Source: Verrucomicrobiota bacterium JB023
Lineage (GTDB): Bacteria; Verrucomicrobiota; Verrucomicrobiia; Verrucomicrobiales; Akkermansiaceae
Direction of reading: 5' to 3'
Assembly (NCBI GenBank): GCA_030673895.1
Contig: JAUTCR010000051.1
Location: 1 to 32,295 of the forward strand
Length of the DNA stretch: 32,295 nucleotides
Shown: positions 1-32,295 of the stretch, piece by piece
How positions within the stretch are numbered: the first letter of the stretch is position 1
Layout: each line of letters begins with the position of its first letter
The notes under the pieces: generated by a model
Told to the model about the DNA's origin: nothing
Seen by the model: only the letters and a program-made list of their open reading frames with translations
Databases searched by the model: none
Translations under genes and position numbers: made by a program

Positions 1-126
1 CTCCTCACCCTCCTGACCCTCCTCACCCTCCTCACACTCCTCACCCTCCTCACCCTCCTCACCCTCCTCACCCTCCTCACCCTCCTCACCCTCCTCACCC
101 TCCTCACCCTCCTCACCCTCCTCACC
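1..126. repeat. 9-bp tandem repeat, 14 copies
   Basis: Fourteen head-to-tail copies of the 9-mer CTCCTCACC fill the left edge. Twelve are identical. Copy 2 (10-18) has C to G at position 15, and copy 4 (28-36) has C to A at position 36. On the minus strand the unit reads GGTGAGGAG, that is Gly-Glu-Glu. The unit is a multiple of three, so copy-number change would keep any reading frame. The array may continue left of the window. Confidence 0.97.
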
Positions 127-171
127 CCATAAGAAAACACCGACAACTTCTTCAACTACCGAAAAAATCAT
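1..171 (-). CDS. putative GEE-repeat protein, N-terminal part only
   Basis: An open frame starts at an ATG at 169-171 on the minus strand and runs off the left edge without a stop. A strong Shine-Dalgarno-like AGGAGG lies four bases upstream of that ATG (near 176-181). The visible product begins MIFSVVEEVVGVFLW and continues as about 14 Gly-Glu-Glu units, with one GQE and one CEE variant. No family is recognised. The start is divergent from the transposase start at 212, only 40 bp away. The plus strand is also open in one frame across the repeat (Leu-Leu-Thr units ending at TAA 130-132), so the array could instead be the tail of a plus-strand gene, or non-coding. The ribosome-binding site is the main reason to favour the minus-strand reading. 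Confidence 0.4.
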   Translation of the reverse strand, partial: MIFSVVEEVVGVFLWGEEGEEGEEGEEGEEGEEGEEGEEGEEGEECEEGEEGQEGEE

Positions 172-211
172 CTATCCTCCTCTCGAACACCTACCTAAAA
201 AATCTCCCCCT

Positions 212-667
212 ATGCCCCAATCTCTCTCAAATATCCTGGTCCATGTCATCTTCAGCACCAAGGACCGGTATCCTTTCCTCGAATCTACCGAACTTCGCAA
301 AAAAACTCACGCCTTCCTTGCTGGTGCCGTCCGTCAATGTAATTGCGAAGCTTATCGGGTTGGAGGGGTCTCTGACCATGTCCATCTGGCAATCCGGCTC
401 TCGCGCACCCTCACCATCGCCGACTTGGTCAAAGAACTCAAAACTTCATCTAACAAATGGCTCAAAACCCAATCTCCAGCCTTTGAAACCTTCTCTTGGC
501 AACAAGGCTACGGGGCATTTTCCATCGGAATGAGCCAAAAAGAGACTCTTCTCCACTACATCGACAACCAGGAAAAACATCACCGTTCCCAAACCTTCCA
601 AGAAGAATACCGCTCCCTGCTCAACAAATACGCTATCCCTTTCGACGAGCGCTACCTCTGGGACTGA
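212..667 (+). CDS. tnpA: IS200-like single-domain transposase (Y1 HUH family)
   Basis: The 151-residue protein matches the Y1 transposase (IS200/IS605 TnpA and relatives) in length and motifs. The HUH metal-binding motif is HVH at residues 56-58 within DHVHLAI. The catalytic tyrosine is probably Y116 in YIDNQ, with Q120 in the usual place. The C-terminal half (GYGAF, then NQEKHHR and FQEEY) is typical. No TnpB partner is present. No clear Shine-Dalgarno precedes the ATG, which is common where transposase translation is kept low. The last 16 bp overlap the convergent gene at 652-1275, so there is no obvious right-end hairpin outside the coding region; the element may be a domesticated or RAYT-like single gene, or a remnant. 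Both catalytic motifs are intact. Confidence 0.88.
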   Translation: MPQSLSNILVHVIFSTKDRYPFLESTELRKKTHAFLAGAVRQCNCEAYRVGGVSDHVHLAIRLSRTLTIADLVKELKTSSNKWLKTQSPAFETFSWQQGYGAFSIGMSQKETLLHYIDNQEKHHRSQTFQEEYRSLLNKYAIPFDERYLWD

Positions 668-1275
668 TATCTTTGACTCAGCCACCCTAAAACGTCGTCA
701 CGCAAGACACCGCCCGAAACAATTTCGAAGGAAACAAGCTGCCAAAGCGTCACTATCAGCCAAAAGACAAAGAGGAACTTTCCTTTGCTCACCTTATGAC
801 GGAACCGCCGCTGCGCAAAGAATGCCCCAGGCCAGCCTCCTAACAACTCCAATAGATGCAAGGTCGACTCCCGCACTCGCCACTCGGCCGCTTGGGAACG
901 ACGCTTGTCATCCCGATAGGCCGACCACGTGATCACCGACATCACAACCATTCCGGTCGGCACCAACCACCATTGCGGCAAAAGCTTTCCCCCCGCGAGA
1001 ATTGGAAGAACCAGCAGGACGAGAAAGGCGAGGCGTGAAAGCGAACCGCGCAATGACGAGGTCCGCTTCATCAAAATTCCCTTTGCCTGACGGCGCCCCT
1101 TGCCATCCTTCCCGAGCCGATAAGTCACGCGATCGCCCTTGCGGGGACGAGGCTGCCCTTCGCCAAACTCACTGATATGCGCGAAGACCCGCTGCCCTTC
1201 AGCCTCCACCCAGCCGAAGCCCCGCTCGTCATTCCACTCGACCAACTTTCCGTTTTTCTCGTGCCGCATCTTCAC
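652..1275 (-). CDS. cold-shock domain plus DUF1294 membrane protein
   Basis: The 207-residue protein has an N-terminal cold-shock domain at about 3-68, with RNP-like segments RGFGWV and VFAHI, suggesting nucleic acid binding. A DUF1294 membrane region follows at about 80-195, with hydrophobic stretches near 82-97, 105-117 and 165-185. The ESTLHLLELLGGWPGA and RHK segments are the DUF1294 signature. This two-domain fusion is a known architecture with unknown function. The start could be the first ATG or the one two codons later. The last five codons overlap the 3' end of the transposase gene in antisense, so the C-terminal tail may have been altered by the insertion. The gene stands alone. Confidence 0.85.
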   Translation of the reverse strand: MKMRHEKNGKLVEWNDERGFGWVEAEGQRVFAHISEFGEGQPRPRKGDRVTYRLGKDGKGRRQAKGILMKRTSSLRGSLSRLAFLVLLVLPILAGGKLLPQWWLVPTGMVVMSVITWSAYRDDKRRSQAAEWRVRESTLHLLELLGGWPGAFFAQRRFRHKVSKGKFLFVFWLIVTLWQLVSFEIVSGGVLRDDVLGWLSQRYQSQR

Positions 1276-1315
1276 CTCGACTCACACTCACCAAGCTCCC
1301 TTCCGGAGCCTCCCT

Positions 1316-1816
1316 TCACCATAGCTCCTCGTCCACCGCGCCTTCCAAGGTGAGGAGCATGTGCTTGCGACCAAGGCCGCCGCCATAGCCGACCAGATCG
1401 CCTGCCGACCCAATAACCCGATGGCAGGGAACGATGATTGAGATCGGATTGCAGCCGTTGGCCATTCCGACCGCCCGGACCGACTTGGGACGCCCCAAGC
1501 GCTGGGCTATCTCCTTATAACTTGCCGTCTGTCCGAAGACGATTTGGCGAAGCTCCTGCCAGACCTCCAGCTGAAAAACGGTGCCTTCCGGCGCCAGGGG
1601 GACGGTAAATTCTTTGCGCTCTTTAGCGAAATACTCACCCAATTCCTTTGTCGCCCACTCGGTGAACTCATTCTGGGCATCGGGAACTTTCCCCTCATAC
1701 TTGCCCTCGTAGTAGACGCCGGCCAAGCCATCATCGGAAGCCAGAAGGGTCAACGGACCAACCGGAGACTTGATAACAGCACCGGCCATGATGGGAGATC
1801 CAGACGTCTTGATCAT
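1316..1816 (-). CDS. ogt: methylated-DNA-[protein]-cysteine S-methyltransferase
   Basis: The 166-residue protein is a DNA repair alkyltransferase that moves the alkyl group of O6-alkylguanine to its own cysteine. The active-site PCHRV motif places the acceptor at C131. The arginine-finger helix (KSVRAVGMANG, R114) and the C-terminal YGGGLGRK loop are intact. The length fits the Ogt/MGMT family without an Ada regulatory domain. The ATG at 1816 follows the TGA of the ABC transporter gene directly, which implies translational coupling. An in-frame ATG at codon 10 is an alternative start and would match the usual family N-terminus better. The operon partner is a lipid/drug exporter, with no evident functional link. 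Confidence 0.95.
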   Translation of the reverse strand: MIKTSGSPIMAGAVIKSPVGPLTLLASDDGLAGVYYEGKYEGKVPDAQNEFTEWATKELGEYFAKERKEFTVPLAPEGTVFQLEVWQELRQIVFGQTASYKEIAQRLGRPKSVRAVGMANGCNPISIIVPCHRVIGSAGDLVGYGGGLGRKHMLLTLEGAVDEELW

Positions 1817-3538
1817 TCACCGAGACTGAACGATTCCCTTGTCGAAGGCCAGCACGCGGTCTGCCATCGCCAGCGTGCTCTCGCGGTGTGTGATAATAAG
1901 GGTGGTTCGGTCCTTCATCAGCTCCTGCAGTGCGTCCTGCACCCGCGCCTCGCTCTCGGCATCCAAGGCGCTGGTCGCCTCATCGAGGATAAGGATAGGC
2001 GCATTCTTGAGGAAAGCCCGGGCAATCGCGATGCGCTGCCGCTGACCACCCGACAAACTTGAGCCCTTCTCGGAAACCTTGGTCTCATAGCCCTTCTCCT
2101 GACGGAGGATGAAGTCATGGGCAAAGGCGCGGCGAGCCGCCTCTTCCACCTCGGCATCGCTGGCATCGGGCCGGCCCATCAGGATGTTGTCACGAATCGT
2201 CCCACGAAAGAGGACAGGCATCTGGGGGACGAGGGCAATGCGGGAGCGCAGCTCGGCCTTGGCGTAATCGCGGACGTCCACTCCATCCACCTGCACGGAG
2301 CCACTAGAGACGTCGTAGAACCGGGGAATCAAATTGGCAAAGGTCGTCTTCCCTCCCCCGCTCTCCCCGACAAGCGCGACCGTCTCTCCGGCTTCAATGG
2401 CAACGGACAAGCCTCTGAGAACTTCGTCTTCTCCGTAAGCGAAGCGGACGTCTTGAAAGTTGATCCTCCCGACCGTCTCGGCGGGTGCCTTGCAGGCAGC
2501 GGGCTCGGCGAGGGTCTCTTCGCTTCCGATAATCGTCTCCATGCGCTCCATTGCCGCTTTTGCTTTCTCAATTTTACCATGGAGAGCACCCAGCTTCTTG
2601 ACGGGCTCGTAGGCCATGTAGAGAGCAAATCCAGTCAGCATGAAATCATCGAAAGACATGCCATGCCGGGCACCAAGATATAGCGAGACCGCGAATCCCA
2701 CCGCAGCTACGATTTCCACCGTAGGAGAGAGAAACTGATTGTAGCGTACCATCTTGAGCGAGAGGCGCAACCACTCACCGATCAGCTTGCGGAACTTCGC
2801 ATTGAAGTTTTCCTGCAAGTTATAGGCACGGACCTCGAGTGGATTCTGAATCACCTCTGCCGCAAGACCATTGACCTCACCGGCTTTTGCCTGCGTCTGG
2901 GCGGAGCGTTTGCGCAAGCGTTTGCCGATCGCCCGGATGGGGAAAACAAGCAAGGGCACGGACAGCCCCCCGATGAGAGCATAGAGGACGCCCTCGTTGA
3001 ATAGGGCTTGCCAGATGAGAAGGCTGACAGCGGAAATCAATAAGATTGGCTGACGCACGAGGTCTCCGGCAATGTTGGTCACCGTCGTCTGCAGGATGCC
3101 GGCGTCACTAAAGATTCGGGAGAGGAGATCACCGGTGGTGTGTCGGCCAAAGAAGCCCATTGGCAGCTCGAGCAATTTGCCAAAGATCTGCCCCCGGAAG
3201 CCCTCAATGGAACGGAGGCCGACCTCGCTCATCGCGGTGGCGCTGATGAATCCCCCAACCGCACGGAGCAGCATGATGAAGGGAATGAAGAGGCAGCAAC
3301 CGATAAGAAAAGCATCCTGATCCGAGCCAAAAACGGCCTCCACGAAGTTTGTGAACGCAGCTGGAACGTCCTTCATACCCTCTTCATCATTGAAGATGAT
3401 GGGCAGCGCGGTCTTCGTGAGAGCGGGTATCCCCGCGCCACTAGCCACGCCGTAGAGGGCGCCCGCGGCAAGGCCTACCAGAAACTTGGGCAGCTGCGGC
3501 TTGAGATGAGGAAAGAGAGGACGAAATTCGGCGAACAC
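1817..3538 (-). CDS. MsbA-like ABC exporter half-transporter
   Basis: With a GTG start at 3538 the protein has 573 residues, the usual size of a fused membrane/ATPase half-exporter. The membrane domain covers about 20-330 and the nucleotide-binding domain about 355-573. Walker A is GESGGGKTT (391-399), the signature LSGGQ is at 495-499, Walker B LILDE ends at E520, and the switch histidine is H551. It probably works as a homodimer that flips lipids (lipid A type) or exports a hydrophobic compound. The open frame extends 71 codons further upstream, but that part is Arg/Gly-rich, unlike the family, and overlaps the start of the divergent gene at 3677. A GGAGG lies close to the GTG. Substrate cannot be told from sequence. 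Confidence 0.9.
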   Translation of the reverse strand: MFAEFRPLFPHLKPQLPKFLVGLAAGALYGVASGAGIPALTKTALPIIFNDEEGMKDVPAAFTNFVEAVFGSDQDAFLIGCCLFIPFIMLLRAVGGFISATAMSEVGLRSIEGFRGQIFGKLLELPMGFFGRHTTGDLLSRIFSDAGILQTTVTNIAGDLVRQPILLISAVSLLIWQALFNEGVLYALIGGLSVPLLVFPIRAIGKRLRKRSAQTQAKAGEVNGLAAEVIQNPLEVRAYNLQENFNAKFRKLIGEWLRLSLKMVRYNQFLSPTVEIVAAVGFAVSLYLGARHGMSFDDFMLTGFALYMAYEPVKKLGALHGKIEKAKAAMERMETIIGSEETLAEPAACKAPAETVGRINFQDVRFAYGEDEVLRGLSVAIEAGETVALVGESGGGKTTFANLIPRFYDVSSGSVQVDGVDVRDYAKAELRSRIALVPQMPVLFRGTIRDNILMGRPDASDAEVEEAARRAFAHDFILRQEKGYETKVSEKGSSLSGGQRQRIAIARAFLKNAPILILDEATSALDAESEARVQDALQELMKDRTTLIITHRESTLAMADRVLAFDKGIVQSR

Positions 3539-3676
3539 GTCCCTCCATCTTCTCCTCCCGCCTGGCGGACGGCAAGTCTGGAGCCTGACCGCACCGGGGT
3601 CCTTCCCCCTGCCGAGGACCAGCCAAGCGCAGCTAAGGGACTTGGCGCGAGCAGGCAATTGGGCCAAGATCCAGGC

Positions 3677-4063
3677 ATGAAATACGTCAAGATCGTTGCC
3701 TCCTTGCTTTTCCTTCTTTTCGCCTACTTTCAGCTCAATGACGCGCAGCAATACGGCAATGACGATCCTTGGTTTTGGGTCGTCTTTTATCTCGTCACCG
3801 CGGGCCTGACGGCCGCGAGCCTAAAGTGGAAACTGCCGGCCTGGAGCTACCCGCTAATGATTGGATTCTGCCTCGGGGCTGCCATTTTCCGCATGCAGGA
3901 CGAGGTGGGCAACTTCGACTTTTCCGCCCCTCTCCGCGCCACTGCCATCCCGGCACAGATGAATCAATCGATCCAGAAACCGAACGAGGTAGGCGGTCTC
4001 CTGCTGGTGGGGGCGTGGACCGCGGTCCTCGCCGCCACAGCTCGCAAGGGAGGGCGGCGTTGA
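3677..4063 (+). CDS. TMEM220-like small membrane protein
   Basis: The 128-residue product has a first hydrophobic helix at 4-19 followed by QLND, then helices near 33-47, 56-72 and 105-120. The short first helix ending in a Q-x-ND motif, followed by a W-V-V-Y-like second helix, resembles the transmembrane protein 220 family, whose function is unknown. The ATG at 3677 was chosen because everything upstream in the same frame is antisense to the ABC transporter and its promoter region. The gene is divergent from the transporter and convergent with the GTPase at 4073, separated by 9 bp. Confidence 0.75.
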   Translation: MKYVKIVASLLFLLFAYFQLNDAQQYGNDDPWFWVVFYLVTAGLTAASLKWKLPAWSYPLMIGFCLGAAIFRMQDEVGNFDFSAPLRATAIPAQMNQSIQKPNEVGGLLLVGAWTAVLAATARKGGRR

Positions 4064-4072
4064 CCGAGACGA

Positions 4073-5542
4073 TCAATCGTCCTCAAGCGAGGAGAGGATG
4101 CGACTCATGATCGCGAAGACCTCCCGCTCCATGGCCCGATCCGGTCGCCCTTTTTGGCAGCTGAGGAACCACTTCTGCAGCGTGCGGCGGTCATCGCCAG
4201 AGAGCTTCTGCACCACGCCGGCGTTCATCTTATCGTGGTCGAGCACCAGCTCTTCCCGCTTGCCGTGGGCCCGGCTGATGATGGCCTGATAGTGCCCGAG
4301 CACGGCATCTAGCAGGATCCAAGGGAAGTTTTCGTTCTTGGGTGGACCCAGTCGCATCGCGGTGCCCTCTCCCTGCGCCAGCTTCATGCCCTTTTGCAGA
4401 TCGAGCGCGAGGTCGGGCAGTTCATTACCTTTCCAAAAGGCGGCCGCCGCTCCTCCGACCGCGCCAACCAAGGCCCCGAGTCCGTGAGAGAGGAAGCCCG
4501 TTGCCGCATCGACGGCCAAGCCCCCTGTCCCTCCCGTGACGCCTCCAGCCAGCGCGAGTTGTCCGCGGGAGAGCCCCCACTTCTGCCAGGTTTCGGCCTC
4601 TTCCAGATCGAGTCCGGTGAAGTCCGTGGCCGTAACCTCGATCTTGGCGAGGTGATGGCGGTAGATATCGAGGATCTTTTCCACCGCCTTTTCTTCCTTC
4701 TTCGCAATCTCCTCGTAATAGCGCTTGTTCAGCTCCTGTCCGAGCTTCTCCCGACGGTGAGGCAGCTCCAGATCGCGCTCTTCTACCCTCTTCTCAAGTC
4801 GGTAACCGACGGCATCTTCCAGAAAGCCCAAGACGACTTCCGCGCTCTCCTCGCGGCGCTGCCTCCATTCATCATCCAAGAACCGGATGGTTTCCTCAAT
4901 GGTCTCGCGGTGATCCTCATCGATCTCGAGCAGCGACTTCAGCAGGCGGCGCCTTTCCTCGAAGCGAGCCTCGTGCGCGTTGAAGGTGCGGACGAGATTG
5001 AAGTAGCTGCCGAGCCGGTTCTTCCAATCATCGCGGAATTCAGGGTCCTTTTCTTTCTCGTTCAGCAGCGCCATCCGCTGCCTTCCGGTCCAGCGGAGAA
5101 TCTCCATCTCGGCAACGAAGGTGTCCCGCAGGGGCTTGCTCGCATCGACAATATAGAGCAGGCCCGCCCCGGCCACGAGAGGCTCGAGGAGTCGGACCTC
5201 GTCCTCAAATTCGCCAGTCCCCCCGTATTCCTCACAAAAAGCTTCCACCGCTTTGAGCCCCGGCGATCCGCTCCCTCCCGCCGCTTCGTGCAATTGCTGG
5301 ATCGCCCGCATGGCCGCGAGAGGCCGGGCGAAGCCGGGGGTATCAATGAAGCGAATCATCTCCCGCCCATCGAATTCCACCGGCAGCACTTGGCAGGAAG
5401 TCGTCTCGCCCGGGGTGGAGGAGATCCGGATGACCGCCTCATCATCCACCTCCAGGAGGGTGGCCAGCACGGAGGACTTCCCCATGTTCACCTTACCGAC
5501 CACCGCGAAGGTCGGCACACCATCTGGAACCAGTTCACTCAT
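4073..5542 (-). CDS. DUF3482 GTPase
   Basis: The 489-residue protein starts with an Era/TrmE-like G domain. G1 is GKVNMGKS (16-23), the TPGET segment is a likely switch I, and G3 is DTPG (67-70). A weakly conserved NEKEKD stands where the NKxD motif is expected. A helical region with heptad-like charge follows (about 200-320), then a Gly/Ala-rich hydrophobic hairpin (about 340-375) that could dip into membrane. This layout is that of the DUF3482 family. It follows the DUF2868 gene by a short gap, a pairing known from Proteobacteria. The ATG at 5542 is preferred; a TTG eight codons upstream (5566) is the alternative. Exact role is unknown. Confidence 0.85.
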   Translation of the reverse strand: MSELVPDGVPTFAVVGKVNMGKSSVLATLLEVDDEAVIRISSTPGETTSCQVLPVEFDGREMIRFIDTPGFARPLAAMRAIQQLHEAAGGSGSPGLKAVEAFCEEYGGTGEFEDEVRLLEPLVAGAGLLYIVDASKPLRDTFVAEMEILRWTGRQRMALLNEKEKDPEFRDDWKNRLGSYFNLVRTFNAHEARFEERRRLLKSLLEIDEDHRETIEETIRFLDDEWRQRREESAEVVLGFLEDAVGYRLEKRVEERDLELPHRREKLGQELNKRYYEEIAKKEEKAVEKILDIYRHHLAKIEVTATDFTGLDLEEAETWQKWGLSRGQLALAGGVTGGTGGLAVDAATGFLSHGLGALVGAVGGAAAAFWKGNELPDLALDLQKGMKLAQGEGTAMRLGPPKNENFPWILLDAVLGHYQAIISRAHGKREELVLDHDKMNAGVVQKLSGDDRRTLQKWFLSCQKGRPDRAMEREVFAIMSRILSSLEDD

Positions 5543-5578
5543 TTCGCCAATACTCTCTAAATTCAAAAAAATTGTCTT

Positions 5579-6982
5579 CTAACCCTCCCAACGGACGACC
5601 TCGACCGCCGGGTCCCGCAGACTATCGACGAAGGCTTCCCATTCCCCGAATTCGACATCCCCGACCTCGTTGACCCCGCCATTTCGCACGGAGCCGACGA
5701 CAAGGAAGCGGATGGGCTTGCTCTCACCGACCGCACGACGGACTTTCTCGTAATTGGCCTTCATCTCCGGCTTGGACAGATTCCAGCCTTCGACGACGAG
5801 GACGACGCCCAGCGCCGCCTTCTGCATCGCCTCAATGGCCTGTCGTTCCTTCTCCGCATCGAGGACACCTGTCTGGTGAAGACCCTCGGGATTAACGCGC
5901 ATCTTCTGCAAAAGAAACGGCCGGATGGATGCCACCTTCAGCCCCGTGCCTCCCACATCGAGTAGGACGACCCCATCTTCCTGACCGGTCTTCACGACCG
6001 CGCGTTCAATGCGGGCCATCTCCCGCCAGAGGCTGCGGTGGCGGCTCTCTTGGAAGTCGAGGGCTGTCAACGCGCGCTTCTCCTTCCACTTGCAGAACAC
6101 GTAAAAAATGACGCGGGGCAAGAGCCCCCAGACCAGGATGGCGAGCAGGAAAAAGCCGGTCCAGATGGCACTGGCCGAGGCTCGAAGCGCCTCCGGGGCG
6201 TCAATGGCAATGGCCATCACGTCCGTCTTCTCGGGGATGGCGCGGGGGTAAAAGAACCAAGGGAGCGAGAGGGCCTGCGTCACCCCCTCAAGACTGCGGG
6301 CATCCAGATCGAGCGTGCTCTCCCAATAGTAGCCCACCTTCAAGAAGAGCAAACAGCCGAGAAAACCAATGAGAAGCCCGATATTGAACCACTCCGCCCC
6401 CATCTGGGACAGCGAACCCAGCCGCCAGCCCAAAACCGAACCATAGCCCTTGGCGCGCGTCTTGAGCAACTGCCGCCAGACATCGCCCGCCCTGCTTCCG
6501 GCAATCTTCCTTCCCAGCAGGGAAATCAGCTCCGCTCCGATCGACAAGCCGCCATGGCGTCGCCAAACCAGTGTCCCCACCAAGCCTCCCAGCAAAAGCA
6601 ACCATTGCAGCCCGAGCATCACGCCGAGGAGCAGCCACACGTTGTAGCCCCTCCCCCCGCCGCCGGGCATCTCAACCAACAGGCCCCGGACGACGCCGAC
6701 CCCGGAGAGAAACATGACCACCGCAACGGCAAGCCCGGCGAACCTGAGCCCGCTCTCCAGCCTCTCTCCCACCAGCTCCTGATCGCCTCGTTTCTCCTGC
6801 AGCCAGAGCAAGAGCCCGCGCCGCCTCCGCTCTCCCTCGTCACTCACCTGCTCCAACTGGTCCGCGATCCGCTCACGGTAAATCCGCTTGGCACCCCGCG
6901 CCGCATCCTTCTCCGCGAGCAAGCGCTCCAAGTCGGCCAAGTCTCCCAGCGACCAATTATCCTCTGACTGTCGTCCTGCCAT
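5579..6982 (-). CDS. DUF2868 membrane protein
   Basis: The 467-residue protein has a charged N-terminal helix (1-70) and a first membrane helix near 80-100. A second membrane region lies near 113-143 (rich in Leu and Gly), a third near 200-220, and a fourth near 270-295. A soluble C-terminal domain (about 320-467) contains VVLLDVGGTG and FLVVGS strands reminiscent of a degenerate nucleotide-binding fold. This matches the DUF2868 family. The gene lies directly upstream of the DUF3482 GTPase in one transcription unit, so the two products probably act together at the inner membrane. rtcR lies 103 bp upstream on the same strand; whether it is cotranscribed is unclear. Confidence 0.82.
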   Translation of the reverse strand: MAGRQSEDNWSLGDLADLERLLAEKDAARGAKRIYRERIADQLEQVSDEGERRRRGLLLWLQEKRGDQELVGERLESGLRFAGLAVAVVMFLSGVGVVRGLLVEMPGGGGRGYNVWLLLGVMLGLQWLLLLGGLVGTLVWRRHGGLSIGAELISLLGRKIAGSRAGDVWRQLLKTRAKGYGSVLGWRLGSLSQMGAEWFNIGLLIGFLGCLLFLKVGYYWESTLDLDARSLEGVTQALSLPWFFYPRAIPEKTDVMAIAIDAPEALRASASAIWTGFFLLAILVWGLLPRVIFYVFCKWKEKRALTALDFQESRHRSLWREMARIERAVVKTGQEDGVVLLDVGGTGLKVASIRPFLLQKMRVNPEGLHQTGVLDAEKERQAIEAMQKAALGVVLVVEGWNLSKPEMKANYEKVRRAVGESKPIRFLVVGSVRNGGVNEVGDVEFGEWEAFVDSLRDPAVEVVRWEG

Positions 6983-7050
6983 CCGTCGCCGCCATCCTCA
7001 GCGATGAAAGGAAGGCCGCAAACCTAAAATCAGGCCAACTTCTTCATACT

Positions 7051-7074
7051 CCGTTCCCACTTCCCCGGGGACGG
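7051..7074. other. stem-loop downstream of rtcR
   Basis: CCGTTCCC (7051-7058) can pair with GGGGACGG (7067-7074) around an 8-base loop, with one G-T wobble. It begins about 12 bases after the rtcR stop codon in the direction of rtcR transcription. No T-run follows on that strand, so it is not a standard intrinsic terminator. It may separate rtcR from the DUF2868 gene or protect the 3' end. Confidence 0.35.
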
Positions 7075-7085
7075 CAGGAAAAAAC

Positions 7086-8684
7086 TCAGAGCTGGGAAAA
7101 TTCCAGGTCCCACTTGGCGAGAAACTTTCGCACCCGATCCGCATCATTCGGGTTCTTTTTCCGAGCCCGGGACGCAGAAAAAAGCACCCGCCCCGCTTCC
7201 GACAAGGTCCGGCTCTCCCGACAGACCTTGATAACATGGGCTATCTGAACACGGTCGAAGGGATCGATCGCCGCCAGTGCTTCCCCTTCAAAAACGTCGC
7301 TGAGCTCCACTTCCCCGGAAAAGTCTCCGGGCTCGAGCCACCCTTCCTGCAGACGCTCGATTTCTTCCGAGACTTCCTCCCGCCGGATTCGTCCCTTGGG
7401 AGCCAGCGTGGCCATGCGCATCATGGCCGCATTGAGATCGCGGAAGTTCCCCTGCCAGGTTGCCGCGGACGATTCCGCGAACTTGAGAAAAGCGGTCCGC
7501 GCCTCCTTGTTCATGGTGATGGCCCGACCTTCGCTGCGGGAGAGCTTCGCAAGTTCGTAGTCCAGATTGGGCTCGATATCCTCTCGTCGCTCGCGCAAGG
7601 AAGGTAAGGTGAAAGACCAGAGCTGGATACGGGCAAGAAGATCCTCGCGAAACTGCCCGTCCACCACCGCCTGCCTCAGATCCCGGTTGGTGCCGGCCAT
7701 GAGCTGGAAGTCGCTCTCCACCACCTTGTCGGAGCCCACCGGGAGGAAACGCTTTTCCTCAAGAGCGCGGAGCAGCATGGCTTGTTCATCAAGACCCAGC
7801 TCGCCAATTTCATCGAGAAAGAGTAGGCCCCCATCAGCGGAACGAAGAAGCCCGGCGCGGTCGCTTCTCGCCCCAGTGAAGGCCCCCTTGCGGTGGCCGA
7901 AGAGTGTCGAAGCCGCGGTATCTCCGCGCAAGGTGGCACAATTCACTTCCACAAATTCCCCCTCCAGCCCTCCCCGCTCGTGACGCAGCTCGTAGATGCG
8001 TCTGGCCAGCTGACTCTTGCCCGCACCCGTCGGCCCCATGAGGAGGATGGGTGCCCGCGAGCGCAAGGCGACCTGCTCAATGCGATCAATCATTCGGTTG
8101 AAGGACGGATTCCGGGTCGCAATACCGCTCTTCAAGAAATCTGAGGCCTCCCACTCGTTCTGCACATGGCGGCTCTTGACCGCATCGTAGCGGGCCAGCT
8201 CCAGATCGATGAAGGAGTAGCGGCCCACCTGGGGCACGCCCCGCCGGGCCCGGCCAAAGGGAGGAGCCGTCTGGATCAGTCTTCCCGGGATCACGCCCGC
8301 TTCATGGAGAAGAAAGAGGGAGATCTGGGCAATGTGAGTGCCCGTCGTGATGTGTATCAGGTGATCGTCACGCTCGGGAGAGAATCGCTGCCGGGTGGCC
8401 CATTCCTCCAACGCTCCATAAACATTGGCCAGATCCCAAGGATCCTTGCGGAAGGAGAGAACCTCCACCAAGACCTCGGTCTCCGGTGATGCCAGGCGAA
8501 TATCCTCGGCCACCTCGGCTGCGAGAGACAGGAAAGGCTCCTCCGTCAGCAGATGATAGCGGTCGATGAGCAGGTCCTCATGCTGAAAGAGGGAAACCGT
8601 CGGTCGCCAATGCTTCCAACGATCCGCATCCTTCCCGGCATCCAGCTTGGTCCCGAGCATCCCGAACCCTATCGTCAAGCCCAT
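7086..8684 (-). CDS. rtcR: RtcR, sigma-54-dependent activator of rtcBA
   Basis: From the ATG at 8684 the protein has 532 residues, the same length as the Escherichia coli regulator. The N-terminal RtcR/CARF-type domain (1-175, including a TTGTHIAQI segment) is the presumed sensor of an RNA-derived ligand. The AAA+ domain has Walker A GPTGAGKS (217-224), the sigma-54-contacting GAFTGA loop (267-272) and Walker B LLFLDE (287-292). A short C-terminal helical region probably holds the DNA-binding part. An AGGGA lies six bases before the ATG; a TTG ten codons upstream is a less likely start. The gene is divergent from rtcB, with a sigma-54 promoter in between, which fixes the functional assignment. 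Confidence 0.96.
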   Translation of the reverse strand: MGLTIGFGMLGTKLDAGKDADRWKHWRPTVSLFQHEDLLIDRYHLLTEEPFLSLAAEVAEDIRLASPETEVLVEVLSFRKDPWDLANVYGALEEWATRQRFSPERDDHLIHITTGTHIAQISLFLLHEAGVIPGRLIQTAPPFGRARRGVPQVGRYSFIDLELARYDAVKSRHVQNEWEASDFLKSGIATRNPSFNRMIDRIEQVALRSRAPILLMGPTGAGKSQLARRIYELRHERGGLEGEFVEVNCATLRGDTAASTLFGHRKGAFTGARSDRAGLLRSADGGLLFLDEIGELGLDEQAMLLRALEEKRFLPVGSDKVVESDFQLMAGTNRDLRQAVVDGQFREDLLARIQLWSFTLPSLRERREDIEPNLDYELAKLSRSEGRAITMNKEARTAFLKFAESSAATWQGNFRDLNAAMMRMATLAPKGRIRREEVSEEIERLQEGWLEPGDFSGEVELSDVFEGEALAAIDPFDRVQIAHVIKVCRESRTLSEAGRVLFSASRARKKNPNDADRVRKFLAKWDLEFSQL

Positions 8685-8711
8685 GGCTTTCCCTACTTTA
8701 TCCAAATGAAT

Positions 8712-8739
8712 CAATCAAGATTGGAACGAATAAGATTCC
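8712..8739. promoter_or_regulatory. candidate RtcR upstream activating site
   Basis: Between rtcR and rtcB lies a perfect inverted repeat CAATC-AA-GATTG (8712-8723), next to GGAA-N9-TTCC. The hexamer AAGATT occurs twice (8717-8722 and 8732-8737), 15 bp apart. The cluster lies about 100-125 bp upstream of the -24 element, the usual distance for an enhancer bound by a sigma-54 activator. The RtcR binding sequence of this group is not known to me, so this is inference from position and symmetry. Confidence 0.3.
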
Positions 8740-8834
8740 GCGTCAACCACCTGAAACCAAATCGAAATCAACCGAACCCTATCACCCTTTATCCCAGCCA
8801 CTTACGAACACCTTCATCCCGCCGAAACCAAGGC

Positions 8835-8850
8835 TGGCACAGGCGATGCA
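8835..8850 (+). promoter_or_regulatory. sigma-54 (-24/-12) promoter of rtcBA
   Basis: The sequence TGGCACAGGCGATGCA carries the -24 GG at 8836-8837 and the -12 GC at 8848-8849, with exactly ten bases between them. TGGCAC is a full match to the -24 consensus and ATGCA is one change from TTGCA. The expected transcription start is near 8860-8862, giving a leader of about 95 bases before rtcB. Together with the divergent rtcR gene this is strong evidence for RtcR control. Confidence 0.88.
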
Positions 8851-8870
8851 AAATAGGAGGAGACAGGAAA

Positions 8871-8921
8871 CAGGCGAATCCCGCCTGCCAACCATCGCGG
8901 AGAGAATCCAACGGGATCCGC
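8871..8921 (+). other. two hairpins in the rtcB leader
   Basis: Inside the predicted rtcB leader, CAGGCG (8871-8876) pairs with CGCCTG (8882-8887) around a five-base loop. A second hairpin is formed by GCGG (8897-8900) with CCGC (8918-8921) and ATCC (8906-8909) with GGAT (8914-8917), closing on an AACG loop and leaving a one-sided five-base bulge. The start codon follows 35 bases later. The leader could affect translation or be a cleavage or ligation substrate. This is seen by eye; no folding was run. Confidence 0.5.
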
Positions 8922-8956
8922 ACCACCATCACACGCTAAGAACGACAACTAGAAAG

Positions 8957-10441
8957 ATGAATACCATCCATCCCACTGATGAAGCGCTCGGCTTCCTTCC
9001 CCTCCCGGCTAGCGAAGGCAAGCCCATTACCGTGGTCGCCAATGAGGCGATCCGAAACGGCTTCGACGACACCTGCCTCCAGCAAGCCATCAATTCCCGC
9101 CTCGCCCCCGGCGTCACCGATGTGGTCCTGAATCCTGACGGCCACGCGGGCTACGGAGCGCCAATTGGCTGCGTCATGGTCTCGCCCACGCACATCTACC
9201 CCGGCCCGGTGGGGGTGGATATCAAGTGCTCCATGTCGCTGCTGCAGCTCGATATCCCGGAGGACGTGATCACGGATCGCCGGGTCCGCCGCGCCCTCAT
9301 CAAGGCGATCACCGAGCGGACCCCCACCGGCGCCGGACGCGGTCAACGCTCCGTCAAAAAGGGCCGACGCATCGGGCACGATCTCGGAGCCAAGGTGGTG
9401 ACCGAGGGAGCGAGCGAAGCGGTTTGTGCGGAGCTGGGCATCCCTGCCCATTGGGCCAGCCGGTGCGAAGACTCCTTCCACCGCGGACACGACGGAACGC
9501 TTGACGCCTTGCAGGAACGCCTGGAGCTCATTCTCACCGAGAAGCGAGTGAAACACTTCGGTGACAAGGTCGGACAACTTGGCTCTTACGGCGGGGGCAA
9601 TCACTTTGGCGAGTGCGAGATCACTCGCGTGATTGATCGCCCTTCCCTTCAGGCTACGGCCGAGACTTTCGGCTTGCGGGATGGGCACGTCTCCTTCCTC
9701 AGCCACTGCGGTTCACGAGGCTTTGGGAACCTTTTGGCAATGGCCCAGTTCAAGGATCTGGAGCGGCGGTTCGAGACTTGGAACACGCCTTACCCCGCCA
9801 ATGACAAGAAGCTCGTTTATGCCCCTCTCGGAACACCCGAGGCCAACGCCTATCTCGACGATATGGCTCTTGGCTCAAACTTCGCCACCGTCAATCACCT
9901 GCTCATCAATGCTCTCGTGCTGGAGGCCTTTCAGGAGGTCTTGCCGGGAGCTACTGGAAACCTCGTGTCCTTCATCTCCCACAATATTGCCCGCGAGGAA
10001 CTCGTCGATGGCAAGAAGTCCTGGGTCCACCGGAAGGGAGCCACCCGCGCCGTGCCCGGAGGCCACTTCTCACTCAAGGACACCCCCTTCGCCGAGACCG
10101 GACACCCCATCCTCCTCCCGGGCAATCCCCGCGATGGCTCGGCGGTGATGGTCGCCCGCGGAGGAGCCGAGCGAACCGCCTGGTCCGTCAACCACGGAGC
10201 CGGCCGCCAGATGGGCCGAAGACACGCGGCCCGAACGCTTGATCAGAAGACAGTCGATGCCGACTTCGACTCCAATGACATCCTCTTCAATAGCCGGAAA
10301 TATCCCATCGACGAAGCCCCCGATGCCTACAAGGATTTCGGGGAAGTCCTCCACAGCGTGGAAGCCGCTGGCCTCGCCGAGTCGGTGGCCCGCCTGGACG
10401 CGCGTTTCGTGATTAAGGATTCGGCAGAAGCAGACGATTAA
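8957..10441 (+). CDS. rtcB: RtcB, 3'-phosphate/5'-OH RNA ligase
   Basis: The 494-residue protein is a GTP- and Mn-dependent RNA ligase that joins 2',3'-cyclic phosphate or 3'-phosphate ends to 5'-hydroxyl ends. All key residues can be placed: D88 and C91 in GVDIKC, H216 in GGGNHF, H250 in SHCGSRG, H342 in SHN, and the guanylylated nucleophile H413 in NHGAGR. The ATG at 8957 is preferred. An upstream in-frame ATG at 8846 overlaps the -12 element of the promoter, and its 37 extra residues look unlike the family. A weak AGAAAG precedes the ATG. rtcA follows after 4 bp. Roles in the family include repair of cleaved tRNA or rRNA after stress; the target here is unknown. Confidence 0.96.
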   Translation: MNTIHPTDEALGFLPLPASEGKPITVVANEAIRNGFDDTCLQQAINSRLAPGVTDVVLNPDGHAGYGAPIGCVMVSPTHIYPGPVGVDIKCSMSLLQLDIPEDVITDRRVRRALIKAITERTPTGAGRGQRSVKKGRRIGHDLGAKVVTEGASEAVCAELGIPAHWASRCEDSFHRGHDGTLDALQERLELILTEKRVKHFGDKVGQLGSYGGGNHFGECEITRVIDRPSLQATAETFGLRDGHVSFLSHCGSRGFGNLLAMAQFKDLERRFETWNTPYPANDKKLVYAPLGTPEANAYLDDMALGSNFATVNHLLINALVLEAFQEVLPGATGNLVSFISHNIAREELVDGKKSWVHRKGATRAVPGGHFSLKDTPFAETGHPILLPGNPRDGSAVMVARGGAERTAWSVNHGAGRQMGRRHAARTLDQKTVDADFDSNDILFNSRKYPIDEAPDAYKDFGEVLHSVEAAGLAESVARLDARFVIKDSAEADD

Positions 10442-10445
10442 TGAG

Positions 10446-11465
10446 ATGAAAGCAATCGCACTCGATGGCAGCAAGGGAGGCGGGCAAATGCTCCGCTCCG
10501 CCCTCACCCTCGCCTTAATCACCGGACAAGCCTTCCGCATGACCTCGATCCGGGGCCAGCGGAAGAGCCCCGGGCTCAAGCGGCAACATCTCACCTGCGT
10601 CAAGGCGGCACTCGCCCTCTGTGACGGGGCCGCCGACGGGGCCGAGATGGGTTCCACCGAACTCGTCTTTCACCCTGGCACCCTGCGCGGCGGAGACTAT
10701 GAATTCGCTATCGGCACGGCGGGGAGCACGAGCTTGCTCTTACAGACTCTTCTCCCCGCCCTCTGGCTGGCCAAGGAACCTTCGGTCATCAGAGTGAGTG
10801 GCGGGACGCACAATCCTCTGGCGCCTCCTACCGATTTCATTGCCCACACCTTTCTTCCTTCCATGGCCCGCCTCGGCGCGCGTGCGACTCTCCGACTCCT
10901 TGAGACGGGATTCGCTCCCGTCGGAGGCGGCGTCATTGAATGCTCGGTGGAGCCCTGCCAGCGATTTGAACCCGCCGCGTTCACCCGCAATGGCGATCCT
11001 GAATCCATCGGGATCCGAATCATCGCCCGTCAGGTCGCGCCTCGCATCCTCGAGCGCGTTGCTCACGCGGCTTCCCAAAAACTGTCCGGCCCCGAGCCCA
11101 AGATCGAGATTCTTCCCGAGGGTCCGGGCCACGGGCTGGCCTGCCTAACAGAAGCCCGGTGGGCAGACTTTCGCATGGTGTGCAGCTCCTTTGGCGAACA
11201 AGGCCTCACTGCCGAGAAGGTGGGGCGCTATGCCGGCAAGGGCATGCACAACTACCTCGGCTCCGGAGCCTACGCCGACCGCCACTTGGCAGACCAGCTT
11301 CTCCTCCCTCTTGCCTTGGCAGGTGGCGGTTCGTTCACAGCCCAGATTCCTGACGACCACTTCGAAACCAACCGAGCGGTCATCAGCAAGTTCGTCCCGC
11401 TCGAGGTCTCGGTATCGGAGCCTGAACGAGGCGTGGTCAAGGTTGTGGTTGGGCAACCGGATTGA
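10446..11465 (+). CDS. rtcA: RtcA, RNA 3'-terminal phosphate cyclase
   Basis: The 339-residue enzyme converts RNA 3'-phosphate to 2',3'-cyclic phosphate using ATP. The N-terminal GSKGGGQMLRSAL segment (8-20) and the AGSTSLLLQTLLPAL segment (92-106) are family hallmarks. LADQLLLPLALAGGG (281-295) follows, and the adenylylated histidine is H305 in PDDHFETN, equivalent to H309 of the E. coli enzyme. The length equals that of the E. coli protein. The gene starts 4 bp after the rtcB stop and is the last gene of the operon; the convergent DUF3137 gene ends 23 bp away. RtcA would prepare ends that RtcB can use. Confidence 0.96.
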   Translation: MKAIALDGSKGGGQMLRSALTLALITGQAFRMTSIRGQRKSPGLKRQHLTCVKAALALCDGAADGAEMGSTELVFHPGTLRGGDYEFAIGTAGSTSLLLQTLLPALWLAKEPSVIRVSGGTHNPLAPPTDFIAHTFLPSMARLGARATLRLLETGFAPVGGGVIECSVEPCQRFEPAAFTRNGDPESIGIRIIARQVAPRILERVAHAASQKLSGPEPKIEILPEGPGHGLACLTEARWADFRMVCSSFGEQGLTAEKVGRYAGKGMHNYLGSGAYADRHLADQLLLPLALAGGGSFTAQIPDDHFETNRAVISKFVPLEVSVSEPERGVVKVVVGQPD

Positions 11466-11488
11466 GCTCTAACAATTACCCCTCTCGA

Positions 11489-12454
11489 TCACTGCTTGGT
11501 CCAGATCCGCGTATTGAGATCCAAGGCATCGACCAGATGGACCGCGGCCCGGAGCTCGTTGCAGATCGTCTTCATCTGATGCTGGTCGTCGACCGGAGTG
11601 CCCAGCTGACCCTCGAACCAATCGGCCGTCTTGGGGATCGCGAGATAGAGCAAGGACCCCTTGAAGGCAGCGCGCAGCTCGGTGGAGTAGTTCTCGGCCA
11701 GCTCGATGAAGCGCTCCTGCATGGCAGGGGTCAGAAGATAACGGGCCTCCACCGAGTCGGTCGCCGTCACCTTGAAACGACGCTCGAATTCAACATTCTC
11801 CATCCGCTCCACATTGCCAGCCAAGCCTTGCAGGGCACGTCCGAACGAGCCGAAACTCTCCAACTTGTCCGGCCGCACATAGACCGTGCTGCGAAAGTCC
11901 TTGTGGAAATCAGCTACGACGAAGAGCCCTTTGAAGATAGTGACATAGTAGGTCGAGGTGTTGCCATTGCTGTCCGTTCTCGTCCGTTTATCCTGCGCAT
12001 GCACCTCGGAGAAGAATAGCTCGGTCTGGCCCACCCGACCCGCAAAGTAGTCCTCACCCGAATAGCGGTCCGGACGAGTTGTGAAGAGGCCGCTGCCGAC
12101 GAACCAATCCTTCGAGATGAAGCCGCTTGGCTGATAACTCATCCCCGGCGCAATCTCGCGGGCGGCACACGCGACCACCTTTTCCTTGAAGAGCCGCTTG
12201 AACTCCTCGGCGGCCTTGCCGAAGAAGAGGGACCAGATGATTGCCCAACCGATGATTGCAATGATCGCTCCGATGAATAAGGAGCCGATCCCGCCCGATC
12301 TTGAGCCCATGACTGCAACAAGAAAGGCGACCGCAAGCACCGCGATCATCCACCCCGTCCCCTGGGCCCGCTTCGCATTCAACTCCAAGCGGCGTTGCTC
12401 CAAGGCATCCAACTCAGGTCGCAGAATTTTCAGTATCTCGTCCGACGATTTCAT
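11489..12454 (-). CDS. DUF3137 membrane protein
   Basis: The 321-residue product starts with a short cytoplasmic helix. Two closely spaced membrane helices follow near 34-50 and 56-77 (the second Ile-rich). The soluble domain contains the segments ISKDWFVGSGLF, YSGEDYF and GKTELFFSE-like VGQTELFFSE, which are typical of DUF3137. The function is unknown. The ATG at 12454 was chosen over an upstream frame extension that overlaps the lemA stop. lemA ends 23 bp upstream on the same strand, and a LemA-DUF3137 pair is a recurrent bacterial arrangement, which suggests a joint membrane or envelope role. Confidence 0.82.
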   Translation of the reverse strand: MKSSDEILKILRPELDALEQRRLELNAKRAQGTGWMIAVLAVAFLVAVMGSRSGGIGSLFIGAIIAIIGWAIIWSLFFGKAAEEFKRLFKEKVVACAAREIAPGMSYQPSGFISKDWFVGSGLFTTRPDRYSGEDYFAGRVGQTELFFSEVHAQDKRTRTDSNGNTSTYYVTIFKGLFVVADFHKDFRSTVYVRPDKLESFGSFGRALQGLAGNVERMENVEFERRFKVTATDSVEARYLLTPAMQERFIELAENYSTELRAAFKGSLLYLAIPKTADWFEGQLGTPVDDQHQMKTICNELRAAVHLVDALDLNTRIWTKQ

Positions 12455-12477
12455 CAGCTCAACATGATTCCCCGCCC

Positions 12478-13038
12478 TTAGCTCATTTCCACTTTGACAG
12501 GCTCCCGCTCCTCGGCGGTGGCCACCTCGAACCAATCAGCGCGCTTGAAGTCCCAGAGACTCGCGAAGAACGAGCCGGGAAAGGTCTCGATGCCATTATT
12601 CCAGCTCTTCACCGCCGCATTGTAGGCCCGGCGCGCAGCGGAAATCTGCGATTCGATCTCGGTCAAATTTCTCTGCAGATTGAGGAAATGCTCGCTGGAG
12701 CGCAGCTCGGGATAAGACTCCGCCACGGCCAGCAATCGCCCGACCCCCTCAGATATCTCATTCTCTTTGGCAAACCGGGATGGGCTCTCGTTCTTCATGT
12801 CGCGGGCCGAATTACGTGCGTTGATGACCTTCTCGTAAGTCTCCCTCTCATGCTCGGCATAGCCCTTCACCGTCTCGACGAGATTGGGGATGAGGTCCCA
12901 ACGCTTCTTAAGCTGCACATCGATGGAAGCAAAGGCATTACGCATGTCATTCCGTCGGCTGATGAAGCCATTGTAGATGGCGATGACGACCAACACGGGG
13001 ATGGCGATCAGAACCAAGATGAGCAGGAAAGTTTTCAT
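12478..13038 (-). CDS. lemA: LemA family protein
   Basis: The 186-residue protein has one N-terminal membrane helix (about 3-23). It is followed by YNGFISRRND and then the family core DVQLKKRWDLIPNLVETVKGY (about 40-60), which leads into a three- to four-helix bundle to residue 165. LemA proteins are membrane-anchored helical bundles of uncertain function. The ATG at 13038 is the start of the conserved N-terminus. The gene is followed by the DUF3137 gene and is divergent from pheS, so the 118 bp between 13039 and 13156 should hold promoters for both. Confidence 0.93.
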   Translation of the reverse strand: MKTFLLILVLIAIPVLVVIAIYNGFISRRNDMRNAFASIDVQLKKRWDLIPNLVETVKGYAEHERETYEKVINARNSARDMKNESPSRFAKENEISEGVGRLLAVAESYPELRSSEHFLNLQRNLTEIESQISAARRAYNAAVKSWNNGIETFPGSFFASLWDFKRADWFEVATAEEREPVKVEMS

Positions 13039-13156
13039 GGCCCGAGCTTGGGTGATTGGAGAGAAGAGAGCGATTCCAAAACGTCAATCTTTCTGGAGTG
13101 GCTCCTTGGCAATCTTCGCTCTTGCATCTTTCGCCGCTCTCCCTTGGATTCCGCCC

Positions 13157-14173
13157 GTGAACGCCGATCTCGCTGCCATTCAGGACGATGCCCTTGCCGC
13201 CATTGGAGCTGCCGCCGACTCGACTGCTCTCGAGCAGGCCAAAATTGATTTTCTCGGAAAAAAAGGGCGCCTCACTGGAGCCTCGGCGCTGATGAAGACC
13301 CTTCCCAAGGAAGAAAAGCCAGCCTTCGGGCAAGGCCTCAATGCCGCCCGTCAAGCGATCACCGCAGCCTTGGAAGAGAAGCAAACTGCCTTGCAGGATG
13401 CCGCCGACCTCGCCTCCGTCGCGGGCATCGACGTCACCCTCCCGGCTCGCGGCCTCCCCATCGGCGGCCTGCATCCCTTGACCCGCATCAAGGATGACGC
13501 CATCCAGATTCTCCGCCGCATGGGCTTTGCGCTCGCGGAAGGCCCGGAAATCGAGGACGAGTTTCACTGCTTCGATGCGCTCAATACCCCTGCCGACCAT
13601 CCCGCGCGGAATGAGAAGGACACCTTCTACTTCGATAGCGGCAAGCTTCTGCGGACGCACACCTCCTCGGTGCAAGTCCGCACCATGGAAGGGCAGAGAC
13701 CACCGGTCCGCATCATTGCTCCCGGCTCGGCCTACCGGCGCGACGAAATCGACGCCACGCACTTGTCCGTCTTCAACCAGTTGGAGGGACTCTTTGTCGC
13801 CGAGAACGTTTCTCTCGCCGACCTTAAGGGCACGCTGATCTACTTTTATCAGGAACTCTTCGGCGCTGATACCGAGCTGCAATTCCGCCCCCATTTCTTC
13901 CCCTTCACCGAGCCAAGCTTCGAGATCGACATTAAGCTGCACGTCCCCGGGCGCGAGCCGAAGTGGATCGAAGTCGCCGGATGCGGCATCGTGGACCCGG
14001 CGGTCTTCGAAGCAATCTGCAAGAGCCGGGGCGACGATGTTTATCACCCGGACAAGGTGACCGGCTTCGCTTTCGGGATGGGTCTCGACCGCCTTGCGAT
14101 GATCAAGTGGGGCATCAAGGACATCCGTCTTCTCATCGAGAACGACACCCGCTTCCTCAGCCAATTCGCTTAA
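13157..14173 (+). CDS. pheS: phenylalanyl-tRNA synthetase alpha subunit
   Basis: From a GTG at 13157 the protein has 338 residues, a normal PheS length, and begins with the expected coiled-coil arm (LEQAKIDFLGKKGRLT). The class II core has motif 1 around GFALAEGPEIEDEFHCFDAL, motif 2 (FRRDEID-like YRRDEIDATHLSVFNQLEG) and motif 3 GMGLDRLAMIKWGIKDIR. It catalyses the charging of tRNA-Phe with the beta subunit. The frame is open for 60 more codons upstream, overlapping lemA, but that segment does not look like PheS. No pheT lies downstream; the next gene is convergent. The Shine-Dalgarno is weak. Confidence 0.95.
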   Translation: MNADLAAIQDDALAAIGAAADSTALEQAKIDFLGKKGRLTGASALMKTLPKEEKPAFGQGLNAARQAITAALEEKQTALQDAADLASVAGIDVTLPARGLPIGGLHPLTRIKDDAIQILRRMGFALAEGPEIEDEFHCFDALNTPADHPARNEKDTFYFDSGKLLRTHTSSVQVRTMEGQRPPVRIIAPGSAYRRDEIDATHLSVFNQLEGLFVAENVSLADLKGTLIYFYQELFGADTELQFRPHFFPFTEPSFEIDIKLHVPGREPKWIEVAGCGIVDPAVFEAICKSRGDDVYHPDKVTGFAFGMGLDRLAMIKWGIKDIRLLIENDTRFLSQFA

Positions 14174-14216
14174 GCTCCCGCGAATCTCCCTCTCCTCAAC
14201 TTTCGCCCCTGTCCTC

Positions 14217-14233
14217 GGAGCTCTTTCAGCTCC
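14217..14233. terminator. hairpin between convergent pheS and channel gene
   Basis: GGAGCT (14217-14222) and AGCTCC (14228-14233) form a perfect 6-bp stem with a five-base loop that contains the stop codon of the channel gene. It sits where pheS transcription should end and may serve both directions. No T-run follows on either strand, so intrinsic termination is uncertain. Confidence 0.3.
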
Positions 14234-15932
14234 CTTGGTGGATCGTCAGTTGAGGGAATGGGATGCCCCAGCCGTTTTCATTGCAGGCATCCAAGCAAGC
14301 CTGTTGCAATGCTCTTTCGATATTGAATCGCTTAGACGCGGCTTCTCCCGTCACCTTGGCCACCACCAGATAATCGAGCGAAGACGCACCGGCTTGCTTG
14401 AAGGCAGAGAAGGTGGCCAGGATCTCCTCCTCCGGGAGGAACTCGAGGAGCTTCTCCCGAATCTTGGCAGCGAAGGTGGTGGCTACCAAGTTGTAGTCCA
14501 AGTGCTGATGCTTGTAGTCGATCCCAAAGGTGCTCGCGAGGGCGTAACCCGTTTTGTAGTTGGTCGGATTCATCGACAGGTAATCACCAGTCGGGATGGT
14601 CTTGATCTGCCCGCCCAGGTCTTGAATGCGCACTCGCTCCGGACTCTGGAAAATCACTTGGCCGAAGGTACCGTCAGAGAGCGAAACCCAGTCGCCTTTC
14701 TCGGTCACGAACCAAGGCTCCTCGTCTTCCTCGTGGCGCATGCGCAGTGTGGCCAGCTCATCGATGGTGATCCGGCGAGCACTATTGGACAAAGCCGGAT
14801 TCTCCAAGAGCGGGTAGAAGCTGAGTGAGCGGACCTCGTAAGGTAGCCCCTCGTAGGTGACCCGCTCACCTTGGCGAACAGGCCCGAGGTTCAGAAGAAG
14901 CTGAACCTTCTCATAGGAGCGGAAGATGGTTTCCTTGGCTCCCCAGAGGATTCCGAGAATGATGAGGATGGTGAGGGTGACGAGGAGCCAATCGTCAAAT
15001 AGCATAAAGACCAGGAAGGCGACACCGATGGCCACACCGAAGCGGAAGATGGTGAACAGCAGCTCGGCGAGGCGGAATGCCAGGGTGCTTCCCGCCTTCC
15101 GGCCCTTGCCCAGTCGACGGAACATGCGCCGCTGGATGCCATTCAGTAACCAAAACAAACCCAGGGAGAGAACCACCGCAAGCAAGAGGCTCCGCCCCCT
15201 CCCGGTAAGAAACGTCTTGGTCCCCTGCCCAATCCGCTCGTAGATAGGAAGGGTATTCTCCCGAATTTCCTTAACCTGTAGCTCGGTCGCAGTGAGGTCG
15301 GCCTCGACGCGGGTGAGGTCGTTGCGGAGATCCTTTTCGATATCATCAAAAAGCTCGCGGAGCTGCTCGTCTTCAACCAGAGCAGCCGATTGCTGGACCT
15401 TGGAAAGGGACTTGCCCAAACGCTCTTTCTTCGAACTGAGGTCATCGACCTCAGTGGTGAGTTCGGTCAATTTGCGGGTGGATTCGGTCGTCTCCCGCAC
15501 CTCGTCGAGGAGCGGATCGAGAAGCATCTTAAAATCTCGGCTGAAATTGAGCTCATCCTCCTCGTCCTCGGCGGAGACCACGAAGCTGTCCCCTTGCGCG
15601 ACCTCTCTAATGCGCTCACGCACAGCGCCCAAATTCTCGGTCAATTTCGTGAGCGCCGCTTCGGCCTTCACAAGGGCCTCCTCATCCGGGGGATCGGCGG
15701 CTTTGAGCTCGTCCAGCTTCTCTCGCGCCTCATTCTGCTCCTGCCGGAGGACCCGGTAGGATTCCAGGATGCCTCCGAGGTCGGAGAGAGCCATCTCATC
15801 TCTTTTTTGCACCTTCTCTGCATCCGATTCCTCCTCGTTAGCCGCGCCATCGCTTTGGGCGGAGAGTGGCTGAAATGCCAACAAGAGCATTAGGATGAGA
15901 AGGTCAAAGCTGGTCCGACGAGTCTTGGCCAT
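14226..15932 (-). CDS. mechanosensitive ion channel family protein with periplasmic coiled coil
   Basis: The 568-residue protein starts with a signal peptide (1-26, cleavage near LSA-QS). A long charged, heptad-like region (about 35-225) follows and is probably a periplasmic coiled coil. Three hydrophobic helices lie near 248-264, 288-311 and 314-331. The C-terminal cytoplasmic part starts with an MscS-like beta region (RQGERVTYEGLPYEV) and a GDWVSLSDGTFGQV segment. The layout recalls large MscS/MscK-type channels that relieve turgor on osmotic downshift. The ATG at 15932 is preferred; a GTG six codons upstream is possible. It stands alone between convergent pheS and the divergent unit at 16042. 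Confidence 0.75.
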   Translation of the reverse strand: MAKTRRTSFDLLILMLLLAFQPLSAQSDGAANEEESDAEKVQKRDEMALSDLGGILESYRVLRQEQNEAREKLDELKAADPPDEEALVKAEAALTKLTENLGAVRERIREVAQGDSFVVSAEDEEDELNFSRDFKMLLDPLLDEVRETTESTRKLTELTTEVDDLSSKKERLGKSLSKVQQSAALVEDEQLRELFDDIEKDLRNDLTRVEADLTATELQVKEIRENTLPIYERIGQGTKTFLTGRGRSLLLAVVLSLGLFWLLNGIQRRMFRRLGKGRKAGSTLAFRLAELLFTIFRFGVAIGVAFLVFMLFDDWLLVTLTILIILGILWGAKETIFRSYEKVQLLLNLGPVRQGERVTYEGLPYEVRSLSFYPLLENPALSNSARRITIDELATLRMRHEEDEEPWFVTEKGDWVSLSDGTFGQVIFQSPERVRIQDLGGQIKTIPTGDYLSMNPTNYKTGYALASTFGIDYKHQHLDYNLVATTFAAKIREKLLEFLPEEEILATFSAFKQAGASSLDYLVVAKVTGEAASKRFNIERALQQACLDACNENGWGIPFPQLTIHQGS

Positions 15933-15982
15933 GCCGTCAAGGAAGCGCACATCGGGCCAACGTCCACCGTAAAATCTGACAG

Positions 15983-16003
15983 ACGGGGGGACGAATTCCC
16001 CGT
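15983..16003. other. GC-rich hairpin in divergent intergenic region
   Basis: ACGGGG and CCCCGT can pair around a nine-base loop in the 109-bp gap between the divergent channel gene and the secreted-protein gene. A TTGACC hexamer (16004-16009) follows directly on the plus strand and could be a -35 element, but the matching -10 (TAGCCT, 16027-16032) is poor. The hairpin may be a regulator site or part of a 5' leader on the minus strand. Confidence 0.25.
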
Positions 16004-16041
16004 TTGACCTAACGCGGCGGGGCCATTAGCCTCACCCCTTG

Positions 16042-16725
16042 ATGAAGGGAATCCATCTCGCAATCACCCTCCTCAGCTTTTCCATTTTCGGCACGGCTGC
16101 GGAGCAAAATTTCTGGGAGCAAATCAATCACAATGTCCGCGTAATGAGGCACGAGGACGGAACCAGGACCGAGTACTGGCGCTCCAATGATGAGACGAAG
16201 CTACGCAAAACCCGTTACTCCGATGTCCGGGGGGGCAAGGCTGCTCTGCTCACCACGACGGACTATGCGATGGATAAAAAAGGCAATCCGCTTTCCTGCC
16301 GGATTTATGATGGAAAAGGCAATTGCCTCTTCAAAGTCGCTTACGGCTATCACAAGCGCACCGGTCGCCTGGTGGCGGAGGACATGTTCGATGCCCGCAC
16401 TCCCAAGGTGGATCCTTCCACCGGCAAGGAAGTCCCCGTCCGGAGGATCTACTGGTTCTATGATGCCAACGGAAACAAATCGAAGCCCATCTCGTTTGTC
16501 TTCCGGGCTGGCAAGCGGGCCGAAGATGAATTCGGACCCAAGACGGCTCCGGAGTTCGACCGCAAGGGCTTGGAAAACTACGAGCGCGAGGATCGGGAAG
16601 TGGAGCCCACCTTCCCCTTCGATAATCCCTATAATCCCAGTCTGCAGAATGCGGCTGAGCCTCGCCAAGACGACTTCCTCAATAGCGAGCCGCCGCCCCT
16701 GCCCCCTCTGCGCGGCGACCGTTAA
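16042..16725 (+). CDS. secreted protein of unknown function
   Basis: I do not recognise this 227-residue protein. It has a signal peptide (about 1-20, with FGTAA-EQ at the likely cleavage site). The centre (about 30-160) is rich in aromatic and charged residues and repeats a DxxG pattern (YAMDKKGNPL, YDGKGN, YDANGNK). This recalls YD/RHS-like or MORN-like beta strands, but no repeat family is certain. The C-terminal 60 residues are acidic and proline-rich. A TTG one codon upstream is a less likely start. The next gene starts 9 bp after the stop, which points to a shared transcript that also includes the photolyase. Confidence 0.7.
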   Translation: MKGIHLAITLLSFSIFGTAAEQNFWEQINHNVRVMRHEDGTRTEYWRSNDETKLRKTRYSDVRGGKAALLTTTDYAMDKKGNPLSCRIYDGKGNCLFKVAYGYHKRTGRLVAEDMFDARTPKVDPSTGKEVPVRRIYWFYDANGNKSKPISFVFRAGKRAEDEFGPKTAPEFDRKGLENYEREDREVEPTFPFDNPYNPSLQNAAEPRQDDFLNSEPPPLPPLRGDR

Positions 16726-16734
16726 TCCCGGCGC

Positions 16735-17871
16735 ATGAAACCCGCTCCCCTCCTGGCCACGCTGGTCATTCTGGCGATCGTGGCCAGCCTGATCATTTGG
16801 AACACGAAGGCTCCTCCGCGGGATAGCTTGGATCCCGCTCCCTTGCCGCCTTCGGACGACTTTTTCGGCGATATTGAGGAGCCCGGCCCCGTGGTTCTAC
16901 TCGAGGGACCTCTCGTGCCCCACGAGGACATGGTTCAATTCGTCGAGAAGCACCTCAAGCGCCGCTTCCGGAAGCCTCCCGTCTTCACCCCGGTGCCCGC
17001 CATCGAGATCATCGAGCGGGAAAAAGAGCTGCTATCCGCTTGGGATCGACTGGAGGAGACTGGCCGGTTCTTCGAGGCAATGGGATGGAATCATGAGTTC
17101 ACGCCACTACTTGATAACTTGATCACCATCCGCGTGGGGGAAGTGCGCGGCTACCTCAATGGAGAGGAGAACTGGATCCTGCATGACTTCCAGCCGGACG
17201 ATCCCAGGGATCAGGTCGCTCTCGTCGAGCTCCTTGCCCGCCGCCTGGCTACCGAGCAATTGCCTCCCCTCCCCCCTCAAGCAGCGCCGGCCACCATCCT
17301 GGCCCGCCAGCACTTGATCGCCACCCTGGGCGTCTCCACGCGCAAGGCCTTCGATAAGACCCTTCCTCCCTCCAAGCCGTCGCTACACGAGAACATCCGC
17401 GAGAGCTTGATGATGAGCGTGCCGGTCTTTTTCTATGAACTAGCCAGCTATCCCGAGTTTCAGATTCTCCCCCACCTCAAGAGACCGGAGGTGCCGCTCG
17501 CGTTCACCGACCGCGAGGCCGCCAATGATGCCCATGCCCTTCTTCAACTCCCCGAGCAGAAGCCGACCTTCACGCAATACTCTTTCGGTCCGACCATTCT
17601 CCACATCCTCCTCTATCAAAGCGAAGAGCCGAACAGCGTCCGTCCTCTCGCCGCGACGTTGCGCGGTGACAAGCTTGAAGAAAATGAAGAGGGCTTCCTC
17701 TGGACCCTGGTCTTCAGCAATGCGGATGCCGCCCGCCAAGTTCATCAAGTGCTCTCCCAATCTCCCACCGAGCCGACAAAGCCACCCCGCCGCTACGAGC
17801 AACAAGGCAATGAAGTGACGATTGCGGTGGCGCTGCCGACCGAAGACGGCGAAAACTTGCCGACTCGCTAA
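16735..17871 (+). CDS. membrane-anchored protein of unknown function
   Basis: This 378-residue protein is not recognised. It has one N-terminal membrane helix (about 7-22), then a proline- and acid-rich linker (about 25-60). The rest is soluble and mostly helical, with no cysteine motif or clear catalytic signature. It would face the periplasm. It follows the secreted protein by 9 bp and precedes the photolyase by 18 bp, so the three probably form one unit. The codon use and composition match the neighbours, which argues for a real gene. Confidence 0.68.
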   Translation: MKPAPLLATLVILAIVASLIIWNTKAPPRDSLDPAPLPPSDDFFGDIEEPGPVVLLEGPLVPHEDMVQFVEKHLKRRFRKPPVFTPVPAIEIIEREKELLSAWDRLEETGRFFEAMGWNHEFTPLLDNLITIRVGEVRGYLNGEENWILHDFQPDDPRDQVALVELLARRLATEQLPPLPPQAAPATILARQHLIATLGVSTRKAFDKTLPPSKPSLHENIRESLMMSVPVFFYELASYPEFQILPHLKRPEVPLAFTDREAANDAHALLQLPEQKPTFTQYSFGPTILHILLYQSEEPNSVRPLAATLRGDKLEENEEGFLWTLVFSNADAARQVHQVLSQSPTEPTKPPRRYEQQGNEVTIAVALPTEDGENLPTR

Positions 17872-17889
17872 TCGCGTGCAAGTTGGCCT

Positions 17890-19386
17890 ATGCCCGCCGA
17901 CGCGACCCTCGTCTTCCCCCATCAGCTTTTCGGCAATCATCCCGCCATCTCCCCGGGCCGCCCCGTGTACCTCCTCGAAGACCCCCTATTCTTCGGCACC
18001 GACCGGCATCAACCGCTGCCCCGCATCCATCCTCACAAGCGCACCCTGCACCGTGCCAGCCTCCTGGCCTACCAGGACGAATTGGAGGAAGAAGGCCACC
18101 GGGTCATCCACCTGCGCCTCCCCGCGCAAGAGGCCACCACCGCAGACCTTCTCGCCAAGCTGCCCCTTGCCTCCCTCAAGCGCATCCATTTGTGTGACCC
18201 GGCTGACTACCTGGTCGAGCGACGACTTCGCCGCTTCGCGAAAAAGCACGGTCTCGAACTCATCATTTCGGATTCCCCCAATTTCCTCTCTCCGCCCGAC
18301 TTCCTTGACCAACAATTTCCGGAAGGAAAAAAGCCCTTCATGGCTCGCTTCTACCAAAAGCAGAGACAGCGAATGGGCATCCTCATGGATGATGGCGAAC
18401 CCGTCGGCGGCCAATACTCCTTCGATGAAGAAAACCGGAAAAAGCTGCCGAAGAACCATGCGGTCCCCGCTCCCGGTGAGGCTCAGACCTCAAGCTACCT
18501 CACCGACGCCCAGTCTTGGGTCGAGGAGCGATTTGGCGAAGCGGACGGCCTGCCCGACTTCCCCTACCCCGTCACCCGGCAGCAGGCCGTAGCTTGGCTG
18601 GACAAGTTTCTCGCTGAGCGCTTCCGTGAATTCGGCCCCTATGAAGATGCCATCAGTCGACAGCATCGCATCCTCTTTCACTCGGTCCTCACTCCCTGCC
18701 TCAACATCGGGCTCCTCTCTCCCAACGAGGTGGTCGAGAAGGCTTTGGCATACGGTCAAGATGGCCGCCGCAAGATTCCGCTCAACTCGCTGGAAGGATT
18801 CATCCGGCAAGTGATTGGTTGGCGGGAATTCATGAAGGCGATGTATGACCGGAAGGGCGTGACCATGCGAACCAGAAACTACTGGGACTTCAGTAGAAAG
18901 ATGCCCTCTTCCTTCTACGATGGCACCACGGGCATCCCCCCCATTGACGACACCATTGCCCGGGTCCGCGAGACCGGCTACTGCCACCACATCGAGCGCC
19001 TGATGGTGCTGGGCAATTTCATGCTGCTCTGCCGCATCCATCCCGACGAGGTGTACCGCTGGTTCATGGAGCTCTTTATCGATGCCTATGACTGGGTCAT
19101 GGTCCCGAATGTCTATGGCATGTCTCAATTCGCCGATGGCGGACTCTTCACCACCAAGCCTTACCTATCCGGCTCCAACTACATTCGCAAAATGTCCGAC
19201 TACGGTACCGGGGACTGGTGCCCGGTCTGGGATGGTCTCTATTGGACCTTCATCGGAGATCACTCGGACTTCTTCGAAAGCAATCACCGCCTGGCCATGA
19301 TGGCCCGCACCTATCAGAAGATGGCCGAAGAGAAGAGGGAGAGTCACCGGAAGCATGCCGAGGACTTTCTCTCGTCACTCGACTAA
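17890..19386 (+). CDS. FeS-BCP-type photolyase/cryptochrome lacking most cluster cysteines
   Basis: The 498-residue flavoprotein belongs to the bacterial cryptochrome/(6-4) photolyase (PhrB, FeS-BCP) group. The N-terminal Rossmann-type domain covers about 1-130. The helical FAD-binding part includes IGWREFMKAMY (309-319), HHIERLMVLGNF (366-377) and DAYDWVMVPNVYGMSQFADGG (398-418). In characterised relatives four cysteines hold a 4Fe-4S cluster. Here the first appears to be P351, the YCxxC pair is replaced by YGTG (438-441), and only C444 before WDGLYW remains; the loop between is also about ten residues shorter. The alignment is from memory of the family. The protein may repair UV lesions or act as a light sensor. 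It ends an apparent three-gene unit. Confidence 0.88.
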   Translation: MPADATLVFPHQLFGNHPAISPGRPVYLLEDPLFFGTDRHQPLPRIHPHKRTLHRASLLAYQDELEEEGHRVIHLRLPAQEATTADLLAKLPLASLKRIHLCDPADYLVERRLRRFAKKHGLELIISDSPNFLSPPDFLDQQFPEGKKPFMARFYQKQRQRMGILMDDGEPVGGQYSFDEENRKKLPKNHAVPAPGEAQTSSYLTDAQSWVEERFGEADGLPDFPYPVTRQQAVAWLDKFLAERFREFGPYEDAISRQHRILFHSVLTPCLNIGLLSPNEVVEKALAYGQDGRRKIPLNSLEGFIRQVIGWREFMKAMYDRKGVTMRTRNYWDFSRKMPSSFYDGTTGIPPIDDTIARVRETGYCHHIERLMVLGNFMLLCRIHPDEVYRWFMELFIDAYDWVMVPNVYGMSQFADGGLFTTKPYLSGSNYIRKMSDYGTGDWCPVWDGLYWTFIGDHSDFFESNHRLAMMARTYQKMAEEKRESHRKHAEDFLSSLD

Positions 19387-19419
19387 CAACCCTCCGCACC
19401 CAGGCACCCTAACAACAGG

Positions 19420-19887
19420 TCAAGCAGCCTCGAAGCCGGTATCATCCCGTAGAGAACCTCCGTCGGCAGCGGCAGTCGCCAGCTCATCGCAGCGCTCGTT
19501 CTCCGCGTGGCCATCATGGCCTTTGACCCAATGCCAGCTCACCTCATGCTTTTGCCTCAGACGGTCCAGTTCCTGCCAGAGGTCGACATTGGCCAGCTTC
19601 TCGCCCTTGCCTCTCTTCCAGCCTTTCTTCTTCCAGCCTTCGATCCACTTCTTGTTATTCGCATCGACGAGGTATTTGGAGTCGGAATAGAGCATCACTT
19701 GGCAAGGTCTCGTCAAGGAAGCGAGACCTGCAATGGCCGCCATTAGCTCCATCCGGTTGTTCGTCGTCTTGCGATAACCTTCGCTCAGTTCCTTGGTCCA
19801 GGTTCCGGACCTCATGACGACTCCGTATCCCCCTTTTCCCGGATTCCCCCGGCAAGCTCCATCGGTATAGATTTCAACCTTCGTCAT
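19420..19887 (-). CDS. rnhA: ribonuclease HI
   Basis: The 155-residue enzyme cuts the RNA strand of RNA-DNA hybrids, for example at replication primers and R-loops. The four metal-binding acidic residues are D9 (YTDGACRGNPG), E47 (NNRMEL), D69 (YSDSKYL) and D134 (ERCDELA), and the loop histidine is H124 in KGHDGH. A basic protrusion (KKWIEGWKKKGWKRGKG) that binds the hybrid is present as in E. coli. The ATG at 19887 lies inside the 3' end of the kinase gene, a 14-bp overlap that suggests translational coupling. Confidence 0.97.
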   Translation of the reverse strand: MTKVEIYTDGACRGNPGKGGYGVVMRSGTWTKELSEGYRKTTNNRMELMAAIAGLASLTRPCQVMLYSDSKYLVDANNKKWIEGWKKKGWKRGKGEKLANVDLWQELDRLRQKHEVSWHWVKGHDGHAENERCDELATAAADGGSLRDDTGFEAA

Positions 19888-21667
19888 TGATCAATTCTTC
19901 TTCCAGGCCCCGCCTCGTCGCATGCAGCCAGCTCTGCCAACTGCGCACGATGAAACGCGCCCGTCCAGCTGAATCCAGCTTCTTCAGCAAGTCATCCAAC
20001 CCTGCGAGCGACTCGCTAATTCCATCGACCGTCCAATCCCGCTGCCAATCGGGCTCCGCCTCCTCAAGTCGCTCGGCATCGCGGGCGATGCGGCCCGCCC
20101 ACTGCCGGTAGATGGCGAGTGACGCGCTTTCCCGCCCGGTTGACTCCTGAGCAGCCAGCGCGGCAAGAGCTTCCGCTGCCTGCCTGTCACCCTGCTCCCA
20201 ATTCTTCAGCGCCTTGGCAAAATAGAATAACGAACCCGTGCTACTTTCCGGCGGATTGGGTGGAAGCTCGATGAAAGGAAGACCGTTCCAGCCCTGGGCC
20301 AATTCCGTGAAGCCCTGTCGCAATTGGCTCTCGAGCCCCACCTTCCCGGCATGGCGGCCCAGCCGGCGAAAGTGAGCCCTCGCATCGGCCGAACGACCGT
20401 CCAAACCTGCCGCAACGCCAGCCTCGAAGCAGGCCCAGGAAGCAGTGGGCTCTGGAACCCCGGTCGACTTCCAGATGGCCGAAAAAGCCTCCTCGGAAGC
20501 ATTGAAGTGCCCCTCTGCGAGGAGCTTGCGCGCGTCCTGATACCGCTGCCCGATAGCCAGTTCCGCGCTTTGCTGGGTGGGAGGGAGAGCACTCGGCTCC
20601 GGCTCTTCGGCGACCTCCTGCTTGTCCCGCAGCGCTAGGACAAGCCCTCCAGAAAGAATGGCGAAGGCGAGCACGCAGGCGACCGCTATGGTCATCCCGT
20701 TGCCCTTCCTTCGTTGCCGCCGGCTCTGCAGCAGCGGGGCGTCAGCCGGGGCCCTCCCCTCCAAGGCATCGCGCAGAGCCGCCTTCATGTCTTCGTAGGA
20801 GCCAAACCGTTCCGCCGGGAGGAAAGCCATCGCTCGATCCACCGCATAGCCCGTGGCCTCACTGACGTGGGGAGCCATCTTCCTCAGCGGCAGCACTTGC
20901 TGCTTGGCCTCCCGAAGAACCTTGGTGCCCGTCGAAGAGGTCGAGATCGGAGGCTTCCCCGCCAAGGCATGGTAGAGACTCGCGCCGAGCGCATACATGT
21001 CGCTGCGAAAATCCTCCTCGGTCGCTCCGAGCGCCTCAGGAGAGGCGTAGTAGGGGGTCGCGAAAACTTCCTCTGCCTTGGCCCGCCCTCCTTGCGTGAC
21101 GAGGGAGAGACCGAAATCGACCAGCTTCACCGTGCCCTTTCCATTCACCAGAATATTCCCCGGCTTGATGTCGCGATGGATCAGGCCGGATTGCTTCGCA
21201 GCCTGCAGTCCCTCCACGACCTGGATGGCAATCTTGAGAATTTCTTTTTCGGGTAAAGGCTCCCCGCTCTCCATGCGCTTCTCGAGACTCTCCCCATTGA
21301 CCAGCTCCATCGCGATGTAGAAGCGACCGTGAGCGCGGCCAACGGTGTAAACCCGCACCACGTTGGGATGGCTTACCAAGGCGGTCAATTCAGCCTCTTT
21401 TTCAAACTGGGCAGCCCGGGTCTCGTCACCAGAATACTCTTCATTCAGCACCTTGAGGGCGACCTCTCGCCCAAGCGTCTGATCACGGGCCACGAAGACG
21501 ACACTCATCCCCCCAAACGCATGCCGACGGTCAAGCAGGTAGGGCCCGAAATCGATCTTAACCCGCACCTCGGTATCGCAGTTAGGGCAGCGGACACGGG
21601 CAAAAGGCGCCGCCGCCGTCACATCCATGACCGCCTCGCAGTTTCCACACTTCGCCAATTCAGACAT
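19874..21667 (-). CDS. zinc-ribbon Ser/Thr protein kinase with TPR-like C-terminus
   Basis: The 597-residue protein begins with a zinc ribbon (C7-x2-C10 and C27-x2-C30). A Hanks-type kinase domain follows (about 41-305). The ATP lysine is K72 in VALKVL, the catalytic loop is HRDIKPGN with D166, DFG is at 184-186, and an APE-like SPEAL follows. The glycine loop is FGGMSVVFVA. A basic linker leads to one membrane helix (about 325-346), and the 250-residue remainder is helical and TPR-like, probably periplasmic. A strong GGAGG lies about seven bases before the ATG. The substrate is unknown. The gene overlaps rnhA by 14 bp and is divergent from the SLBB gene. Confidence 0.92.
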   Translation of the reverse strand: MSELAKCGNCEAVMDVTAAAPFARVRCPNCDTEVRVKIDFGPYLLDRRHAFGGMSVVFVARDQTLGREVALKVLNEEYSGDETRAAQFEKEAELTALVSHPNVVRVYTVGRAHGRFYIAMELVNGESLEKRMESGEPLPEKEILKIAIQVVEGLQAAKQSGLIHRDIKPGNILVNGKGTVKLVDFGLSLVTQGGRAKAEEVFATPYYASPEALGATEEDFRSDMYALGASLYHALAGKPPISTSSTGTKVLREAKQQVLPLRKMAPHVSEATGYAVDRAMAFLPAERFGSYEDMKAALRDALEGRAPADAPLLQSRRQRRKGNGMTIAVACVLAFAILSGGLVLALRDKQEVAEEPEPSALPPTQQSAELAIGQRYQDARKLLAEGHFNASEEAFSAIWKSTGVPEPTASWACFEAGVAAGLDGRSADARAHFRRLGRHAGKVGLESQLRQGFTELAQGWNGLPFIELPPNPPESSTGSLFYFAKALKNWEQGDRQAAEALAALAAQESTGRESASLAIYRQWAGRIARDAERLEEAEPDWQRDWTVDGISESLAGLDDLLKKLDSAGRARFIVRSWQSWLHATRRGLEEELINDEG

Positions 21668-21804
21668 CCGACACCTCCAACCTGCCCCATGTCCCCTGAG
21701 GTGAAAAGCAAGAAGGCGTCTGAGAGGCAGCGCACTCCGTCAGCCCGTTCTCCCCGAAGATTGTTAGAGAGACGGATCGAGTCCTCCGTGACGGTGATCA
21801 TGCG

Positions 21805-22440
21805 ATGGAAGTTCTTCTCCGCTGTCTTTCTCTCATCCTCCTTGCCGCCACGGCCCAGGCGGCAGGCAGCCACCGTGCCCATATTGAGCTTCGGGTCCTC
21901 TCGGCTCCGCCGGAAGTTCAGAAAGAGCTCAATCGAATCTATCAGGTGGATCAAAACGGGTTCCTTACTGTGGAGGGAATTGGCCGAATCCAAACGTCCG
22001 AACAGTCACTCGTCGCTCTCGCCCGTCAGCTCGAAGCTCTCCTCCGCCGTAGGGAGAGCTGCTCTGAGGCGGTCGTTGTTCTCTGGCCAGCCTCCCCAGA
22101 TTCCACGGATGCGTTGGGTCCCAAGTTAATTACGGTGATCGGACTCGTCAGTATGCCGGGCCAGTTCGAGGTGGATGAAGGGATGACCGTGTCCCGTGCC
22201 CTTGATGCCGCAGGCGGTTTGTCGTCATCGCGAAGGAAGATATACGTTTATGTCTATCGAGATGGGAGACGCTATCTGCTCGATTACCCGGAGAACGAAA
22301 AACACCGAGCGGAAAGGCTCTACCCGGGCGACGTGATCGAGGTGCTTGAGCGGAAGACGGTCAGCGAAGCCATCGAGGAGGCTTGGGCGAGACAAGCGGC
22401 GGCCAAGAAGGAGCCGGGCGAGTCTCCCTCAGCGGATTGA
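21805..22440 (+). CDS. SLBB/polysaccharide-export-like periplasmic protein
   Basis: The 211-residue protein has a signal peptide (about 1-19, LLAATAQA-A). The first half resembles the N-terminal part of polysaccharide export proteins (YQVDQNGFLTVEGIGRI, 45-60, followed by a helix). A SLBB-like domain lies at about 110-185 (VIGLVSMPGQFEVDEGMTV, then ALDAAGGL and LYPGDVIEV). Full Wza-type proteins are longer and lipidated, so this is a reduced relative. It may take part in envelope polysaccharide handling, but no export cluster surrounds it. It stands alone, divergent from the kinase and convergent with the GGCT gene. Confidence 0.75.
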   Translation: MEVLLRCLSLILLAATAQAAGSHRAHIELRVLSAPPEVQKELNRIYQVDQNGFLTVEGIGRIQTSEQSLVALARQLEALLRRRESCSEAVVVLWPASPDSTDALGPKLITVIGLVSMPGQFEVDEGMTVSRALDAAGGLSSSRRKIYVYVYRDGRRYLLDYPENEKHRAERLYPGDVIEVLERKTVSEAIEEAWARQAAAKKEPGESPSAD

Positions 22441-22451
22441 AGCCGATATCC

Positions 22452-22832
22452 TCACAGCTTCACCGTGAGCCAATCGCCACTCATGACCACCTCATAGCGG
22501 TCGGTGCCCAGCTGCCATTCGTAGATCCAAGTTTCCAGCTCGTCGCCATTGTCCATCGCCACTTGGACGCGCACTCGCTGGTATTCCCCGTTCCGCTCGT
22601 CAGCCAGGCCCACCCCCTCGAACTCGTCGAGGCGGGCAAGCAACTCGTCATCCACCTCATAGACTTCGCCCACGACGCGCGCTCCGCCGCCCAGAACAAC
22701 CCCGGGGTACCAATCCACCTTGACCATCACTCCCTCGACCGAGCCGGAGCCAATGGCCTTGCCATCGGCCATTCGCCAAGCATTCGAGGCTCCAGGCCGG
22801 AGCGCACCATAGACGAAGATGAGGTGCTTCAT
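22452..22832 (-). CDS. gamma-glutamylcyclotransferase-fold (AIG2-like) protein
   Basis: The 126-residue protein has the substrate-loop motif FVYGALRPG (6-14) and the acid in LDEFEG, with E72 as the likely catalytic glutamate. The fold is that of GGCT/GGACT/AIG2 proteins, which release 5-oxoproline from gamma-glutamyl compounds. The precise substrate cannot be told. It follows obg by 16 bp on the same strand, so it is probably cotranscribed. Confidence 0.87.
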   Translation of the reverse strand: MKHLIFVYGALRPGASNAWRMADGKAIGSGSVEGVMVKVDWYPGVVLGGGARVVGEVYEVDDELLARLDEFEGVGLADERNGEYQRVRVQVAMDNGDELETWIYEWQLGTDRYEVVMSGDWLTVKL

Positions 22833-22848
22833 GCTTCAGGGAAATCGA

Positions 22849-23901
22849 TTAATCTTGTGGTCGCTTGCCAACCTTCTCAGCAAGCACCTTCTTGAGTTCC
22901 TCCAAGCCCTCCCCGGTCTCAGCCGAGATGGGAACGATCTCGACCTTCGGGAAGCGATTGCGCAGGTTCACGAGAGCCTCCTGTGAGGCTTCCATGTCCA
23001 TCTTGTTCGCCACGATCAGCCACGGGAATTTAGCCAGCTCGTCGTCATAGAGCTTGATCTCCTTCCGCAAGATCTCGAGGTCGGAGATGGGATCACGCCC
23101 ATCCCATCCTGCCATATCCAAGACGAAGAGGAGGAGATGGCAACGCGTGATGTGGCGAAGGAATTCATGTCCAAGGCCGCGATTATCGTGCGCTCCCTCG
23201 ATCAAGCCGGGAATGTCAGCAATGGTGCATCGCTTGAAGCCGGGGAACTCAACGACTCCCACCGAGGGCGCAAGGGTGGTGAAGGGATAGTTGGCCACCT
23301 TGGGCTTGTTCTTCGACAAGGCTCCAACCAGCGTGGACTTGCCTGCATTGGGGAATCCGACGAGGCCAACATCGGCGATGCGTCGCAGCTCGAGGTAGAA
23401 TACGCCCTGCTCGCCATTGGTTCCCAGCTCCCTTTCCTCGGGAGCTTGATTGGTGGAGCTCCGGAAGTGCCAATTGCCCCGCCCCCCTTCGCCGGGGTGG
23501 CAGAGGGTGACCTTGTCCCCCGCCTTGACGAGGTCAGCCACCGGCTCCCACTCGATCCCTTCCTCGCTGCGCTCCATCTCGAGCGCCTGCTTCACCGTCT
23601 TGGCATCCGTGCGGTAGACCACGGTTCCGGGAGGCACTTTGCCAACCTTAGGCCGTCCGTTACGGCCGCTCTTTTTGTATTTTTGACCCGCCTCGCCATC
23701 CTCGGCGATCAGCTTGGGGTCGTAGGAAAAGGCGCGCAAATTATCGACGTGCTCGCTGACTTCCAGAATGACGGCACCTCCATCGGCTCCATCTCCTCCA
23801 TCAGGCCCGCCCTCGGGCACAAATTTCTCACGGCGGAACGATACCGCTCCGTTCCCGCCATCCCCCGCTTTGCAAAAGATTCTTACCCGGTCAACAAACA
23901 C
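22849..23901 (-). CDS. obg: Obg GTPase, ribosome assembly/stress
   Basis: The 350-residue protein has the glycine-rich Obg fold (1-160, with GGPDGGDGADGG at 31-42). The G domain has G1 GFPNAGKST (182-190), G2 around T209, G3 DIPG (229-232), G4 NKMD (299-302) and G5 SAETGEG (from 326). The extra C-terminal OCT domain of some family members is missing, a common variant. The start is GTG, preceded closely by GGAGGGGG. Obg binds the large ribosomal subunit and links growth to ppGpp. It lies between the O-antigen-ligase-like gene (26 bp upstream) and the GGCT gene. Confidence 0.97.
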   Translation of the reverse strand: MFVDRVRIFCKAGDGGNGAVSFRREKFVPEGGPDGGDGADGGAVILEVSEHVDNLRAFSYDPKLIAEDGEAGQKYKKSGRNGRPKVGKVPPGTVVYRTDAKTVKQALEMERSEEGIEWEPVADLVKAGDKVTLCHPGEGGRGNWHFRSSTNQAPEERELGTNGEQGVFYLELRRIADVGLVGFPNAGKSTLVGALSKNKPKVANYPFTTLAPSVGVVEFPGFKRCTIADIPGLIEGAHDNRGLGHEFLRHITRCHLLLFVLDMAGWDGRDPISDLEILRKEIKLYDDELAKFPWLIVANKMDMEASQEALVNLRNRFPKVEIVPISAETGEGLEELKKVLAEKVGKRPQD

Positions 23902-23927
23902 GCCCCCTCCATGCGTTGCCTTGGCGC

Positions 23928-25121
23928 TTAGCGCAATTCCAAATCCCGCCCTCGGTCGCTATCTTCCGGCTCCGCCCTCCCTATCGATGGCTCCCGGGCC
24001 ACTACTCCCAAGACCAGAGGCACCAGCACAACCAGCACCTCCCACCTCGCAATGGCCAGGAGCGAGAAGCTCATTCCGCCGTCAAAGAGGGTCGCCACGA
24101 GGCCAAAGACGAGCAAGGAAGCCTCCCGCGTATGCCTCATCCTGAGAAAACCGGACCCCAAGGTCGCGAGCAGCAGGCCAAGACCAATCAGGCCGTAGCC
24201 CGAGAGCTGGCCAAGGTAGGCATTATGCGGATGATGGACGTGCCAGCCGAGCACCTCCTCCGGCAGTTGACGGACCTGGCCTTGTCCGATTAGCCAATCC
24301 CACCCGCTCATCCCGGAGAGATAGGCCGCGTAAATCTCGAGCCTCCCCGAGGATCCCCGCTCAACCAAGCCACTGCTCTCCTCCGGAGCGAAGGCCACGA
24401 GAAACCAATAGGCGGAGAAACCAAATAGCGGCCAAGCCAAGCGACGCCACTCGCGGTGGTGGGAGAGCAGCCACCAGGCAGAGCCAGCAGCGGTGGCCAG
24501 AAGCGCCCCCCGGGATTCGCTGGCTGCCAGCCCGAATCCCAAGACAACGAGGGCGGCCCAATGGAGCAGCGATTTGATGGAACGCTCCCGATGCCGGCCA
24601 TCCAGCCCCGCCATCAGACCCAGCCCGGCCAAGAGACCGGTGGTGACTGCATTGAAGCCCGGCCATCCCCGCCAGCAGAGGCGGAAACGCTCTCCGTCCA
24701 AGGGAATCCGCGAGTAAAAGAAAATCAAGCTCAGCAAGACCGCCATGGTTGCGGCGACGAGCACCATTCTCCATAACCAGTAGCGGGCCTCCGCATGCCG
24801 ACCGGCCAATACCAGTCCGCTGACCAGCCCCATCATCATCAACGCATCCTTCCCGGCCCCCGGGGCCGACCACCAGGATTCGCCGCGAAACCCGGTGACC
24901 CAAAACTGCCACTCCACCACCGCCCAAAAGAGAAACCACCAGCTGCGCCAGCCTTCCGCCCACTCCATCCAGAGCGCCAGCAGCGGCCTGACATTCCAAA
25001 GCAACACCGGGACCAAAATCCAAGAGAACCACAAGGTCTGCTCCCAACGCCCGGAGCACCACCAGAAGCCGGTCACCCACCCAGTGACGGCAACGAGAAG
25101 CACTGATTCCGAGCGAGTCAA
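23928..25121 (-). CDS. O-antigen ligase-like (Wzy_C) membrane protein
   Basis: The 397-residue protein has about ten to eleven membrane helices. Family features are the ASESRGALLA segment (SRG at 203-205), a periplasmic loop with SSGRLEIY (R260), and HHPHNAYL (296-303). These match the Wzy_C/O-antigen ligase group, which joins polysaccharide or other glycans to lipid or protein acceptors. The acceptor is unknown, and no glycan gene cluster surrounds it. The start is uncertain: TTG at 25121 or GTG six codons later; neither has a good ribosome-binding site. The gene is the first of a unit with obg and GGCT. Confidence 0.8.
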   Translation of the reverse strand: MTRSESVLLVAVTGWVTGFWWCSGRWEQTLWFSWILVPVLLWNVRPLLALWMEWAEGWRSWWFLFWAVVEWQFWVTGFRGESWWSAPGAGKDALMMMGLVSGLVLAGRHAEARYWLWRMVLVAATMAVLLSLIFFYSRIPLDGERFRLCWRGWPGFNAVTTGLLAGLGLMAGLDGRHRERSIKSLLHWAALVVLGFGLAASESRGALLATAAGSAWWLLSHHREWRRLAWPLFGFSAYWFLVAFAPEESSGLVERGSSGRLEIYAAYLSGMSGWDWLIGQGQVRQLPEEVLGWHVHHPHNAYLGQLSGYGLIGLGLLLATLGSGFLRMRHTREASLLVFGLVATLFDGGMSFSLLAIARWEVLVVLVPLVLGVVAREPSIGRAEPEDSDRGRDLELR

Positions 25122-25215
25122 GGCAGCAAGAATGCCGGAGCCGATTAATTAATTCAATCAGATAGCTTGCGGGACGAAATCTTGCATCCCCCCGCTCACT
25201 GGGCCAGACTCCCCC

Positions 25216-25491
25216 ATGCCCACCAAGCAAGACATTCAGGATCTCTACTTCATGGACTCACGGGCGAAGCTCCTCGACATCGCCTCCTTCCTCGATCGAC
25301 TCGACCGACACGAGGGTGAGGCCGACTTCCGGCACCCCGCCTTCATGGAAGCCTTACGGGCCATGCAAAACCCGCCCGCTGGCCGGACGCGGACCCAAGC
25401 CGTGCTCGAAAGCCTCTCAGACCCTAGCAGCGAGCCAATTCCCGCCGCCACCCTACAGGGAGCCTTTGGCGCGCCGACCCCGGCCAATTAA
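25216..25491 (+). CDS. small conserved-looking protein of unknown function
   Basis: The 91-residue product is mostly helical, with LYFMDSRAKLLDIASFLDRLDRHEG (11-35) as the most distinctive part and a Pro/Ala-rich tail. There is no signal peptide or membrane helix. I have an impression of similar small proteins next to TIM-barrel hydrolases in related bacteria, but cannot verify it. The next gene starts 30 bp downstream on the same strand, so the two are probably cotranscribed. Confidence 0.7.
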   Translation: MPTKQDIQDLYFMDSRAKLLDIASFLDRLDRHEGEADFRHPAFMEALRAMQNPPAGRTRTQAVLESLSDPSSEPIPAATLQGAFGAPTPAN

Positions 25492-25521
25492 TTACGGGAA
25501 ACCCGCTCACCTCCCTGCCGC

Positions 25522-26448
25522 GTGCCTGCCTTCTCCACCTGCTGGAATAACTCCCGTCACACCGACGGCGAGGCCATGGTCGATGAAATCCTGGAACTCG
25601 GGTTCAATGAACTCGAGCTCTCCCACGGGATGACCATCGCCAAATTACCCGGCATCCAGAGAGCTTATGAGGCGGGGAAATTCACCTGCCTCGGCGTCCA
25701 CAATTACTTCCCCTCCCCTACCGAGGTGATGATCGACGCCCCGGATGCCTACGAGTACACGTCCTTCCGCCCGCATGAGCGCCAGCGTGCCATGGACATG
25801 ACCTTCAAGACCCTTGAGATCGCGGGCCAATTCAAGGCCAAGTATCTCGTCCTCCACATGGGTTCCATCCCGCAGATGCCTCACAAGAAGTGGACGGGCA
25901 AGCTGACTGCCATGGTCAAGGAGGGCGAGCAAGACAGCCCCGCCTACGTCAAGCAGAAGCTGAAATGCGTAAAAAAACGGGAGAAGCACGCCGAGCTGTA
26001 TTACTCACGCGCTATTGCCGCGATCGAGGAACTACTGGAGAAAGCCAAGGAGTACGACGTCATCCTCGCCATCGAATCCCGCTCCCGTTATGAGGATGTC
26101 CCGAGTGACCGCGAGATGCTGGCCCTGCAAAAGCACTTCGCGGACGAGCCCCACGTCCGCTACTGGCATGACTTCGGCCATATCCAGCTCAAGCACAACC
26201 TCGGGCTTCTCGATCACGCCGACTGGCTCGATAAAGTGCAGCCCTACCTCTACGGGGCCCATGTCCATGACGTCGAGTGGCCCGCGCGGGACCACCGGGT
26301 CCCCTTCACCGGCACCCTGGATTACGACGATCTCTTCACCCGCTTCCCCGATGGCTGCCCGATGACTTGGGAACTCTCCCCCACCCGCAAGGCCGAGCAA
26401 ATTCGAGATGCCTTCGAGATTTGGAAAATTAAGTTTCCCGATCGCTGA
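25522..26448 (+). CDS. sugar phosphate isomerase/epimerase-like TIM barrel
   Basis: The 308-residue protein shows the xylose-isomerase-like TIM barrel layout. Candidate metal ligands are E185 in AIESRSR, H216-D217 and H220 in WHDFGH, H247 and H249 in HVHD, and E284 in WELSP. An N-terminal ELELSHG (31-36) begins the second strand. Such proteins act on sugars or inositols, or as endonuclease IV relatives; the substrate here is open. The start is GTG at 25522. It is the second gene after the small helical protein and converges on the TPR gene at 26521. Confidence 0.82.
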   Translation: MPAFSTCWNNSRHTDGEAMVDEILELGFNELELSHGMTIAKLPGIQRAYEAGKFTCLGVHNYFPSPTEVMIDAPDAYEYTSFRPHERQRAMDMTFKTLEIAGQFKAKYLVLHMGSIPQMPHKKWTGKLTAMVKEGEQDSPAYVKQKLKCVKKREKHAELYYSRAIAAIEELLEKAKEYDVILAIESRSRYEDVPSDREMLALQKHFADEPHVRYWHDFGHIQLKHNLGLLDHADWLDKVQPYLYGAHVHDVEWPARDHRVPFTGTLDYDDLFTRFPDGCPMTWELSPTRKAEQIRDAFEIWKIKFPDR

Positions 26449-26463
26449 GTCTTCGAGCTCTTA

Positions 26464-26480
26464 CCGACGTCCTGCGTCGG
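26464..26480. terminator. hairpin between convergent genes
   Basis: CCGACG (26464-26469) and CGTCGG (26475-26480) form a perfect 6-bp stem with a five-base loop, 16 bp after the TIM-barrel stop and 40 bp after the opposing gene's stop. It may end transcription from both sides. No T-run is present. Confidence 0.4.
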
Positions 26481-26520
26481 CCGACCCGTCGCTGGTCCCT
26501 CATTCGCCCGCAGGCTCCGC

Positions 26521-29136
26521 TCATTGAATTTCATCGCCTCGGCCTGCCGCTTGCGGAGCCTCCAGCTTTCCCTCGCCTCGGTTGGCGGGCATGTCGTCGT
26601 TCTTGAAATGCAGATACTGCAAGTAGAGCTCTCCAAGCTCCGCCGAACCCCGCGAATGACTGCAAGCCTTCATCGACCACTTGAGCGCTTCTTCCCTCTT
26701 GCCGAGCACGAAGAGAACCTCCGCGCGAGTATCGAGATAGGCGGCACTGTCAGGCTTGAGCTTGAGAGCCCGGTCCACCCACTGCAAGCAGTCGTCCGGA
26801 CGCACCCATGCCCGGGAAGCCACCCAGGCAATGCTGTTCAAGGTGTTATGAGCGTCCGGATAATCCCGCAACGATCGCTCATAGGTCGGCTCAAGCTCTC
26901 GCCACACCAGCTCGGCCTCCTTCTGTAGACCAGCTTGGTTGAGTTCATAGAGCACTTCATTAGCAAAGAATCCATGAAACTTGGCCACCTCTGCGGCTTT
27001 GAGAAGCGACGTCCGCCCCTCCTCCCGCTCTCCTTGCTCGTAGGCTGCCATCGCCTTGGCATAGAGAATCTCCCCTCTTCCCTCGAAGTAGCTCATGATG
27101 CCGTAGCTGTTGTAGCCGACCTCAGATTCCAGCCTCACTTGGGATTCATAAACTTCACCCAGACTGGCCGCCGCTTCCCAGTCTCCTGCCAGGCGGGCGG
27201 CTTCCCGAACGTTATCGAGGGCCGAGAACCATGAGCCATCGCTGGAGATCCGGGTGGAAATCATTAATCGCCGAAGAAGCTTATATTGGAGCTGGTGCTC
27301 CCCGGCTTGACCGAGGATACCGGCCATCTTCCCAAGCCACGAGGTGTTCCCCAAGGCCAGCTTCTCGAGCATCTCCCAATGCTCGCGCGCCTCTTCCTTC
27401 TTCCCGCAGAGCTCGAGGCAGGCGCAGACCATAAGACGGGCCTGATCGTAGCCCGGATTCATTTCCAACAGCTGCGACCACTTCTCCAGCGCTTGCTCAT
27501 AGCGGCCCCAGACGAAGTCGACTTCCGCCAGCTTGCTCAGATGGAGGAAATCATCGGGGTTCAGTTTAATCACTTCCTGCCAGCATCTCTCTGCCAGTGG
27601 CATCTTCCCGCCATAGACCGCGAGGTCGGCGAGACGCTCCCAGGCAATCTCGCCCCCGTCTTCTGTCAGCAAGGCCTCAATCTCGGTGAAGAGAGCTGTG
27701 ACCTCATCCACAGGAGGGTCGTAATCCGTTCCCAAAAAATGGAAGACATAGCCGAGCCGCTTCCATTCACTCCAGTCGGGACGAGCCTCCTCAATCAAGC
27801 GCCACAGCCAATAGACTTCATCGCCGAAAATCAGCTCCATGAAGGAGGTCGGGTTCCAATCATTAAGGTCCGCCTCTTCCGCGAGCTCCAGCGCGAGGCG
27901 GGTGTAGGAGTTTGACAACAATCGATAGCGGTCGCCTACGGCTAGCGTGGTGAGAAAGTAAAGATTGTCCTCCGAGCTCTCAAATGAGTCCCACAGGGCA
28001 CGGATCAAGCGCTCGGCCTCCTCATCCTGTCCAGCTGCCTTGAGATGCATGGCCACGTCGAAAAGTCGGCGACACCCGAGGTTATCACGATCCCAGCTCC
28101 CTCCCGCGAGCTCCACTTGCTTCGCCAGCCAATCTGGCGGGATAGGCTCGCCCGAGACCAGTCCATACACCTTGAAGGCCTGCTCTACCTCATGTCCGGA
28201 GATGAAGTAATCGAAGACAGATCCATCCTCCAATTGGTCAAGCAGAGCCATCACTTCATCGCGATACCCACATTGCCCCAGCACTTGGAGGGCAGTGCTG
28301 GCATTGGCCGACTCTCCCTCCTCAGCCAGGCGGACAAGCTGCTTAACCAAAGCGGTCGTCGCTTCCTCATCCCCCTGCCATTGATTGAATAACAATCGAG
28401 CGCGCAGGCCTTTCATGCCTTCCTTGCCCGCCATCTCCTGTAGAAATCCGGTCGGGTCACCGGAGAAAATCTTAATCACCTGCCGCGCGGGATGCTCCGG
28501 GCTGGCCAGTTTCAGCAACGTCTCCTCGTCGGCAGTCCAGCGGGCCCAGATCAACTTGTCTTCCACTGTCAGCTTATCCCACAGCTTTTCCTTCAGCCCC
28601 ATACCGTGGGCCAGGGCGATGTAGCGTAGCCGACCGCCGCGCGAATCACGCGATTCCGCGAGAAATTGCAACGCCTCCTCATCCTTCCCTTCCAGAATCT
28701 TTTCCCGGGCCACTTGCCCTGCCAGTAGGGCTACGCGCTCGGAGAGATTATCAGCCACCGCCTCGTCAGAGAGATGCCGGGGCAATCGGAAAAGAGGCAT
28801 GTAGGCACGCAGCTCAAGAAGCTCCTGAAAGATGGCTTCCCGCTCCTTCATCGACTCCTCCATGCGATAGGCCTCCACCAGCTCCATCACCCGGGGGGAA
28901 GAATCCGGAGTCAGCTCCATATCAATCCACCTCATCAAACGCCGGGCGCGCCGCGATGCTTCGGGATCATCGCTCTCGACCCACTTTTGCAAGGTCGGCA
29001 GGGATTCCTTGCCGCCCTCCCACAGCTGGCGGGCCGCCTCTTGCCGGGCTTGAAACTGATCCGCATCAAGCCGCGGCTCATCAACCTCGGGGGCTTCGAC
29101 GGCCAGCAATGCCAGAATACTCAAGAGAACCATCAT
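26521..29136 (-). CDS. large secreted TPR protein
   Basis: The 871-residue protein has a short signal peptide (about 1-16, hydrophobic MMVLLSILALLAV). An N-terminal helical region containing DxxQFxARQEAARQL (about 25-45) and SLPTLQKWV resembles HEAT-like layers. Many TPR-like pairs follow along most of the chain; the clearest are near residues 555-620 (KLNPDDFLHLSKLAEVDFVWG) and 810-850 (ALKLKPDSAAYLDTRAEVLF). It should be a periplasmic scaffold. No enzyme motif is seen. AGGTGG precedes the ATG; a GTG two codons upstream is possible. It is divergent from the gene at 29267. Confidence 0.8.
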   Translation of the reverse strand: MMVLLSILALLAVEAPEVDEPRLDADQFQARQEAARQLWEGGKESLPTLQKWVESDDPEASRRARRLMRWIDMELTPDSSPRVMELVEAYRMEESMKEREAIFQELLELRAYMPLFRLPRHLSDEAVADNLSERVALLAGQVAREKILEGKDEEALQFLAESRDSRGGRLRYIALAHGMGLKEKLWDKLTVEDKLIWARWTADEETLLKLASPEHPARQVIKIFSGDPTGFLQEMAGKEGMKGLRARLLFNQWQGDEEATTALVKQLVRLAEEGESANASTALQVLGQCGYRDEVMALLDQLEDGSVFDYFISGHEVEQAFKVYGLVSGEPIPPDWLAKQVELAGGSWDRDNLGCRRLFDVAMHLKAAGQDEEAERLIRALWDSFESSEDNLYFLTTLAVGDRYRLLSNSYTRLALELAEEADLNDWNPTSFMELIFGDEVYWLWRLIEEARPDWSEWKRLGYVFHFLGTDYDPPVDEVTALFTEIEALLTEDGGEIAWERLADLAVYGGKMPLAERCWQEVIKLNPDDFLHLSKLAEVDFVWGRYEQALEKWSQLLEMNPGYDQARLMVCACLELCGKKEEAREHWEMLEKLALGNTSWLGKMAGILGQAGEHQLQYKLLRRLMISTRISSDGSWFSALDNVREAARLAGDWEAAASLGEVYESQVRLESEVGYNSYGIMSYFEGRGEILYAKAMAAYEQGEREEGRTSLLKAAEVAKFHGFFANEVLYELNQAGLQKEAELVWRELEPTYERSLRDYPDAHNTLNSIAWVASRAWVRPDDCLQWVDRALKLKPDSAAYLDTRAEVLFVLGKREEALKWSMKACSHSRGSAELGELYLQYLHFKNDDMPANRGEGKLEAPQAAGRGDEIQ

Positions 29137-29266
29137 TTCCACCTAACCATACGCGCAATTTTTCGGAATCCAACCACCTATGCAAAGCACAAGCCCAGCC
29201 AACCGGAAGCAGCAACGGACAAATTTCCACTCTACAGCGCGCGGAGATTGGGCGTAAAGTGCCTTC

Positions 29267-30643
29267 ATGAGTGAGAAATCAGCGCAAGCTCACTGGATGG
29301 CCCGGGCCAAATCCCTATCCAATCGGATCAACATGGCTTGGTTTCTGGAGAAGCTGTCCATCCCTCTCCTCGCCTCCAGCCTGGTTGGCGCGATCATCAT
29401 CCTCCTCGCGCGACGCGAGTTCCCCGTCTTCCCCTTGCAGACCACGCTCATCGTCACCTCCGGCGTCCTCCTCACCGTGCTCGCCATCTCCTGGTTCATT
29501 GCCCGCCGTCACTTCACCACCACCGAGCGAGCCCTCGTGCGGGTGGAATCCTCCATGCAACTCAACAACGCACTCACCGCAGCGCGCGAAGGCGTCGCCC
29601 CCTGGCCCGAGGCCCCCGAGTCCATCCACGACGGCACAGAGTGGAACTGGCGCCGCCTGGCCATCCCTCCCCTCGCCACCCTCCTCATTCTGCTCGCCGC
29701 CTTTCTGCTCCCTATCTCTGCGAAGAGCGATCCCAACGAGCCCCCTCCCGAAGAGCCCACCAATCGCCAGGCCCTACAGGCCAGCATCGATGAACTCCGC
29801 GAGGACGACACCATCGACGAAGAATACCTCGATGAAGTGGAGGAAAAGCTGGAGGAACTCAGGGAGCAACCCACCGAGAACTGGTTCGACCATTCCGCCC
29901 TCGAGGCCACCGACAACCTCAAAAACGCTCACGAGCAGCAACTTAAGCAACTGGAGCGCAATCTACGCAAGGCCGAGCAATCCCTTGAGAACCTACAAAA
30001 GAACGGGAACCAGATGGCTCCCGACGCCCGCGAGCGGCTGCTCAATGAGTTCGACCAATCCCTCCAGCAAATGCAGCAGGGAGCCATGAAGCCGAATCAA
30101 GAATTGCTCGAGCAACTCAAGCAGCTCGACCCCGGCCAACTCGATAATCTCACCCCCCAGCAGATGGACCAACTGCGCGAGAACATGCGCCAACACGCGC
30201 AAAAGATGAAACAAGCGAACCCCGGCCAACAGGGCCAAGGCGAAGAGGGCGGCGAAGGCGGAGACTGGAACGATGAACTCAATCAAGAGGGCGGCGAAAA
30301 TGGGCAACAGCCTGGTCAACAACCCGGCCAACAGCCCGGTCAACAGCCTGGCAATGGCGACATCAATCGCGGTCCAGGCACCACCCCCGGCGTCCTAGGG
30401 AACGAGCGGGAAAAGCTACAAACCGGAGAACGAGAAGGCCTGGAACTCCGCAATATCGACGACATCCTGCCCGGTGATCTCCTTGAGCTGCAAGACGGCG
30501 AGCATCAGCTCGACAAGAGCAAGGTCGGCATCCGCGCGGGTGGTGAGATCGATAACCTCGGCGACGGTGGCGACCTCATCTGGAAGGTCGCCCCCGACCT
30601 CCATCCCGCCGAGAAGAAGGCCCTACGGGAATTCTTCAAATAA
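29267..30643 (+). CDS. membrane protein with coiled coil and GQQP repeats
   Basis: The 458-residue protein has membrane helices near 31-46, 61-79 and 134-149. A long Glu/Gln/Leu-rich coiled coil follows (about 165-310), then a Gly/Gln-rich linker with four GQQP units, and a soluble C-terminal region ending PAEKKALREFFK. Similar proteins often accompany MoxR/DUF58/Bat-type genes, but none of those lies in this window. The following TPR gene starts 15 bp later, which is consistent with a Bat-like pair. Function unknown. Confidence 0.75.
   Translation: MSEKSAQAHWMARAKSLSNRINMAWFLEKLSIPLLASSLVGAIIILLARREFPVFPLQTTLIVTSGVLLTVLAISWFIARRHFTTTERALVRVESSMQLNNALTAAREGVAPWPEAPESIHDGTEWNWRRLAIPPLATLLILLAAFLLPISAKSDPNEPPPEEPTNRQALQASIDELREDDTIDEEYLDEVEEKLEELREQPTENWFDHSALEATDNLKNAHEQQLKQLERNLRKAEQSLENLQKNGNQMAPDARERLLNEFDQSLQQMQQGAMKPNQELLEQLKQLDPGQLDNLTPQQMDQLRENMRQHAQKMKQANPGQQGQGEEGGEGGDWNDELNQEGGENGQQPGQQPGQQPGQQPGNGDINRGPGTTPGVLGNEREKLQTGEREGLELRNIDDILPGDLLELQDGEHQLDKSKVGIRAGGEIDNLGDGGDLIWKVAPDLHPAEKKALREFFK
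30302..30349 (+). repeat. 12-bp in-frame repeat encoding GQQP
   Basis: Four imperfect 12-bp units run from 30302 to 30349 and encode Gly-Gln-Gln-Pro four times inside the membrane/coiled-coil protein. The variation is mostly at third codon positions, so the repeat is maintained at the protein level. Confidence 0.9.
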
Positions 30644-30658
30644 ACACACGAAACGTCT

Positions 30659-32056
30659 ATGCGACTTCTTCTCCCTTTCCTCCTCGCCCTTCCCCTTCTC
30701 GCGGACAATTCAGCTAACCTCGCCTTGTTCGCCAAGGGCGTCTTCGCCGAGAACAAAGGCGACCTCCCCGCCGCCAGGGACCTCTATGCGGAGACTCTGA
30801 CGCAGGACCCCGGAGCCTTCCCTCTCGCTTCCAAGCTCTCCCGCATCCAAGGCTTCATGGGAGAGCATCACGCGGCGACGGCCACCTTGCGGGACTTCGC
30901 GACAGCAAACCGCAGGCACCTCATTGCTCAACTCTCCTACGTCAGCTTTCTCCGCCAGCACGCCTATCACGACGCCCTGGCCCAGCAAGCCGCCGTGGAG
31001 ACCCTGGAGATCGCCAATGAAAATTTCCCCAATCAGCCCTCCATCTACGAGCCCCTCATCAACCTCTACGAAACGCTCGAGCAACGGTCCGACTCCCTCG
31101 CAGTGCTGCAAGATCAGTTCACCGCCGAGACCGACGATCCCTACCATTGGCTAGCCCTCGCCCCCATCGTCAAAACCCTGCACCCCGCAGATTCCACCGA
31201 ATATCGCGAGCAATTGGCCACCATCTACAAGAAAGCTTCCGTGCGGGGCCTGGCCGATGCCGAAACCGCACGTAAAATCTCCGAGTATCATCGCAGTCAG
31301 GGCGATCTCCCCGCCGCCATCCACACCATCCAGAACCACCTCGAGCAGCAGCCCTCCTCCCACAGCCTCCGCACTCGGCTCGGCCTTCTCTACCTCAGCA
31401 ATCAACAAGAAGAGAAAGGCGAAAAAACCCTCCTCGATGTCATCGCCATCGACCCCGACCAAGCTCTCGCCCACCAATCCCTCGCCAAGCTCTATCGCAG
31501 GCAGCAAAAGCCCCTCCCCGCCCTGCACCACCGCGCCGAACTCCTCCGAATCCAGGGCGGCACCCCGGACCAAACCATCGCCCTCGCCAACGAATATTTG
31601 GAGCTCGACCAACCTCACCCCGCCCGATTGCTCCTCGAGAAAGCCCGCTTCGACTTCCCCGAGAGCCCCGCAATCCATGCCCGCCTCGCCATCGCAACCC
31701 TGCGGGATGGTGAAACCAAGGAAGCCGCCCTCCTCTTCCGGCAAGCGGAAACTCTCGCCGAGTCATCCCAAGACCCCTCTGCCATTCAATACCTTGATGC
31801 AGATTTCCAAATCGAATTCGCCCATTCCCTCGTCGAGGCCGGCGACCAAGAAGCAGCGGAAACCCGCCTCCGCCAAGCTGCGCAAAATCTCGATATCGAT
31901 CAGCACCCTGAGAAGTATGCCCGTGCCGTCACCTCTCTTGCCAAAATTTGGCTCGCAGAAGGCCGAAACGAAGGCCCCGCCAAAGCCCTTCTCCAACGAG
32001 CTATCAGCATCGACCCCGAGAACGCTGAAGCGCATCGTTTATTGGAGAAGAACTAA
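30659..32056 (+). CDS. secreted TPR protein
   Basis: The 465-residue protein has a signal peptide (about 1-15, LLLPFLLALPLLA-DN). It is then built almost wholly of TPR pairs, for example ENKGDLPAARDLYAETLTQDP (31-51), SQGDLPAAIHTIQNHLEQQP (about 213-232) and a final GPAKALLQRAISIDPENAEA (about 440-459). It should be a periplasmic scaffold. It starts 15 bp after the coiled-coil membrane protein, so the two are likely translated from one message. Aerotolerance (Bat) operons often contain a TPR protein in this position; that link is inference. Confidence 0.8.
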   Translation: MRLLLPFLLALPLLADNSANLALFAKGVFAENKGDLPAARDLYAETLTQDPGAFPLASKLSRIQGFMGEHHAATATLRDFATANRRHLIAQLSYVSFLRQHAYHDALAQQAAVETLEIANENFPNQPSIYEPLINLYETLEQRSDSLAVLQDQFTAETDDPYHWLALAPIVKTLHPADSTEYREQLATIYKKASVRGLADAETARKISEYHRSQGDLPAAIHTIQNHLEQQPSSHSLRTRLGLLYLSNQQEEKGEKTLLDVIAIDPDQALAHQSLAKLYRRQQKPLPALHHRAELLRIQGGTPDQTIALANEYLELDQPHPARLLLEKARFDFPESPAIHARLAIATLRDGETKEAALLFRQAETLAESSQDPSAIQYLDADFQIEFAHSLVEAGDQEAAETRLRQAAQNLDIDQHPEKYARAVTSLAKIWLAEGRNEGPAKALLQRAISIDPENAEAHRLLEKN

Positions 32057-32295
32057 TTGATTGAGCTGATATTCGATTGCTCGACACTAGATTAGTCGAA
32101 AGATAGTTGCTCGGTCCTTACGGAAACTACTAAACCGCAGAATACCCGATACCGGCTATTACGGTATGGACATCGGGGAATAAGGTAACCTCAACGACCA
32201 GCAGTCCAGCACTCGTCATTATCTCACCGCCAGGCCCTTCTTCAGATTCGACCTTCTCCCCTCTTCTCCCCCACGACCAGCAAGCTGGCCCCCTC
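32057..32295. other. intergenic right edge with hairpins, no supported gene
   Basis: This 239-bp stretch has a lower GC content in its first 140 bp than the coding regions. TCGAC (32081-32085) pairs with GTCGA (32095-32099), 25 bp after the TPR stop. ATACCG (32149-32154) pairs with CGGTAT (32162-32167), and CCCGAT (32145-32150) could instead pair with ATCGGG (32172-32177). On the minus strand one frame is open from the edge to a stop near 32134, without family resemblance, so I do not call a gene. Confidence 0.5.

Follow-up and report, generated by a model that had tools for sequence, protein, structure and literature searches.

The photolyase gene at positions 17890..19386 (+) of the DNA analyzed here, nucleotides 1 to 32,295 of contig JAUTCR010000051.1 of Verrucomicrobiota bacterium JB023 (a stretch of 32,295 nucleotides, hereafter the window), raises the question of whether a relative of the cluster-bearing photolyase PhrB can do without the cysteines that hold a [4Fe-4S] cluster and, if so, what has taken their place. 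The gene has an ATG start and no internal stop and encodes 498 amino acids. Its product has an N-terminal alpha/beta (antenna) domain, PF04244, at residues 7-220 (17908..18549, +; Pfam 158 bits, E 4.1e-46) and, over residues 309-402, matches PF03441, the photolyase FAD domain (35 bits). Its eight closest solved chains by phmmer were all prokaryotic 6-4 photolyases or CryB. A sequence-only reading of this gene had described it as an FeS-BCP-type photolyase with an intact family core. That description of the core held, as this is a full-length PF04244 photolyase with the flavin and active-site core kept, and the residue numbering of that reading was correct.

The JB023 assembly spans 4.03 Mb in 77 contigs and is 97.5% complete. 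It has one PF04244 gene, that of the window, and one other photolyase (PF00875 plus PF03441) on a separate contig. With that single other photolyase in the genome, a second, 6-4 enzyme makes sense. The nearest named relative, from Roseibacillus persicicus (L003), has 69% identity and is identical in sequence to a copy in a same-genus genome, from which we infer that the window probably derives from a verrucomicrobium close to Roseibacillus.

Fate of the four cluster ligand positions

Relatives of the window protein were gathered from the best 80 matches in named genomes, from 98 genomes ranging from the same genus to the same order (30 loci including the window, and 40 more regions), from 12 of the 88 plasmid records with a match (best 47%), and from 50 further loci from two phyla. 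The same search in phages gave no match. Matches of more than 120 bits were classified, the lower ones being other photolyase classes. Removal of 11 identical rows left 202 distinct rows, including the window protein and PhrB, of which three (L144, L149 and L197) were fragments under 400 amino acids. The state of the ligands in these rows was all-or-none: 50 had all four cysteines, 152 had none, and no row was partial. The best 80 matches were all cluster-free, as expected from picking by best match, and the ratio of 152 to 50 is thus not a natural frequency; samples from phyla, of 288, 198 and 146 genomes, are fairer in this respect.

The PhrB ligands (C350, C438, C441 and C454) were located in the PhrB chain itself and used as reference positions. 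Proline P351 of the window protein lies opposite C350, as the sequence-only reading had proposed. Also as proposed, the YC438xxC441 pair of PhrB is replaced by Y438-G-T-G441 (19201..19212, +); a deletion of about ten residues starts here, such that C438 and C441 face either YGTG or the deletion, and the loop before the last cysteine is indeed shortened. The further claim, that three of the four cysteines are lost and the fourth is retained as C444, stood only in its first half. Both MAFFT and phmmer against PhrB placed P445, not C444, opposite C454, while phmmer run against the Caulobacter chain paired C444 with the last ligand cysteine. The alignment is ambiguous here, and C444 falls opposite A453 or C454 of PhrB depending on the alignment used. 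Position 444 is not conserved among the cluster-free rows (C in 79 of 152, Q in 38, E in 11, A in 7 and T in 7), and because of this variation C444 is no convincing fourth ligand. Where FeS-BCP enzymes have four cysteines, the window protein therefore has P351, G439 or a gap, a gap, and P445 or C444, and on these alignments none of the four PhrB ligands can be called kept.

A cluster might still be bound through other ligands, such as C365, C381, C444 or non-cysteine residues, or be present in another form. The frequency of cysteine at 381 (135 of 152 cluster-free rows) and at 365 (98 of 152) and the pairing of C444 against the Caulobacter chain are consistent with this idea. Set against it are the replacement or deletion of two ligand positions, proline at the first in 149 of the 152 rows, and the variability of position 444, and we regard it as very unlikely. 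C365, which adjoins the active-site histidine, and C381 both align outside the C-terminal cluster region of PhrB. Their takeover of the ligand positions, which the sequence-only reading had named as the finding that would speak against it, does not hold across the 152 cluster-free rows, and C365 and C381 were rejected as substitute ligands on account of their location and the presence of cysteine at 365 in only 98 rows.

The missing cysteines are neither chance nor a sequencing error, given that 152 of the 202 distinct rows are alike in this respect. Beyond those missing cysteines, nothing pointed to a decaying or misassembled copy of a normal cluster-bearing enzyme. The full-length open frame, the 68-69% identity to same-genus relatives, the high-confidence predicted fold and a replacement motif common to 151 of the 152 cluster-free rows all speak against such a copy, an explanation that clade-wide conservation renders untenable.

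The replacement motif and the predicted fold

At the place of the first ligand, C350, the window protein has the segment G348-I-P-P351-I-D353 (18931..18948, +), in which the glycine is found in 151, the proline in 149 and the aspartate in 151 of the 152 cluster-free rows; position 351 is cysteine in all 50 cluster-type rows. At the place of C454-P-F-[NT] is W443-C-P-V-W447-D448 (19216..19233, +), whose W443, W447 and D448 each recur in 151 of 152 rows, and position 447 is F or L in cluster-type rows. The frequencies of the two tryptophans must be read with the rule that defined the group, of which W443 and W447 were part, although only one ligand-less row failed that rule: 151 cluster-free rows had none of the first three cysteines and had both tryptophans, and one (L186) had neither the ligands nor the tryptophan pair. 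L186 (G412:C19:22537-23961) came from the phylum sample of Cellulophaga, has 43-44% identity, and has its P351 and 438-448 segments rewritten.

An AlphaFold2 model of the window protein, built with 52 clade sequences, had a mean pLDDT of 92.5. Residues 431-460 scored 95-98, and confidence fell to 58 at residues 411-420. Structural superposition on PhrB gave a Z score of 43.1 and an rmsd of 2.2 over 484 residues. Nine other prokaryotic 6-4 photolyase or CryB entries gave Z scores of 41.2-43.6, and the next entry one of 27.2. Identity in these structural alignments to the solved prokaryotic 6-4 photolyases and CryB was 29-34%. The window protein thus combines the PF04244 N-terminal domain and the photolyase FAD domain with a predicted PhrB fold, the features of the group as a whole.

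In PhrB, mutants of the cluster ligands were reported to be insoluble or not expressed (PMC4619345). This shows that a protein without the cluster has to compensate for it. We propose that the tryptophan pair W443/W447 fills the cluster site, and that the shorter loop with the near-invariant G348, P351, D353, W443, W447 and D448 would do the structural job of the cluster. The two branches would then be alternative solutions to one structural problem, a protein-only lock (G348-x-x-P351-x-D353 with W443-x-x-x-W447-D448) and a [4Fe-4S] cluster, an idea to which we give an even chance of being right.

Phylogeny and distribution of the two types

For phylogenetic analysis the rows were thinned to 53 of the 151 cluster-free and 24 of the 50 cluster-type rows, plus L186; the final tree excluded L131, L186 and L161, which were long or odd, and six outgroup rows. 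When the ligand columns were removed from the alignment, a single branch of the unrooted tree separated 52 cluster-free rows from 23 cluster-type rows, with 100% ultrafast bootstrap and 100% SH-aLRT. An outgroup of six photolyase rows proved too remote to root the tree: its branch measured 4.5 changes per column, and support for the two groups dropped (SH-aLRT 68 for the cluster-free and 82 for the cluster type). The unrooted tree is compatible both with loss of the cluster on the cluster-free side and with its gain on the opposite side. The suggestion of the sequence-only reading that the missing ligands mark a separate subclade was borne out once the ligands were mapped on this tree, but the clade is already in print and the branch is not new.

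By record title, cluster-free loci were found in Verrucomicrobiota, Bacteroidota, Ignavibacteriota, Nitrospirota, Planctomycetota, Deinococcota, Acidobacteriota and a cyanobacterium, although metagenome bins may carry wrong titles. A further 20 loci from the phylum of the genome titled 'uncultured cyanobacterium' comprised seven cluster-free loci, among them L217, which is the same gene as L029, and 13 of the cluster type; L221 and L222, also among the cluster-free loci of this set, come from small low-GC genomes and resemble Prochlorococcus.

Genomes were typed by identity band. Cluster-free and cluster-type enzymes were found, respectively, in 51 and 24 of the 98 genomes, in 15 and 34 of the 288, in 23 and 42 of the 198, and in 7 and 31 of the 146; the first two samples overlap and their counts are not additive. 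No genome in any of these four samples had both types by identity band. The ligand state was read from the sequence itself for 49 of the 51 cluster-free and 20 of the 24 cluster-type genomes in the first sample (G090, one of those left unread, is only a short piece at an end), 15 of 15 and 11 of 34 in the second, 23 of 23 and 10 of 42 in the third, and 7 of 7 and 13 of 31 in the fourth, and every reading matched its band. Two genomes of the 146-genome sample with weaker or broken matches (G594 and G657) lay outside the typed set. The mutual absence of the two types supports, without proving, the view that they do the same job, as the pattern follows kinship.

Several individual loci in these samples were unusual. 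One genome of the class has two cluster-type genes, one of which is a 203-residue C-terminal piece (L197 and L198; G340:C29:14267-14785 and G340:C89:35697-37199). In G657 (G657:C1:720040-721553) the family photolyase is in pieces with an internal stop and is probably a broken copy. Lastly, L131 (G016:C41:179581-181059), from the same family as the window genome, is a long-branched, cluster-free protein with 40-41% identity that has Q for the active-site histidine, T for the counterpart of Tyr430 and V near FAD N5. Judging from these substitutions, L131 may have lost repair and is a candidate cryptochrome. As it lacks the histidine and Tyr430 counterparts, not every cluster-free member need be a repair enzyme.

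The gene neighborhood was also compared. The ORFs at 14226-15950, 16187-16738 and 16735-17871 of the window had no Pfam match. Downstream, convergent to the photolyase gene, are genes for an RNase H (19420-19887, -) and a serine/threonine kinase (19874-21667, -), which overlap one another, lie on the opposite strand and are unrelated to light. The order of photolyase, RNase H and kinase is kept in R. persicicus, where homologues of both lie beside the photolyase. Bacteroidota relatives often have nearby a short photolyase-like gene, a flavin reductase and a TIGR03643 gene, homologues of which occurred on 21, 20 and 18, respectively, of the best 80 loci, all of them cluster-free and several cut short. 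An example is Cellulophaga baltica (L034, 3416-7476), in which the cluster-free photolyase adjoins DUF2452, TIGR03643, a 378-residue photolyase-like protein with the FAD domain only, and a flavin reductase; similar loci exist.

Repair residues, electron path and relation to subgroup M

To judge function we relied on the residues characterized in PhrB, in which H366N and Y424F abolish repair, Y430F lowers it to 30% (PMC4619345) and D179 has a role at the Mg site (PMC12082625). All five PhrB repair residues tested are present in the window protein. The active-site histidine H366 corresponds to H367 (18988..18990, +; H in 151 of the 152 cluster-free rows and in all 50 of the cluster type), the lesion-binding Y424 to Y425 (19162..19164, +; 152 of 152), and Y430 to Y431 (19180..19182, +; 151 of 152). 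The Mg-site residues D179 and D254 correspond to D179 (18424..18426, +; 152 of 152) and D253 (18646..18648, +; 152 of 152, and 129 of 130 in another alignment).

The electron path is altered. The PhrB W390 counterpart, W391 (19060..19062, +), is kept in 151 of 152 cluster-free rows, and the place of W342, the surface end of the path, is taken by Y343 (18916..18918, +; Y in 111 and W in 39 of 152). Phenylalanine replaces PhrB Y391 in 151, Y395 in 135 and Y460 in 115 of the 152 rows, the window protein keeping the last of these as tyrosine. Near FAD N5, M404 (19099..19101, +) is at the place of PhrB E403; methionine is found here in 151 of 152 cluster-free rows, while the 50 cluster-type rows have E in 27, V in 10, M in 8 and S in 4. 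The cluster-free homologues were said by Graf et al. (2015, PMC4619345) to have no tyrosine at 437 and 443. Our data disagree for the 437 column, where tyrosine occurs in 104 of 152 cluster-free rows, including the window protein.

The antenna pocket has also changed. The DMRL pocket of PhrB is formed by Leu8-Gly9-Asp10, the Glu37-Arg108 pair, a Y-V-x-H loop and Ile51 (PMC9178010). At these places the window protein has F9-P10-H11, F34, L108, H54 and a longer loop, and the counterparts of K47 and E33 are kept. DMRL synthase is present in the genome, as it is in all 14 controls. As an alternative antenna, 8-HDF was considered and rejected: the genome has no CofG match over the curated cut-off (two weak matches of 29 and 28 bits against 213; three of 14 controls exceed the cut-off).

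With an altered electron path and replaced pocket residues a changed function is possible, and the window protein could be a bacterial cryptochrome of the cluster-free type, which would have this fold and sense blue light but no longer repair DNA. CryB of Rhodobacter has regulatory functions (PMC9178010), and repair residues can be lost by members of the branch, as in L131. Yet the window protein, like 151-152 of the 152 cluster-free rows, retains the residues without which PhrB repairs poorly or not at all, another photolyase-like gene is often near in the Bacteroidota relatives, and the two types replace each other across genomes. We therefore consider a cryptochrome improbable. The retention of the PhrB repair residues in nearly all cluster-free rows points to a working 6-4 photolyase, and the window protein is, on comparative grounds, very probably such an enzyme, of the cluster-free branch (subgroup M, below) and without a cluster. 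We infer that it has no iron, that it repairs DNA, that the lesion is the 6-4 photoproduct and that the replacement set has a packing role. The enzyme would bind FAD, which blue light, perhaps with the help of an antenna, would bring to FADH-; the 6-4 photoproduct would be held by Y425/Y431 and H367 and reversed through electron transfer.

Cluster-free homologues were described previously. It has been reported that the homologues without Tyr460, 7% of 464, are also without the cluster cysteines (Graf et al. 2015, PMC4619345), and that among the seven subgroups formed by 110 sequences only subgroup M, with 20 members from multiple lineages including PromaPL of Prochlorococcus marinus, is without the cysteines (Chen et al. 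2022, PMC9178010). The latter authors proposed the name 'prokaryotic 6-4 photolyases' for the whole, with FeS-BCP as a subtype. In the same text, cluster-free homologues including PromaPL are called 6-4 photolyases, the antenna pattern of subgroup M is complex, and members of Chl, HC, Ac and M have no intact electron chain. The window protein resembles subgroup M in family, in the absence of cluster cysteines, in belonging to a separate clade and in the spread of that clade over multiple lineages, and its methionine near FAD N5 is shared with many members outside the A, B and G groups (PMC9178010). No separating difference from subgroup M was found, and by every feature tested the window protein would be a further member of it, PromaPL having been compared by description only. 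Neither a verrucomicrobial member nor the replacement motif was the subject of any paper found in the literature searched, which omits most subscription journals.

With the FeS-BCP enzymes (PhrB, 4dja; CryB, 3zxs; Caulobacter, 9hnk; Vibrio, 7ykn and 8a1h; Synechococcus, 8ijy) the window protein shares the fold, at the Z scores given above (41.2-43.6), as well as the active-site histidine, the lesion-binding tyrosine, the Mg-site aspartate and the medial tryptophan. It differs from them in having no ligands, a loop about ten residues shorter and the Pro/Asp and Trp/Asp set instead, in the change of the W342, Y391, Y395 and E403 counterparts to Y, F, F and M, and in its antenna pocket residues.

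What is useful beyond the published work is the replacement motif, the all-or-none pattern of the ligands and the occurrence of the two types in different genomes. If the protein-only lock is real, the chemistry of 6-4 repair does not depend on the cluster, and the two enzymes would be interchangeable versions of one function, no genome having been seen with both. A loop swap would then yield a soluble, cluster-free version of a cluster-bearing enzyme, which mutagenesis of the PhrB ligands could not attain. Many members of the branch would serve as examples, and the window protein is not unique in this regard. This large natural branch shares the active-site residues of the cluster-bearing enzymes but has no cluster ligands, and so provides a control, out of reach of mutagenesis, for working out what the cluster does.
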